This document shows positions 1-64,000 of a DNA stretch of 64,000 nt, piece after piece. This stretch comes from Ferruginibacter sp. Lineage in GTDB: Bacteria > Bacteroidota > Bacteroidia > Chitinophagales > Chitinophagaceae. The stretch covers positions 1 to 64,000 of the forward strand of contig JACMLJ010000046.1 in NCBI GenBank assembly GCA_014379625.1. The letters are read 5' to 3'. A program made the translations under genes and the position numbers. Position 1 is the first letter of the stretch; every line of letters starts with the position of its first letter. Below the pieces are notes generated by a model, which saw only the letters and a program-made list of their open reading frames with translations, was not told the DNA's origin and did no database searches.

Positions 1-558
1 AGCAAAAGTAGCGTCGTCACAGGTACGCAGCCCGCCGGCTGAGGAGGCAAAATCGCCAAAATTAAAAGAACTATGTAAGTAGCAAAAGTCTTTGAACTTA
101 TGTTCCTTAATATTATTATTAGGTACGTATTATTGCGATGAACCTTACTTTTTATATAGTGCCCTGCCGTGGCATTGAGTCATTTTCAAATTTCCTGATT
201 TTAACATTTGAAATTCAGGCGCTTTCGTTTAGTGTAATCGCGGCTGTTATGTTAGTTATTTGAAGCGGCTCCTTTCGTTAATCCCATTCCCTTTGCTGCC
301 AAAACATTCCAGCTATGCTGCCGGATATTTAAACCAATAATATTTCTTTTTCAAAAATCCCTGTCGCACAAAATTAATTCTCGCTGATAAGCATTGTAGT
401 TTATAAAACAGTATATTTACTAACCCGTAAAGCTGCCTGCAAATGATGGGGCGCCGTCATTCCTATGCAGCTTGTTAACCCGTCCAATTTTTCCATAGTA
501 AGACCAGTCAATAGCATTACCGCTATTATAAAATTTCTTTACAATAAATGTATCAAGG

Positions 559-2469
559 ATGAAAAGATTTTTTACAAGCTGGCCCCTGTTTTTATTGTTC
601 TGCCTGGCAGGAAACCATACCGCTTTTACCCAAAATTCTGTACTGGTAAACTTTGGAAGCCCCAACTGTTATAATGCCGGCAACCCATTCTTTTCGCTTA
701 TCAACAATCCCTTAAGTGCTTCACCGTCTGCGCTGGCAAGTTGCGGGCTTACCGCACAATTGCCTGATTTTTACAATGTATTTATCGCTTACAATCCAAA
801 AAGCAATAAAATATATGTGGCCGATATACGCAGTAATATAGATACAAAGATATGGGTGATGGATATGGGCCTGCCCTCCAATATTGCCTGCCCGGTGATA
901 CCGGTTGCACCTACTTATTCTTATAGCTATATATCCAATAATTTTGAGTTTGATAATAACGGTGACCTGTGGTCGTTTTCAAATTATAATTTGAGTACCG
1001 GCCGTTGTAATATGGATAAGTTTGATGTTACTACCGGCAGTGTAATCAACACCAGGATATTGCAGTTTCCGCCAGGTAATTTTCCCACGAGTATCAACAG
1101 CGGCGACCTTACCATATTGCCCAATGGCCGGATGTTTGCAACACTCGGCAGCGCACCGTCCAGATTATATGAAATAAATAATTATAGCAGTACCAGCAAT
1201 AACGCCACCGCCACTTACCTGCAAACCCTGCCCAAAGACTGCTATGGCATTGCCTACCTGAACGGACAACTGGAAGTGACCGGGATAGATTTTACAACCT
1301 CCTCCTGCTATTATTTTGATTACACCATCAGCACCAATACACTGGGCATACAAAAGCCCTTTCAACTGGGGCAGGGACCTATTGACAATACCAGTTTCAC
1401 GCCATCGGTGGGCACCACTAAACAATTGGTGAACGCGGTTAAAGTAAATGCAAATACGGCCGATCTCACCTATGAAATATATGTAAAAAACCTGGGAAAT
1501 GTAATCATCAACAATATCAATGTTACTGATGACCTCGGTGCAGTATTTGGCGCCGCTAATGTGTCCAATGTAAGCACATCTTTTGTAGCCGGCGCCAATA
1601 TGGGCGGTCTTACTTTAAACTCATCTTACAACGGCACCACTATCACCAGCCTCCTGAGTGCAGGACAAAATTTACCAAACCAAACCCTCAGCAATACCAA
1701 TTATTATTTTAAGCTATTGCTGCAATGCAGGGTTACTAACCTGCAGGCGGCAACAACCTACTTAAACTCCGCTATCGGCCAGGGTACTATTGGTAATACC
1801 GGCAACAGCAGCCTCATCAATATAAAAGATTCTTCTAACAATGGCCCTGCCTCAGTAGTAGACCCCAACAGTAATGGCAACGCAAGTGAATTGGGAGAAA
1901 ACGTGCCTACCCCATTCAATTTTGGCACCCTCCCTGTTCGGTTTATTAGTGTTGCCGCAACCCTAACTAATAAAACTTCCGCAACAGTAAAATGGGTTGT
2001 GGCAACGCCGACCATTAATGCAGAAAAATTTGAAGTGGAATATAGTGTAGATGGAAGAAGCTGGATACAGTTGACAGCGATGAATATCACTAGTATTAAC
2101 CAGGGAAATTACCAGTTTACCCACCGGCATATTCCCGCAGGAAATTTATATTACAGGATCAGGCAGACAGACAATGACGGCTCCTTTGTTTATAGCAGAA
2201 TCGTATTGCTGCATAATAAACTGAACGCGAACAATTATACCATTTTTCCAAATCCGGCGGGCAATTATATCCAGGTATCAGCACCTTATTATAACAATGG
2301 AAAAACAAGCATCGAAATGTATGATGCTACCGGGAGGAAAATATTATCTAAACAAATGACCACATCCACAGAGGAAATTAATACGGCTCATCTGCCAGCA
2401 GGAACTTTTTTGTTGAAACTAATACATAAAGATGACGTACAAACTCAGAAGGTATTGATTGTACATTAG
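559..2469 (+). CDS. Secreted protein with C-terminal T9SS type A sorting-like domain
   Basis: ORF with signal peptide; C-terminus NYTIFPNPAGNYIQVSA...GTFLLKLIHKDDVQTQKVLIVH typical of Por secretion tails. Confidence 0.85.
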   Translation: MKRFFTSWPLFLLFCLAGNHTAFTQNSVLVNFGSPNCYNAGNPFFSLINNPLSASPSALASCGLTAQLPDFYNVFIAYNPKSNKIYVADIRSNIDTKIWVMDMGLPSNIACPVIPVAPTYSYSYISNNFEFDNNGDLWSFSNYNLSTGRCNMDKFDVTTGSVINTRILQFPPGNFPTSINSGDLTILPNGRMFATLGSAPSRLYEINNYSSTSNNATATYLQTLPKDCYGIAYLNGQLEVTGIDFTTSSCYYFDYTISTNTLGIQKPFQLGQGPIDNTSFTPSVGTTKQLVNAVKVNANTADLTYEIYVKNLGNVIINNINVTDDLGAVFGAANVSNVSTSFVAGANMGGLTLNSSYNGTTITSLLSAGQNLPNQTLSNTNYYFKLLLQCRVTNLQAATTYLNSAIGQGTIGNTGNSSLINIKDSSNNGPASVVDPNSNGNASELGENVPTPFNFGTLPVRFISVAATLTNKTSATVKWVVATPTINAEKFEVEYSVDGRSWIQLTAMNITSINQGNYQFTHRHIPAGNLYYRIRQTDNDGSFVYSRIVLLHNKLNANNYTIFPNPAGNYIQVSAPYYNNGKTSIEMYDATGRKILSKQMTTSTEEINTAHLPAGTFLLKLIHKDDVQTQKVLIVH

Positions 2470-2767
2470 GGCCCGTGATGCTTAATTGAAAATATTTAGT
2501 TGAAGCTAACTACTAAGGCTAAACAGAAAAGGCCCGGCAAAATCAATGCTGCCATATTTAATATGCACTAATTTGAATGGTATTCACAGGCATCTCAGCT
2601 AACTTTAAAATTTCCCGGGATTTCGCAGGTATATTTTTTTACCGGCACCCTTTCTTTGCCCAACATTGTTGTGTCACTCACTTGTACCATATACCGCTGT
2701 GGGTCGCTTTTAAACAGCAGCACAATAATTTTTTGGGCAAGTTGAAAACAATTTGAGGCTGCGCATC

Positions 2768-2818
2768 TTTTTTTCTAAAACGGTCAGACGGAGACCGTCA
2801 GACCGTTTTAGAAAAAAA
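2768..2818. terminator. Strong bidirectional hairpin terminator between convergent genes
   Basis: tttttttctaaaacggtcAgacgg-aga-ccgtcAgaccgttttagaaaaaaa: long near-perfect inverted repeat flanked by T/A tracts. Confidence 0.9.
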
Positions 2819-3539
2819 GACTTTCAGCAACCGCTACACTTTCGGGCCTGCCCACATCTACTAATTTATCACCGGAATGATCGTACCCTAAAACCAGGTG
2901 GTCTGCTGCCAAATCGAGGTAGGGTTCGGTGAGTGAAAATTTTCCGCGCTGGCGGATCAGCGAAAATATTCCGGGTTCAAAAACTACGGCACAACTGTAG
3001 GCTTTTTGAATCAGTGTTTTTCCGCTTTCAGGGGCGCCAAGGTGAGGGCCCTTTTCTTCACCGGTATTTACATTTCTCCATCCGCAGAGACGGTCATCCT
3101 TATCAAATAAAAAATACCTGGAAGTTAGCCTGTTGGTTACACCAAAAGATATCAATGGCTGGTGCTGCCGGTGGTATTGGAGCAGTTTGTCTAAATTAAG
3201 ATCGGTAAGGATGTCAACATTGAGTGTAATAAAAGGTTCTCTACCCTCCAGCAGGGGTCTTGCTTTTACCAATCCACCGCCGGTTTCAAGCAATTCTTCC
3301 CGTTCATCACTGATCATGATATTGCTGCCCCACCCGTTATTTTCATTCACTGCAACTACTACCTGGTCGGCAAAATGATGCACATTCACTACCACCTCCC
3401 TAACGCCATATTGTTGCAGGTATTCTATGTTGCGCTGCAATAAGGATTTACCATTTACCAATGCCAGCGCCTTGGGATACAAATCCGTCCATGGTTTAAA
3501 CCTTGTGCCAAGCCCGGCGGCAAATATCATTGCTTTCAT
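2808..3539 (-). CDS. Nucleotidyltransferase family protein (MurU-like NDP-sugar pyrophosphorylase)
   Basis: N-term MKAMIFAAGLGTRFKPWTDLYPKALALVNGKSLL signature; adjacent to AmgK-like kinase. Confidence 0.85.
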   Translation of the reverse strand: MKAMIFAAGLGTRFKPWTDLYPKALALVNGKSLLQRNIEYLQQYGVREVVVNVHHFADQVVVAVNENNGWGSNIMISDEREELLETGGGLVKARPLLEGREPFITLNVDILTDLNLDKLLQYHRQHQPLISFGVTNRLTSRYFLFDKDDRLCGWRNVNTGEEKGPHLGAPESGKTLIQKAYSCAVVFEPGIFSLIRQRGKFSLTEPYLDLAADHLVLGYDHSGDKLVDVGRPESVAVAESLFF

Positions 3540-4984
3540 CCTGTTTTCCAGTTTTCTTTGTTGGTATGATGTAGACTTATTTTTACCTTAAACTTATTTC
3601 TTAAATGTCTCGCTATCGCTTCGGCGGCAAATACGCTTCGGTGCTGGCCACCCGTACAACCAAAATTAATCACCAGGCTTTCAAAGCCACGTTTGATATA
3701 ATCTTCAACAGCTATATCAATGACACTATACACACCGTTTAAAAATTCCGGCATTTTGGTTTGTTGTTCCAAAAAGTCTTTTACCGATTTATCAAGGCCC
3801 GATAAATGTTTATACGCATCAAACCTGCCCGGGTTTAATATACCCCGCATATCAAAAACAAAACCGCCGCCGTTTTTGGTTTCATCAACGGGATACCCGG
3901 TTTTAATAAAAGAAAAACTATTAACGGAAACCACTAATGGTGTTTCAGGGGTAGCCTGTACCGGGGTAAACTCTTCTATCACTGCATCGCTGGTACAGAG
4001 TTCAAGCATCTTCTTAAATTCGGGCACGGCAATACCCACACTTTGGTTATTGATAAACCATTTTAAATTTTGCAATGCCAGTGGAATGCTGGTTAAGAAA
4101 TGCGCCTTTCGTTCAAACAAGCCCCTAAACCCATACGCACCCAACACCTGTAGTAAACGGATCAGCACATATCCGTTATACTGGCTTCTAAAAATATCCC
4201 GGTCAACCGGCTGTCTTACAATTTTTTCAAAAGCCACGGTATAATCTTCCAGCAGCAGCTGTTTCCAGTCATCCGGCAAATTTGCCCTTGCCTGCCACAA
4301 CAGCGAAGCCACATCATATTGTGGTGCGCCCTTCATGCCGCCCTGGTAATCTATAAAATGAATATGGTCGCCGGGCGATACCATAATATTCCTGCTCTGG
4401 AAATCGCGGAACATAAAATATTTATATTCCGTATGAGCAAGATAATTACTGAGGGCTTCAAAATCATCGATCAGCTTTTGCTTATCATAGGGCCTGCGCA
4501 AAGCATCCAGGAAATAATATTTAAAGTAAAGCAGGTCGGCCATGATCGCCTGTTTACCAAATGAGGCGTTGGTCAGGCATTTTTTATAATCCAATCCTTC
4601 ATGCCCCTTTACCTGTAACAATGCTAGCTGCTGTAAACTTTTTTTGTAGAGTTCATATACGTTTTCAGTGAACCCGTTTTCTTCCAGTTTATTCAACAAA
4701 GAAGTATCACCAAAGTCTTCCTGTATATAAATTTTTTTGTCGGCGCTGATGAAAAATATCTCCGGTGTAGCCAAACGTTTTTTTTGAAACTGCTGCGAGA
4801 AATAAATGAACGAATCATTTTCCTTTATATTGGCGCCATAGGTAGCAATAAAAGTTTTAAAAGCTGTATGAATGCGAAAATAATATCGTTCACTACCCGC
4901 CTGCGGTAATTTGTCAATACCTGCAATGGGTTCACTGCTATACTGCATGAAAACTTTTTTTATCTCCTCAATTTCTACCTGCAT
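3536..4984 (-). CDS. AmgK-like phosphotransferase (APH fold) fused to a RapZ C-terminal domain
   Basis: N-half kinase motif MFRDFQSRNIMV...HFIDYQGG; C-half FDMRGILNPGR...LVINFGCTGGQHRSVFAAEAIARHL. Confidence 0.85.
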   Translation of the reverse strand: MQVEIEEIKKVFMQYSSEPIAGIDKLPQAGSERYYFRIHTAFKTFIATYGANIKENDSFIYFSQQFQKKRLATPEIFFISADKKIYIQEDFGDTSLLNKLEENGFTENVYELYKKSLQQLALLQVKGHEGLDYKKCLTNASFGKQAIMADLLYFKYYFLDALRRPYDKQKLIDDFEALSNYLAHTEYKYFMFRDFQSRNIMVSPGDHIHFIDYQGGMKGAPQYDVASLLWQARANLPDDWKQLLLEDYTVAFEKIVRQPVDRDIFRSQYNGYVLIRLLQVLGAYGFRGLFERKAHFLTSIPLALQNLKWFINNQSVGIAVPEFKKMLELCTSDAVIEEFTPVQATPETPLVVSVNSFSFIKTGYPVDETKNGGGFVFDMRGILNPGRFDAYKHLSGLDKSVKDFLEQQTKMPEFLNGVYSVIDIAVEDYIKRGFESLVINFGCTGGQHRSVFAAEAIARHLRNKFKVKISLHHTNKENWKTG

Positions 4985-5075
4985 GTACTTTTTTATTAAA
5001 CGTAAAAATAATGGATTTTATTTACCGGTTGAAAATGCGGGGTTTAGTAGCTTTGTATCCTGCTACGCACAGCAG

Positions 5076-6569
5076 TTATTCTCCTTCCTGCACCTCCTTT
5101 AGCGGCTTAAACGGACTCCTTTTTTTTCGGGGATCGGTTCCATCCATTTGCACAATTTTAGGATAAAACTCCCCTAACACATCTACCAGACATTGTTGGC
5201 TTTGCATCACCTCACGTATATCCTTATACGCAAATGGCGCCTCATCCAGTCCACCGCCAACTAAAGTTACCCCGTATTCTTTCAGTACTTTATTTAACGA
5301 CTGGTGGGTAATATTTTCCAGCGCTTTGGTACGGCTCATCTTACGGCCGGCCCCGTGACTGGCAGAGTTGATAGATGCCGGCTCCCCTTTTCCTTTTACA
5401 ATAAAACCCGGCGCTGTCATACTCCCCGGAATGATCCCCAGCACATCCTTACCCGCAGGTGTAGCCCCTTTACGGTGTACAATAACTTCTTTGCCTTTTC
5501 CTTCAGCTCCGCCCAGGATTTCCTTCCAGGCAAAATTGTGGTGGTTCTCCACCACCGTTACCGGTTGTTCACCAACTGCTTTGGCAATTTTTTTATGAAT
5601 CGTATGGTGACAGGCGCTTGCATAATCGCCTGCCAGGTTCATTGCCAGCCAGTATTCCATTCCTTCCTCTGAATCAAGACTCATCCATGCCAGGTGTTTT
5701 GCCTCTTTTGGCAATATTGTTTTTTCCATTGCAATCCGGGTATAGTGATTGGCAATATTGGCGCCCAGGCCCCGGCTTCCGCTATGGCTCAGCAAACCAA
5801 TATATTTTCCAGGCGCTAACCCAAATGGATTTCCGGGGTCTGTAATGGCCACTTCTCCAAACTCCACAAAATGATTGCCACTACCGGAAGAGCCTAACTG
5901 CCGGGCTGCCTTTGTTTGCAAACCGGTTAAAAAAGCGATCTCTTTAAACTCCTTCCGGTCTATTACTTCATGCTCCGTTAATCCGCCATTAAGGGCATTG
6001 CCGCTAAAATCCCTTCCCGCGCCAAACAAAGTATGGGCAATCAATTCACGTTTAAAAAAAGATGCTTTCTTTTCCAGGTCAGTAGCGGGAAGGTTAAAAA
6101 TACTCAGGCACATCCTGCACCCGATATCCACACCAACTGCATAAGGAATAATGGCATTATTGGTGGCCAGTACACCCCCGATCGGCAAACCATAACCCTG
6201 GTGGGCATCGGGCATTAAAGCGCCCGCAACAGACACTGGCAACCTTGATGCGATTTCCATCTGTTGTATGGCGCCATCTTCTATAAGGTTTGCACCGAAT
6301 ACGGTGTAAGGACAAGCCTCCCCCAGCTCCACCAAAAGAGAGGTTTTAGAAGACGCTGCCGGCACCAACTTTTCTGCGATTTTTACCAGTACCTCGTTTT
6401 CTAAATAATTCTCAGGGGATGCCAATACCTCTTTTAGTATTTGCAAAGCAGCCTCCTCTGTATGGTGTTTAAAGTGAGCGCTCATGGTATGCATGGCCAC
6501 ACTTATCACCGGCCCTTCGGGGTAGCCAATGGCCCGGATTTGTTTTCCGGTTAATTTTAATTTGCTCAT
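5076..6569 (-). CDS. rtcB: RtcB family RNA-splicing ligase
   Basis: GVDIGCRMCLSIF, GSGNHFVEFGEV, HSGSRGLG, ENHHNFAWKE, SHGAGRKMSR motifs. Confidence 0.95.
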   Translation of the reverse strand: MSKLKLTGKQIRAIGYPEGPVISVAMHTMSAHFKHHTEEAALQILKEVLASPENYLENEVLVKIAEKLVPAASSKTSLLVELGEACPYTVFGANLIEDGAIQQMEIASRLPVSVAGALMPDAHQGYGLPIGGVLATNNAIIPYAVGVDIGCRMCLSIFNLPATDLEKKASFFKRELIAHTLFGAGRDFSGNALNGGLTEHEVIDRKEFKEIAFLTGLQTKAARQLGSSGSGNHFVEFGEVAITDPGNPFGLAPGKYIGLLSHSGSRGLGANIANHYTRIAMEKTILPKEAKHLAWMSLDSEEGMEYWLAMNLAGDYASACHHTIHKKIAKAVGEQPVTVVENHHNFAWKEILGGAEGKGKEVIVHRKGATPAGKDVLGIIPGSMTAPGFIVKGKGEPASINSASHGAGRKMSRTKALENITHQSLNKVLKEYGVTLVGGGLDEAPFAYKDIREVMQSQQCLVDVLGEFYPKIVQMDGTDPRKKRSPFKPLKEVQEGE

Positions 6570-6663
6570 TGTTTTATTATTGTTTGTATTGTTCCGTTTT
6601 TAGTTTTGCATTGCAGGAAATCAATTCAAAAGAGTACCCGCTTTAAGGATTTGATTTTATGCG

Positions 6664-6813
6664 CTATGGTGATAAAAAATGACACCAAGTTCTCACTTTT
6701 TTAATTAGTGTCTTACCAGGCACGGTTTTCACCTCCAGCTTTTTTTGTCGGGCAGTTCTTAATTGGTAGCAAAGTATTTCGCTTCCAAATTGTTCCATAA
6801 AATTTTTGTCCAT
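6664..6813 (-). CDS. Short ORF (49 aa) MDKNFMEQFGSEILCYQLRTARQKKLEVKTVPGKTLIKKVRTWCHFLSP
   Basis: Manually translated ATG-to-TAG between rtcB and the ykuK-like gene, same strand. Confidence 0.35.
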   Translation of the reverse strand: MDKNFMEQFGSEILCYQLRTARQKKLEVKTVPGKTLIKKVRTWCHFLSP

Positions 6814-6990
6814 AAAATTTGTTTTAGTTCCGATCGTTCAATGCCACACAGGATGGCGTGTACCGCAATTCATTTATGGACTTGTAATTTTTTTTCACCT
6901 GGTTATATTTTAATTTTTTAAAAAATTAGTAACTGATTTTAGAAGTTATTGCAAAGTACGCCGCCGCATAACGGAGGATTTACAGGCCAT

Positions 6991-7596
6991 TTACTGCACC
7001 ACTTTATTAGCACAACTACTACTTGCAAATGCTTCCGGCTTAGCCCTGAAAACAAAACCCATCCCCAGTATATAACCCATTGCTTCCTTCAACGCATCAT
7101 TACTTTTGAACGACGTGTTGGTGTTGATATCCGCGTGTACTTCCATATCCACATCGTACATGGAGAATATATTGCACAGCGAATAGGCTATATCGATACT
7201 CTTCGCAACTTCCAGCAACATCCTTTCTTTAATGCTCATCCTTTGCCGGGTGGTTTCATTGTGTGTATACATGAAGCCTCCTTTTCCTTTCCGGATGAAT
7301 ACGATCACGGTAGCGAATTCAGTCGCTTTACCCCCGGTACTTTTGTTACGGCAGGCTTTCACCTGGCTATCAGTGCCGATACATACTTTTAGTTGGTGGC
7401 CCATTTCTTTTTCCCTGATTACAGCCGCCATCACTTCATCATTAATTGGCTGGTGAATTTTTTCACCGCTTAATTTTCTCCATTGTTGTTGATGTTTCAT
7501 GGTCTTACCCTGATCCCAAAGGGAGTTTTGAAATATTTTTTTTTGTTCACCGGCATTTGTACCCTGGTTGAACTTCAGTGGCGACGCTCCGTTCAA
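6991..7596 (-). CDS. YkuK-type (DUF458) ribonuclease H-like protein
   Basis: CIGTDSQV...FATVIVFIRKGKGGFMYTHNET...VDMEVHADINTNTSFKSNDALKEAMGYILGMGF; start probably at internal MKHQQQW. Confidence 0.8.
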   Translation of the reverse strand: MNGASPLKFNQGTNAGEQKKIFQNSLWDQGKTMKHQQQWRKLSGEKIHQPINDEVMAAVIREKEMGHQLKVCIGTDSQVKACRNKSTGGKATEFATVIVFIRKGKGGFMYTHNETTRQRMSIKERMLLEVAKSIDIAYSLCNIFSMYDVDMEVHADINTNTSFKSNDALKEAMGYILGMGFVFRAKPEAFASSSCANKVVQ

Positions 7597-7629
7597 TAGT
7601 TGTTTTTCAATTTTGCTTTTCCCACGTTA

Positions 7630-7746
7630 CTATTGTTAAGTTAAGTGTGAATGGGCAATAGTGACCCGATAGCTATCCGGTGGTGGTTATTTCACCATTG
7701 ACCATTCACAAATCGATCAGTCATTTTATGCTTAACATAACACTGG
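7630..7746. repeat. Dispersed inverted-repeat element, copy A
   Basis: ttgttaagttaagtgtgaat...ttcaccattgaccattcac...cttaacataacactgg; shares ends and core with 17954-18073. Confidence 0.6.
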
Positions 7747-7817
7747 CACCAGTACAAGGATTTGAACCCTGGCAGATAGTTTTGGAGACTATCATGCTAC
7801 CATTACATCATACTGGC
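7744..7817 (-). tRNA. tRNA-Trp (CCA), 3' CCA encoded
   Basis: GCCAGTA/TACTGGT acceptor, loop CTCCAAA, T-loop TTCAAAT. Confidence 0.93.
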
Positions 7818-7820
7818 GTG

Positions 7821-7892
7821 CGGACGAAACAGGATTCGAACCTGTAACCACGGTGCTTCAAACCGCTGCTCTGCCATTGGAGCTATTCGTCC
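7821..7892 (-). tRNA. tRNA-Phe (GAA)
   Basis: GGACGAA/TTCGTCC acceptor, loop TTGAAGC, T-loop TTCGAAT. Confidence 0.93.
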
Positions 7893-7895
7893 TTT

Positions 7896-7932
7896 GCAAA
7901 CCTCATAGATTTTAAGAACCTCTGAGGTTTGC
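7896..7932. repeat. Inter-tRNA hairpin
   Basis: gcaaacctca ... tgaggtttgc perfect 10-bp inverted repeat between tRNA-Ser and tRNA-Phe. Confidence 0.7.
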
Positions 7933-8017
7933 GGAGAGTAGAGGGCTCGAACCTCTGTACCGACTTAACGATGACATGGCTTAGCAAGCCTGCACATTAC
8001 CACTCTGTCAACTCTCC
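7932..8017 (-). tRNA. tRNA-Ser (GCT)
   Basis: 86 nt with long variable region; GGAGAGT/ACTCTCC acceptor; loop TTGCTAA; anticodon stem needs a bulge. Confidence 0.85.
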
Positions 8018-8040
8018 AACTTCATTGCACCTACATTTCG

Positions 8041-8112
8041 CGGAAACAGAATGATTCGAACATTCAACCCTCTGCTTAACAAGCAGCCGTTCTGCCATTG
8101 AACTATGTTTCC
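8041..8112 (-). tRNA. tRNA-Asn (GTT)
   Basis: GGAAACA/TGTTTCC acceptor, CTGC TTGTTAA GCAG. Confidence 0.93.
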
Positions 8113-8116
8113 TTTG

Positions 8117-8191
8117 TTGGCCCGGAGAGATTCGAACCCTCAACCCCCGGATTAAAAGTCCGGTGCATCTAAACCATTGAGCTACGGGCCA
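8117..8191 (-). tRNA. tRNA-Lys (TTT)
   Basis: TGGCCCG/CGGGCCA acceptor, CGGA CTTTTAA TCCG. Confidence 0.93.
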
Positions 8192-8197
8192 GTTTTG

Positions 8198-8270
8198 TGA
8201 TGGCTAAAGGACTTGAACCTTTAACCGCTATCGTATCAGGATAGCGCTCTGCCAATTGAGCTAAGCCATC
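8198..8270 (-). tRNA. tRNA-Ile (GAT)
   Basis: GATGGCT/AGCCATC acceptor, CTATC CTGATAC GATAG. Confidence 0.93.
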
Positions 8271-8284
8271 AATTATTTTTTTTG

Positions 8285-8357
8285 TTGGCCTGAACAGATT
8301 CGAACTGTTAACCTTGAACGTATAAGGTTCCCGCTCTCACCATTGAGCTACAAGCCA
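8285..8357 (-). tRNA. tRNA-Ile (TAT), unusual isoacceptor
   Basis: TGGCTTG/CAGGCCA acceptor, GGAAC CTTATAC GTTCA anticodon arm, AACAG TTCGAAT CTGTT T-arm. Confidence 0.8.
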
Positions 8358-8365
8358 ATTAATTG

Positions 8366-8437
8366 TTGCGGCTACAAGACTCGAACTTGTATCTGAAGCT
8401 TATGAGACTTCTGAGTTAACCTTTACTCCAAACCACA
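8366..8437 (-). tRNA. tRNA with CAT anticodon (Met or lysidine-Ile)
   Basis: TGTGGTT/AGCCGCA acceptor with wobble pairs, GAAGT CTCATAA GCTTC, T-loop TTCGAGT. Confidence 0.8.
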
Positions 8438-8483
8438 ATGTTTGCCGGCTCCAAAGATGACCTGTCTGCTTATACCAACCGCA

Positions 8484-8561
8484 TTAATTTTCGCCATCGA
8501 ACCATCCTTTAATTTCTTCAATACCCATTTCATTTTTCACTTCATTTGGCGCATTACTCAT
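8484..8561 (-). CDS. MicroORF (25 aa) MSNAPNEVKNEMGIEEIKGWFDGEN in the inter-tRNA spacer
   Basis: Manual translation ATG..TAA; shares KGWF with microORF 9355-9447. Confidence 0.35.
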   Translation of the reverse strand: MSNAPNEVKNEMGIEEIKGWFDGEN

Positions 8562-8570
8562 TACTCACCA

Positions 8571-8643
8571 GGTTGTCTCCGGGAATCGAACCCTGTTCAT
8601 TGCATTCACAGTGCAGTGCTTTACCAGATAAGCTAAAGACAAC
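8571..8643 (-). tRNA. tRNA-His (GTG)
   Basis: GTTGTCT/AGACAAC acceptor, TGCA CTGTGAA TGCA; mismatch in T-stem. Confidence 0.87.
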
Positions 8644-8715
8644 ATGTATCGAAGGATTTGGATCAACATTTTCATAATAAAAACGAAACAACAGGCCTTG
8701 CAGCATTAAAAAAAG

Positions 8716-8787
8716 CGGTTCGTATGGGAATTGAACCCATTGCAACAGATCGACAATCTGTTATGTTAGCCGTTACACCAACGAACC
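8716..8787 (-). tRNA. tRNA-Asp (GTC)
   Basis: GGTTCGT/ACGAACC acceptor, ACAGA TTGTCGA TCTGT. Confidence 0.93.
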
Positions 8788-8807
8788 GGTCGTATATTAA
8801 ACGATGT

Positions 8808-8880
8808 TATAGGAAGCCAGGCTTGTACTGACAAACTTATGATTCCAGGTCACGGATTCTACCATTTGAAATACACCTGT
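8808..8880 (-). pseudogene. Degenerate tRNA-like sequence (possible TGG/Pro anticodon)
   Basis: 73-nt spacing; D-loop-like AAATGGTAGAA, T-arm GTCAG TACAAGC CTGGC, but poorly paired acceptor stem. Confidence 0.45.
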
Positions 8881-8915
8881 ATTTTTACGCCACTTTAAGG
8901 AAAGGCAGATTTTAA

Positions 8916-8950
8916 AAAGCTTCCCCGTTGCATCTCACGGGGAAAGCTTT
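8916..8950 (-). terminator. Hairpin terminator
   Basis: aagcttccccgt-tgcatctc-acggggaaagctt. Confidence 0.8.
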
Positions 8951-8966
8951 ATTCCTCCTCCTGCAT

Positions 8967-9050
8967 CTAATCTTTTGTACCGTGTTTTATCCCATTACAA
9001 GCTTCTGCCGGTGCTGATTGTATCAACCTTATTGCCATTACACGTTGCAT
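8967..9050 (-). CDS. MicroORF (27 aa) MQRVMAIRLIQSAPAEACNGIKHGTKD
   Basis: Manual translation; precedes hairpin 8916-8950. Confidence 0.3.
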   Translation of the reverse strand: MQRVMAIRLIQSAPAEACNGIKHGTKD

Positions 9051-9063
9051 TTATTTGGGGCAT

Positions 9064-9104
9064 AAAAAAGCCCGGTCAAATTTAATTTCGACCGGGCTTT
9101 TTTT
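9064..9104 (-). terminator. Rho-independent terminator
   Basis: aaagcccggtc-aaatttaatttc-gaccgggcttt with flanking A/T tracts. Confidence 0.88.
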
Positions 9105-9117
9105 ATAGAAAAAGGCA

Positions 9118-9255
9118 TTATGCCTTCAACTGTTTACACCGCGGTCGCATGTCTGGATAAAGTTTACCCATATTGCCGTCAAAGAAGCGTTCACCAATAT
9201 TTAGTTTACTGCTAAACCAATGCACTGGCAATAGCTGTATGTGTATCGTTGTCAT
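9118..9255 (-). CDS. MicroORF (45 aa) MTTIHIQLLPVHWFSSKLNIGERFFDGNMGKLYPDMRPRCKQLKA
   Basis: Manual translation; immediately followed by terminator 9064-9104. Confidence 0.5.
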   Translation of the reverse strand: MTTIHIQLLPVHWFSSKLNIGERFFDGNMGKLYPDMRPRCKQLKA

Positions 9256-9296
9256 AATTTTTATCGCTGAAAGAAGTTGATTTAAATTTTTCACAT

Positions 9297-9323
9297 AAAA
9301 AAACCCCGATTTTTATTTCGGGG
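9297..9323 (-). terminator. Rho-independent terminator
   Basis: ccccga ... tcgggg with seven A (U-tract on minus strand). Confidence 0.8.
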
Positions 9324-9354
9324 CTGCATTACTTAGTGTTGGTAAACTTTATGA

Positions 9355-9447
9355 TTACGCACCCGGATAATTAGCACCGAAAACTGTTAGATCCGCTATC
9401 GGACTAAACCAGCCTTTTGTTTCGATATGTAAATTATTGCGTTGCAT
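9355..9447 (-). CDS. MicroORF (30 aa) MQRNNLHIETKGWFSPIADLTVFGANYPGA
   Basis: Manual translation ATG..TAA; followed by terminator 9297-9323; upstream TTTGG-N20-CATCTTTG resembles the Bacteroidetes promoter. Confidence 0.5.
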   Translation of the reverse strand: MQRNNLHIETKGWFSPIADLTVFGANYPGA

Positions 9448-9942
9448 GATATTTTGTTTTGCGATGCAAAGATGAATTTATTTTTTTCACTCTACCAAAT
9501 ATTTTTTTAACTTTTTTTTGAAGAGATCAAAACAGGTTCGCCTGAAACCCAGTGATAGTAAAGCTTTCAGCCAGTAAAAAAATATTTTAAAAATATCCTA
9601 TCACTACCTATTTATCAGTTCAATTGAAATCGTGCTTTGATAATATTTTTTACTTGTTGCAGCCAAAAACTTTTTACGAAATAAAGTATTGTTTATTGAA
9701 ATCGTTTTTAATGCTGCTTCAAACAATCAGAAGAAATGTAACAACCCTGCGTCTTTGCTGATTAAAATGGCTATTTTAAATCTTCGTTTACCTCAAAGTT
9801 TTGCACAAATTACTCAGCCTATTTTATAATGCTGCTTTCTAAATTATATTACTTATCAAATTAAAAAACGAAAAACAAAACAACCTCCAAAAAACACACT
9901 CCTATAAAAATAAAGGTCCCGCATACGCGTAAGCCTGCTGAC

Positions 9943-11277
9943 ATGAGTGCTGTGGAATGGCAGGTAATCTTACGCCGGCAAATTGCTGAGGACGAAAATT
10001 TCACTATCCAAAAAATAAGTGACGGGTTGGTTTTTGCTGATTACAAAGTGGAAAATATCAAAACATTGTCTACCTACAAAGTTGCTTTGCGCAGTGCGGA
10101 TAACTCATTGAATTTTTGCAGTTGCCCCGATTTTAAAACCAACCAGTTGGGTACCTGCAAACACATAGAAGCTGTACTGCTAAAAATAAAATCAAAGCCT
10201 GCTTTAAAAAAGCAATTGGCTGTTCCCTATACACCTCCGTACACCTCCGTTTATCTCGACTACAGGGGTGAACGAAAGGTAAAGCTGCGCATTGGAACAG
10301 AAGAAGCAGTGCAATACAAACTGTTGGCCAAACGTTTTTTTGATACCAATTTGGTTTTGCCAGCCGTTTCATTTTTAAAGTTTGAAATTTTTCTGCAAAA
10401 AGCGCATAAGCTTCATCCCCAATTCAGGTGCTACGAAGATGCGCTTGAATTTATACTGCATGAACGCAACAGCCAGCACCGTAAACAGGCCGTGGATCAA
10501 AAACAAACCACCCTGTTTAAAGGCATTAGCAAAGCCAAATTATTCCGCTACCAGGAAAAGGGCGTTTTGTTTGCAGTAAAAGCTGGCAGATGTATTTTGG
10601 CGGATGACATGGGGCTTGGTAAAACATTGCAGGCAATTGTAAGCACAGAGGTTCTGCGAAAAGAATTTAACATCAGCGCAGCGATTATTATTTGCCCCAC
10701 CTCTCTGAAATACCAGTGGAAAACAGAGATTGAAAAGTTTACCGGTAACAAAAATGTATTGGTGATTGAAGGAAATATCTTGGTTCGTAAAAAACTATAC
10801 AGTTCCAATACTGCCGACTATATCATTGTAAGTTATCAAATGGCCTCCAACGATTTTATTTACCTCAATAACATGCAGGCCGATGTACTTATTCTGGATG
10901 AAGCACAGCGCATTAAAAACTGGAAAACAAAAACCTCTGCGGCAATAAAAAAAATTAAAACTACTTATGCTTTAGTGCTAACCGGTACGCCTGTGGAAAA
11001 TAAAATTGAAGACCTCTATTCTTTGATGCAAATTGTAAATCCTTACCTGCTGGGTTCGCTGCATAATTTTTTATCAAGGCACCAGGTAACAGAAGATGGA
11101 ACAGACAAAGTAATTGGCTATAAAGATTTGAACGATGTGGGCATATTGTTACGGGATGTAATGTTGCGCCGTACCAAAACTGAAGTGCTGAAAGATTTGC
11201 CCATGCGGATGGATAAGAATCTTTTTGTACCCCTTACACGGGAACAGTTAGCGCTGCATACAGAATACGCAGAATAG
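9943..11277 (+). pseudogene. SWIM zinc finger / SNF2 DEAD-box helicase, truncated (helicase C domain missing)
   Basis: CSCPDFKTNQLGTCKHIEAVL; DDMGLGKTLQAI; LDEAQRIKNWKTKTS; LTGTPVENKIEDLYSL; stops after LTREQLALHTEYAE. Confidence 0.8.
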
Positions 11278-11336
11278 GTTAAGCCTGCATGATTATTCGT
11301 GCAAATGGGCTTTAATAGCGCTTCCCGCGGGTGGGA

Positions 11337-11549
11337 TCAACTTAACACATCTATTGAGTAAAACGGATCGCTGACACGGCGGACATCCAATGGATTTTCG
11401 AGGTCGAGGTAAAGCGCTGGTTTTTTAAAAGTAGCCGCTATACTTTTGGCGAGGGTAGTTTTACCAACCTGCCGCGGGCCAAGTATACAAACTACCGGAA
11501 AACGCTGTAGCAGTTTGCTAATTTCAGCTTGCAGTAAACGATGAATCAT
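11337..11549 (-). pseudogene. N-terminal fragment of an AAA/DUF4143-type ATPase
   Basis: CILGPRQVGKTTLAKSIA Walker A; only 70 aa remain. Confidence 0.8.
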
Positions 11550-11698
11550 ATACTAAACTAAAAATGATCCTTGAAAATCCAAATTTAGATTTTTGATTTT
11601 CAAGGATCAAAAAGTTGCCACTTTGTCCAAATCCTATCTGCATGAATAATAAAATCTTTATCCCCCTGTTCTCAATATCAAAACACCAATTTAAAATT

Positions 11699-12067
11699 CT
11701 AATAGGGAAGCGTTAAAAATGATCTGTCGGTATTAATACTGCTGATTTGCGCTTCCCCGGGATAATGATCGTTACCATTTAGCCACCCAAAGCCCTGGGC
11801 CCATAAGCATGTCTTTTTTATAAATTCATTTTCCCAGGCCTGGCTGATAATGATGGTATCTTCCACCAGGTTTCCCAATAAAAAATCTTTCAGTTTTTCA
11901 TCGAAGAACGGAATGCAAATAATAAAATCCAACACCTCTTCATCTGTGGCCCCGGGATAAGGGTTGTTATCGAATGGGGGTTGCTTTAATTGCCGGTGCT
12001 GATCTATTGTTTCACTGGCTTTCTTAAAAATAATACCGGTCAGATAATCTTTAGTGATGGAGTTCAT
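11699..12067 (-). CDS. Hypothetical protein
   Basis: ORF upstream-oriented with the radical SAM gene; no family recognised. Confidence 0.6.
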   Translation of the reverse strand: MNSITKDYLTGIIFKKASETIDQHRQLKQPPFDNNPYPGATDEEVLDFIICIPFFDEKLKDFLLGNLVEDTIIISQAWENEFIKKTCLWAQGFGWLNGNDHYPGEAQISSINTDRSFLTLPY

Positions 12068-12087
12068 AATAGATGATTTTACATTTT

Positions 12088-13197
12088 TTAAAATAGTCGT
12101 CCCTGCTCACCAGGCCTTTTGAAAATGGAAGTATTCAAACTCCACTCTTCTGCATTCATGCCGTACAGCCTGCCATATTTCTTATATTGCTGTGCTACCA
12201 TTTGTGCAATATTTCCTTCACCCCGCATGCGTACGCCCCATCTTGTGTCGTTCACTTTGCCATCATGGCTCTGCTCAATCAAATGCCAAACCTTATCCGC
12301 ATGATTGGGAAAATTTTTATACAGCCAGTCATGAAACAACAATTTGATGGCACCGTTTAGCCGGATAAATGTATAGGCTGTAAAAGTTGCACCGGCATCC
12401 GCGGCGGCCTTCATAATCCGTTGCATCTCGTGTTCGTTTAAGCCCGGGATCATTGGCCCCATCATCACCCCCATTCGTACGCCCGCGCTGCTAAGTTCTT
12501 CTATCACTTTCAATTTTTGTTTGGCGGTAGTGGTCCTGGGTTCCATAATACGTCGCAGGTCTTCATTAAAAGAAGTGATGCTTACCATTGCGGAAACAAT
12601 GCCTTTTTTAGCCATTTCCTGCAGCAGATCCTTATCTTTTAATATCCAGGAATTTTTGGTGAGTATCCCTACAGGTTGATTGAATTCGTTGCACACTTCA
12701 AGCAAGCCCCTTGTTAAGCGGTATTGTTGTTCAGCGGGCTGGTAACAATCCGTATTGCCACTCAGCATGATGGGTGCACATTCCCATTTGGGATGCATTA
12801 AAAATTTACGCAACAACTTTGGCGCATTTTTTTTGATGATGATCTTTTGTTCAAAATCCAGCCCGGCGCTGTAACCCCAGTATTCATGCACATTACGGGC
12901 ATAGCAATAAATGCAGCCATGCTCGCAGCCGGCATATGGATTCATACTATAACCCATACCTACATCAGGACTATCTATTTTATTGACGATCGTTTTTGAT
13001 TCCTGCTCAAGGTATTGGGTTGGCCTCCTGGTTTCTTCCCAATCATCAATTCCTTCCACATGCTCCCTGGTGGATTCATTTTTTAAAAAACGGTTCTTTG
13101 TATTGAACTGCGCCCCGCGGCCCTGGATGTATTGAGTAGATTCCTCCTGTGGTGTTACAGATACTTTATGGTGATCCTGTTGCAGTTTGTTTTCCAT
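12088..13197 (-). CDS. PA0069-type radical SAM protein
   Basis: MNPYAGCEHGCIYCYARNVHEYWGYSAGLDFEQKI motif. Confidence 0.92.
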   Translation of the reverse strand: MENKLQQDHHKVSVTPQEESTQYIQGRGAQFNTKNRFLKNESTREHVEGIDDWEETRRPTQYLEQESKTIVNKIDSPDVGMGYSMNPYAGCEHGCIYCYARNVHEYWGYSAGLDFEQKIIIKKNAPKLLRKFLMHPKWECAPIMLSGNTDCYQPAEQQYRLTRGLLEVCNEFNQPVGILTKNSWILKDKDLLQEMAKKGIVSAMVSITSFNEDLRRIMEPRTTTAKQKLKVIEELSSAGVRMGVMMGPMIPGLNEHEMQRIMKAAADAGATFTAYTFIRLNGAIKLLFHDWLYKNFPNHADKVWHLIEQSHDGKVNDTRWGVRMRGEGNIAQMVAQQYKKYGRLYGMNAEEWSLNTSIFKRPGEQGRLF

Positions 13198-13400
13198 TTT
13201 TTGGTTATTAATAGCAGGAATTTCATGAATAATTGAATAACCCCGGCCACCGGGTGCAAACCTGGTTGCGGTTTTAATTGAAATGACTATTCATGACTGT
13301 AAGCTTGTTACGAATTGAAAATGTTCAACAATGGTATGCGGCACAAGGAGTGACACAACAATGCCCATAACTGTACTTCTGCCGGTACCATTATTATTAG

Positions 13401-14015
13401 TCAGGTAAATAACGCTCCCTGTGTGGTTGTTACCGGCAGATTTTGAAATTCAAATCTTTGTGCAATTTCATATTTCATTTCCCCTACAGGTCGCTTTAAT
13501 AACAACATGGCTTCTGCAATAAACCGGCCTGTAAAATTTTTGTTACTGTATTCGAGCCATCCCTTTTCATACTGCCATGGCTGCAACCTGCGTGCAATAG
13601 TTAAATGTGGTTCCATTATAAAATGGGCCTGGTTTTCCTTATTTAATTTCATGAGTTGTTGCGCCTCTGAACGGATTTGTTTTACCAACGACTGTACCGG
13701 CAATTTGGAGGTTATATTGATATAAATGGTGTGTGAAGGAAAACTGCCATAATCTTTCAATTCAATTTTTATGGGATGATAGCCCATGGCAATTGTTTTT
13801 AACCGGTTCACTAACCTTTCTTCCATCATTTGATATTGAACAAAGTTTACGAGTGTAATATGGGGTTTCCCGTACACTGCAGCATCAGCTTTATAAGTTT
13901 CAAAAAATTGCTTTTTTACCTGCATGATCCTGTTGCGCAGGTCTTCGTGCGGATTTAGCACAAGCAGGTATTCATATATTTTATACCCCGGAACGGTGTT
14001 AATGATGTTCTTCAT
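13401..14015 (-). CDS. 2H phosphoesterase / 2'-5' RNA ligase superfamily protein
   Basis: Two HxT-type motifs: KPHITLVNF and EPHLTIARRL. Confidence 0.8.
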   Translation of the reverse strand: MKNIINTVPGYKIYEYLLVLNPHEDLRNRIMQVKKQFFETYKADAAVYGKPHITLVNFVQYQMMEERLVNRLKTIAMGYHPIKIELKDYGSFPSHTIYINITSKLPVQSLVKQIRSEAQQLMKLNKENQAHFIMEPHLTIARRLQPWQYEKGWLEYSNKNFTGRFIAEAMLLLKRPVGEMKYEIAQRFEFQNLPVTTTQGALFT

Positions 14016-14071
14016 GCTATAAAATTTTTATTGAACAGAAATTTGCTTACCAATTAATTTAGCGTAAATTT

Positions 14072-14086
14072 ACTAAATAATTTAGT
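14072..14086. promoter_or_regulatory. Candidate operator upstream of umuDC
   Basis: Perfect palindrome ACTAAAT-A-ATTTAGT between divergent genes. Confidence 0.4.
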
Positions 14087-14104
14087 TAACAATAAATTTT
14101 TTTT

Positions 14105-14536
14105 ATGGAAGTGGAAAACTTTTTTAGCAGCGGGTATAGTGGCAGCAAGGGTTTTACCCAACAGCATGTGCCAACCGCCAATGCCACAGGCTTTGGCGCT
14201 GCCGCAGATGATTATATGGAGCGGGGCATTGACCTGAACGAACAACTGGTCCGAAACAAACCCGCTACTTTTTTTATGCGGGTGAGTGGCAATAGTATGA
14301 TCAATGCGGGCATTTTTGATGGCGATATTGTAATCGTGGACAAAAGTATTAAGCCCAAAAGCGGAAAAATAGTAATTGCGGTGATTGACGGGGAAATGCT
14401 GATCCGGAGATTAGAAATGAGCATGAACAAAATGCGGCTGATACCTGAAACACCCGGGCTTGCAACGATTGATGTGAATGAGTTTACCGATTTTAAAATT
14501 TGGGGAGTAGTAGTATATATTATACGAAGTGTGTAA
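14105..14536 (+). CDS. umuD: UmuD/LexA-type S24 autoprotease
   Basis: ATFFMRVSGNSMINAGIFDGDIVIVDKSIKPKSGKIVIAVIDGEMLIRRL. Confidence 0.92.
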   Translation: MEVENFFSSGYSGSKGFTQQHVPTANATGFGAAADDYMERGIDLNEQLVRNKPATFFMRVSGNSMINAGIFDGDIVIVDKSIKPKSGKIVIAVIDGEMLIRRLEMSMNKMRLIPETPGLATIDVNEFTDFKIWGVVVYIIRSV

Positions 14537-14620
14537 ACCATCAACCGTCCGAAACGGAACCTGACCATTTTAAAATTTAGTTTTAATCGGTACTATTAAA
14601 TAAGCACCAACAACCCACTC

Positions 14621-15970
14621 ATGTTCGTAAAAAAAATTTTTGAGGAACCGGGCGCTTCGGGCTATCCCTGCAGCGAACGAAAGGGGTTTAAAGCCATTGT
14701 AGACTGTAATAGTTTTTATTGCTCCTGCGAACGGTTGTTCAAACCTCACCTGGATAAAAAGCCCGTTGTTGTATTGAGCAACAACGATGGCTGCATCATA
14801 TCCAGGACTGACGAAGCAAAAAAACTGGGCGTGGCAATGGCGGGGCCTTACTTTCTGGCAAAGCCCATTATTGAACAATATAATGTAGCTACCTTTTCCT
14901 CCAACTATAATTTATATGGTGACCTGAGCTGGCGGGTTATGGAAACCCTGCGCATATTGCTGGGAGAAGAAAATGTAGAAGTGTACTCTGTTGATGAGGC
15001 ATTTTTAGATTTGGGTAAATATCAAGCAAATGAATTACAAAGCATCGCTGAAAATATACTGGATACCGTGGAAATGTGGACAGGTATAAAAGTCTCCATC
15101 GGTGTGGCGCCTACAAAAGTACTGGCAAAAGTTGCCAACCGTTTATCTAAAAAAGACAAATCGGTTAAATGCGTAATGGTGCTGGATACCCCTGGAAAAA
15201 TCATTGACGCTTTATACAATACGCCTGTTAGCGATGTGTGGGGTGTTGGCCGCCAGTATGCGGAAAAACTGAGGGAAATGCATGCCATTTATACCGCGTT
15301 GGACCTAAGTAAAAGAAAAGAAGCCTGGGCAAAAACCCATTTAGGTGGAGTGGTGGGGGTACGGTTGCTGAAAGAATTAAAGGGAGAGCCCGCCAGTGAA
15401 ATGAAAGAAGAACTTACTGTAAAGAAAATGATTGCCACCACAAGGATGTTTGGTAATGCGGTAAATAATATCAGCGATATTAAAGAAGCGATCGCCACCT
15501 ATACTTCAAGGGCGGCAGAAAAACTGAGGCGGCAAAAAAGTGCAGCTAATATTATCAGCGTTTTTGTGGTGCCGAAAGAACAAAGCATTGCCGGGAAACA
15601 TTTCAGGCATGGTCCCAGTATCAGTAGCTATGCACATTTGCCTTTTGCCACTTCGGCCACCAATGAACTTATAAAACCGGCGTTGCTGTTGGTGGATCAA
15701 TTATTTGAAAAAGGAAGGCGCTATAAAAAAGCGGGCGTAATGCTGAGTGGACTGGTACCTGATGAATGTATACAGGCAAATTTATTTGTAGAAGAAAAAA
15801 AAGATGGTAAACGACTGCTGATGAATATGGTGGACAATATAAATTTTGCTATGAGAGATGACATGCTAAAATTTGCCGCCTCGGGTACCAGCAGGGATTG
15901 GAAAATGCGGCAGGAACTCAGGAGCCCGAGGTATACTACAAGGTGGAATGAATTGTTCGAGGTGAAGTAG
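14621..15970 (+). CDS. umuC: Y-family DNA polymerase, UmuC
   Basis: IVDCNSFYCSCERLF, SNNDGCIISRTDEAKKLG, YSVDEAFLDLG. Confidence 0.95.
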   Translation: MFVKKIFEEPGASGYPCSERKGFKAIVDCNSFYCSCERLFKPHLDKKPVVVLSNNDGCIISRTDEAKKLGVAMAGPYFLAKPIIEQYNVATFSSNYNLYGDLSWRVMETLRILLGEENVEVYSVDEAFLDLGKYQANELQSIAENILDTVEMWTGIKVSIGVAPTKVLAKVANRLSKKDKSVKCVMVLDTPGKIIDALYNTPVSDVWGVGRQYAEKLREMHAIYTALDLSKRKEAWAKTHLGGVVGVRLLKELKGEPASEMKEELTVKKMIATTRMFGNAVNNISDIKEAIATYTSRAAEKLRRQKSAANIISVFVVPKEQSIAGKHFRHGPSISSYAHLPFATSATNELIKPALLLVDQLFEKGRRYKKAGVMLSGLVPDECIQANLFVEEKKDGKRLLMNMVDNINFAMRDDMLKFAASGTSRDWKMRQELRSPRYTTRWNELFEVK

Positions 15971-16050
15971 TGTTATGTTAAGGTGTGACAGTTTAATCGT
16001 GAATGGTGAATGGTCAATGGTGAAATATTGACCATTAGCCATACATAGTC
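15970..16050. repeat. Dispersed inverted-repeat element, partial copy B
   Basis: tgttatgttaag...gtgaatggtcaatggtgaaatattgaccatt, related to 7630 and 17954 copies. Confidence 0.5.
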
Positions 16051-16125
16051 GTTTAGTTAAGATATCTTTTGCTTGTATTACCTCACCTTAATTTTCTCCG
16101 AGGGGAGGGGAAGACTTAACTAAAC
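16051..16125. repeat. Short element bounded by 11-bp inverted repeat
   Basis: gtttagttaag ... cttaactaaac with internal ctcc-gagg-ggag. Confidence 0.5.
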
Positions 16126-16176
16126 AATACCGAAAGGTCTTTATCTTTATAAATTCTTCTGCTTCTCCTCTTTAGG

Positions 16177-17094
16177 CTAATCAACTAAATTTTTCGGGTT
16201 CGAAATGAAAGTTGGTTTTTCCAATTTCAATCCGCATTTCTTGTTCAGTTTGTCCACAAGATAGACTGTTAGCTCCGGCGAAAAAGCTTCATCGTGCATG
16301 TGCATAAAAAAATAAACTTCTTTTAAACCATTATCCAACCAGCATTTGATACGCCCTACCCATTCGTCGATCCTCTTATAATCAGTAGCATGCAAACTGT
16401 TACCTACATAGCGGATAAAGACCCCTGGCAACGTTAAATACATATGCGCACAGTCTCTTCGTCCACTCGTATCCGTAATAACCGCGCCGATCTTTAACTC
16501 CCGGAGTTTTGAAAAAAGTTCGTTGGCCACTTCCGCATCGGCAAACCATTCGGGATGACGTACTTCAACAAAGAATTGCAAATCCCCTGGAAGTGAATCA
16601 AGGTAAATAAATAATTCTTCCTTTCTTTTTGGTGAAAAGGATTCACTGACCTGCACGAAAACGGGACCAAGATGTTTTCCAAAAGCCAGCACACCTTTTA
16701 AAAACTCTGTTGTCATCGTACCTTTTCCTTTGAGGCTTCCATAATGGGTTACGCCTTTGTACATTTTCGGGCAAAATAAAAAGTCCTTTTTCTCAGCTTT
16801 ATCCGCCCATTTTTGTATGCCTTCTGCCCCATATATTTTGTAATGGGTGGCATTCAATTCAATGCTGTTATAATGTTGTACATAATGTTGCAGGAAATCC
16901 TTTTCCTTTGTTTTGAGAGGATAAATTTTCCCCACCCATTCTGTTCTTCCCCACTTGGCACAACCTATATACACTTTCGGATTTTTTACCGGCTTTCCTT
17001 TTAATACTTTGTCATTAAAAACCGGATCGACCGGCAATGTAAAATCAATGGTTTTTAATTCATTCTCCGGTACACGTCCAAATTCCATAATCAA
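16177..17094 (-). CDS. DUF72 domain-containing protein (YecE family)
   Basis: VYIGCAKWGRTEWVGKIYP...LQFFVEVRHPEWF...YVGNSLHATDYKRIDEW. Confidence 0.9.
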   Translation of the reverse strand: MIMEFGRVPENELKTIDFTLPVDPVFNDKVLKGKPVKNPKVYIGCAKWGRTEWVGKIYPLKTKEKDFLQHYVQHYNSIELNATHYKIYGAEGIQKWADKAEKKDFLFCPKMYKGVTHYGSLKGKGTMTTEFLKGVLAFGKHLGPVFVQVSESFSPKRKEELFIYLDSLPGDLQFFVEVRHPEWFADAEVANELFSKLRELKIGAVITDTSGRRDCAHMYLTLPGVFIRYVGNSLHATDYKRIDEWVGRIKCWLDNGLKEVYFFMHMHDEAFSPELTVYLVDKLNKKCGLKLEKPTFISNPKNLVD

Positions 17095-17108
17095 TTATTT
17101 TAAGTAAA

Positions 17109-17813
17109 TTATTTAATACTGGTTAAGCTTCCCCGGCTACCCATCTTTTCATAAAAAGCAATATCCATCATTACCAGCAGCATACCATAAAAAACATCCT
17201 CAAAAGGTATCGTGTAAATCCGGATGTTTAAATTTTCAGCATTGTTGTAAAGCACAACCGGGATCGCTGTTAGGAAACCGTTTACAATTAAAAAAGGAAT
17301 TAAAATAATGGCGAAAGCAACCAGGAAAGAAGCCGCGTCAAAATTTTTAAAAAACTTTCTGCATCCATAAATAACCGCTATAAAAACGGAACAGGAAACA
17401 AATGTCCAGGAGGTATAATATTTTTTGTAAAAAAATATTCCGGTGATCATTAAAACAATGGCCAATACCTGCAATAGTATATCAGCGGCCCTTCTGTTTT
17501 TCAAATTGGGAAAATAACAGCGTATACATTCGTAAATAAATACACAGCAATAAGGGACTACTAAAAAGAATAGAACTTCTTCAACTGGGAGGTTCACTAA
17601 TTTTTTACCGGTGATATAGTTTTCATTAAAACTCCATACCCCTTTTGACGTAAAATAAATATCCCAGGCTATGTACACCAGGGCGGGAATGATCATTGCC
17701 GGAAAAAGATACTTCCATTTTTTATAAAACCCTACTTTTTTATCAAAGCTAAGTGTAAAGGGGCCGGCAATAGCGGCAGCGAGAATGAGAAAATAAGTGT
17801 AGTGCGTATTCAT
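17109..17813 (-). CDS. Lycopene cyclase (CrtYcd-type)
   Basis: Multi-TM; KGVWSFNENYITGKKLVNLPVEEVLFFLVVPYCCVFIYE. Confidence 0.9.
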   Translation of the reverse strand: MNTHYTYFLILAAAIAGPFTLSFDKKVGFYKKWKYLFPAMIIPALVYIAWDIYFTSKGVWSFNENYITGKKLVNLPVEEVLFFLVVPYCCVFIYECIRCYFPNLKNRRAADILLQVLAIVLMITGIFFYKKYYTSWTFVSCSVFIAVIYGCRKFFKNFDAASFLVAFAIILIPFLIVNGFLTAIPVVLYNNAENLNIRIYTIPFEDVFYGMLLVMMDIAFYEKMGSRGSLTSIK

Positions 17814-17953
17814 GTCACGAAATCTCCGGAGCGGCTATTCGGATACGCCAAAGAGAAATATCTATTTTAAGGTATTCAAATGTTTAATAAAGATACCAGG
17901 TAAAAGCGTATCCTTAAGTTGCTACGGGCTTTCACATCTCCCGGTATTATCGT

Positions 17954-18073
17954 CTGGTGTTAAGTTAAGCGTGAATTGTCCATTGTGACTATACCATATT
18001 TCACTATTGACCATTCACCCGTTAGCTATCGGGTCACAATCAAAACGCCAGTTTACGGTTAACATAACACCAG
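17954..18073. repeat. Dispersed inverted-repeat element, copy C (120 bp)
   Basis: Terminal inverted repeats ctggtgttaagttaa / ttaacataacaccag (1 mismatch). Confidence 0.7.
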
Positions 18074-18158
18074 TTAAGCCCTGTCATTGCTAACAGAAAA
18101 GTTTGGCTGGCACAATACAAAATAGAATTTATTTTACTGATTCTAAAACGGATGAAAA

Positions 18159-18665
18159 TTATACGGCCCGGTTTTCGACAGAGCTTGTATTCCTGTTGCT
18201 TTTTTTATTATCTGCTTTTACCTTTTCCCAATATCTTTTTGCTACGAACAACATGCCGAAACTTTCCCCTTCATTTTTATCCAAATGCTTATGGTGCATT
18301 TTATGCGCCCAGCGTATCGTGCGTATATAAGTATTATTGCTGCGGGTAAAAAATTTAAACCGTTGATGAATGATCACTTCATGCACTACAAAATAGGCAA
18401 AGCCATACAATGCAATACCGGAGCCGATAGCCGCTACCCAATAAACATTAAACTGTATGCCCAACATGATACAAAGCCAGCAGGGTATGGCGAAAATGAG
18501 AAAAAAAGCGTCATTTTTTTCAAAAAACCCTTTTCCTTTTTTATGATGATCTTCGTGCAGGTACCACAAAAAGCCATGCATAACAAACCGATGGGTAAGC
18601 CACGTAATACCCTCCATAACGAAGAAGGTAATTAAACCAATCAATATAAAAAGTAGCGCACTCAT
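18159..18665 (-). CDS. crtZ: Beta-carotene hydroxylase, CrtZ-type
   Basis: His motifs HRFVMHG, HEDHHKKG, HEVIIHQRF, HKMHHKH. Confidence 0.9.
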   Translation of the reverse strand: MSALLFILIGLITFFVMEGITWLTHRFVMHGFLWYLHEDHHKKGKGFFEKNDAFFLIFAIPCWLCIMLGIQFNVYWVAAIGSGIALYGFAYFVVHEVIIHQRFKFFTRSNNTYIRTIRWAHKMHHKHLDKNEGESFGMLFVAKRYWEKVKADNKKSNRNTSSVENRAV

Positions 18666-18695
18666 AATATTAAATGTTGTATGCCTGGCTTAAAC

Positions 18696-19388
18696 TTAGT
18701 TTAAAAATGTTCGTAAAATCAAAAAAAACATAGCCTGTATTAGTAACAAATTTACGGCGAATTTGTTTTGCTTGTTGAACCGGCAGAAATGAAAGATCGT
18801 TAATAAAACCATACTGATTATGAACCAACTGATGTAGTTGTACAGCGGGATGCGCCCATCTCCATGCCAAAACCAAAACCCCAGTTTTATCGCTACGGGT
18901 TCCATCAGCCAGTCAAATGCAACTGCTAAGGTTGCCCCATCTACAATCACTGACATTACTTTTAGCAAAACCGGAGGTTCTTTAAAATCGGACGACCCCC
19001 TGTTAATGACTTTTAAAAGTAAGGTTTGCGTGCAAATACCGCAACAATAAATAATAATAAACCAGTTGATCCCAATTAGCAAAGGCACTTGTAACCATTG
19101 CACCCCCAAAACCCTGCCATAGCTATAATCGCCAAATAATAACCCGGTATTAACACCAGCTACTTCAGAAAAATAACCCATTACAACAACCAGGGCCATA
19201 AAAAGAAAGAAAGCAGCATTTTTTATTTGCTGGGTCCATAACAGTAATAAAAACGATAATAGCAAATTCAGCGGAGTAGACTGAACAAAGAAATGCCTAT
19301 CAAAAAAGAGAAGGCCTGCTATACCGATACAATGAAAAAAAATGGCAATCGCGGTTGCTATTTGATATCTTGATATTTTTTTTGTCAC
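18696..19388 (-). CDS. Carotenoid biosynthesis membrane protein (CruF/DUF422-like)
   Basis: GYFSEVAGVNTGLLFGDYSYGRVLGVQWLQVPLLIGINWFIIIY; cluster context. Confidence 0.85.
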   Translation of the reverse strand: MTKKISRYQIATAIAIFFHCIGIAGLLFFDRHFFVQSTPLNLLLSFLLLLWTQQIKNAAFFLFMALVVVMGYFSEVAGVNTGLLFGDYSYGRVLGVQWLQVPLLIGINWFIIIYCCGICTQTLLLKVINRGSSDFKEPPVLLKVMSVIVDGATLAVAFDWLMEPVAIKLGFWFWHGDGRIPLYNYISWFIISMVLLTIFHFCRFNKQNKFAVNLLLIQAMFFLILRTFLN

Positions 19389-19451
19389 AGGTTTATTTAA
19401 GATTTTAGCTACTGCGCACCGGTGACCCGATAGCAGGTTTACATCATTTGT

Positions 19452-20939
19452 TTAATGAACCCGGTTTATATTACTAGCCACCAGTTCACTTACAATTTTG
19501 GCGCTTTTCAGGCAAAGCGGAATTCCGCCGCCCGGGTGCACACTACCGCCGCAAAAATACAGGCCTTTTATACTATCCGTAAAGTTTGCATGCCTGAAGA
19601 AAGCTGCCAGTTTTGAGTTGGAACTGCTTCCATATAAAGAACCCATGTAAGAAGCAGTTTGTTCCTGTATCATTATCGGATCCAATGTATGTTCTGTTTC
19701 AATGAGGGACTCCACATCTTCTCCCAGTATCCGGTTTAATTTACTGATCACGTTCCTGCGAACCAACTCTTTCATGCCCGATTTGTTTTGCACCCAACCG
19801 GCGGGCGCATTTACCATCACAAACCAGTTTTCTTTTCCCTCCGGTGATTGGGTAGTTTCCATTTTGGAGTTAATATTAATATACACTGTTGGATCATCGC
19901 TTACTTGTTTTGTGTTGAATATGCAGTCGAATTCCTTTTTATAATTACCGCTAAAAAAAATATTATGTAATCCCAGTTGACTGAATTCTTTTTTTATACC
20001 CCAATAAAAAATGATGGCGCTGCTGCTGCGTTCCTGCTTTAATTCATTTGTTGCCCTGGTGGTATTGCGCAGTAAGTTTTTATAGGTAAAGTATACATCC
20101 GAATTACTGACTACTATATCGGTTAAAATATTCTGTTCACTTACTACAATCCCCCTGGCCCTTCCCTCGTGGTGAATGATTCGTTGTACGGGTGAATCAA
20201 AATGGAATTTAACGCCCTTATTCTTTGCCAGTTGAAACAATGCCCTGGTAATACTGATCATCCCGCCTTTCGGGTAAAAAGTTCCCTGGTTTTGTTCTAA
20301 GTGTGGAATTAAACTCATCATGGCCGGCGTTTTATAAGGACTGCTGCCATTATAGGTGGCAAAGCGGTTGAACAGTTGAACTGCCTCGGGTGAAGTAAAT
20401 TGCCGGGTATTATGTTTATTAAGGGATTGAAATATGTAGCGGAACTTTACTGCTGACAATGCTTTGCCAAGTCCTTTATGAAACCATGTTTTTCTTTGAT
20501 GAAGCGAATGATCTAAAAAAAAAGTGGCTGTATGCTCATACAGCTTTTTCGATTGCTGTAAATAACTGATAACTTTTTGCGGATCTTCGTTCAGTTGCTC
20601 TTTCATTTCCCGGGCAAAATCAGTTGATTTTGTATGTGCATGAACTATTTTGCCATTTTCAAAAAAATATTTACAGGCAATATCAACTGGATAAAAAGTG
20701 AAATAATTTTGAAGTGGTTCACCTGCCAAAGCAAATAATTCCTCCATATTTTGTGGCTGGGTAAACAGCGAAGGGCCAGCATCAAAGCGAAAGCCATCCT
20801 TTTCAAATGCAGACAATTTACCTCCGGGGTAATTATTTTTTTCATATACGTGCACATCATATCCCTTCAAAGCCAACCTGATCGAAACTGCCATACCCGC
20901 CACACCACTTCCAATAACAATTGCTTTTGAAGACTGCAT
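19452..20939 (-). CDS. CrtI/CrtD-type carotenoid desaturase
   Basis: VIGSGVAGMAVSIRLALKGYDVHVYEKNNYPGGKLS; YFCGGSVHPGGGIPLCLKSAKI. Confidence 0.92.
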   Translation of the reverse strand: MQSSKAIVIGSGVAGMAVSIRLALKGYDVHVYEKNNYPGGKLSAFEKDGFRFDAGPSLFTQPQNMEELFALAGEPLQNYFTFYPVDIACKYFFENGKIVHAHTKSTDFAREMKEQLNEDPQKVISYLQQSKKLYEHTATFFLDHSLHQRKTWFHKGLGKALSAVKFRYIFQSLNKHNTRQFTSPEAVQLFNRFATYNGSSPYKTPAMMSLIPHLEQNQGTFYPKGGMISITRALFQLAKNKGVKFHFDSPVQRIIHHEGRARGIVVSEQNILTDIVVSNSDVYFTYKNLLRNTTRATNELKQERSSSAIIFYWGIKKEFSQLGLHNIFFSGNYKKEFDCIFNTKQVSDDPTVYININSKMETTQSPEGKENWFVMVNAPAGWVQNKSGMKELVRRNVISKLNRILGEDVESLIETEHTLDPIMIQEQTASYMGSLYGSSSNSKLAAFFRHANFTDSIKGLYFCGGSVHPGGGIPLCLKSAKIVSELVASNINRVH

Positions 20940-21110
20940 AATTAGATTACATCAATGAATAAGCTATAATAAATTATTGTAGAACTTGTTGGAAATTAAA
21001 TCTTCGCTTCCCTTTTTCCGGCACTGGGCAAACCTGTTGACCTCCCGCAAATTTAAATTCCCAGGTTTTCAGTGCGCTTTCCAACCATTCAATTACCCTT
21101 ACAAACTTCT

Positions 21111-21635
21111 TTAAGGAGCTGGGTCAAGACTGGCAATATAAGCCTCTATTTTTGGAAAAGCTATTTTAAACCAGGCCGTGTATTTACCGGAATGAGACTG
21201 CAATGAATTTTTTATATCTTCTACCGGCTTAAAACAAAAGTCAGCAACCTCATCAGGGTTGGGAATTATTTTGCCGGCATATATTCCAATAAATACATGA
21301 TCAAATTCATATTCCGTTAACCCATTATCAAAGGGAGCGTTATAAATAAAATCAAATACTTTTTCCAGTGATGTGCTAAACCCCATTTCCTCCTGCAATC
21401 TTTTGTCTGCAGCCTCTAACGTATCCATGCCGGGTTGCGGATGGCTGCAGCAGGCATTGGTCCATAAACCGGCGCTATGGTATTTATTTGCCGCCCTTTT
21501 TTGTAATAACATTTCGCCTTTATCATTAAAAATAAAAACGCTGAAAGCCCTGTGTAGCAGGGCTTTTTGATGAACTTCAATTTTTTCCATCCTTCCAACC
21601 GGGTGATCTTTTTCATCCACTAAAATAACATCCAT
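21111..21635 (-). CDS. idi: Isopentenyl-diphosphate delta-isomerase
   Basis: HRAFSVFIFNDKGEMLLQKRAANKYHSAGLWTNACCSHPQPG. Confidence 0.95.
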   Translation of the reverse strand: MDVILVDEKDHPVGRMEKIEVHQKALLHRAFSVFIFNDKGEMLLQKRAANKYHSAGLWTNACCSHPQPGMDTLEAADKRLQEEMGFSTSLEKVFDFIYNAPFDNGLTEYEFDHVFIGIYAGKIIPNPDEVADFCFKPVEDIKNSLQSHSGKYTAWFKIAFPKIEAYIASLDPAP

Positions 21636-21647
21636 AAATATTTTTCT

Positions 21648-22484
21648 TTATAATAAATTTAACTGGCTTCGCAGGCTGGCCTTAGCCACTATTAACGCCT
21701 TTCCATAATTGGGAATCCGTATGCGTTGTTCTAAAATATTACAGGATTTTGTCTTCTTTATTTTTCTGAATAGCGTTAAATAATATTTGTAAGCTACATA
21801 AACACCAAACCTGGCCTTAACAGGTAAATGTAAAATCCCATCAAATGCATCTGCAAAGTCCCTGGCAATATCCGTTTCAATTTGTTTCTTCATGGATGGT
21901 GTAAAATTGTTAAAATCCACTTCCGGGAAATAGGTCCTGCTCAACTGTTCGTAATCTGCTTTTACGTCCCGCAAAAAATTAACTTTCTGAAATGCCGCAC
22001 CGAGTGATTGCGCACCTGGCTTTAATTTTTCATACATGATTTCGTTGCCTTCACAAAATACATAAAGGCACATAAGGCCTACTACTTCAGCACTTCCATA
22101 AATATACTCTTTATACCCATCGCTATTGTAGGTGGTTTTACTCAGATCCATTTCCATGCTTTTAAAAAAAGATTCGATCAGATCATTCGACACCTGGTAT
22201 TTATTTACCGTTAGCTGAAAACTGTGCAAAATGGGATTCAGGCTAATACCTCTTTCAATAGCTGAATAGGTTTCAATTTTAAATTCCGCCAGTAATACTT
22301 CTTTATTGTATTCATGAAAAGTATCTACAATTTCATCTGCAAAACGCACAAAGCCGTAAATATTGAAAATGGGTACCCTTAGATCGGGGTGCAATAATTT
22401 AATTGCGCTGCTGAAAGAAGTGCTATACATTTCAGTAGTAGCTTTACTACACTGCCTACTCAATTCATTAAAAAGGTTCATCAT
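21648..22484 (-). CDS. crtB: Phytoene/squalene synthase
   Basis: YGFVRFADEIVDTF; FQKVNFLRDVKADY. Confidence 0.93.
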   Translation of the reverse strand: MMNLFNELSRQCSKATTEMYSTSFSSAIKLLHPDLRVPIFNIYGFVRFADEIVDTFHEYNKEVLLAEFKIETYSAIERGISLNPILHSFQLTVNKYQVSNDLIESFFKSMEMDLSKTTYNSDGYKEYIYGSAEVVGLMCLYVFCEGNEIMYEKLKPGAQSLGAAFQKVNFLRDVKADYEQLSRTYFPEVDFNNFTPSMKKQIETDIARDFADAFDGILHLPVKARFGVYVAYKYYLTLFRKIKKTKSCNILEQRIRIPNYGKALIVAKASLRSQLNLL

Positions 22485-22556
22485 TTTTTTTGCTTATTAA
22501 TTTGCCATCTGATTAGTTATACCAATAATTTCCGATGCTACTTTTTTATGTCTTAG

Positions 22557-24092
22557 CTAATTTTTAGCAAAATGCTTTACCAGCTCTTTAGCTACCACTT
22601 CTCCACTGATGAGGCTGGGTGGCACCCCGGGACCAGGTACTGTCAACTGACCTGTATAAAACAAATTTGCAATTTTTTTACTGCGTAATCCCGGTTTTAA
22701 AATAGCTGTTTGCAACAAGGTATTCGCCAAACCATAGGCATTTCCTTTAAACGAATTAAAATCACTTTTAAAGTTGCTTACAGAATAAGATTTCTTGTAA
22801 ATTATAAAATCTTTTACAGATTGAGCGATCTTGTTTTCAAAACGCGCTAAAATCATTTCAAAATATTTATCCCTTAATTCTTCGGTATCTCCTTCCAGGC
22901 CACTTGCAACAGGGATTAGAAAAAATAAATTCTCACATCCTTCAGGAGCTACCGTTGTATCCGTTACTGAACTTGCACAAACATAAAACAATGGCGATGA
23001 AGGCCATCGGGGGCTTGTATAGATCTCTTTGCCATGAATATCAAAACTTACATCAAAAAATAAAGTATGGTGCAACAGGTTTGATAATTTTTTTTTCAGC
23101 CCTACATAATACAGCAGGCAACTCGGGGCCATAATCCTTTTATCCCAGTATTTTTCGGTATAGCTTCTATATTCCGGAGGCAAAAGTTTTGATTCTATAA
23201 AATGATAATCTGCTCCACCGATCACTGCATCTGCATCAAAAGATCGGGTGGTTGATAACTGATCCTGGTTAAATGAATTTGCATCATTTACAGGTACCGG
23301 TTTGTTAGGCCTTGTGATTACTTTTGTTGCCAGGCCTTTGTCAATTTTTATTTCTGTTACATCATGATTAAAATAAAATTTTACCCCCAGTTCTTTAGCC
23401 AGGTTTGTCATTGCTTCCACAATTTTATACATACCACCCTGCGGATACCAGGTACCCAGTTTTATGTCAGCGTAATTCATCAGGCTATATAAAGCCGGGG
23501 TATGTTGAGGTAAAGCGCCTAAAAACAATACCGGAAACTCCAGCAACTCCCTCAATTTTGAATTTTTAAAATGCTTGCCTACATGGCTCTTCATAGAATT
23601 AAAAACATCTAATTTAAATACGCCCATAACCAGCTCCCAATCAGCAAATTCCAGTAAGGATTGTCCGGGTTTGTGCACTAATTTATTGATACCTACTTCA
23701 TATTTATAAGCTGCTTCCTGTATAAATTTATCCAGCATCACACCACTACCGGGCTCGGTTTTCTCAAAAAGACTTTTCAATTCGTCATAGTCAGCCGGTA
23801 TATCCATCGCATCATCGGGCCAGTAAATTCTGTAAGAAGGATCTAACCTGGATAATCCGTAATAATCCGCAACATTTTTACCAAAACAATTGAAAAATCT
23901 TTCAAATACCGCTGGCATCCAGTACCAGCTTGGACCCATATCAAAAGTGAAACCTTGTTCGACTAATTGCCTGGCCCTTCCACCGCTTGTATCATGCTTT
24001 TCCAGCACAGAAACATCCCATCCAGCTTTAGCCATAAAAGAAGCGGCGGACAGCCCGGCAAATCCACTACCTATGATTACTACTTTTTTCAA
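22557..24092 (-). CDS. crtI: Phytoene desaturase
   Basis: VVIIGSGFAGLSAASFMAKAGWDVSVLEKHDTSGGRAR; YTGQLTVPGPGVPPSLISGEVVA. Confidence 0.95.
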   Translation of the reverse strand: MKKVVIIGSGFAGLSAASFMAKAGWDVSVLEKHDTSGGRARQLVEQGFTFDMGPSWYWMPAVFERFFNCFGKNVADYYGLSRLDPSYRIYWPDDAMDIPADYDELKSLFEKTEPGSGVMLDKFIQEAAYKYEVGINKLVHKPGQSLLEFADWELVMGVFKLDVFNSMKSHVGKHFKNSKLRELLEFPVLFLGALPQHTPALYSLMNYADIKLGTWYPQGGMYKIVEAMTNLAKELGVKFYFNHDVTEIKIDKGLATKVITRPNKPVPVNDANSFNQDQLSTTRSFDADAVIGGADYHFIESKLLPPEYRSYTEKYWDKRIMAPSCLLYYVGLKKKLSNLLHHTLFFDVSFDIHGKEIYTSPRWPSSPLFYVCASSVTDTTVAPEGCENLFFLIPVASGLEGDTEELRDKYFEMILARFENKIAQSVKDFIIYKKSYSVSNFKSDFNSFKGNAYGLANTLLQTAILKPGLRSKKIANLFYTGQLTVPGPGVPPSLISGEVVAKELVKHFAKN

Positions 24093-24247
24093 GAACCGAA
24101 AATAAGGTTATTGGTGTTTATAAACAGAACAAATAATATATGCATTAAATAATAGTATGTTGTATTAAAATAAAGGCCAATTTGAGAATCGAGATTCATT
24201 TAATATTGAGTATTGCCAACTCACTAAGCTCCATTTGCGGTCCAACT

Positions 24248-24787
24248 CTAATAACGGTTAAGCTGTTCTTTTAATAATTTGCGGGCAAAATGTATGCGGC
24301 TCTTAATTGTTCCCAACGGTTCTGTCAGCATACCGGCTATTTCATGATATTTGTAACCTTCAAAATACAACATAAAAGGATTGCGGAAAATTTCCGGAAG
24401 CTTATGAATAGCAACCTGGATATCTTTCATTTTTAATGCCCCTTCGGCTGCGTTAGTGGTGGTTACCTGGTTATAATTTAGCAAAAACTCATTGGGTGTA
24501 CTGTCAAAAATGGTGTTTTGCTTTGCTTTGCGGCGATAATTATTGATAAATATATTGCGCATGATGGTGTACAACCACGCCTTGATATTAGTTCCCACAT
24601 TGTATTTTTCTTTATTGGCAAGTGCCCTGTACATTGTTTCCTGGAGTAAGTCTTTCGCTACTTCGTGATCTCTTGTTAACGTAACCGCAAAAGGTTTTAA
24701 AAATTCGGCATTATTTAATAAAAGCTGATCGAAATTGACAGTTGACATAACAATGTGTTTAATTTTGTATACGGTAAAGCTAAACAA
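24248..24787 (-). CDS. ECF-type RNA polymerase sigma factor
   Basis: DLLQETMYRALANKEKYNVGTNIKAWLYTIMRNIFINNYRR; region 4 YHEIAGMLTEPLGTIKSRIHFARKLL. Confidence 0.92.
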   Translation of the reverse strand: MFSFTVYKIKHIVMSTVNFDQLLLNNAEFLKPFAVTLTRDHEVAKDLLQETMYRALANKEKYNVGTNIKAWLYTIMRNIFINNYRRKAKQNTIFDSTPNEFLLNYNQVTTTNAAEGALKMKDIQVAIHKLPEIFRNPFMLYFEGYKYHEIAGMLTEPLGTIKSRIHFARKLLKEQLNRY

Positions 24788-25046
24788 ATAGTTTTATAAA
24801 TTCAAGATAAATGTTTATTATTTTTTGTTAAACATTAAACATACTGTAATCCAGTATTTTATACAACTGCTTTTTAATATCGGATAAAAAATGAAGGGAG
24901 TAACCTGTCCTGGCAAAAAAACCAAATGGTAATTTACGATAATACGAATATGAAGGGGCTGTAGTAAACCTGCACCCGCGGCCATCTGGTGTTTCTTCTG
25001 CCTTCCGGCAACAGGGAAATAAACAAAATTACAATTTTAATTTGCA

Positions 25047-25925
25047 TTAGAGGGCCGACACAAATTCCATTACTTCAGAAAAGGATTTTTTGAAATTAAT
25101 ATGCTGAGGAATTTTTCTTTCATAGGATTGTGTCAACAGACCGGAAATAATAATGGGTGTTCCGGCAAATTTTTTGGTGATGGATAGAATAAATTTATCA
25201 AAATTGAAATTATGGCCCACTGAAGTAAGGTGTGAGTATAAAAAATTGGGCTTTTTTAAGTTTACCACATACTCCACATCGTGTAACGGTACATTAGCCC
25301 CAAGATATATGGTTGACACCCCCCTGCTTTTTAATAAATAATACATAAACAGCATTCCCAATTCATGGTATTCGCCTTCAGGCAAAAAAAGCAAAATGGT
25401 TTTATTTACCTTCAGCGAAGTAGAAACGCTTTCGATACCGACGATCAGTTTTTGCCGGATGATATTACTTACAAGGTGTTCCTGAGCCGGATTGATGTGG
25501 TTAGTAACCCAGAGGATACCAATTTTTTCCATAAAAGGAAAAATGATCTGTATAATAGTTCTTTCAATACCCCTTGATCGAATATAATTATCCAGGATAT
25601 CCTCGAGCTTTTCTACATTAAGGTCAACCATGCATTGAATTAACTCGTTAACAATTCTTTCCTGCTGGGCTTCCAATTGAGTAAGGGAAAGTATTTTATC
25701 TCTTACTTCCTCCTCTTTCATTTTATCAATATGAGATATTTTAAATCCATATTTATTAAGCAATGCTATATTGAGCACCTTTTTTAATTCCTCATTACTG
25801 TAATAGCGGATATTGGTACCTGTTCTGCCTGGCTTCAGAAATTGATAACGCTGCTCCCAGATCCTGATAGTGTGGGCTTTGATACCTGATAAATTTTCGA
25901 GGTCCTTTATTGTAAATGAGTCCAT
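25047..25925 (-). CDS. MerR-family regulator with B12-binding domain (CarH/LitR-like)
   Basis: MerR HTH HTIRIWEQRYQFLKPGRTGTNIRYYS; W-x9-EH (WVTNHINPAQEH); E-x-H-x-x-G (EYHELG). Confidence 0.88.
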   Translation of the reverse strand: MDSFTIKDLENLSGIKAHTIRIWEQRYQFLKPGRTGTNIRYYSNEELKKVLNIALLNKYGFKISHIDKMKEEEVRDKILSLTQLEAQQERIVNELIQCMVDLNVEKLEDILDNYIRSRGIERTIIQIIFPFMEKIGILWVTNHINPAQEHLVSNIIRQKLIVGIESVSTSLKVNKTILLFLPEGEYHELGMLFMYYLLKSRGVSTIYLGANVPLHDVEYVVNLKKPNFLYSHLTSVGHNFNFDKFILSITKKFAGTPIIISGLLTQSYERKIPQHINFKKSFSEVMEFVSAL

Positions 25926-26158
25926 TAAATTAATTTATAAAGTCTATTACAATCTTCAACAATGTTTGTTTAAAATTATGATTTAAAAGATTAACAGAAA
26001 AGTCTCCCCGCCCGCTAAAGAACTGTTCTTAGACCACCCGTTCTATTTGTTTACCAATGATGCCAAAAATTAAAGGCAGCATTTCAGCACATAATAATAA
26101 TCTAAAAAGATGAAATTTAATTTTGTGAGGTATGCATTAACGTAACCAACATGGTAAT

Positions 26159-28000
26159 TTAGAGCAAATAATTTTTTTTGTACCATATTTCCATACTCAT
26201 CAAAGTCCATAATATTTTCGCCCTTTTTTCGCCAGATATTTTGGCGGTAGCGTTCAATAAGGAATCGATGAACCCTTTATCAATCAACTGCCGTGAAAGG
26301 GCAGTTGGAGCGCCAACATAATCAAAAACAATTTCCTTCAACTCATGTTCCACCCAATTTTTCAGGGGAATTTCAAATCCGCGTTTTGGCTGATTGATCA
26401 GTACTGCGGGTAAATATTTTTTAGCCAGTTGCCTTAATAAATATTTGGTACTGCCTCCCTTTATTTTATAGGCGTCATTCATGGCCGGCGAATATTCCAT
26501 TAATTCCTTACATAAAAAAGGGCTCCTGCCTTCCAAAGAATTGGCCATATTGGCAATGTCCATTTTTACCAGGAGCTGGCTGAATAAAGTAGCATTAAAA
26601 TCCATATTCATCAACTTCTTCAAACCGCTGATATCTGCATGTACGATTTCATTAAAATCATCCCGCATCACTTTCAGGTAATCGTAAGATGGATGAATAA
26701 TATACCGCTCAACATCCTCCATAATATCAACCCCGGCTGATAAATAAATTTCCAGGTTTTCTTTTGATGCCAGTGAAACGAGCCTGTACAAATAATTATA
26801 GTTCGATTTTTTGCTGTGAGCAGGTGGAAGAATAGTTTTTAAAAAGATGGCGGATTTCTTTAGCGTCCTGTTTGTTTTAAAAAAATCGTATTGCGCAAAT
26901 GGCACATACCTGCGGTAACCTCCAAACAACTCGTCAGCCCCATCACCATTTAATATTACGGTAAGGTGTTTTTTTGCGGCTGCGCTTACATAATAACTGG
27001 GTATTGCCGAACTGTCAAAAAATGGTTCCCCGTAATTCCCGATGATGCTTTCCAGGTCATTTTTAAGCGTATCAAAACTGATTTTTATTTCGGTATGAGC
27101 GGTATGATATTTTTCGGCCACCAATTTCGCCAACGGGGCTTCATCATATTCCCCATCAAAAGAAACGGTAAATGTTTTCAATGAATGATTATATGCGCTG
27201 GCTATGGCGGTTGTTAACCCGCTGTCAATGCCACCGCTTAAAAAACTACCCACTTCCAGATCGGAAGACTCCACCCTTCTTTTTACACCGACGTGTAAAA
27301 AGTTGTCCACTTTTTCAAGGCTTTCCTCAAAACTGTCGTTGTTGGGTTGTTTGTAAAAATCATTAATATTCCACCAGCATTTTTCTTTGATGTCGAGCGT
27401 GGTACAATCAATTACTATAAAGCTTCCTGCAGGTAATTCATGCACATTTTTATAGGGGGTGAGTCGTTTGTAAAAAGAACCCAGGCGCAGGTAATGATAA
27501 AAATTATCTATGTTCATTTGCAAAGGCAGCAGGGACTTTATACAGTTTAACTCGCTTGCGAAAACTATTTTTTCGCTATCCGCATAATAATAAAGCGGCT
27601 TTTTACCAGCGCGGTCGCGGGCAATAAAAATTGTTTTTTCCCTGCTGTCGTAAATGGCGAAAGCGAACATGCCATCCAGGTAGTTTAAAAAATCAACGCC
27701 ATACCTGCGATACAACAGTAAAAGGGTTTCTGTGTCGGAGGATGTTTTACCGGATATGCCGAGTTGGTTTCGTATCTCCTGGTGGTTGTAAATTTCGCCA
27801 TTAAAGATAATGGTGAAGCGATCATCCAGGTGCATCGGTTGCTTACCGCCGTCAATATCAAGTATGGCTAAGCGCAAATGATACAAATCAACATTGTCTT
27901 CCATAAAACTATGCTGTTCATCAGGTCCGCGATGCAGCATGCTATCATCAATTGCCCGGTAAGATAATTTAAAATTTACAGCGCCCGCAATGCCACACAT
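26159..28000 (-). CDS. asnB: Asparagine synthase (glutamine-hydrolysing)
   Basis: MCGIAGAVN; LHRGPDEQ; SFLSGGIDSGL. Confidence 0.93.
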   Translation of the reverse strand: MCGIAGAVNFKLSYRAIDDSMLHRGPDEQHSFMEDNVDLYHLRLAILDIDGGKQPMHLDDRFTIIFNGEIYNHQEIRNQLGISGKTSSDTETLLLLYRRYGVDFLNYLDGMFAFAIYDSREKTIFIARDRAGKKPLYYYADSEKIVFASELNCIKSLLPLQMNIDNFYHYLRLGSFYKRLTPYKNVHELPAGSFIVIDCTTLDIKEKCWWNINDFYKQPNNDSFEESLEKVDNFLHVGVKRRVESSDLEVGSFLSGGIDSGLTTAIASAYNHSLKTFTVSFDGEYDEAPLAKLVAEKYHTAHTEIKISFDTLKNDLESIIGNYGEPFFDSSAIPSYYVSAAAKKHLTVILNGDGADELFGGYRRYVPFAQYDFFKTNRTLKKSAIFLKTILPPAHSKKSNYNYLYRLVSLASKENLEIYLSAGVDIMEDVERYIIHPSYDYLKVMRDDFNEIVHADISGLKKLMNMDFNATLFSQLLVKMDIANMANSLEGRSPFLCKELMEYSPAMNDAYKIKGGSTKYLLRQLAKKYLPAVLINQPKRGFEIPLKNWVEHELKEIVFDYVGAPTALSRQLIDKGFIDSLLNATAKISGEKRAKILWTLMSMEIWYKKNYLL

Positions 28001-28121
28001 ATAATGTTATCTTTGATTGGAGCAAAATAACTGCATATTATTCAATGGCAGTAATATTTCAGAATAAATTTGCCCGAATACTTCTTCACCAACAATATTA
28101 TTTTTTTGATTTTAGAAAAGG

Positions 28122-29450
28122 ATGGGGTTAATAGATTTCATATTATTTCCGTTGTATGTACTGCTATTCCAGGTAATTTTTTGGGCAAGAAGAAAACGGA
28201 TAAAAGACCCCGTCTTAAAGAAATACCACCGACAGGGCTTTTGGATAAAGGTGCTGGGCACCTTAGCTTTTACTTTTTTTCACACCTTAATTTCGCCAGG
28301 AAATGATTCCACAGGTTTATATTATGCTGAAGGCATTAATATTGCTAAGATGATCTCAGCAGATTTTTCCAATATAAAATGGATATTGATGACGGGAAAG
28401 GATTTTGATCAAACCCTGTTGTTTAATCCTTATAACGCGGGTTATTTCATGAGTGAAAGTAATTATTTTGTAACGAGGCTGGTTACCATTTTGTCATTTA
28501 TAAGTTTTCGCAGTTACCTGGTAATCAGCCTGTTTTTTTCGATGATCTCTTACAGTGGTGTATGGCGGCTGTATAAATTTTTTTATGAGCAGTATCCGCA
28601 TTTGCATAAAAGGCTGGCCATCGCCATATTGTATTTGCCCACTTTTGTATTTTGGAGTTCAGGACTATTGAAGGACCCCTTGTGTACAGGCTTGCTGGGA
28701 TGGATGACTTATTCAATTTATTGCGCACTCTATAAAAAGGAGTCTGTTATTAAGCATCTATTTATTGCGGCCGTCTCAGCCTATATGATCGCCATCATAA
28801 AGTCGTATATCCTGTTTTCCTACCTTCCTTTTTTAATGCTTTTTGTAATATTGTCCAATTTTAAACTTATAAAACAACGTAGTATAAAAATGATTGCTTT
28901 CCTTGCGTTGCTGCTGACTGGTTCGGTGGCATTTTTTGTAGTGGCTGATAAATTGCAGGAGGAACTGGGAAACCTTGCCCTGGACAAATTAGCTGAATCT
29001 GTTAAACTGCAACAAACAGCCTTTATCAGCATGGCCGATAATGCTGAATCTTCTTTTTCGCTTGGAGTAGATTTTGATGGAAGCAAACTAAGTCTATTAA
29101 AGATGGCCCCTGCTGCTATTGCGGCTACATTTTACCGGCCGTATCTCTGGGAATCAAAAAAGATATCTACTTTACTGTCCTCCCTGGAAAGCCTGGCCCT
29201 GATGATATTCACTTTTTTTGTTTTTATAAAAGCAGGGCCCTTTAATTTTATTAAACCCATCTTTAAAGACCCGATGGTAATGTTTTGTTTTTTCTTTTCA
29301 ATCGTATTTGCTCTATTTGTAGGAGCTACCACATTAAATTTTGGCACGCTGGTGAGGTATAAGATTCCTTGTTTACCCTTTTATATTATCTCGATATTTT
29401 TAATTTTAGAAGTAACTGGCAAAAAGAAAAATGCCGCAGATCATGAATAG
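28122..29450 (+). CDS. Polytopic membrane protein, polysaccharide polymerase-like
   Basis: Many TM segments; WSSGLLKDPLCTGLLGW; locus context. Confidence 0.65.
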   Translation: MGLIDFILFPLYVLLFQVIFWARRKRIKDPVLKKYHRQGFWIKVLGTLAFTFFHTLISPGNDSTGLYYAEGINIAKMISADFSNIKWILMTGKDFDQTLLFNPYNAGYFMSESNYFVTRLVTILSFISFRSYLVISLFFSMISYSGVWRLYKFFYEQYPHLHKRLAIAILYLPTFVFWSSGLLKDPLCTGLLGWMTYSIYCALYKKESVIKHLFIAAVSAYMIAIIKSYILFSYLPFLMLFVILSNFKLIKQRSIKMIAFLALLLTGSVAFFVVADKLQEELGNLALDKLAESVKLQQTAFISMADNAESSFSLGVDFDGSKLSLLKMAPAAIAATFYRPYLWESKKISTLLSSLESLALMIFTFFVFIKAGPFNFIKPIFKDPMVMFCFFFSIVFALFVGATTLNFGTLVRYKIPCLPFYIISIFLILEVTGKKKNAADHE

Positions 29451-29496
29451 TTGATTTACCCCCTGTATTTTATTTTGTTCCTTGTTTCAATCAGTG

Positions 29497-30693
29497 CTAT
29501 GCATTTGCCGTTTTAATCCTGCTAAAAATTGGAATGGGAAATATTGTACCAGCCAATATATTTCGTAACCAAATTCTTACCGACCGATCTAATGAAACAG
29601 AGTTTTCTGTACTATTACTAAAGAGGTTTAAGAAATTATTTTCATTGGATTGCAAACTATATTGGGAAATAATTTTTTCCTGCCCCGCTATGCCCATTTT
29701 TTTCCTTAGACCGGCATTTAAAATTAATTTTTCAATAGTTCTATACCAATCTGAATCAGAATGGGCAAAATAGCCATTCACGCCCTCTTCAATAATAGTT
29801 TTATTTACACCTATTGCTGATGAAACTGCAGGTATTCCCAATGATAAGTATTGAATTAATTTAAACCCGCATTTGCCCTCACTCCACTCCTCATTGTTAA
29901 GCGGCATCAAGCCTATCTGGCAGGAAGCAAGTTCTGATACTTCATTTTCTTCACTCCACTCAATAAATTTTACATTTTTAAGATTTAAAGAAGGTTTTTT
30001 ATTGCATATAATTTTAATATCGAAGTCGTATTTTTCCTGCAACGCTTTTAAAGAAGGTTCCACCATCTTTAAATATTTTAATGTAGAATAACTTCCTGTC
30101 CAGGCAATTGTTATTCTTTCAACATCGTGATTGGCTAAAATATTATATCGCTTTCCAGTGTCCACGCATGTTGGATTGTAAATTACATTATCGTTGTATT
30201 GGCGTGCATAATTACACAGGTATTCATTACCGCCGCTAATTTTATATGCCCATTTACATATATTCTTTACCTTCTTCGCATTTTTAAAATTACCCGCCAC
30301 ACTATTCTGTTCAGAGACAGCCTGCAACCAAATAGCATCATCAAAATCGTAAATTATTTTTTTGCGAAATAATTTAACATACAGCCACTCAAAAACAGGG
30401 GGGCCAACGGGGGTAACTTCTCTTTGTAATAAAATGAAATCATATTTACCAATCTGGAACAATAATAATAGCCTGCCGATAAACCCTTTAATCAATGCTA
30501 TAATTTTTTTCAAAAAGAACCCATAACAATGAACTATAGCGTAGCCCTTCTTGTCTAAAAAAGGCTTTGTTGTTACTAAAAATCCATTTTTAGCGAGTAT
30601 ATCCTTGTATAATTCTAAACGAAATCTCTGACAGGGGGAAACATTTTCCGGATATTGAACTATCATCAAAATCTCTTTCTTCTTCTTTTCCAT
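29497..30693 (-). CDS. Glycosyltransferase (GT4-like), paralog of 32697-33776
   Basis: MIVQYPENVSPCQRFRLELYKDIL; EEGVNGYFAHSDSDWYRTIEKL. Confidence 0.85.
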   Translation of the reverse strand: MEKKKKEILMIVQYPENVSPCQRFRLELYKDILAKNGFLVTTKPFLDKKGYAIVHCYGFFLKKIIALIKGFIGRLLLLFQIGKYDFILLQREVTPVGPPVFEWLYVKLFRKKIIYDFDDAIWLQAVSEQNSVAGNFKNAKKVKNICKWAYKISGGNEYLCNYARQYNDNVIYNPTCVDTGKRYNILANHDVERITIAWTGSYSTLKYLKMVEPSLKALQEKYDFDIKIICNKKPSLNLKNVKFIEWSEENEVSELASCQIGLMPLNNEEWSEGKCGFKLIQYLSLGIPAVSSAIGVNKTIIEEGVNGYFAHSDSDWYRTIEKLILNAGLRKKMGIAGQEKIISQYSLQSNENNFLNLFSNSTENSVSLDRSVRIWLRNILAGTIFPIPIFSRIKTANA

Positions 30694-31139
30694 TAATATA
30701 CAATAATTAGGTACTAAAAAATGGTGCGCCTTGGTTACATCTGATATAAACCATTCTATATAACCAGCATAAGAAATTTACTATTCGGTGGTTTTCACGT
30801 TATGTTATCTATTAACGGTTTGATAAATATTTTATTATTAAAGAGGTAAAAAAGAATAAAAGAAATAAGCTTAACTAAAGCAACTGCAATTTTAGCATAC
30901 AGGAATTCTAAAAAATTTATGTATAATGTATACAGTGCATATTATACTTTTAGAAATAGGCATCTTTACAAATAAAAGTTATTTCCCATAACCGTGCACC
31001 ATTGAAAAATAATTATGGCAAGCACAATAAACAATTAAAAAAAGATTTTTTAAATAGTTGAAGTGACCCCTTAGGGCTATGGCGACATCAGCATCGCGAT
31101 ACCTTAAAATTTCAAGGTACCCAGGTTATCGTTTAAATG

Positions 31140-32381
31140 CTAAGCAAATATTTTACTATAGACTTTTCGGTAACGATCTACAGCAGTTTCCAACGAATAG
31201 AAATCTTTAGCCCCTTTTCGTATGATAGATTTACTAAAGGTATTACCGGCAACAATTTTTTCAATTACATCATTTAATGACCTGTCTGAAAAATCGTTTA
31301 CTAAATAACCTCCATTATATTTTGTAACAATTTCTGCCACATCGCCAACACCTGTATTAGTAATTACTGGTATTCCCATGGCCATTATTTCTCCATGTTT
31401 GGTAGGTGAAGAGGAAAGTTTTGAATAACATGCTTTAATAAAAAAAACAGCATAACTACTAAATGATAATAATATCGGTACTTCGTGCCGCTTAGCCTGC
31501 CTGACTATCAGCTTTTCCGCTGCAAGGCCCCATTTAATAGCCGCCGCAGCAATCTCACCATGGCTATGCGGTGAAATAAAAAGAAATTTTGCATTCGGAA
31601 TTTTATTTGCGACTTTTTTACAAAAACGCATCATTTCGTCTGTTAAATACCAGCCACCAATTGATCCCAGGTAGGTTATTACAAAATCATCATCGTGCAG
31701 ATTTAAGTCGGCCTTGAAAATTTTTTTCAGGTTTGGATCAATTTTATTAATATCAAACAAATTCATATCGGCACTACAGGGAATCACTTCAATTGGTATA
31801 GGTTGATTGGGTATATTTTTTCGGGTATGTATTTCTTTACGTGCCGCATAGGTAAGGCAGGTTGTATAATCTGCGCGCAGTAAACATTCGTGTTCGTGCT
31901 TCTTAAAGAATTTATACACCAGTTTAAATACCGGATTTCTTAAATCCCATATTCCTCCATCCACTCTTTCATCAGCCCAAAACCCCCTAATGTCATTTAA
32001 AAACCTAAGGTTGTATTTTTTTTTTAGATATAACGCTATTAATGTAGGTATTCCCGGCCTTGTATGCACCATATCAAAATGGTTAGTTTCCTGTAATTTT
32101 TTTGCAGTTTTTTTTAATTGGTAAAAATCGTACACAGCCGATAGTACAGGAATATTTTTATGGTATGGAACCGAAACCCACTCGATAAGATAAGGTGCAA
32201 TCAATGCTTTTACATAGTCTTTGTTTGCTGCGTACTGACCTCGTTTATCGCAACTAAGTATGGTAAACGCGTAGCCGAACTTTGTAAGGCCGGCAAGATA
32301 GGGGATCACCTGGCTTTGTCCCAACGGGTCAGTCATACCATCATGGGATATAAAGAGGATTTTTTTATTTGTTATTGCCAT
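31140..32381 (-). CDS. Glycosyltransferase family 4
   Basis: ILFISHDGMTDPLGQSQVIPYLAGLTKFGY; SSSPTKHGEIMAMGIPVITNTGVGDV. Confidence 0.88.
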   Translation of the reverse strand: MAITNKKILFISHDGMTDPLGQSQVIPYLAGLTKFGYAFTILSCDKRGQYAANKDYVKALIAPYLIEWVSVPYHKNIPVLSAVYDFYQLKKTAKKLQETNHFDMVHTRPGIPTLIALYLKKKYNLRFLNDIRGFWADERVDGGIWDLRNPVFKLVYKFFKKHEHECLLRADYTTCLTYAARKEIHTRKNIPNQPIPIEVIPCSADMNLFDINKIDPNLKKIFKADLNLHDDDFVITYLGSIGGWYLTDEMMRFCKKVANKIPNAKFLFISPHSHGEIAAAAIKWGLAAEKLIVRQAKRHEVPILLSFSSYAVFFIKACYSKLSSSPTKHGEIMAMGIPVITNTGVGDVAEIVTKYNGGYLVNDFSDRSLNDVIEKIVAGNTFSKSIIRKGAKDFYSLETAVDRYRKVYSKIFA

Positions 32382-32696
32382 TGTTCGAAAATGGTATTTT
32401 CTTCCAGCCAGTTAATCAACTTTTAAACTATTGTTATCAGATTACAATATACAGTTTGGATATTTTCATCATTTTGTTGTGGCACTCTATTACCAAAGCA
32501 ATAAAATTTTCCGCAGGTAACCACTTACTAATTTTCAATAATACCCAATATCAATAACGAAATTGTTATACGTTTTATTGCAAAAAAATTTCATGCATTT
32601 TAATAGTACAGTAAGTAAATTAGTTTTATATGACAGGTTGTTTAGCGGAGATAACTATATACTATATCAACTTTCAAAATTTATCTCAATACAATA

Positions 32697-33776
32697 CTAG
32701 CTAAAAAGGTCAATAAAATTGTCTGTGTTAGATTGAAGGCTGTAATGATCAATAATTTTATTCCTGCCTGCCATGCCCATTCTTTTTCTTAAAGAAGCAT
32801 CCAGGATCAATTTTTCAATAGCATTGTACCATTCCATATCTGAATTTGCCATGTAGCCATTTATTCCCTCTTCAATAATTATTTTATTCACCCCAACCGG
32901 CGATGCAACAGCAGGAATTCCCAAAGCAAAATATTGAATTAATTTAAAGCCGCATTTGCCTTCATCCCATTCGTTGTAAGTGAGGGGCATCAGGCCAATT
33001 TGTGCCGTAGCCAATTCGGTCACTTCGTTCTCCTCACTCCATTCAATATATTTTACATTTTGAAGATCTAATGTGGGCGGTTGGTTAGAAATAATTTTTA
33101 TATCAAAATCATATTTTTCCTGCAACATTCGTAAAGCGGCTTGCACAATGTCGAGATAAACCATAGTGGAAAAACTACCAGTCCACCCAACCGTTATTCT
33201 ATCAACATCGTGATTGGTTAATACATTATGCTTGCGTTCTGTATCCACACAAGTAGGGTTGTAAACAACATTTGAATTGTATTGACGGGCATAATTGCAT
33301 AAATATTCATTGCCACAACTTACCTTGTACGACCATTCACAAATCTTTTTAACCTTACCCGAATTTTTGACGATAGTAGCAAGGCTATTTTGCTTTGAAA
33401 CAATTCTTATCCAGATAGCATCATCAAAATCATAAATGACCTTCTTCTTAAAAAGTTTAATAATTATCCATTCAAACAAAGGTGGGCCAATGGGTGTGAC
33501 TTCTCTTTGCAAAAAAATAAAGCTATATTTTTTTATGCGGAAGATTAACAAGAATCGCTTTGAAAACCCCCTCAGAATGGCAGTAAATTTGGTTAAAAAG
33601 AAACCATATTTGTGTATTATTTCATACCCTTTTTGATCTAAAAAAGATTCGGTGGTAACACCAAAACCTTTTTTTTTTAGAAGTTCTTTATATAATTCAA
33701 ATCGAAATCGCTGACCTGGTGACACATTTTCCGGGTACTGAACGATCATTAAAATTTTTTTGCTATTTTTCATCAA
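32697..33776 (-). CDS. Glycosyltransferase (GT4-like), paralog of 29497-30693
   Basis: Near-collinear with the 29497 ORF over its full length. Confidence 0.85.
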   Translation of the reverse strand: MMKNSKKILMIVQYPENVSPGQRFRFELYKELLKKKGFGVTTESFLDQKGYEIIHKYGFFLTKFTAILRGFSKRFLLIFRIKKYSFIFLQREVTPIGPPLFEWIIIKLFKKKVIYDFDDAIWIRIVSKQNSLATIVKNSGKVKKICEWSYKVSCGNEYLCNYARQYNSNVVYNPTCVDTERKHNVLTNHDVDRITVGWTGSFSTMVYLDIVQAALRMLQEKYDFDIKIISNQPPTLDLQNVKYIEWSEENEVTELATAQIGLMPLTYNEWDEGKCGFKLIQYFALGIPAVASPVGVNKIIIEEGINGYMANSDMEWYNAIEKLILDASLRKRMGMAGRNKIIDHYSLQSNTDNFIDLFS

Positions 33777-33930
33777 TATGATTCAACAGTTGAAAAAACA
33801 GGTAAGGATCGATTGCTATTACTGAATGCCATAAACTTGTGTACAAAATCCGGTGCTTCTCCTGCGACACCGTGCGCATCTATTTATCAATCAGTTGCCA
33901 GGTGACTAAAAAAAAATCATTTGTAACTTT

Positions 33931-34113
33931 TCAGCATTCTCCTTTAATACCATTACATGTAATAACAGGGTGGCAGTTTTTCAGGCGTATTTCGTTTGTT
34001 CCAAATGTCTGTCCTAAAATCCATTCTTGTAACTGACTTGCTATCTCCGCTCCCGAAAACCCCGTCCCAGCAACCACATAACGAAACCTCCTGTCTTTTT
34101 CAATAATAGACAA
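33931..34113 (-). pseudogene. Possible N-terminal remnant of UDP-galactopyranose mutase or related flavoprotein
   Basis: RYVVAGTGFSGAEIASQL nucleotide-binding motif, then no homologous continuation. Confidence 0.35.
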
Positions 34114-34219
34114 GTCGAATAAACTTGTTAAAAATATTGAAAGAAATTAAATAATAAACAATTTGCCTAAAAAAGCACCGGATTAACAGTATCATCTAAC
34201 TTGTTCAAATACTGTTTTT

Positions 34220-34345
34220 GGCAGCAATACCGCAAATGTATAGCCGAACTTTGTAAGCCCCACCAGGTAAGGAATCACCTGGCTTTGCCCCAGTGGATCA
34301 GTCATGCCATCGTAAGATATAAATAATATTTTTTTGCTATTTTCA
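34220..34345 (-). pseudogene. N-terminal fragment of the 31140-32381 glycosyltransferase
   Basis: Minus strand encodes ILFISYDGMTDPLGQSQVIPYLVGLTKFGYTFAV; nucleotide similarity to 32260-32370. Confidence 0.85.
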
Positions 34346-34392
34346 TGTGGCCAATAAACTGGGTAAATGTATAAAGAAACCGATAGCCGGCA

Positions 34393-35208
34393 TTAAAGCG
34401 GTACAGTTTTTATTTTGCTGCAATCGGTAGAATATTTAACCGATTTAAAATAGGCCGGTATTTGTTTCACATGCTTAATGAGCCGCCATTTTGCCCGGCG
34501 ATCCCATTGCCGGGTGTAATAGGTGATACCAGCGGCAATGGATAGCTGTTTCACCCTCGGGCAGTGCGCCGGATTTTCGGCTATCATTTTTACCGCTTTT
34601 AAATAGAGTTCATGTGCGTGGTTCATTACTTTCATGTGTAATTGCAGTAAGTTTTCCTGCCCCTCCAGCAGTGTACGTTCTGTAGTGATGATATCCCCGC
34701 TATCGATTCCTGCGTCTATCCACATGATGGTGTTGCCGATCAAATGAAATTGTTTTTCTGCGATGCACCAATTGGTGCAATTAGGGCCACCCTTGATATA
34801 AGGGGATAAGCCGGTATGCAAATTAATGATGCCTTTTGGGATGGGTAAAGCAAGTATATTTTTTTTAACTATTGATGTCCCGGAAACCATCACCAGATCA
34901 GGTTGTAATGTAAAGATAAAATCAATTGAAGCATCGGCATTGATATTTGACACAGTAATTTTTTTGGTGTCCGGAAAGGAAGAATATTCTTTTTTGTATT
35001 CATTGAGCAAATTGAACCAGGTACGGTGCAAGGATAAAAAAATTGTTCTATCAAGTAGTTTTTCTACTAATTGTACCAACGAAAATGTGATCATTTTTTT
35101 AGGTGGCGGTTGTTCAATCACGATACCTGCAAGGTTGAACCTTTCCGCTATTTTATTGGCCAAAGCCACCTGGTTGTGTTGCCTGCCGCAAAGCAAAACT
35201 ATTTTCAC
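34393..35208 (-). CDS. Formyltransferase family protein
   Basis: GIINLHTGLSPYIKGGPNCTNWCIAEKQFHLIGNTIMWIDAGIDSGDII. Confidence 0.85.
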   Translation of the reverse strand: MKIVLLCGRQHNQVALANKIAERFNLAGIVIEQPPPKKMITFSLVQLVEKLLDRTIFLSLHRTWFNLLNEYKKEYSSFPDTKKITVSNINADASIDFIFTLQPDLVMVSGTSIVKKNILALPIPKGIINLHTGLSPYIKGGPNCTNWCIAEKQFHLIGNTIMWIDAGIDSGDIITTERTLLEGQENLLQLHMKVMNHAHELYLKAVKMIAENPAHCPRVKQLSIAAGITYYTRQWDRRAKWRLIKHVKQIPAYFKSVKYSTDCSKIKTVPL

Positions 35209-36149
35209 GGTTTAATAATTTTTTCGATAAAACTGATGGTTCCATTGATTCTCAGCCGGGACTTTAGCCATGATTCATTATAAAGTTCAATACGTGGAAT
35301 GGCAAAAATGTCATGAGCAACTTTTTTGTATAATCTCCTGTTTACCGCTAATCCTGCTTTATAACCAGCCCTTCGGGTATGTGCTATCACACGGTCATCA
35401 TAACTGCCGCAGGGATAAGAGAAAACAGGCGAATCGATGCCCGCTTTTTCTTTGAGCTGCTGGCCGGCATAAATCAATTCATAGTCTAATTCTTCATCAT
35501 CTTCAATAGTTGCAAGTGTTGGATGAGTTACGGAATGCGGACCAACTTCGTACCCTGCCGTATGCACCTGCTTTACGTCTTCCCAACTCATCATCATACC
35601 CGACGGAAGACTGACATCATTTAAATTACTGAGTAAGGATTGTATTATTGCCTTTCGCAAAACAGCAGGCACCCATTTTAAATATTGCTTGATTTTTTTA
35701 CCATATAGTATCCTTTGTGCATCAGAATGCCAGTTTGCAATACGGTATTCTGCAGGCAAAGCTCCAAAATCAGCCTGCCGCAGAGATAAAATTTTCGATC
35801 TTTCAAAAACATAATCCAAAAGGTAGGTCCAGGTAGGTAAATTGTTTTCTATACAATCGGTGGTTACAAATATGCCTGCAGGCATATTGTATTTCTTTAG
35901 TAACGGGATGGTGCAATCTATAAAATCTTTATAGCCATCGTCAAAAGTTATAGCTGCCAATGGCCTGGAAGATACGGCACGGGGCTGAAATAACAATTCA
36001 TTCAGGGGAATGGTATGAAACCTTCGCTGAACATATTTTAGCACTTGTTCAAACAATGCCGGGTCCATCGGATCCCACATCACATTTCTTTCAGGCGATA
36101 CCCGGTGAAGCAACAAAATAACAGCAGTTTGTTTTGAAAAAAACACCAT
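35205..36149 (-). CDS. Polysaccharide deacetylase family protein
   Basis: AITFDDGYKDF; GPHSVTHPTLA; FSYPCGSYDD; start moved to internal MVFFSK to limit overlap. Confidence 0.88.
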   Translation of the reverse strand: MVFFSKQTAVILLLHRVSPERNVMWDPMDPALFEQVLKYVQRRFHTIPLNELLFQPRAVSSRPLAAITFDDGYKDFIDCTIPLLKKYNMPAGIFVTTDCIENNLPTWTYLLDYVFERSKILSLRQADFGALPAEYRIANWHSDAQRILYGKKIKQYLKWVPAVLRKAIIQSLLSNLNDVSLPSGMMMSWEDVKQVHTAGYEVGPHSVTHPTLATIEDDEELDYELIYAGQQLKEKAGIDSPVFSYPCGSYDDRVIAHTRRAGYKAGLAVNRRLYKKVAHDIFAIPRIELYNESWLKSRLRINGTISFIEKIIKP

Positions 36150-36154
36150 CTTAA

Positions 36155-38032
36155 TTATAATTGATTTTCGTCTAACCACCAATGTAAGACCATGAGTAGC
36201 CATAGCCGGCCATAGAGATAATCCTTACCACCGATCCAGGCTTTCTTTATCGCCGCCACCCGTTCAAAATTTACATAGTTATATTTCTCTATCATTTCTT
36301 TGGAAGTGTATTTATCCAGCAGGTAAAAAAGATCTGACCGCATCCATTTGCTAATGGGAATACTAAAGCCCCATTTAGGCCGTTCAAATAATTCCCTGGG
36401 CAGGTAATCATATAACACTTCTTTCAATAAATATTTCATAGTGCCCTTTTCATTGATCTTTAAAGAAGGATGCAGATTTAAGGCAAATGTTACAATGCGA
36501 TAATCTAATATAGGCACCCGGGTTTCTAAAGAATACTGCATGCTGGCCCGGTCAACCTTTACGAGCAATTCATCTTTTAAATAGGATTTCAGGTCCCACA
36601 GCGATTGGCTTTCAGCAGCGTTTAATTTTCTGCCCGCCACATCAATATCATTCAGCTCATAAAAATTAAAGGAAGGAGTTGTTAGAAGAACGGACAACTC
36701 CCGTTCGCCAAAATAATACTGTTCGGTTGAAAAAATATGCGAGTGGATATTATGACGATCCGGAAAATTAAACATTTGGCCTGCCCGCTCTATACGATCG
36801 TTTAGCAAGCCGGATACAATGTGCAGTGGCTTTTTGATTAGCGCCATGGCCGGATTATTTAACCTTAAAGCCCACCGGTAAGCCCCGTAACCCATGAATA
36901 ATTCATCCCCCCCATCACCACTGATGGTAACCGATACGCTTTGCCTTGCCAATTTAGAAACCATCATGGTTGGAAAAGCAGATGGATCGCCATAAGGCTC
37001 ATCATAGGCTGGCAGTAATTTATCCACCAGTTCTATCAATTCTTTTCCTTTTACCTGGAACTCATGATGCTCTGTATTCAATTCTTTAGCAACAGCCCTT
37101 GCATACTTCGACTCGTTGTATTTACCATCATCAATAGCGATACTGAATGTTTTTACTTTATGGGCTGTTAATTCTGCAGAAATTGCGGTAATTAAACTAC
37201 TATCAACACCACCACTCAGGAAAGTCCCGATTGGTACATCGCTAATTAATTGTTTTTCTACGGCATCCGTTAACAGCGCTTTTAATTTTTTCTTTGCAAT
37301 CCTTTCATCCTTCAAAGGCGCTGCTGTTATTTGATCTTCGGGCCGCCAGAAAGTTTGTACCGTTTCAGGCGTGTTGATGAATGAGCCATGACGGATGCTG
37401 ATCTCGCAATAGCTCGCAGACGGAAATTTAAATACATTTTGATAGATCGTTAGTGGCTGGGGAATATAGCCCAAATGTAAAAAATAGGGAATAGCTTTTT
37501 TATTGATGGCCAGTTGCTTTTCTTTGATGTACCTGATCACCTTTAATTCGGATGAAAAGATAAATTCTGTATCATCACAATAATAAAACAGGGGCTTTAT
37601 GCCGATATGATCTCTGCTGAGGGTTATAATTTGTTTTACTGTATCGTAAATAGCCATTGCGAACATCCCGTTCATACTTGTAAAACAAGCATTACCCTGC
37701 TCTGCAAAAAGCTGTAGAATTACCTCAGTATCAGATGTGGTTTTTAATAGTGCTCCCTTATCGGAGAGCTGTTGCCTGAGCTCTTTAAAATTATATACCT
37801 CCCCATTAAATACAATACAGTATCTGCCATCAGCAGAAAACATCGGTTGATTGGCAGAGGCTGATAAATCTAAAATAGATAAACGCCGGTGCGCCAACCC
37901 AACGGTTTTGTCGTCAGAAAAATAATAGCCATCAGCATCGGGGCCCCGGTGCTTCATTAGAAAAGCAGCCTGCTTTAACTGTTGTTCGTTAATAATATTG
38001 TTTAGAGAAATATACCCCGCTATACCACACAT
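36155..38032 (-). CDS. asnB: Asparagine synthase (glutamine-hydrolysing)
   Basis: MCGIAGYIS; MKHRGPDADG; GTFLSGGVDSSLITA. Confidence 0.94.
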   Translation of the reverse strand: MCGIAGYISLNNIINEQQLKQAAFLMKHRGPDADGYYFSDDKTVGLAHRRLSILDLSASANQPMFSADGRYCIVFNGEVYNFKELRQQLSDKGALLKTTSDTEVILQLFAEQGNACFTSMNGMFAMAIYDTVKQIITLSRDHIGIKPLFYYCDDTEFIFSSELKVIRYIKEKQLAINKKAIPYFLHLGYIPQPLTIYQNVFKFPSASYCEISIRHGSFINTPETVQTFWRPEDQITAAPLKDERIAKKKLKALLTDAVEKQLISDVPIGTFLSGGVDSSLITAISAELTAHKVKTFSIAIDDGKYNESKYARAVAKELNTEHHEFQVKGKELIELVDKLLPAYDEPYGDPSAFPTMMVSKLARQSVSVTISGDGGDELFMGYGAYRWALRLNNPAMALIKKPLHIVSGLLNDRIERAGQMFNFPDRHNIHSHIFSTEQYYFGERELSVLLTTPSFNFYELNDIDVAGRKLNAAESQSLWDLKSYLKDELLVKVDRASMQYSLETRVPILDYRIVTFALNLHPSLKINEKGTMKYLLKEVLYDYLPRELFERPKWGFSIPISKWMRSDLFYLLDKYTSKEMIEKYNYVNFERVAAIKKAWIGGKDYLYGRLWLLMVLHWWLDENQL

Positions 38033-38089
38033 GCATTACAATTTAAAAGTAAAACGAAAATAATACAATATTATTGGTAAATATTCCAT

Positions 38090-38150
38090 GGGTGCATTTC
38101 AAATTGTCGCATCAGTAAGTCGTCGGGGTCTTCATCGACCGAAAATCGGG
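38090..38150. repeat. Truncated copy of the gggtgcattt palindromic element
   Basis: gggtgcatttcaaattgtcgc end identical in form to the 47993 and 57604 copies; no matching second end seen. Confidence 0.6.
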
Positions 38151-38319
38151 GGCCACTATTTGGAACACTACCATATTCCATTGCCAGGTCCTAAATGCCT
38201 GAAGCCGACCTTGCAGCTGCCGGTAACTTTTGTAGATTCTCTATTGACTAAAAGTGAATGTGACTTAAAATTACTGTTGTAAGACAAAATGCTTGAAACC
38301 TGAATGGCTTTCTCCCGAT

Positions 38320-38904
38320 TTAATTTATTCTTTTAACAATGTTATTCTCCAGCAAATACTTTTGCCCGCTTTCCTGGCAGATGGCCATATTGTCTTTGTC
38401 AAAATTTAACGGGTGTCCATATTCACTGACCCATCCCTGTTGCTTTCCGGGGTTACCAACTATTAATGCGTACGCAGCTACTTCTTTTGTAACCACAGTG
38501 CCGGCGCCAATAAAAGCATACTCGCCAATATTGTTACCGCATACAACAGTGGCATTGGCACCAATGGTGGCGCCCTTTTTTACCAGGGTTGTTTTAAGTT
38601 CATGCTTCCTGCTGATGGCACTCCTGGGATTAATTACATTGGTGAATACCATCGAAGGACCTAAAAAGACATCGTCTTCACAAACTACGCCATCATAAAT
38701 GGACACATTATTCTGTACTTTCACATTATTTCCTAATATTACTTTTGAACTTACCATCACGTTTTGCCCGATAGAGCAATGATTGCCAATTATACTATTC
38801 GCCATGATATGTGAAAAGTGCCAGATCCTGGTACCTTCACCAATTTCGCAAACTTTATCTATATACGTGCTTTCATGAACAAAATAGGCTTTTTCTGTAC
38901 TCAT
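38320..38904 (-). CDS. Hexapeptide-repeat acyltransferase (WbpD-like)
   Basis: Hexapeptide repeats; HESTYIDKVCEIGEGTRIWHFSHIM. Confidence 0.88.
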   Translation of the reverse strand: MSTEKAYFVHESTYIDKVCEIGEGTRIWHFSHIMANSIIGNHCSIGQNVMVSSKVILGNNVKVQNNVSIYDGVVCEDDVFLGPSMVFTNVINPRSAISRKHELKTTLVKKGATIGANATVVCGNNIGEYAFIGAGTVVTKEVAAYALIVGNPGKQQGWVSEYGHPLNFDKDNMAICQESGQKYLLENNIVKRIN

Positions 38905-38962
38905 AATAATTATTTATGTGAGGGTATATAATTTTCAGATTGTCCGAAACCAGCGATTACTT

Positions 38963-40081
38963 TCAAAGTATTGCAATATATTTTTTTACAATCTCCCTGA
39001 TCATATACTGTTGGCTGGACTCTTTTACAAGTTCTTTATCAAGTGGAAACGCTACTGCCCTCGCAATAGCTTTTGATAACTCAACCGGGTCTCTTACCGG
39101 GCATAAATACCCGTATTCACCCTGGTTTAAAATCTCGCCAGGGCCTGACGGACAATTGGTACTTACCACAGTTTTGCCCAACGCCATTGCTTCTACCAAT
39201 ACATTTCCAAAACCTTCGCTAATGGATGACATTACAAAAACATCGCAATTTGCCATCCATTTATAAGGATTAGTATCAAAGCCCATTAAAAAAACATTTT
39301 CTTGCAAATTATTCTTATCGATATATAACTCCAATTGAGCCTGTAAAGGTCCAATGCCTAATATAAATAATATTATACCAGGGTGAGTTTTTTTTAAGAT
39401 ACTAAATGCCTTTATTAAAGTTAGCTGGTCTTTTTGCTCTTCAAGCCTTCCGGCACTAACAAGAATAATTTTACCGGTTACATCAATAGGGAAATTTATT
39501 TTTTCCTCTGCCAGTTTGTAAATGGATTCATCAAAAACCGGATTGTAGATAGTAACCGACTGCATTAATTTATTATTACTGAATTTTCGCAGCCAGGCCA
39601 AACTGCCTTTGCTCACGGTTATAATTTTATCAGCGCGGGGAGTTATAAAAAAATGAATCAGTTTTGCAATGAGATCTCCTTTCCAATATTTTAATGGCCT
39701 TTTTGCTGGTAAATTATAATGATGTGTGACATAAATTTTTGAAGTTATCCCCGATATTTTTTTTGTTAGAATAGCTGCGGCGCTTACATAATCGCTCGCA
39801 GTAAAAATATGGGTGTACTGGTTCTTTTTAAAAATTGCCGGAAAAATACGTAGATACTGGTAAAAAGAGGTACCCCCGGCTTCCGCTACAGGAATAGACG
39901 CATTTAATATATTCAAATAGGCTCCCCTTTTTTTACCCACCAAAAACGCTACCGGTATATTATCTGCCGCGAAGCCATTGGCGATATTTACAAATACTCT
40001 TTCCGCACCACCCCCGCCCAGGTCATTTAAGATGAATAAAACTTTTCTCATTATATAAGTGTGCTTTTTCCTTTGGTACAA
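38963..40081 (-). CDS. Glycosyltransferase family 4
   Basis: VLFILNDLGGGGAERVFVNIANGF; MSSISEGFGNVLVEAMALGKTVVSTNCPSGPGEIL; likely start at MRKVLF. Confidence 0.9.
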   Translation of the reverse strand: MYQRKKHTYIMRKVLFILNDLGGGGAERVFVNIANGFAADNIPVAFLVGKKRGAYLNILNASIPVAEAGGTSFYQYLRIFPAIFKKNQYTHIFTASDYVSAAAILTKKISGITSKIYVTHHYNLPAKRPLKYWKGDLIAKLIHFFITPRADKIITVSKGSLAWLRKFSNNKLMQSVTIYNPVFDESIYKLAEEKINFPIDVTGKIILVSAGRLEEQKDQLTLIKAFSILKKTHPGIILFILGIGPLQAQLELYIDKNNLQENVFLMGFDTNPYKWMANCDVFVMSSISEGFGNVLVEAMALGKTVVSTNCPSGPGEILNQGEYGYLCPVRDPVELSKAIARAVAFPLDKELVKESSQQYMIREIVKKYIAIL

Positions 40082-40916
40082 TTAAAAAGTTGTAATAATC
40101 GCTTTTTGAAAGCTTATTGACTTTTTTTATACCTACCAGTTCATCAATATTATAAAAATCAAAATCAACGGCAGCGAAATAGTTGTTTAACCTGGCAGCA
40201 ACTTCTTCATTTAAAATTTCAATTAAAATAATGGGCTTAAACTGTAAAAAATACTCGTCAAACCCTTCCATTACTTCAGGTTCATGTGTTTCCACATCTA
40301 TTTTCATCAAATCGATCGACTGAATATTATTCTTTTCAATATAATCCTTAAGCGTGGTAGTTTTAATATCAATTTTAATGGGTTCCGAATCCTTCACCCA
40401 TAAATTTTGGTTTACCGTAACAGAGTAGGCGAAATTTTCGTTGGCCGTGTAAATAACCCCGTCACCGGTGTAATTGGATATAGCCGCGCAATTGCAATGG
40501 ATATCATACCCGTTAATACCGGCATTATGCACCAGTTTTTTGCAAATCGCCTGGAAAGGTTCAAATGCATGCACATCAGCATCTTTGTTTTTAGCTTTGG
40601 CAACCATGGAATAAATACCTGTATTGGCACCAATATCAAAAATCACATTTGCTTTTTCGGATAACCCCGCCCATACCCCTAATGAGTATTTCTCCCAACT
40701 GTTAAACAGGCCTTTCCAGAATAATTCATTCTCGATTGGGTGACCGTAATGAACCATTTTAAAAGTTCGGTAATTGTCGATTTTTACTGTAATAGTATCA
40801 TTAAAATATAAATGCTGGTAAATTCCAAAAGGCGGAACCCATATCCTTTTCAACGCAGAAAACATGGCCTTTTTAAATGGAATTAAACTATATATTTTTT
40901 TTAAAAAAACTTTCAT
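40023..40916 (-). CDS. FkbM family methyltransferase
   Basis: VIFDIGANTGIYSMVAKA; IDLMKIDVETHEPEVMEGF. Confidence 0.88.
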   Translation of the reverse strand: MKVFLKKIYSLIPFKKAMFSALKRIWVPPFGIYQHLYFNDTITVKIDNYRTFKMVHYGHPIENELFWKGLFNSWEKYSLGVWAGLSEKANVIFDIGANTGIYSMVAKAKNKDADVHAFEPFQAICKKLVHNAGINGYDIHCNCAAISNYTGDGVIYTANENFAYSVTVNQNLWVKDSEPIKIDIKTTTLKDYIEKNNIQSIDLMKIDVETHEPEVMEGFDEYFLQFKPIILIEILNEEVAARLNNYFAAVDFDFYNIDELVGIKKVNKLSKSDYYNFLIVPKEKAHLYNEKSFIHLK

Positions 40917-40917
40917 T

Positions 40918-42171
40918 TTATGCGAAATAATTTAATTTTTTATTAAAGAACAGTATGAGGAGGAGTACGAATATATTTGTTACTATTTGCCCAAAGCCAA
41001 GCCAATCAATATCCAGGTATTTTGAAGTAATGTAGTTTACCGTTATCGAAAAGAAGATGGCGATTACTGAAAGTAGAAAAATTATCCTTTTACTCTTATT
41101 AAAAATTATAAATTGAAGAAAAATATTAGAAATGGTCCACACAAACGAGCTAACACTTAGGATATAAAAGAAATATACATATTCTTTATAAGCTGCCTTC
41201 AGTACAAAATTATAAACAACAAAAGTAAATACCATTACGCCTGTCCATGTAGTAAACATGGCAAGAATATATTTGTAATACACATTTTTCAGGTTTTTCC
41301 AATTTTGCAAAGCCTCGAATTTTGTAAAGAGTACCGGTTGCAAATATTGTAATAATGAAATACAAATAATGTATTGAATGGTAGCAAAAGTAGCTGCTAC
41401 CGCATAATAGCCGGCCTGAACTTTACCAAAAAAAAACATTACAAAAAACTTATCGGAAGTGCCTATAAAAAAGATGGCGGTCTGCAATACAAGTCCGGAT
41501 AATCCAAAATACAATTCTTTTCGAAGAATTGTATAATCGTTGATTTTTACTAAAAAATCATGCTTTTTGATATATATAAAAAACAGGGTGCCAATCACCA
41601 CTCCGGATAATAAAAAGCCCAATGCCCTGCCATACCAATTCTGATAAATAAATAATATAAACCCTATAGACAAGGCAATCTCCAGCAGAATTTTCAAAAG
41701 TGAAACGATGGTAAACTGCCTGACATGATTTTGATTTCTCATCAATATCACAAAAGCTTCAAAACAAAAATTAAAAAATAAACAGAGTGGGATTAGCCAA
41801 AAAAAATCGTGCTGGAAACTTAAGTTCTTTTCAAGCGGTGACCTGAAGATATATAAAACCGGAAGCAGTAAAAGGCTTAGTACCGCAGGTATAATTAAAC
41901 TGGTAGAAAAGACCTTTGCATAATTTTCTTTTGATAACTTAAAATAATCAATAGAAATCGTATACAATACCCCCATAGAAATGATGGGTGTTAAAAAAAC
42001 AATGCAATTACTAAAAATGTTCAATATGCCGATATCGCCCTCACTAAGTGTATTTACAAAAAATGGCAAAGCAGCGAATGATATTGCTTTACATAAAGAA
42101 CCCGAAATTGTATATATCCCTACCTGTTTAAAAGGATTTTTAAATAAAAAAAATTTTATGTTTTGTAACAA
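40918..42171 (-). CDS. Polysaccharide flippase (Wzx-like)
   Basis: Multi-TM; GIYTISGSLCKAISFAALPFFVNTLSEGDIGILNIF. Confidence 0.85.
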   Translation of the reverse strand: MLQNIKFFLFKNPFKQVGIYTISGSLCKAISFAALPFFVNTLSEGDIGILNIFSNCIVFLTPIISMGVLYTISIDYFKLSKENYAKVFSTSLIIPAVLSLLLLPVLYIFRSPLEKNLSFQHDFFWLIPLCLFFNFCFEAFVILMRNQNHVRQFTIVSLLKILLEIALSIGFILFIYQNWYGRALGFLLSGVVIGTLFFIYIKKHDFLVKINDYTILRKELYFGLSGLVLQTAIFFIGTSDKFFVMFFFGKVQAGYYAVAATFATIQYIICISLLQYLQPVLFTKFEALQNWKNLKNVYYKYILAMFTTWTGVMVFTFVVYNFVLKAAYKEYVYFFYILSVSSFVWTISNIFLQFIIFNKSKRIIFLLSVIAIFFSITVNYITSKYLDIDWLGFGQIVTNIFVLLLILFFNKKLNYFA

Positions 42172-42186
42172 AGTACGTGATTCAGG

Positions 42187-42753
42187 CTAAGTTAATTGTT
42201 TTATAAATTTTGCAGGTATGCCGCCCCATAACTGTTTGGCAGGTATATTAGTATTGACAACGGCAGAGGCGGCAGTTACAACATAAGCACCTACTGTTAC
42301 ACCTTTCAAAATAGTTGTTTTTGATGCCAGCCAAACATTTTCTTCAATACATATTGGAGCCGTTATGAATTTATCTTCCCGGCTTTCTTGCTGGCTGGCA
42401 TTTAAAAGGTGATCCTGGTCTCTTATTACCACCATTTCTGCAATTAAACAACCTTTTTTTATAGTAATATTTTCTTTTGCCGCAATAACGCAGTTTCTTC
42501 CAATAAAGGAATCTTTAATAGATATTATACTGTTTTTGTCTGCAAAAATCTGTGTACCGGCTTTTATAGAACAATTTGAAATATCCAGTTTTCCTCCTTT
42601 TACACAGACTATACTGCAATTAGAAGCGATGTTGGTTTTGTAATCTATTCTGGCACCGGGATAAAGCGTATTTAAGCTGGCTACCCGAAGAATGCTGCAT
42701 ATCGCCTGGTATTTGTAGAAGAGAAAGCGCAGTACCCCCGAAATAAACATCAT
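42187..42753 (-). CDS. Hexapeptide-repeat acyltransferase
   Basis: IGRNCVIAAKENITIKKGCLIAEMVVIRDQDH; VVNTNIPAKQLWGGIPAKFI. Confidence 0.85.
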   Translation of the reverse strand: MMFISGVLRFLFYKYQAICSILRVASLNTLYPGARIDYKTNIASNCSIVCVKGGKLDISNCSIKAGTQIFADKNSIISIKDSFIGRNCVIAAKENITIKKGCLIAEMVVIRDQDHLLNASQQESREDKFITAPICIEENVWLASKTTILKGVTVGAYVVTAASAVVNTNIPAKQLWGGIPAKFIKQLT

Positions 42754-42838
42754 TTAGTTATTATTATACCTACTCTTAATAAAAATACTTAATGCTTAAA
42801 ATGTTGCCCGTTATTATATTTCTTGTAAACATTCCGGT

Positions 42839-43699
42839 TTATAACGCAATACTCTTCAGGTATTCACCATACCCACTTTTTTTCAGCTTTTCAGCTTCCA
42901 TTATCAATTGTTCCTTTGTAATAAAACCCATCCGCCAGGCTATTTCTTCGGGACAGCCGATCTTTAAACCCTGCCTTTTTTCTATTACACGTACATATTC
43001 GCTTGCATCATTCAGCGATTCAAAAGTGCCGGTGTCTAACCAGGCAAAACCCCGGTCGAGCACCCCTACTTTTAATTTTTTGTTTTGCAGATATATCCTG
43101 TTTACGTCAGTTATTTCGTATTCGCCACGCGGGCTGGGCGGAATATTTTTGGCGATATTCACCACATCATTATTATAAAAATACAAGCCGGGCACCGCAT
43201 AATTACTTTTGGGGTGAGTGGGCTTCTCTTCAATGCTCAGGGCGTTCAATTCACCATCAAAATCTACCACGCCATATCTTTCGGGGTCACTTACCGGGTA
43301 GGCGAAAATTACCGCCCCGTCCGGGTTAACTGACTGCTGCAACAATTTGCTAAAACCACTGCCATAAAAAATATTATCCCCTAATACAAGCGCCACGCTA
43401 TCATTGCCGATAAATTGCTCTCCAATTACAAAGGCCTGTGCGAGGCCGTTGGGTATTTGCTGTTTGGCATAAGATATTTTACAACCCCATTGATCCCCGT
43501 CCCCCAATAGCCGCATAAACTGGGCCTGGTCATCCGGAGTAGTGATGATGAGAATTTCACGGATCCCTGCCAGCATTAAAGTACTTAGGGGGTAATAGAT
43601 CATTGGTTTATCATAGATGGGCATTAATTGCTTACTGATACCCATCGTTATTGGATAAAGCCTTGTTCCGGATCCGCCCGCCAGGATAATTCCTTTCAT
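42839..43699 (-). CDS. rfbA: Glucose-1-phosphate thymidylyltransferase
   Basis: [52 protein letters not shown]. Confidence 0.96.
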
Positions 43700-43702
43700 A
43701 TT

Positions 43703-44755
43703 TTATCGTTTTTCATATTGTGTTTCATAGTAGTGTTGATAATTTCCGCTGGTAACGTGGTTAAGCCATTCGGTATTGTCCAGGTACCAATCTATTGTTT
43801 TGGATATCCCTTCTTCAAACTGCAGCGACGGCAGCCAGCCCAATTCATTTTTTAATTTGGTAGCATCAATGGCATAGCGGAGATCATGGCCGGCCCGGTC
43901 TTTAACGTAAGTGATAAGCCGGGCGGATTCCCCCTTTTCGCGACCTAGTTTTTCATCCATTTGCCTGCAAAGCTCTTTTACCAGGTCAATATTGGTCCAC
44001 TCATTGTGTCCTCCAATATTATAGGTTTCGCCGATTTTGCCCTTATGAAAAATTACATCAATGGCGCGCACATGATCTTCTACAAACAGCCAGTCCCTTA
44101 TGTTTTCGCCTTTTCCATATATTGGCAGGGGTTTGTTATGGATGATATTGTGAATACAAAGCGGAATTAATTTTTCCGGAAAATGATAGGGCCCGTAATT
44201 ATTGCTGCAATTGGAAATTTTCACCGGCAGGTGATAGGTATGATAAAATGCCCTCACCAAATGATCAGAAGACGCTTTGGAGGCGGAGTATGGACTGCGG
44301 GGATCATAAGGGGTTTCTTCCGTAAAATATCCCTCCTCACCCAGTGAACCATACACTTCATCGGTGGAGATATGGTAAAAAATCTTATCCGCATAATCAT
44401 TTTTCCAATATTCCTTAGCTGCTTGCAACAACGATCCCGTCCCCAAAACATTGGTAGTGACAAAAGCAAGCGGATCTGTTATTGATCTGTCTACATGGCT
44501 TTCGGCCGCGCAATGCAATACTGCTGTAAACCGGTGCTCGTCAAATAATTGTTTCAACAGTACCAGGTCGGTAATATCACCTTTTATGAAATGATAATTG
44601 GGTTGGTTTTCTATATCGGTGAGATTTTCCAGGTTGCCCGCATAAGTTAGCTTATCGAGATTTACGATTTGGTATTCAGGATATTTGGTAACAAACAGGC
44701 GGGTTAAATGGGAGCCTATGAAACCAGCGCCACCGGTGATTAAAATTGTATGCAT
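43703..44755 (-). CDS. rfbB: dTDP-glucose 4,6-dehydratase
   Basis: ILITGGAGFIGSHLTRLFV; HISTDEVYGSLG; YSASKASSDHLVRAFYHTYHLPVKISNCSNNYGPYHFPEKLIPL. Confidence 0.96.
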   Translation of the reverse strand: MHTILITGGAGFIGSHLTRLFVTKYPEYQIVNLDKLTYAGNLENLTDIENQPNYHFIKGDITDLVLLKQLFDEHRFTAVLHCAAESHVDRSITDPLAFVTTNVLGTGSLLQAAKEYWKNDYADKIFYHISTDEVYGSLGEEGYFTEETPYDPRSPYSASKASSDHLVRAFYHTYHLPVKISNCSNNYGPYHFPEKLIPLCIHNIIHNKPLPIYGKGENIRDWLFVEDHVRAIDVIFHKGKIGETYNIGGHNEWTNIDLVKELCRQMDEKLGREKGESARLITYVKDRAGHDLRYAIDATKLKNELGWLPSLQFEEGISKTIDWYLDNTEWLNHVTSGNYQHYYETQYEKR

Positions 44756-45017
44756 TATTTTTTAATATTGATTGGCAAATGTATAGATAAAATTATAACC
44801 ACAGTATATAGCATCTGAAAATACAACGGGTACAGATTTACAGGCAATCCTCAAAACCAACTATTAATAATATTGAAAATGTACAATTTCTAAGTTACTA
44901 AAACTGACAGCAGTACCTAAACGTCAACTGAAAACAATTATAATCTATTTATGATTGACCCAGCTATTCAGATTCCCCTGGGTCCTGCTAAAATCTTTTT
45001 GAAAAATGTATACCCTG

Positions 45018-45986
45018 CTACTTTTTATTTTTTATCCGGTTAATTACCTGATTAACTTCCGTGACCTGGCTTTCATTAAGTTTCATATTTCTTTTAGAAG
45101 ATAAAATATGCTGCCATTTAAAAAGAGCAAATACCTTATAGACAGCGGACTTCAAATATGTTTTTAAAATTTCCAGAGCAAACTCGCTTTTTGATAATAC
45201 ACCCGGGCCATAATGACGAATTATTTTTCGAAATGTTTTCATGCTTAAAATGTAATTTTTAACATTCACATTACCTTCCCTATATAAAAAATAGGGTTCC
45301 TTGATCCTATGAAAAACAGTACTTTTAAAAGTCCTGCACCATAACTCAAAATCCTCCGCCCTTATAAAATCTTCGGAATATTTATTCTTTTTATACCAGC
45401 TCGTCTTTGCAATTATTGTGGGATGAAATAATAGTGCCTTCTTAAGCAGTCTTTTTTGATCCCGGATATTAAGATCTTCTGTGCCCCTGATTCCTATAGG
45501 TTCATCCTTTTCGTTAATAGTGTAAGCTGCAGTATCAATAACATCAATTTCATCGTTTCCAATTAAAACATTCATCTGTCTTTCCAATTTTTCAGGCATC
45601 ATCATGTCATCAGCATCCATTCTTGCTATATATTCACCCTTTGCTAAATCGATAATTTGATTTAATCTACTGATAAGCCCTTTATTCGTCCCATCACTAA
45701 TCAATATTATTCGCTTATCAGTCTGTGCTATTTCATAAGCAATATTGTAAGAGTTATCTATCGAGCCATCATCAACAAGTATGAGTTCCCATAAACCATA
45801 AGACTGTAGGATTACTGAATTGATTGCGCTTTTTAATGTTTTTTCATTGTTATAAAAAGGCAATCCAATGGTTAAAAAGTGCGGACTATTTTGATGCATT
45901 AGAAACCTTTTTAAATTTGTCCAAAAAATAATAAAGAAACTTTCGAGAGTTTGTATAGCAATACCATTTAAATCGTTACTTAACAA
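45018..45986 (-). CDS. Glycosyltransferase family 2
   Basis: LTIGLPFYNNEKTLKSAINSVILQSYGLWELILVDDGSIDNS; likely start at MHQNSP. Confidence 0.9.
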   Translation of the reverse strand: MLSNDLNGIAIQTLESFFIIFWTNLKRFLMHQNSPHFLTIGLPFYNNEKTLKSAINSVILQSYGLWELILVDDGSIDNSYNIAYEIAQTDKRIILISDGTNKGLISRLNQIIDLAKGEYIARMDADDMMMPEKLERQMNVLIGNDEIDVIDTAAYTINEKDEPIGIRGTEDLNIRDQKRLLKKALLFHPTIIAKTSWYKKNKYSEDFIRAEDFELWCRTFKSTVFHRIKEPYFLYREGNVNVKNYILSMKTFRKIIRHYGPGVLSKSEFALEILKTYLKSAVYKVFALFKWQHILSSKRNMKLNESQVTEVNQVINRIKNKK

Positions 45987-46786
45987 AAAATATCAATTTA
46001 TAACGCCCACCAAACAGCGAAAATAGGCAACAAAATAATTAAAGGCAAAATGTCCTGCCAAGATTTTTACTTTTATTCATCCTGTTTTCATTACATGGAT
46101 TAAAGCAACACGTTAAAAACTAAAAATAGTCGTCGCATTTAAAAATAGCATAAAAAATTTGATCCTGTGTCCATAATTCTACTTTGACAAGTCAAATTTT
46201 TGTGACTTTTTGTTGACCGGCAGAAGTTTTTCAATTAAGCATCGTTGTGTCACTCACTTTTACTGAATTTTTTCATGGCATCTTTTCCGTTCCGTAATTA
46301 TCATTATTTTAATCGTGAACTAAGTTTTGTAAATATGTCAAAGTAGGAATAAAAACCTTGTTGCAATTAGCTCCAACCAATATATTCTAATAAGTCATAT
46401 AAACTTTTTCTAATTAATCATACCCTATTCTGAAAAAGACAATCTGGTTGTAAAAATTGACTTGCGCCTCTGCTAATGTTTAATACTCCCTGATTTGGGT
46501 ACTGTGGTAATATTGTTACTTCATGAACAAAAACCCATTCCGCTGCAAATTGAGCAGCGGGCATTATTGATGTAGCCGGGCCAACGGGTGTATCGGGTTG
46601 ATGCCATTTACTGATTCACAAACAAATTTGATTAAAAAGGTTTCAGAAAATTTTTATTGGAGTGGATATATTATGGAAGGATTATTGCTCAAAAAACAAA
46701 GCCTTTCCTGCAATGAATATAGCAAACAATGTTTGGATGAAAATTAATATCTGGCTACACGAATAACTGCTCTCAAAGCACTTATT

Positions 46787-47470
46787 TTATACAGTATACA
46801 AAAAGGTCATGCCAGGCAACCCTGTACTGGTATCAATCCGCTTAAACTTCATATCAGGAAATTTTAAAGATATATCTTCAATTGCACTAGCCGGGCCAAT
46901 ATTATAACCGGATTCTTCAGTTTGGTAAAAAGTATCGTGCAAGATTATTTTGGGATCTCTAACCGTCTTTATAATTGAAAATAGCTCTCTGAAAACGGTA
47001 TGGTAATTATGATCCCCATCTAAATAAAATAATGGTCTTATATCTTTATTCATCGTTTCATATAAATTTATTGACGTATCTACTCCGTCTCCCTGATGTA
47101 GAAATACGTTTTTTCTACCTTTAACCAATTTTCCCCTGGCATTATGTGGATGTTCAGCGTGTTCAATATCATCAGGCAGATCAATTGAATGAATTTCAGT
47201 ATCGATTTTTAAAAATTTACAGGTTTCATGAAATATTCTTGCCGATTTACCTATATGCGTCCCCCATTCAAATATATGCGTTGGATTTGACCATGCCACA
47301 CAGGCTACCATTAATGAAAGTTCATTTAAAGGGAAAGGGTGCACCCCAACAATTGGAATAATCCTGCTCAGAATAAATGATGAAATATCCCAGTTGTTTA
47401 CCTCAAATTCTTTACCATCGAACTTACTTTTATAAGATGGATTTAGCTTACCAATTACTCTTTTAATCAT
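46787..47470 (-). CDS. Class I SAM-dependent methyltransferase-like protein
   Basis: IFEWGTHIGKSARIFHETCKFL; PLFYLDGDHNYHTVFRELFSI. Confidence 0.75.
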   Translation of the reverse strand: MIKRVIGKLNPSYKSKFDGKEFEVNNWDISSFILSRIIPIVGVHPFPLNELSLMVACVAWSNPTHIFEWGTHIGKSARIFHETCKFLKIDTEIHSIDLPDDIEHAEHPHNARGKLVKGRKNVFLHQGDGVDTSINLYETMNKDIRPLFYLDGDHNYHTVFRELFSIIKTVRDPKIILHDTFYQTEESGYNIGPASAIEDISLKFPDMKFKRIDTSTGLPGMTFLYTV

Positions 47471-47763
47471 AAATAAGTGTTTTACTTCAGGAGATTTCTG
47501 AATTCAAATGCCTTTTATCTTATGTCACATTTATTAAATTTATCTTTTAGAATTATGAAAATCTAAAACAGCGATTACAAAAATATGGTTATTTAATCAC
47601 CATTAATGATGTAATCCTATCAATCAAAAAAAAGGGCTTTAAATAAGAATTTATTAGAATACCCGTGGGGTATTTTGGGTTAAGGTAAAATATGGCACAT
47701 TTGGTTTCAAAAATATACTTTCAATCAATATATAGTACAAATTTTAAAAAATAAATTACTTTA

Positions 47764-48545
47764 ATGAATTTTGATAGAACGGCATATATTAATCAACCAA
47801 TTTTAATAGAGCAGGAACTGAAAATTTTATTTAATTCTCATGACAGGCAGTCTCACAATTTTTGAAATTGGCGCATGTGAAACTGAGGATAGCATTAAGT
47901 ACTGACTTCTTTTTACCAATTCGAAGATTTATACATTTGAACCACTACCTGACAATATTAAGTTAATCCAAAATAATCTTTCCCGTTATGGCAGGGTGCA
48001 TTTAAAATTGTCGCCTTCCGATTCCGCAAATTGGTCGGTGTCTCCACCGACCAATACTGCCTGCCGTTGCTGGTGTCCTCACCAGCCACCAACAATTTTA
48101 AATGCACCCTTATGGCATTACCAATGTTACTTATTATAACAAAGCGCTATCTTCAAAAGAGGGATTGTCAGAATTTCATCTATCTGAAGGAAGGCCTGAA
48201 AATGCTATCAAGTCAGACTGGGATTACGGAAATAAATCAAGCTCATTATTACCTCGGCAAAGCATTTGGAATGGTCGATTTTATTCGCTTTAATAAAAAA
48301 ACAGAGGTTGATACAATTCAATTAGTTCATTTTGTAAAAACAACGCAATCAATGTAATTGATTTTATACATATGGATGTGCAGGGAGCAGAATTGATGGT
48401 ATTAGAAGGCGCGTCAGATTTTATATCATCTATTAAAGTGATTTGGCTTGAAGTGTCAAAGGTAGATTTATATCAAAATCAACCTTTGGTTGAGGATGTG
48501 AAAAAATTTATGGCAATTAATAATTTTGTTTTGATCAAAGACTTC
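47764..48545 (+). pseudogene. FkbM methyltransferase pseudogene, paralog of 55602-56396
   Basis: MNFDRTAYINQPILIEQELKILFN / FEPLPDNIKLIQNNLSRYG / ITNVTYYNKALSSKEG / HMDVQGAELMVLEGASDF in broken frames. Confidence 0.92.
47993..48108. mobile_element. 116-bp palindromic non-autonomous element inserted in the FkbM pseudogene
   Basis: agggtgcatttaaaattgt ... acaattttaaatgcaccc ends, internal hairpins, 7-bp TSD ttatggc at 47986-47992 and 48109-48115. Confidence 0.88.
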
Positions 48546-49079
48546 CTAAAACAACTGCAATGCGATCATTTTTTAAATTGTTAAGTCGCTTTCCGGTAAA
48601 CCCGAAATCAATTGCGGAAGTAGGATGCGGGGCAGGTGAAATATTAAATCAATTTTATTTATCCATGCCCAATGATGTAATTTTTACAGGATACGATATA
48701 TCTGGTGATGCAATACACTTGGACAGTCACAGGGAAAAAGACAGGCTAAATTCAGGCAGGAAAATTTTTTAGAAACAAATACAAGTTTTGATTTATTGCT
48801 AATGATGGATGTTTTTGAACATGTCGATGATTATTTAGGTTTTCTTAAATCATGTAAAGGCAAATCAAAAAATACAATATTTCATATTCCGCTGGAAATG
48901 ACGGTCATAGGAATCTTGAGAAATCATTTTATAATATCAGGAAATTCCCTGGGCCATTTGCACTATTTTACAAAAGAAACGGCGTTTGCTACACTTGGCT
49001 GATACGGGATATAAAATTGTTGATTTCTTTTACACTGCAGGGGCACTGATATTCCAAAGAATACACTGCACACTAAAAT
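48546..49079 (+). pseudogene. SAM-dependent methyltransferase pseudogene, multiple frameshifts
   Basis: SIAEVGCGAGEILNQFYLSMP...TGYDIS; then other frame MMDVFEHVDDYLGFLKSC...GHLHYFTKET. Confidence 0.8.
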
Positions 49080-49442
49080 AACTTATTTACCAAGGAAATT
49101 AATGTTTAAAACAAATGAAAATATTACTGTAAAAATTACCAGGTGGGTTTTCCCTGTTGGTGTTAACAAAATAATGGCAAAGCCGGTAAAGTTATACTTC
49201 TGAACATTGAAAGGATGGTCCCTCCGCGTTACAGCTTTTTTTGGAAGGGAATCGGAATTAGTTTGTGAATTTGGAGATTGGTGACATGTCAAATTTTCAA
49301 TTACATTTTTCTTCTTTTGTTTTTCAAACATATATGACTTTTCCAATTTGCAATATAAAAAATCGTTAATCAGGAGGCGCTAAAATCCCTGAAATAAATC
49401 ACAATTCATTAGCTGCACAAACAAGGGGATTAAAACTTTTTT

Positions 49443-50477
49443 TTACCAGAAAAATTTAAATGGCAACCACCTTGTTTGAGAATAAAGTGAACTAAACCCC
49501 GGGTACTCAGCGATCAAATCGTTAATCGCATTATCACTATTATTAATAAACATTAATGACCGATACAGGTTAAAAAATATAAATACTATAATTAACAATC
49601 TTGAATATAAGTTTAGCTTTTTGCTAAAAAAATTGGCATAAATCAAAAACCCTGTTAAATACGCAAACCGCTGCAACATTTCAAATATAAACGTCAAATT
49701 TCTTAACAAAATATAAATTAGAAAAAGAAAAACAAAGCCCCTTTTAATATCTTTCCTGTTTATCCAAAACAGAAGAGACAACATAACAATTTCGAGGAGT
49801 AACCCAAAATCTAAATGAAATTTGCCGATTGAAATTAAACCTAAAAAAAGATATGACTTAAATTTTTCCAATAAAAGATTACCTAAAAACAAAAAAAAGA
49901 GTGTAAAAAAAAGAGTGGCTTTGACAATATGTTTTTTTTGTATTATTATAAGAAGTGTAAATAAAGTAGCAAAATGAGTTAAAAATCCCAGGAAATATAA
50001 ACCAATTTTAGGTTTTTCGCCTCTTATATTTAGTAAAAAAGGGTAACTGATTAATAATACGCCGATGCCAAATCTCATTAAATTAAGATTGAACATAATG
50101 TAATAGGTAGTAAGGTAAAATAGTAAGAAAAGTGTTTTCTCTTCAATTAATTTTAAATTATAATAAATAAGGGTACCTGTAGTAATTGAAATAATAAATA
50201 TGAAGAACTGGTCATTAGCCCAAATTAGATGAATAAGATATGCGTAAAAAACAAATACAGGTTCAAAAGTTGATATATTTAATTTGTCAGTTCCGAAAGA
50301 ATTAAAAAAAGACTTATAAGCGAAAGTATCTGTTCCCACATTCCCACGCAGGCCTGCAAATAAGGTCATTATAACTAGGGGTGTTAATATTGACCTTATA
50401 TTGTTTTTTCCAAAAAAATAACTTCCCAGTAGTGTAAATAGAAAGACGATAAAAAAGAAAACAAAATAAGAAAGCAT
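49443..50477 (-). CDS. EpsG family polysaccharide polymerase-like membrane protein
   Basis: Multi-TM; FAGLRGNVGTDTFAYKSFF. Confidence 0.85.
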   Translation of the reverse strand: MLSYFVFFFIVFLFTLLGSYFFGKNNIRSILTPLVIMTLFAGLRGNVGTDTFAYKSFFNSFGTDKLNISTFEPVFVFYAYLIHLIWANDQFFIFIISITTGTLIYYNLKLIEEKTLFLLFYLTTYYIMFNLNLMRFGIGVLLISYPFLLNIRGEKPKIGLYFLGFLTHFATLFTLLIIIQKKHIVKATLFFTLFFLFLGNLLLEKFKSYLFLGLISIGKFHLDFGLLLEIVMLSLLFWINRKDIKRGFVFLFLIYILLRNLTFIFEMLQRFAYLTGFLIYANFFSKKLNLYSRLLIIVFIFFNLYRSLMFINNSDNAINDLIAEYPGFSSLYSQTRWLPFKFFW

Positions 50478-50510
50478 AATGATGAGTTACAAATTAATTA
50501 GTATTTACAT

Positions 50511-51758
50511 TCATAAAATGAACTGGTAAACACGCTCATATTTCTTTGCTATACCTTCCCAGGTAAAATTATTTAGCCAGTTGGTGTAGCCGTTTTCAGC
50601 CATATTTTTTCTTAGTTCCGCATTATCAATTAGTTCCCTTAGTATTCTTACTGACTCATCAATTTTTACAATACTGTAATTCTGGTTAACTTTGATGGTT
50701 GGTAACAATTTGCCAGATCCTGACCAGTTAATAATTTCTGCTGCATTTCCTACCTCCGCTGTCAAAAAAGGAGTCTTTGATGCCATGCATTCAAATAGAA
50801 CAATTGGAGAGCATTCTAAATTAGAAGTGAATAAAAATAAATCTGCAGCAGCGTACGCTTGCAAAATCTGCACCCTGCTAAGATCCTTTATTAAAATTTT
50901 ACTATTATTATTTTTAATACTGTCAATTAAATTGTGATAAAATGATTTTCGTTTGCAACTATCATAACATTGCGGAAAATATTTAATCCCGGAAATGGGT
51001 GTTAAAACTGATAAGATTTGTTTGACAAAAGTTTTAAGTCTTGAGTTGTGAATTTTATTACCAATTAGTAACAGGGTTGTGTTTTTAAGTTTAGCCTTTT
51101 TAAACAACTCAATTGTTTCACTGTGACCTTTCAATCCGGTATGGGAAGATACATTTAGAACCAATAAATGATTTTTTGGAATTCCCAATTCACTTTGTAT
51201 ATTATTTTCTAACGGAGTACAAAACTCTTCTGCCGAAGCGCCATTCGTTATGATTTCAAAGTTTTTAATCCCATTCTGCTTTGCAAAATTAATGTCCCTG
51301 TAATCATTCGATAAAAAAATTAATCTATCAAATGATTTTAGCCAGGTTTGCATATTATTAAAATAAGGTTGGTATTTAGGGTTATACAGTTGCGAAAAAC
51401 CTGTGGGAACAAATACTTTTTTTGCAGGTATTTCATCTAAAATTGGTAGAAGTATATCACAGGACCACTGCTGGGCTGCAAAAATAGTAACTATTTGAAA
51501 ACCATTTATTTTTACAAATTCGATGTATCTTTCTATTTCGGAATTGGTGGCCTGGTAACCATTTACTGCATTTCCTGCTATTTTAAATGAGGCTATATCC
51601 ACTCCTTTTATATTAAATAAGTTTCTTTCAGGATGGTAACTTGTTGCTACTGTTACCGTATGTCCCAGGTGCACTAATCTTTCCGACAACTGTTTTACAA
51701 CCTGTTGCATCCCGTGAAGTAAAGGATCATATGATTCAACAACATGAAGAATTTTCAT
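50511..51758 (-). CDS. Glycosyltransferase family 4
   Basis: MKILHVVESYDPLLHGMQQVVKQLSERLVHLGHTVTVAT. Confidence 0.9.
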   Translation of the reverse strand: MKILHVVESYDPLLHGMQQVVKQLSERLVHLGHTVTVATSYHPERNLFNIKGVDIASFKIAGNAVNGYQATNSEIERYIEFVKINGFQIVTIFAAQQWSCDILLPILDEIPAKKVFVPTGFSQLYNPKYQPYFNNMQTWLKSFDRLIFLSNDYRDINFAKQNGIKNFEIITNGASAEEFCTPLENNIQSELGIPKNHLLVLNVSSHTGLKGHSETIELFKKAKLKNTTLLLIGNKIHNSRLKTFVKQILSVLTPISGIKYFPQCYDSCKRKSFYHNLIDSIKNNNSKILIKDLSRVQILQAYAAADLFLFTSNLECSPIVLFECMASKTPFLTAEVGNAAEIINWSGSGKLLPTIKVNQNYSIVKIDESVRILRELIDNAELRKNMAENGYTNWLNNFTWEGIAKKYERVYQFIL

Positions 51759-53156
51759 TTACTTGGAAATTACAGATGTGGATTTAGTAAAAAGCCTGAT
51801 CCCAATTTTTTTATTCGCATAAATAACTAAACTAAAATAAACCAGGCTCACTAGTAATAATGACAATGTAATACCGAGTAACTGGTATTTATTGATAAAG
51901 TATATATTGAAGATCACAGCAAATATTCCAGATATTATTTTTGCGGGTAAATAAATATTGGGTGTATTATTTATGAAGCCGAACATTATATAAAACTGGG
52001 CCAATTGAAAAATACCTACGCCAAGGCATAAAATTGGTAATAAGTTAATATGATATAAATAAGTATTATTACTAAGTAACAGTATCAGAGAATTGCCCCA
52101 AAAGAAAGTGAAAATAAAAAGAAAGCAAATCAATACCAGTATCAATACCAGGGCATAGTTCATTAATTTATACCCAAGTTTAATTTCCTCATTTTTTGAG
52201 GAGTTTAATATTTTTTCATAGACCACAGGCTGAATAAATTGAGTAATGATATTTACCGGTGTAGAAATTAAATAGCTTGTTATGGTAAAAATTAATGAAT
52301 AAAGGCCTACATTACTAATGTTCAAATAATTGGAAATAATAAATTTATCACTGCTTATTTGTACCCACCCTGTGATTCCCCATACCAGGAATGGAAGGCA
52401 AAATGTCACCATCTGATTTTTAAGCTTTTTTAAATTTTGTGTCGCCAACTCATTCATTTCAATATTTTCATCTGTAAAAAACTTCCTGACCTTAAGAAAT
52501 TTTAAAACCAGGAAAACTGAGGCTGCCACGGTCATAGAAACCAAAACCAGTTGAGCGTCCAGGGAGGAGAAAAAAATTATTAATGAAATGAACAATAAAG
52601 AGATAATTCTTTCACTAATTGAGAAAAGGGCATTTAGTTGTCTTTTTCTTAAAAGATTTAAGATCGAATTGAATGCCAGGTTACTTGATGAAACGATAAT
52701 AAAAATTACTATATTTATTACAGCTAAAAAATTATACTGCTTTACCATGTTATTAAATAAGAATGTAGCAGCTAAATAAAAAACACTAAAAAGTAAAAAA
52801 ATAAAAAGACCAGCATACAGAAGGAATTTTAAAATCATTTTAAAAAACTGGCCTTCCAAAGCTGCCTTTTTATATTCAAAATAGTACCTCACAAATCCTT
52901 GTTCAGCAGGACCATATAAAATACTGGTTAAGAAAGCGGATAATGCCAAAACAAGGTTATATTTCCCATATTCGGAATGGGGCATTGTGGTGAGTAATTT
53001 TATTGAAACCACTCCCAATATTATCATCGAAATTTGACCAGCTATAACCCATGCCACTTCCTTGAAATATTTTTCTTTAAAGTTTAATAATTCCAGCTGA
53101 ATAAGTTTTAGCGTCCTTGAATTATATGACATGCCAATCATTTGGATACGATTCAT
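51759..53156 (-). CDS. Oligosaccharide flippase (Wzx-like)
   Basis: Multi-TM; VAWVIAGQISMIILGVVSIKLLTTMPHSEYGKYNLVLALS; likely start at internal MSYNSR. Confidence 0.85.
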   Translation of the reverse strand: MNRIQMIGMSYNSRTLKLIQLELLNFKEKYFKEVAWVIAGQISMIILGVVSIKLLTTMPHSEYGKYNLVLALSAFLTSILYGPAEQGFVRYYFEYKKAALEGQFFKMILKFLLYAGLFIFLLFSVFYLAATFLFNNMVKQYNFLAVINIVIFIIVSSSNLAFNSILNLLRKRQLNALFSISERIISLLFISLIIFFSSLDAQLVLVSMTVAASVFLVLKFLKVRKFFTDENIEMNELATQNLKKLKNQMVTFCLPFLVWGITGWVQISSDKFIISNYLNISNVGLYSLIFTITSYLISTPVNIITQFIQPVVYEKILNSSKNEEIKLGYKLMNYALVLILVLICFLFIFTFFWGNSLILLLSNNTYLYHINLLPILCLGVGIFQLAQFYIMFGFINNTPNIYLPAKIISGIFAVIFNIYFINKYQLLGITLSLLLVSLVYFSLVIYANKKIGIRLFTKSTSVISK

Positions 53157-54012
53157 TTAAATTTAATTCCTGATTTCTTAACCATTTACCTGGTGCAATT
53201 ATAATTTTACTTTTGTATTCATTTAAGTATGCTGCCCACCACGCAAAGGTACTATTAGAAATAATGACATGGTTACAAGTTGCAATGGCAAAGAAATCAA
53301 ATAAGGAAGCAGGGGTATCTTTAAAATTTATGAAGATTTTTTTTTGGTCATTTAAAGAAATAAAATTATCTCTAATCCATCCTTCATCATCCCCAAAAAA
53401 ATAAAACGTCGGTTCCGCTGCCTTTTCATTTATAAAATTCATCGCTTCCTTATAATAGGCAATACTTAAAACTTCATGACCACTATTCCTATCCAGGTAA
53501 TCTGTTCTCCTGATATGTACAGCTACAGAATTACTTTTATTGATTAATTGATTAATTTTTGGCAAGAGGTTTTTATATTGGGGATGGGGAATAAATAAAG
53601 TTTTTATTTCGCTGTTAATTTGCGCATAGTCAGAAACAGCACCAAAAACACCATCTATATAAAATATTTTTTTATTTTGATAAATTTCATTGTTGAACTG
53701 TCGTGAATTGATGATATGTATTTTTGTATACTTATCAAGGATATATTTTAAAAATGAAGATTTATTGAATAAATTGAATAGATAATAATTGGATAGAAAA
53801 AAACTACGCTCTGCCGCGTATATTGAAAATTTATCGAGTTCATAATTTCTTTTTGTTATCTTAAGTAGTTTTGAACTGAGTTTAAAAAAGCTTTTGTCTA
53901 CATAGACTTTGCAGCCAAATTTTTTTGCTAAAGAAAGCGCGTATGCATATTGATGTAATTGATTACCCATACCACCTGAAAGCCTGACAATAACTTTTTG
54001 ATTATTCTCCAA
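53122..54012 (-). CDS. Alpha-1,2-fucosyltransferase family (GT11)
   Basis: VRLSGGMGNQLHQYAYALSLAKKFG; VAVHIRRTDYLD; ISNSTFAWWAAYLN. Confidence 0.92.
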   Translation of the reverse strand: MENNQKVIVRLSGGMGNQLHQYAYALSLAKKFGCKVYVDKSFFKLSSKLLKITKRNYELDKFSIYAAERSFFLSNYYLFNLFNKSSFLKYILDKYTKIHIINSRQFNNEIYQNKKIFYIDGVFGAVSDYAQINSEIKTLFIPHPQYKNLLPKINQLINKSNSVAVHIRRTDYLDRNSGHEVLSIAYYKEAMNFINEKAAEPTFYFFGDDEGWIRDNFISLNDQKKIFINFKDTPASLFDFFAIATCNHVIISNSTFAWWAAYLNEYKSKIIIAPGKWLRNQELNLNESYPNDWHVI

Positions 54013-54235
54013 TAACGACTATTTTAATTTTAATTGACAATGGGATGACTAGTATAATTTTTGGAACATCTTGTTGCTAAGCTTATTACTAATAAATGTA
54101 TAAAAGCTGACCAGTTAATATCGTTTACCATAAACGGGATCCTTCTACAACAAAAATCATTTTATAGCTTTGTTGAATGATGCTCCGAATTGTTTGTACT
54201 ATTAATTACCCGCAATTTCCCTGAAAGCGGGTTGT

Positions 54236-55117
54236 TTATAAAGATATCCAGTTTGTTGGTAGTATATCTTTTGTATTCCATGTATCATCGTTAAACCATG
54301 CTTTTGGCGCTATTACAATTTTTTGCGAATAGGTATTTAGCCAGGCTGCCCACCAGGCAAAACTACTGTTAGGAATGATTAAATGTTTGCAAGCTGACAT
54401 TAGCCTAAGATAATCCTGGAATTTGTTGCCTGCATACTCATGGCCAACAAATGTTACCGGATGATCAAAGCTAAGGTTTTCCCTGCACCAGTCTATCTCA
54501 TCGGAGAAAACAAAAAAAATAGGATTATTTATTTGAGCTGCAATTATAGCTTCTCCTTTTTTATAATATTCCGGGCTACAGGTTCCGTGAAAAGGAGTGG
54601 TCACAAAATCACCTCGTCTTACATTCACACAAACTGAATTACAATTACCGATTTGGCGGGCCAGTTCCGCGCTTTTGGGTGCAACAGGTTCTTTAAAAGA
54701 AAAATCGTCTATCCTTAAATTATCGCTTATGGGCCTAAAATATTTTTCTGTTTGCCAGTAGCCTTCTAAATAACTGTTATCTGCAGCAGCAAAACAATTT
54801 TCTGAAAAATGAAAATGTGGCTCAATAATATAACTGGATTTAACTCCAATAAGCTTGTTGAAGACTTTGTCTGGTATACGTAAAGCAACTCTTTTAGTGA
54901 AATTGTTCACTTCCTGAAACGTTGCTTTCTCTACTTTTAAATTGAAAATATCAAGGTCATAATCTCTGAAAACGAAAAATTTTTTATGAGGTGTTCTGTC
55001 TAAAAGCAAATGGGTATCAATTTTTAAAACACTATGGTGTTTTGATGACAAATATTTTCCAAATGCATATTGAAACATTTGATTCCCCAGGCCACCCATT
55101 AATTTGGTTATGATCAT
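54236..55117 (-). CDS. Alpha-1,2-fucosyltransferase family (GT11)
   Basis: MIITKLMGGLGNQMFQYAFGKYLS; VCVNVRRGDFV; IPNSSFAWWAAWLN. Confidence 0.95.
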   Translation of the reverse strand: MIITKLMGGLGNQMFQYAFGKYLSSKHHSVLKIDTHLLLDRTPHKKFFVFRDYDLDIFNLKVEKATFQEVNNFTKRVALRIPDKVFNKLIGVKSSYIIEPHFHFSENCFAAADNSYLEGYWQTEKYFRPISDNLRIDDFSFKEPVAPKSAELARQIGNCNSVCVNVRRGDFVTTPFHGTCSPEYYKKGEAIIAAQINNPIFFVFSDEIDWCRENLSFDHPVTFVGHEYAGNKFQDYLRLMSACKHLIIPNSSFAWWAAWLNTYSQKIVIAPKAWFNDDTWNTKDILPTNWISL

Positions 55118-55601
55118 ATTTTTAAACAGCTTTTTTTTCGGCTCCTAAATCATTTGAGTAAAGCGTTTCTTTCATATAATACACATTTTTCCAATTCCGT
55201 TAATGTTGTTGAAATTTCTGGCATGATAGCTTAAAGAATAGAAATGGTGGTGAAATGGAACAAAGGTAAAAATTAGTGAATAGTTTCTCCAATTCTGAAT
55301 AATTCCTGGTATCAGCATAGTGTCCTGCAATTTAGAAGGGTTGGCCAGTTAAATTGCAAAAGATCGTGGATAGATAATCATTATTTAATATAATAATCAC
55401 AGGGTAGCTGCCAATTTAAAAAATCCAGCAGGTATAGCGCCATTTTTTCAGGGTGAGGTAGTAATTGTCTAAAATATCTATAGGTGGCCATGGAATAAAT
55501 AAAAAAGTAACCTTTTGCATAAAGTATAAATACCTCAGGCGAAATTGGGGATGTTTTATATTACTACCACGGATGGTTTTAGAATCATCTTAAAAAATCG
55601 T

Positions 55602-56396
55602 TTACTGAGAAAAGCCAAGTTTAACCCGGTATTTCCTAATTAAATCTTTAACTGATATTAGTATAAACAATAAAACTGCCCTAGGTTTTTTATAAAAATT
55701 CATGGAAATATAAAGTTGATCCCCCTGTGCACCATGCAGGGCATCCTTTATTAAAACAAAATTATTTTCTTTCATGAATTTTTTCACATCCCTTAGCAAC
55801 GGTTGATTCTTATAAAAATCTACTTTTGAAACCTCCAGCCAAATAACTTTAATGGATTTTATAAAATCTTCCGCTCCTTCCAATACCATCAATTCCGCCC
55901 CTTGCACATCCATGTGTATAAAGTCAATGATATTAATATGATGCTCACTGCAAAACGATTTAAGCGTAATTGTTTCTACCTCAATTTTCTTATCAAAACG
56001 GATAAATTCTGCCATTTTCAAATGCTTTTCCGGAGGCAATAACGAACTTGATTTATTACCATAATCCCAGTCCGATTCAATTGCATTTTCTGGCCGGCCT
56101 GATGAAACAAAAAATTCAGCAGTTCCATTTTTAGAGGACAGTGCCTTGTTGTAATAAGAGGCATTTTTAATTCCGTATTGCAAAAAATTATCGTGAATCA
56201 GATTAATATTGTCAGGCAAAGGCTCGAAAGAATAAATTTTGGAATTACGGAAAAGGCGTGCATATTTAATACTTTCCTCACCCTCGCAGGCCCCAATTTC
56301 AAAAATAACCAGTGAGTCATTTTGATTAAATAATAATTTTAATTCCTGCTCAATGGCAACAGGCTGGTTAATATAGTCTGTCCGGTCAAAATTCAC
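55602..56396 (-). CDS. FkbM family methyltransferase
   Basis: VIFEIGACEGEESIKYARLF; FIHMDVQGAELMVLEGAEDF. Confidence 0.9.
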   Translation of the reverse strand: MNFDRTDYINQPVAIEQELKLLFNQNDSLVIFEIGACEGEESIKYARLFRNSKIYSFEPLPDNINLIHDNFLQYGIKNASYYNKALSSKNGTAEFFVSSGRPENAIESDWDYGNKSSSLLPPEKHLKMAEFIRFDKKIEVETITLKSFCSEHHINIIDFIHMDVQGAELMVLEGAEDFIKSIKVIWLEVSKVDFYKNQPLLRDVKKFMKENNFVLIKDALHGAQGDQLYISMNFYKKPRAVLLFILISVKDLIRKYRVKLGFSQ

Positions 56397-56681
56397 TCCT
56401 TATATTTATTTAATGATTTATACTAAGCGTATTATTAATTTATCGGATAAGCTTTATAACCATAAGTTTATAAACTTATGGGCTAAAGGTAATTAAAGGT
56501 ATTTACATAATTTAACTTTAGGATGGCACGGTTGTATTTGTGGTTTGGGTTGCCAACCTTATTGTAAGATAGGTTCAATCCAAAAAAACTTTGTACAAGG
56601 TGCAAACTAAGCCGTCTTAAAAATGTAGTATGCCTTTCAGATCATTTAAAGATGTTTGTTGGGGGCCTGATAAAAAAAATT

Positions 56682-57500
56682 TCAGAATGCCTTTAATCTT
56701 CTAAACATCTGCTGTAACTTAGATGATTTTCTGTTTGTAAAAATTTCATTGTACATAAAATCAAATTTCTCTTCATCCAGGGGATGTAATATTATTTTAT
56801 TTTTATCCATCCATTCCGAAAAACCTGCAAAAGCAACTTTACGTATTTGCCAAAAATACGTGTACAAATTTCGGATAGGTGATTTAGGATTATCATAATA
56901 TTTTAGTAGTGGCTCCTTTATATAGGAAAAATTTGTTTTTGTAGAAATACGCAACCATAAAACGTAATCTTCCATAGCCATGTATTCCTTTTCTTCAGGG
57001 AATAAGAAAGCTTTCTCCAGCAAATTTTTACTAAGTAACACTGAACTGCAGATATTGTTATTTGCAGAAAGAAAATCCTTAAAAGCTATACTTTTGCCTT
57101 TGTAAGAAAGATAGGGGCCTTTGTTTTTTTCTTCAACAATTCGAAATGCATTGCAGGATACAGCCTGCGAATTAGTTTCTTTTAAAAGGTTTATTTGAAT
57201 TTCTATTTTGTTTGGCAGCCATTCATCATCACTATCTAAAAATGCAATCCATTCTCCAATTGCTGCCTTTATCCCTTTATTTCTTGGAATGGAGGGCCAA
57301 CCATTTTTTCCACAATCAAGCCATTTTATCCGGGGATTATTTAACTCCGAAATAATGTCTTTAGAATTGTCATCTGAGCCATCGTCACAAATTAAAATTT
57401 CGTATACAGGGTAAGTCTGCTGCAAGGCGCTGTTTATTGCGCGCAATAATGTGTGTTGACGATTAAAAGTTGGAATAATAACACTGACCCTTTCATTCAT
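56682..57500 (-). CDS. Glycosyltransferase family 2
   Basis: VSVIIPTFNRQHTLLRAINSALQQTYPVYEILICDDGSDDNS. Confidence 0.92.
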   Translation of the reverse strand: MNERVSVIIPTFNRQHTLLRAINSALQQTYPVYEILICDDGSDDNSKDIISELNNPRIKWLDCGKNGWPSIPRNKGIKAAIGEWIAFLDSDDEWLPNKIEIQINLLKETNSQAVSCNAFRIVEEKNKGPYLSYKGKSIAFKDFLSANNNICSSVLLSKNLLEKAFLFPEEKEYMAMEDYVLWLRISTKTNFSYIKEPLLKYYDNPKSPIRNLYTYFWQIRKVAFAGFSEWMDKNKIILHPLDEEKFDFMYNEIFTNRKSSKLQQMFRRLKAF

Positions 57501-57603
57501 AGTAACTGTTTTTTTTATTTTGTTCCTTGTGATAATTCTTCAGCTATTAAAATTAGTTGTTTTCTTTAGATAAAATAAGGAATGCGTTAAAGAGAACAAG
57601 TGA

Positions 57604-57716
57604 CGGGTGCATTTCAAATTGTGACTGGCTGGTGGGGCGCAGCCATGGGTGGGAGCCATGGGCGTTGTCCCCACCGCCAATGGGCAAAACTGAAGCGACA
57701 ATTTGAAATGAACCCC
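57604..57716. mobile_element. Palindromic element, same family as 47993-48108
   Basis: gggtgcatttcaaattgt ... gcgacaatttgaaatgaacccc ends; internal ggtggggcgc..gcgttgtccccacc hairpin. Confidence 0.75.
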
Positions 57717-58235
57717 ATTTGACTTCAATTGAGTATTCTTTAGTTTTATCCATCACCTGTATAATTTAATCTCTTTATTGTTTTTGGAAGTAAAATGTTC
57801 CGGTATTTTAAAATGGTTCGATGGCTTCGCCTGCCTCAGTCACACTGAAGATAAATCAAATACATAAAGTGATATCATCGGTCTAGTTCGTCTGCAAAAG
57901 AAAAACCAGGGTGATAATTCTTTCACTTTTACATACCATTAATTTCACCTCAAATTTATTTACAAACGAATGCTTATTGGGTAAGCGGTTTTTTTTCCCT
58001 ACTTCATTTAACAGCGTGATATATTCTTCGGGAGTAGATAAAAAGGTTTAAAAAATGGTGGGGTCGCCTGATTGAAAATCATAACCACCTTAAAGATATC
58101 ATTACAGCGTATTAAAATATTCCATGGTTTTGACACATTTAATAGCAGGTTTTTTTAGACTTAGAAACTAAGACGGCACCATTGACAACCCAAAGGAAAT
58201 CCAATGACTGCGGATAATCCAATGACTATATTTTA

Positions 58236-59309
58236 TTATGCTGAGTCTATTTGTTTAATTACCCTTTTAATGATTAAAATAAAGAGAATAATTATCCCGG
58301 CTAAAAAACCTCCGAACACAAGGCCTTTTAATTTTCCAAACCTTTCTTTTTTTAACGGAAAAATGGGCAAATCAATCACCTGTATCAGGGGGGTTTCTTT
58401 TCTTAACACTACCTTAGCCAATTCAGTTTGTTTAACCAGTTCTGTAAGTATGGCGGTATTGGCCTGTACATCAACCTGCCTGCGGGAAGAAGGCGCACGA
58501 CGTACATTTAAAGCAGGATTTAAACTAAAAGTATTATCGTTTGCCACAGCAACACCCGTAATGGCAGCATTTAATTCACCGCGGATTGAATCGGTTTGTT
58601 TCTCTAAAATTTCCATATTTATCCGGGCCTTTTTGGTTTTGGTCATAATATAAAAATCGGAGACCACTTTAGCCAATGCCTCTGTAAAATATTTAGCGAA
58701 ATTTTCATCAGGCGATTTCATGTCAATGGTAATGATATCTACCTTTTTATCCTTTTGGTCAACCTTCAAACTGCCGATGGATAACCCTTGGTACATTACT
58801 CCCAATATACTATCCTGGGCACGGCTGAACTGCTGCCTGTTCGCATTAGGTAAAAATTGAATATTTTTAAATTTCGCATTTTTTGCCCACTTGTCTCTCC
58901 ATTTTAAGTTTTGAATGTACATTTCTGCGAATGAAATAGTTTTGCCACCTATCGTTACAGGCGATAACAAAGTTTGTTCTACCATTGACCTGGATTTAAA
59001 CAATTCAATCAAATTAGCTCCGGCAAATATGCCACCCCTGGTTTCTCCAATATCAAATCCAAACTGGCTTGCTAAGCCCAATGCACCACTACTCATTGCT
59101 CCTCCCTGTTCCTGATCTTCCAGTGCAAATGATAAAGAGGCCGTATACACAAACTTTTGCATAAATGAATAAGTTAGTCCTAACAGCCCCCCTGTTATTC
59201 CAAAAAGTAAAATGACCATCCACTTAGAAAGCAAATAAGTATACCATTCTTTAATTTTGGTGATTACTTCTTTTGCCGTGACTTCATCATTTGGTATTTG
59301 ATTGCTCAT
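58236..59309 (-). CDS. Wzz-type chain-length determinant protein, no kinase domain
   Basis: N- and C-terminal TM; VIDLPIFPLKKERFGKLKGLVFGGFLAGIIILFILI. Confidence 0.88.
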   Translation of the reverse strand: MSNQIPNDEVTAKEVITKIKEWYTYLLSKWMVILLFGITGGLLGLTYSFMQKFVYTASLSFALEDQEQGGAMSSGALGLASQFGFDIGETRGGIFAGANLIELFKSRSMVEQTLLSPVTIGGKTISFAEMYIQNLKWRDKWAKNAKFKNIQFLPNANRQQFSRAQDSILGVMYQGLSIGSLKVDQKDKKVDIITIDMKSPDENFAKYFTEALAKVVSDFYIMTKTKKARINMEILEKQTDSIRGELNAAITGVAVANDNTFSLNPALNVRRAPSSRRQVDVQANTAILTELVKQTELAKVVLRKETPLIQVIDLPIFPLKKERFGKLKGLVFGGFLAGIIILFILIIKRVIKQIDSA

Positions 59310-59341
59310 TTAGCTGATATAAAATTAAGCCGGTAATTTAT

Positions 59342-61777
59342 TTAATTTTTTGCATTAAGAATAGCAATTACCACCCCGGTCATCCCAACCAGCACGCTGG
59401 CAATACTTACAAACTCACTAATACTAGTCTTTTTGGTTTCAGGCTTCTCCGGAATTACAATTTGAGAACCGGCGGTTACTTTTGGATAAAATTTAAAAAA
59501 CAGGAAAGAAGATGCTATTGCGGCTTTGCCATTTGGATAAATGATATAAGCCTTTTTCTTCCAGGCCTTGCTATCGAGCCCGCCAACTGAATTTATGTAA
59601 TAATTAAACCCCTTTCCTTTTTCGTAGGGAATTTCAGAGTTTAACAATACCCTGCCGGCAACTTTAACACTTTCATTTTGGAAGGCTACCTCTATTTCAT
59701 CCCCCGCAAGAAGGGTAATATTTGTATTGCTATTGGGATCTTTTACAACTTTTTCCCATTCTATTGGAATGGTTGCGTATTTTAAATCGTCTTTTAATTT
59801 TTTAGTGAGCTTATTTTGAATACTATCATTTTTGCCGAGTTTCATATTTACATTTTCTAAATCCTCAATCTGATTTACGGCTATTGGACGTTTTATTTTT
59901 ACCCCTTCCAAATTGGCCATAGATGTTACTCCTCCCGCTCTTTTAACTATATCTAACACCTTCTCATTTTTATTTGCCAAAACATATATTCCCGTATAAC
60001 CAACAGCACCGCTGATAATTACCATTTGAGGTTTTTCATACACCCCCATTTTACGAATATTGATCACATCAAAAGGTTGCAACCCAAAATTCTTTACTTG
60101 TTCGTTATCGGATGTATTAATTTCCAAATTAAATAATTCCGCTTTATTCGGATTTTTTTCATCTATTGCTTCAGATTTTATCATTCGTGCAACTTCCACT
60201 CTTTTTGATGCTGAGCCAGTTAACCCGCCTGCCTGTATCAATAAATCATTCAGTGTAAGGTTTTCCCGAAATTGATAGGCCCCGGGTCTTTTAATCTCAC
60301 CATTTATAGTTACGTTAAAATCTTCTTTGAAATCTAAAACTGAATACACGGTTACCTGGTCCTCCCTTTTTAATAAAATATTGGCTTCGGTATCTCCACC
60401 CAAAGCGCTCAAAAGGTCAACATTTACTATTTCGGTTGTCAAATCGGGTTTCAATCTTACAATGGTTACCCTTTTGCTATAGGCATCTTCTTTCAATCCG
60501 TCTGCCTGGTTTATTAAATCTGAAATGCGCATGCCTTCATAAAAGGAATATATTTCCGGTCTGAATACAGCGCCATCAATTTTTACACGATTTTCAAACC
60601 TGTTTAAAATTTCTGAAATCCGGAAAACATCACCGGGCAGCGGTTGGTAACTGTTATATTCAGCGGATTTCATATCTTTTACTTTGTATTCCTTAGCTGT
60701 TTTTTGGATCACATTTACTGAAGCAGTATAGGCAACTTCGTTAAATCCTGAGGCAAAGGATAATAACTCCCTGAACGTTTCACCTGGTTTCAATTCAAAT
60801 ATCCCTGGTCTTTTCACCTGTCCTTCGATTGTAACTCGGTGGGAATAAGCGGGGATCCTTATCACATCATTGTCTTTTAACCCTACATTATCTGATTGGT
60901 TTCCATTGACTAAAAATTTATAAATATCTACAATAGTAATAAGTTTGTTATCTCTTAATAACTCAATATTCCGGTAACTGCCATTGATTGAAGGACCGCC
61001 CGCAAGAAAAAGCGCGTTGTAAACAGTAGCAAGGGATGAAACTGAATAATTGCCGGGTAGTTTGCTGCCGATTATAGTTACTCTTATGGTTCGGATACGG
61101 CTCAAACTCACCCCTACTTTTGATTGTCCGGATCTGACGGTACTATAAATTTTTGCAAAAGCGCCTTTAATTTTTTGGGTTGCTGCTTCAATTGTCATTC
61201 CCGCAACAGGTATTTGACCTACATATTGAATATTCACTTTACCTTCTGGTGTTACAGCCACGCCGGTGTTGAATTCCTGAACCCCATAAACGCTTACCTG
61301 CAATTCGTCCCCGGGACCAAGCACATAGTTGACCGGTGTAGCTAATTTTAAATTTGGCTCAAAATTCAATGCAGGGTTGTCAAATAATTCTGATCCAAAA
61401 ACCTTGGTATTTGAGGCGTCCTTTACTTTATTATTAGCAATTACTTCCTGGGTTCTGCTTTCTTCTGCATTTTTATCACTAACTAAATTGGGAGAGGGCT
61501 GACTCCCAAGGCGCGATTTTAATTTGGCATATTCAATTGCGTTCATTCCCTTGGCCAAAGCTATTGGTTCAGCCTGTTCAATTGTCAGGTTATTTATTTG
61601 TAATTGTGTTTTTATCTTTGAAATTTCTTCTTCGGATAGATAATCTACTTGTATTTTACTTAGATCACTGGCTGTTAACAAATCCTGCGCTTTCAAGGTA
61701 ACAGGTTGAGAAAAGACGAAAAACAGAATTACAATAGAGATTAATCTTCTCATATAATTAATTATGATTAATATCAA
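59342..61777 (-). CDS. SLBB-domain polysaccharide export protein (Wza-like)
   Basis: YVLGPGDELQVSVYGVQEFNTGVAVTPEGKVNIQYVGQIPVAGMTIEAA plus repeated SLBB segments. Confidence 0.94.
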   Translation of the reverse strand: MILIIINYMRRLISIVILFFVFSQPVTLKAQDLLTASDLSKIQVDYLSEEEISKIKTQLQINNLTIEQAEPIALAKGMNAIEYAKLKSRLGSQPSPNLVSDKNAEESRTQEVIANNKVKDASNTKVFGSELFDNPALNFEPNLKLATPVNYVLGPGDELQVSVYGVQEFNTGVAVTPEGKVNIQYVGQIPVAGMTIEAATQKIKGAFAKIYSTVRSGQSKVGVSLSRIRTIRVTIIGSKLPGNYSVSSLATVYNALFLAGGPSINGSYRNIELLRDNKLITIVDIYKFLVNGNQSDNVGLKDNDVIRIPAYSHRVTIEGQVKRPGIFELKPGETFRELLSFASGFNEVAYTASVNVIQKTAKEYKVKDMKSAEYNSYQPLPGDVFRISEILNRFENRVKIDGAVFRPEIYSFYEGMRISDLINQADGLKEDAYSKRVTIVRLKPDLTTEIVNVDLLSALGGDTEANILLKREDQVTVYSVLDFKEDFNVTINGEIKRPGAYQFRENLTLNDLLIQAGGLTGSASKRVEVARMIKSEAIDEKNPNKAELFNLEINTSDNEQVKNFGLQPFDVINIRKMGVYEKPQMVIISGAVGYTGIYVLANKNEKVLDIVKRAGGVTSMANLEGVKIKRPIAVNQIEDLENVNMKLGKNDSIQNKLTKKLKDDLKYATIPIEWEKVVKDPNSNTNITLLAGDEIEVAFQNESVKVAGRVLLNSEIPYEKGKGFNYYINSVGGLDSKAWKKKAYIIYPNGKAAIASSFLFFKFYPKVTAGSQIVIPEKPETKKTSISEFVSIASVLVGMTGVVIAILNAKN

Positions 61778-62126
61778 ATCTCAAAAAAATATGCCATTAT
61801 GCATATTCCCGTGACCTGACACCTGAAATTTATTTGGGTATTGAAAATTTTTAAAATACCAGCTTTGGAATTGAATTGCTTATGGTTTAAAAATTTTGGC
61901 AAATTTATATTAAAAATAGCAGTCACAAAGTAAAAGTATTAATTAAGGAAATCGGCATTTTGAAATAAAAACTCAGATGGTAAACCTGAATGATAGCGGC
62001 AAAACACGGGAGGAGACTTTCCTAATCTGTCATTCCAAAAGGTTATTATTTACATTGCCCGTGCATTAAAGTTTATTGCAAACCTGCCAACAGAGTTATG
62101 GCAACCATCCTTTAGCTTTGACAATT

Positions 62127-63041
62127 TTAATCACGTTTTATTGCGAGGTAATTAATGGTAATAAATATTTCGTTTCTTTCATCGTATTGTTGAATTTCTT
62201 GCAACCCGTCTTTTAGTATTCGGTAGATGACATATTTGTCTTTGAGCAAATAGTAAAAATCCTGAAAATAAGTTCTTGAATCAATGTTACAACCGCCAAA
62301 TTCAAATTGGATAAAATCAACCTTTTTATTACTTATCATCAGGTTTGCCCCTTTCATTACATTCAATTCGTGCCCTTCAACATCTAATTTCAAAAAATGT
62401 ATCCGGTTTATATTATTCTTTTGGCAATAGAGGTCAACGGTGGAGAGTTGTATTTTTTCGGTTTTATCCATAGCAATTCCAAAATGTGCTAAATTTCGCT
62501 GATAAACTGAAGATAATCCCGAATTGTCATTGTTTGCGTATAATATTACGTCCGTTGCTATATCACTTAAGCCAAAATTGTTGGGAACTATATTAGTAAT
62601 ACCGGCAGTGGTTTTGAGGAATATTTCAAAGGTAATTTTCGAGGGTTCAAAAGCGTGTATGACAGCATTATCCGTAAAAATACCAGCCAAAGTTTTTGAA
62701 TAGTTGCCCACATTTCCCCCTACATCAAAGAGGGTGATGCTTTTTTCTGCGCCAAGTTTTTCTTTGATATATTTTAGTACATACAGTTCCCCGCTATCCT
62801 TAAAATCGCCTCCATTGCCATAATTTAATCCTGTCAATGAAAGCCGAAACAGGGTTTCATATATCTTTTGCATACTTTTTCTCCCACTTGGTTTCCTCAA
62901 TACATACCCAATAACTCTTTTCATTTGCTCCGGTTTTATATTTTTTGAATTTTCTGGCATTTCGAAGATAATGATTTCATCAGCGCTCGGGCCAAAAATC
63001 GGGCTATTAAACGAATGCCCGAAAATGTTTTCGTATTCCAA
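62127..63041 (-). CDS. FkbM family methyltransferase
   Basis: LFDVGGNVGNYSKTLAGIF; IHFLKLDVEGHELNVMKGA. Confidence 0.9.
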   Translation of the reverse strand: MEYENIFGHSFNSPIFGPSADEIIIFEMPENSKNIKPEQMKRVIGYVLRKPSGRKSMQKIYETLFRLSLTGLNYGNGGDFKDSGELYVLKYIKEKLGAEKSITLFDVGGNVGNYSKTLAGIFTDNAVIHAFEPSKITFEIFLKTTAGITNIVPNNFGLSDIATDVILYANNDNSGLSSVYQRNLAHFGIAMDKTEKIQLSTVDLYCQKNNINRIHFLKLDVEGHELNVMKGANLMISNKKVDFIQFEFGGCNIDSRTYFQDFYYLLKDKYVIYRILKDGLQEIQQYDERNEIFITINYLAIKRD

Positions 63042-63200
63042 TAGCTTTACACAATATAAAAGACAGTTTATTATTGCAACCAGTACGAAATACCACCATT
63101 AAGATTTACAATTTTTCCCGGGATGTGCGCTCAGTCATTACCTTTGTTTATGACAGATAGTTTTCACTACCTGCCTTGAAAAAACTAACCGTTTGCTTTT

Positions 63201-64000
63201 ATGCGAATTGAATATTTTCTTTTTACCATTTACCTTTTACTTAGCTTTTGGTTAATTCCAAAAATTTCCTTTATAAAGCATTCCAATTTAACTATACCCG
63301 AAACATGGATCTTATTCACCTTTAAAATAGTTTCAGGAATCGCGGCTGCATTTTATTTTGAAACAATTTCAACAAACGTAGACTACCTGGCCAATAACGC
63401 GGAAGGCAATATTCAGTATCAACTATTAGTTTCAAACCCAAAACTTTTTTTTACAGATTTCACCATTGACATAAATACCTATGGCCTGGGCAGTGTATTT
63501 GAAACGAAAGACAGTTTTTGGGGGTATTTAAGATTTAATTTACTATATAAATTCATAGCCATATTAAACCTTATTACCCAAGGCAATTTTTACTTTAACA
63601 CCATTATCTTCTGCAGTATCGTTTTTTTTGGGCACATCGCATTTTATCGTATTTACAGTGAAATTTATAAGGGGTGCAAACTTACCATTCTTTTCGCTTC
63701 CTTTTGCTTGCCTTCCCTTTTAATGTACACTTCCTGCGTACATAAAGATGGGATAATCTTTCTTAGTATCGGCCTGGTCAGTTATATTTTTCACAGGTTT
63801 CTTTCCTCTCCCCGTTCCCTCAATATTAAATATGCGCTGTTCTTCTTACTGGGCATGACTACCATTTTTCTATTCAGGAACTATGTAATTATTGCGATAT
63901 TGCCAGCAATGCTAACAGCAATGCTCTGCAAGGTGCTGCGTTACAAAAAGCGATTCGTTTTTTTGATCAGCTATTCAATTTTTTTCCTGCTCTTTTTTTT
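63201..64000 (+). CDS. Polytopic membrane protein, truncated by window end; resembles 28122-29450
   Basis: Open frame MRIEYFLFTIYLLLSFWLIPKISF...SLLMYTSCVHKDGIIFLSIGLVSYIFHR... with no stop before 64000; absent from supplied ORF track. Confidence 0.75.
   Translation, partial: MRIEYFLFTIYLLLSFWLIPKISFIKHSNLTIPETWILFTFKIVSGIAAAFYFETISTNVDYLANNAEGNIQYQLLVSNPKLFFTDFTIDINTYGLGSVFETKDSFWGYLRFNLLYKFIAILNLITQGNFYFNTIIFCSIVFFGHIAFYRIYSEIYKGCKLTILFASFCLPSLLMYTSCVHKDGIIFLSIGLVSYIFHRFLSSPRSLNIKYALFFLLGMTTIFLFRNYVIIAILPAMLTAMLCKVLRYKKRFVFLISYSIFFLLFF

Follow-up and report, generated by a model that had tools for sequence, protein, structure and literature searches.

We analysed a window of 64,000 nucleotides from Ferruginibacter sp., a soil-type Bacteroidota bacterium (GCA_014379625.1, contig JACMLJ010000046.1, positions 1-64,000). 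A first-pass annotation had described ten tRNAs and one tRNA relic on the same strand as a YkuK-type gene and rtcB, and this was confirmed by ARAGORN and Rfam, which returned an identical set of ten minus-strand tRNAs at 7744-8787 (44-68 bits in Rfam, against a cutoff of 29 bits), and by the profiles PF04308 and PF01139. The leader ORFs and terminators at 9447-8918 were absent from that annotation, and its end coordinate, 9447, coincides with the start codon of leader ORF 1. As read from the sequence, the predicted transcript runs from a promoter-like element through leader 1, terminator 1, leader 2, terminator 2 and the tRNA array to ykuK and rtcB, with the following features:

9467-9499, minus: predicted Bacteroidota-type promoter, TTTGG ... 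CATCTTTG, directly upstream of leader 1
9355-9447, minus: leader ORF 1, 30 aa, 19 amino-acid types, MQRNNLHIETKGWFSPIADLTVFGANYPGA; conserved by profile search
9373-9382, minus: TTTCGGTGCT, predicted region 2 of attenuator 1; its complement lies in the left arm of terminator 1
9302-9325, minus: intrinsic terminator 1, stem of -12.2 kcal/mol, T-rich tail
9118-9255, minus: leader ORF 2, 45 aa, all 20 amino-acid types, MTTIHIQLLPVHWFSSKLNIGERFFDGNMGKLYPDMRPRCKQLKA; counterparts in most relatives
9142-9147, minus: CGACCG, predicted region 2 of attenuator 2; its complement CGGTCG lies in the left arm of terminator 2
9068-9099, minus: intrinsic terminator 2, 13-bp stem, -21.3 kcal/mol
8967-9050, minus: possible leader ORF 3, 27 aa, 17 amino-acid types, window-specific
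8918-8949, minus: predicted intrinsic terminator-like hairpin 3
8808-8880, minus: tRNA relic, 27.7 bits, slightly under the cutoff of 29
8715-8787, minus: tRNA-Asp(GTC), divergent (this and all following tRNAs by ARAGORN and Rfam)
8571-8643, minus: tRNA-His(GTG)
8365-8437, minus: Met-type tRNA (CAT)
8284-8357, minus: tRNA-Ile(TAT), the sole copy found in the genome
8197-8270, minus: tRNA-Ile(GAT)
8116-8191, minus: tRNA-Lys(TTT)
8040-8112, minus: tRNA-Asn(GTT)
7931-8017, minus: tRNA-Ser(GCT)
7820-7892, minus: tRNA-Phe(GAA), with G37/C38 replacing A37/A38
7744-7817, minus: tRNA-Trp(CCA), CCA end encoded
6991-7596, minus: YkuK-type RNase H-like protein (PF04308, E 1e-32), probable start ATG at 7500
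5076-6569, minus: rtcB, RNA ligase (PF01139, E 9e-79), single copy in the genome

The linkage of these genes extends well beyond the window. In 27 non-redundant loci, most of them from Chitinophagaceae, a tRNA array precedes rtcB on its own strand, and YkuK accompanies 21 of these 27 but only 10 of 94 loci without an array (Fisher p 4e-11); likewise, leader 1 occurs in 23/27 and 19/94 loci, respectively (p 1e-9). Among the loci compared, related ones do not count as independent, and two collections contributed a few of the loci twice. The first-pass annotation had allowed that the association might be coincidental, which is ruled out by this recurrence of rtcB-linked arrays. The YkuK blocks GTDSQVK and HADINT were invariant in eight relatives, and no paper that pairs RtcB with YkuK was found among those searched. 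Some loci, e.g. L158, L177, L180 and L181, carry leader 1 and rtcB without any array, and the tRNAs are therefore not invariably part of the regulon.

The array tRNAs were then compared with the housekeeping tRNAs of the same genome. Eight of the ten isoacceptors in the window (Asp, His, Met, Lys-TTT, Asn, Ser-GCT, Phe and Trp) are duplicated by separate housekeeping genes elsewhere, which rules out that these eight are sole genomic copies. A second Ile-GAT gene was not found in the genome, possibly because the rRNA operon is unassembled, and Ala-TGC was missing too. The array tRNAs diverge strongly from their housekeeping counterparts, anticodon loop included. Array tRNA-Asp, for example, shows a median identity of 59% to housekeeping tRNA-Asp, which is itself 99-100% identical across the sampled genomes, and its anticodon loop reads TTGTCGA (G37) where the housekeeping gene has CTGTCAC. 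Conserved synteny and the eight duplicated isoacceptors, which answer the two checks suggested with the first-pass annotation, support the earlier proposal of a backup-tRNA and repair module, and we infer that the module may respond specifically to tRNA cleavage.

A tRNA-dense region with a relic and variable content among loci might also be read as a tRNA cluster of phage or plasmid origin, inserted by chance near rtcB and now decaying, odd loops included, with no role in stress; indeed, single array tRNAs are ~73-81% similar to phage tRNAs. We regard this as highly improbable, since the phage matches listed account for no more than 5% of the region, the order Asp-Gln-His-Arg-Lys-Asn-Phe-Trp is found again in many genera, as is the linkage with YkuK, leader and rtcB, and array tRNA-Asp forms a conserved group of its own in the comparison across sampled genomes. 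A phage origin of the region as a whole was rejected: no phage record spanned most of it, the best of the places listed amounted to single tRNAs at ~5% coverage, and the tested neighbours match cellular families.

Leader 1 was detected by profile search in 36 of 200 genomes of the family, almost always as a single copy, and none of 294 further genomes sampled from the class, a few of them family members without leader 1, gave a match. At 20 bits or more, it was found at 37 rtcB loci with 35 distinct sequences. Above ~39 bits, 22 of 26 matches lie on the same strand and within ~14 kb upstream of rtcB, and the other four are on fragmented assemblies. Promoter-like TTTGG/TTGG and CATCTTTGCA-type blocks, predicted as the promoter, precede the leader-1 ATG by 15-35 nt in most relatives, and terminator 1 follows the stop codon by 22-36 nt in all 37 loci; in the window, leaders 1 and 2 both end 19-30 nt before their own intrinsic terminators. 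No known Rfam leader scored above its gathering score in the leader region.

The end of leader 1 is conserved as RNA. The element TGCGGGGC, whose equivalent in the window is TTTCGGTGCT, is complementary to the left arm of terminator 1 and is retained despite differing reading frames, with GCGGGGC kept in all three frames (loci L091, L157, L162 and L169). Owing to this complementarity, terminator 1 and the antiterminator would be mutually exclusive, and RNAfold returned alternative folds. Complementarity to the terminator arm averaged -19.5 kcal/mol versus -11.0 kcal/mol in shuffled sequences and was significant in 34 of 37 loci (p<=0.05), while the window's own pairing was marginal against shuffles (p 0.07-0.09). 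The conserved peptide motifs HIE, WFSP and CGAC, together with an excess of synonymous changes among codons with one difference (43% versus 21% expected), would also suit a functional micropeptide without any role in attenuation. However, the C-terminal part holds GCGGGGC while encoding different residues, in match with the terminator arm, and the peptide of leader 2 is not conserved among relatives, so that a micropeptide alone has very little probability.

An attenuator is predicted here from a short leader ORF near the promoter, a terminator soon after the ORF and a mutually exclusive antiterminator. Region 2 lies 5-9 codons upstream of the leader-1 stop, and a ribosome paused at the stop would thus cover it only partly. 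The start of leader 1 also pairs with region 2 (18.5 versus 13.2 in shuffled sequences, a moderate effect), and this pairing could supply the missing masking in the OFF state.

The second unit follows the same design. Counterparts of leader 2 in most relatives comprise ~50 codons with 16-20 amino-acid types, and in the window the antiterminator pairing of attenuator 2 amounts to -15.2 kcal/mol, equalled by 3% of shuffles. Unit 3 was not supported as an attenuator, as its antiterminator pairing was no better than chance. Other Bacteroidota rtcB operons are preceded by similarly built units of different sequence, which are far commoner on the strand of rtcB than on its complement, and those in Chitinophaga, Flavobacterium, Hymenobacter and others have unrelated leader sequences. 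For these units the strand bias is the main evidence, because their excess of amino-acid types could not be told apart from that of 5 units on the reverse strand (p 0.6). Since the design recurs with unrelated leaders in several genera, it would be either convergent or ancient.

The leader-peptide attenuators of trp, his and ilv repeat a single regulatory codon, or a few, in runs, and the classical type senses one amino acid. The locus shares with them the leader ORF, the intrinsic terminator and the predicted mutually exclusive antiterminator, but has about one codon for nearly every amino acid, in tandem units placed before tRNAs and RNA repair genes. Across loci, leader 1 contains 15-20 amino-acid types in ~30 codons, with no codon run devoted to a small number of regulated amino acids, and we therefore class it as a predicted variant attenuator. 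Codons 2-21 encode a mean of 15.8 types versus 11.7 in protein windows, and leader 2 a mean of 19.2 in 50 aa versus 16.7. The full leader 1 has 18.9 types, where column shuffling gives 17.3 +/- 0.2. Furthermore, the amino acids of codons 2-21 correlate with the array isotypes (Spearman 0.64, p 0.003), while the C-terminal zone anticorrelates with them; Asp is frequent in arrays yet comes late in leader 1.

The leaders might instead sense a general slowing of ribosomes by antibiotics or ribosome damage, with their amino-acid diversity incidental. Precedents exist in vmlR-type uORF attenuators, in the E. coli toiL uORF, which answers several ribosome-targeting antibiotics (PMC12121999), and in the Anabaena trn operon and rtcB, which are induced by translation antibiotics (PMC10272220). 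Such a sensor, however, needs no codon for each amino acid, and the diversity exceeds that of protein windows and column-shuffled leaders and is repeated in leader 2; we thus consider this reading unlikely, though less so than the two set out above.

We consider it probable that the locus is a translation-stress operon, in which RNA repair and a reserve tRNA set stand under tandem ribosome-mediated transcription attenuators, and the attenuator-like leader is the strongest clue to how the operon would be switched on. In healthy cells, ribosomes would traverse both leaders, the terminators would form and the operon would stay off. When any one of many tRNAs has been cleaved or lacks its amino acid, a ribosome would stall early in a leader, region 2 would pair with the left arm of the terminator, and RNA polymerase would read through. 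RtcB would then religate cleaved RNAs, and the array would provide stand-in tRNAs, chiefly those that read NAN codons or carry Phe or Arg, whose altered anticodon loops may resist anticodon nucleases; YkuK, judging solely from its linkage, may act on or with these tRNAs. On the wider proposal we are evenly divided, namely that Bacteroidota RNA repair is placed under pan-codon attenuators with about one codon per tRNA species, such that loss of any of many tRNAs would turn RtcB on, joined in one family by nuclease-evading reserve tRNAs.

Related arrangements are known elsewhere. In Anabaena PCC 7120, a reserve trn array resides on a megaplasmid with rtcB elsewhere, and the RHH repressor TrcR acts on initiation (PMC10272220). 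Both systems have a reserve tRNA array beside housekeeping tRNAs, co-regulated with rtcB in a translation-stress response, which is predicted here, but in the present case array and rtcB sit together with YkuK in a single locus, behind predicted leader attenuators. In Salmonella and E. coli, rtcBA is under RtcR, RtcB is induced by tRNA damage, and the signal is cyclic-phosphate tRNA ends bound by the CARF domain of RtcR (PMC7790460, PMC9650030). The RtcB ligase is common to both, and Ro60/TROVE genes are present in related Bacteroidota loci too, whereas RtcR (PF06956) and RtcA (PF01137) gave no match in the genome, which is 94% complete, and the predicted signal here is ribosome stalling. The toiL uORF, in a toxin-antitoxin operon, is likewise a single uORF responsive to stalling at many positions, but it works by ribosome-binding-site occlusion and Rho (PMC12121999), and an all-amino-acid composition is not part of its description. 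Mutations in the anticodon loops of phage tRNAs have been proposed to confer resistance to host tRNases (PMC10264068); these tRNAs resemble the array as extra tRNAs with altered loops, but are phage-borne, whereas the array is chromosomal and associated with RtcB and with a leader of predicted regulatory function. Our literature search, with few subscription papers and preprints covered, found no description of an all-amino-acid leader, of attenuation of a tRNA operon or of attenuators in Bacteroidota.

These findings bear on how bacteria without RtcR detect damaged tRNA and activate RtcB. If the proposed mechanism is true, a leader that samples nearly all amino acids would be a sensor of the integrity of the whole tRNA pool, and the activity of tRNA-cleaving defence systems and toxins could be read out with it. 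Reserve tRNAs, so far found in phages and on a cyanobacterial megaplasmid, would then become linked to chromosomal RNA repair.

The tRNA genes were located with ARAGORN and Rfam, and the arrangement described in the first-pass annotation was confirmed: ten tRNA genes and a relic share one strand with rtcB and a gene of the YkuK type (RNase H-like), both lying 3' of the array. Ahead of the array are two short leader ORFs, each followed by an intrinsic terminator, and a detector combining ORF, terminator and antiterminator, applied to both strands of the 64-kb window, returned units 1 and 2 only. The features are as follows.

From 9499, minus strand: predicted promoter-like element, ahead of leader ORF 1
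9447-9355, minus strand: leader ORF 1, 30 aa, 19 amino-acid types
9325-9302, minus strand: terminator 1
9255-9118, minus strand: leader ORF 2, 45 aa, all 20 types
9099-9068, minus strand: terminator 2
9050-8967 and 8949-8918, minus strand: possible third unit, followed by the relic and the array
8880-8808, minus strand: tRNA relic, score slightly under the cutoff
7744-8787, minus strand: ten tRNA genes, each over its family cutoff

The interval from tRNA-His to tRNA-Met contains a 25-codon ORF (MSNAPNEVKNEMGIEEIKGWFDGEN; 8484-8561, minus strand) that has a KGWF motif in common with leader 1, and no terminator was detected downstream of this ORF. Upstream of the array lie genes for a LigT/2'-5' RNA ligase-like phosphoesterase (13401-14015) and a radical SAM protein (12088-13197), whose homologues precede the leader in the same order at loci L088 and L098.

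We then compared 121 rtcB loci, the window included, gathered by an RtcB scan and from family genomes, with a few loci present twice. The suspected synteny was borne out by 27 non-redundant arrays, counted as at least three tRNAs on the rtcB strand, and the YkuK-type gene occurred at 21 of these 27 loci versus 10 of the 94 without an array (Fisher p 4e-11). Since a second YkuK-type gene exists away from the array (G000:C24:224844-225257, locus L265), the array-linked copy may be a dedicated paralogue. In relatives, AAA ATPase, SPFH/Band-7, DinB-like, RlaP (an RNA-repair nucleotidyltransferase), TROVE/Ro60 and PcfJ proteins are encoded between the array and rtcB, a recognisable RNA-repair neighbourhood. 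Phe, Asn, Lys, Asp, Gln, His, Glu and Arg-ACG were the most frequent array members, and Ala, Val, Thr, Leu and Gly were seldom present; at least one activated nuclease, LshCas13a, prefers tRNAs with uridine-rich anticodons (PMC11042736). The Bacteroidia MAG locus L136 (1286-7519) carries 28 tRNAs of nearly all isotypes upstream of rtcB, with no recognisable leader 1. Between terminator 2 and the array, relatives have a conserved ORF of 44-46 aa, hydrophobic at its start and with HPA in its end part (L082:3558-3698, L087:4442-4582, L088:3108-3245, L092:3278-3415 and L098:7263-7397); it was not seen in the window, and the one member tested gave no Pfam match.

Among 200 family genomes, a leader 1 profile matched 36, nearly always in one copy; in a set of 295 genomes sampled from the class, it matched none of the other 294. 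Of the 26 matches scoring above about 39 bits, 22 shared strand and contig with a downstream rtcB no more than about 14 kb away, and the remaining four were on fragmented assemblies. At 12 bits or more, leader 1 stood 0.6-8.7 kb upstream of rtcB in 42 loci, with or without intervening tRNAs; for L180 and L181 the distance to rtcB is about 0.6 kb and all other genes of the set are absent. In G178:C11:701583-702610, leader 1 is intact, and downstream of it rtcB was recovered in short fragments only. Terminator 1 followed the stop codon by 22-36 nt in all 37 leader 1 loci scoring at least 20 bits.

In every locus, TGCGGGGC or a close variant (a variant in the window) at leader 1 codons 22-26 was complementary to the left arm of terminator 1, and in four loci (L091, L157, L162 and L169) this type of segment is read in another frame, encoding other residues. 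The duplex of this segment, region 2, with the terminator arm averaged -19.5 kcal/mol versus -11.0 for shuffled sequences (p<=0.05 in 34/37 loci), and RNAfold predicted the 2:3 antiterminator when only the left arm had been transcribed and the terminator for the whole sequence. Since pairing between the start of leader 1 and region 2 also exceeded that of shuffled sequence (18.5 versus 13.2), a trp-like 1:2, 2:3, 3:4 scheme is possible. Within the window, pairing against shuffles was marginal for attenuator 1 (p 0.07-0.09), reached p 0.03 for attenuator 2 and was not significant for unit 3.

Leader 1 codons 2-21 encode a mean of 15.8 amino-acid types, versus 11.7 in 20-residue protein windows, only 0.5% of which reach at least 16. 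Observed leaders held 18.9 types on average versus 17.3 +/- 0.2 after column shuffling, a figure that still includes relatedness among loci, and the poorly conserved leader 2 had 19.2 types per 50 aa versus 16.7 expected. With Asp as the exception, array isotypes correlated with the amino acids of codons 2-21 (0.64, p 0.003) and were anticorrelated with those past codon 21 (-0.60), as expected if early stalls are sensed.

For loci lacking leader 1, the detector was run with the coverage threshold off and long genes left out, and yielded 47 units on the rtcB strand, versus five on the opposite strand over all loci. Upstream units include tandem pairs of differing sequences in Flavobacterium (L114, L116, L148, L154), Chitinophaga (L109, L113) and Hymenobacter (L120, L134, L135, L137). 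Their coverage exceeded that of protein windows (mean z 1.05) and was indistinguishable from that of the five reverse-strand units, so that strand bias is the main evidence for them. Tandem attenuator-like units opposite to the rtcB strand in L133 (13918-14197, minus strand) stand ahead of a single tRNA-Phe and the gene of a small protein, which may form a further operon controlled in this way.

Across the 5.65-Mb genome assembly (99 contigs, 94% complete), 48 tRNA matches were obtained. The view of the array as backup copies held for Asp, His, Met, Lys-TTT, Asn, Ser-GCT, Phe and Trp, which have separate, different housekeeping genes; for Ile-TAT and Ile-GAT no second copy was found in this 94% complete, 99-contig assembly. 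Ala-TGC was likewise missing; an unassembled rRNA operon would account for this and may also bear on the absent second Ile-GAT. tRNA-Ile(TAT) is rare in bacteria, where AUA is usually read by a lysidine-modified CAU tRNA; it occurs in 8/27 arrays (window 8284-8357, L078, L087, L088, L092, L157, L164 and L169) with an acceptor similar to that of the array tRNA-Lys, and ATA codons lie inside leader 1 in 28/37 loci. Housekeeping tRNA-Asp shows 99-100% identity across the family genomes sampled, whereas the Asp copies of the arrays have a median identity of 78% among themselves and 59% to the housekeeping gene, with G or U at position 37 instead of A; most array Phe carry G37. These altered loops may be likened to those of phage tRNAs, proposed as a means against anticodon nucleases (PMC10264068).

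The architecture, conservation, complementarity and coverage of the leaders, and the absence of RtcR and RtcA from the 94% complete genome, are consistent with ribosome-mediated attenuation. Ribosomes would translate the leaders and, upon tRNA loss, stall there to allow read-through; array tRNAs would then replace cleaved ones, with a putative role for YkuK. RtcB operons elsewhere react to tRNA damage (PMC7790460), and in Anabaena one stress repressor is common to a reserve tRNA operon and rtcB (PMC10272220). Neither an rtcB-linked tRNA array in Bacteroidota nor an all-amino-acid attenuator was described in the literature searched, whose coverage was incomplete. The present system is related both to leader attenuators and to RNA-repair operons: whereas RtcR and TrcR control initiation, it is predicted to reach the same end by attenuation.
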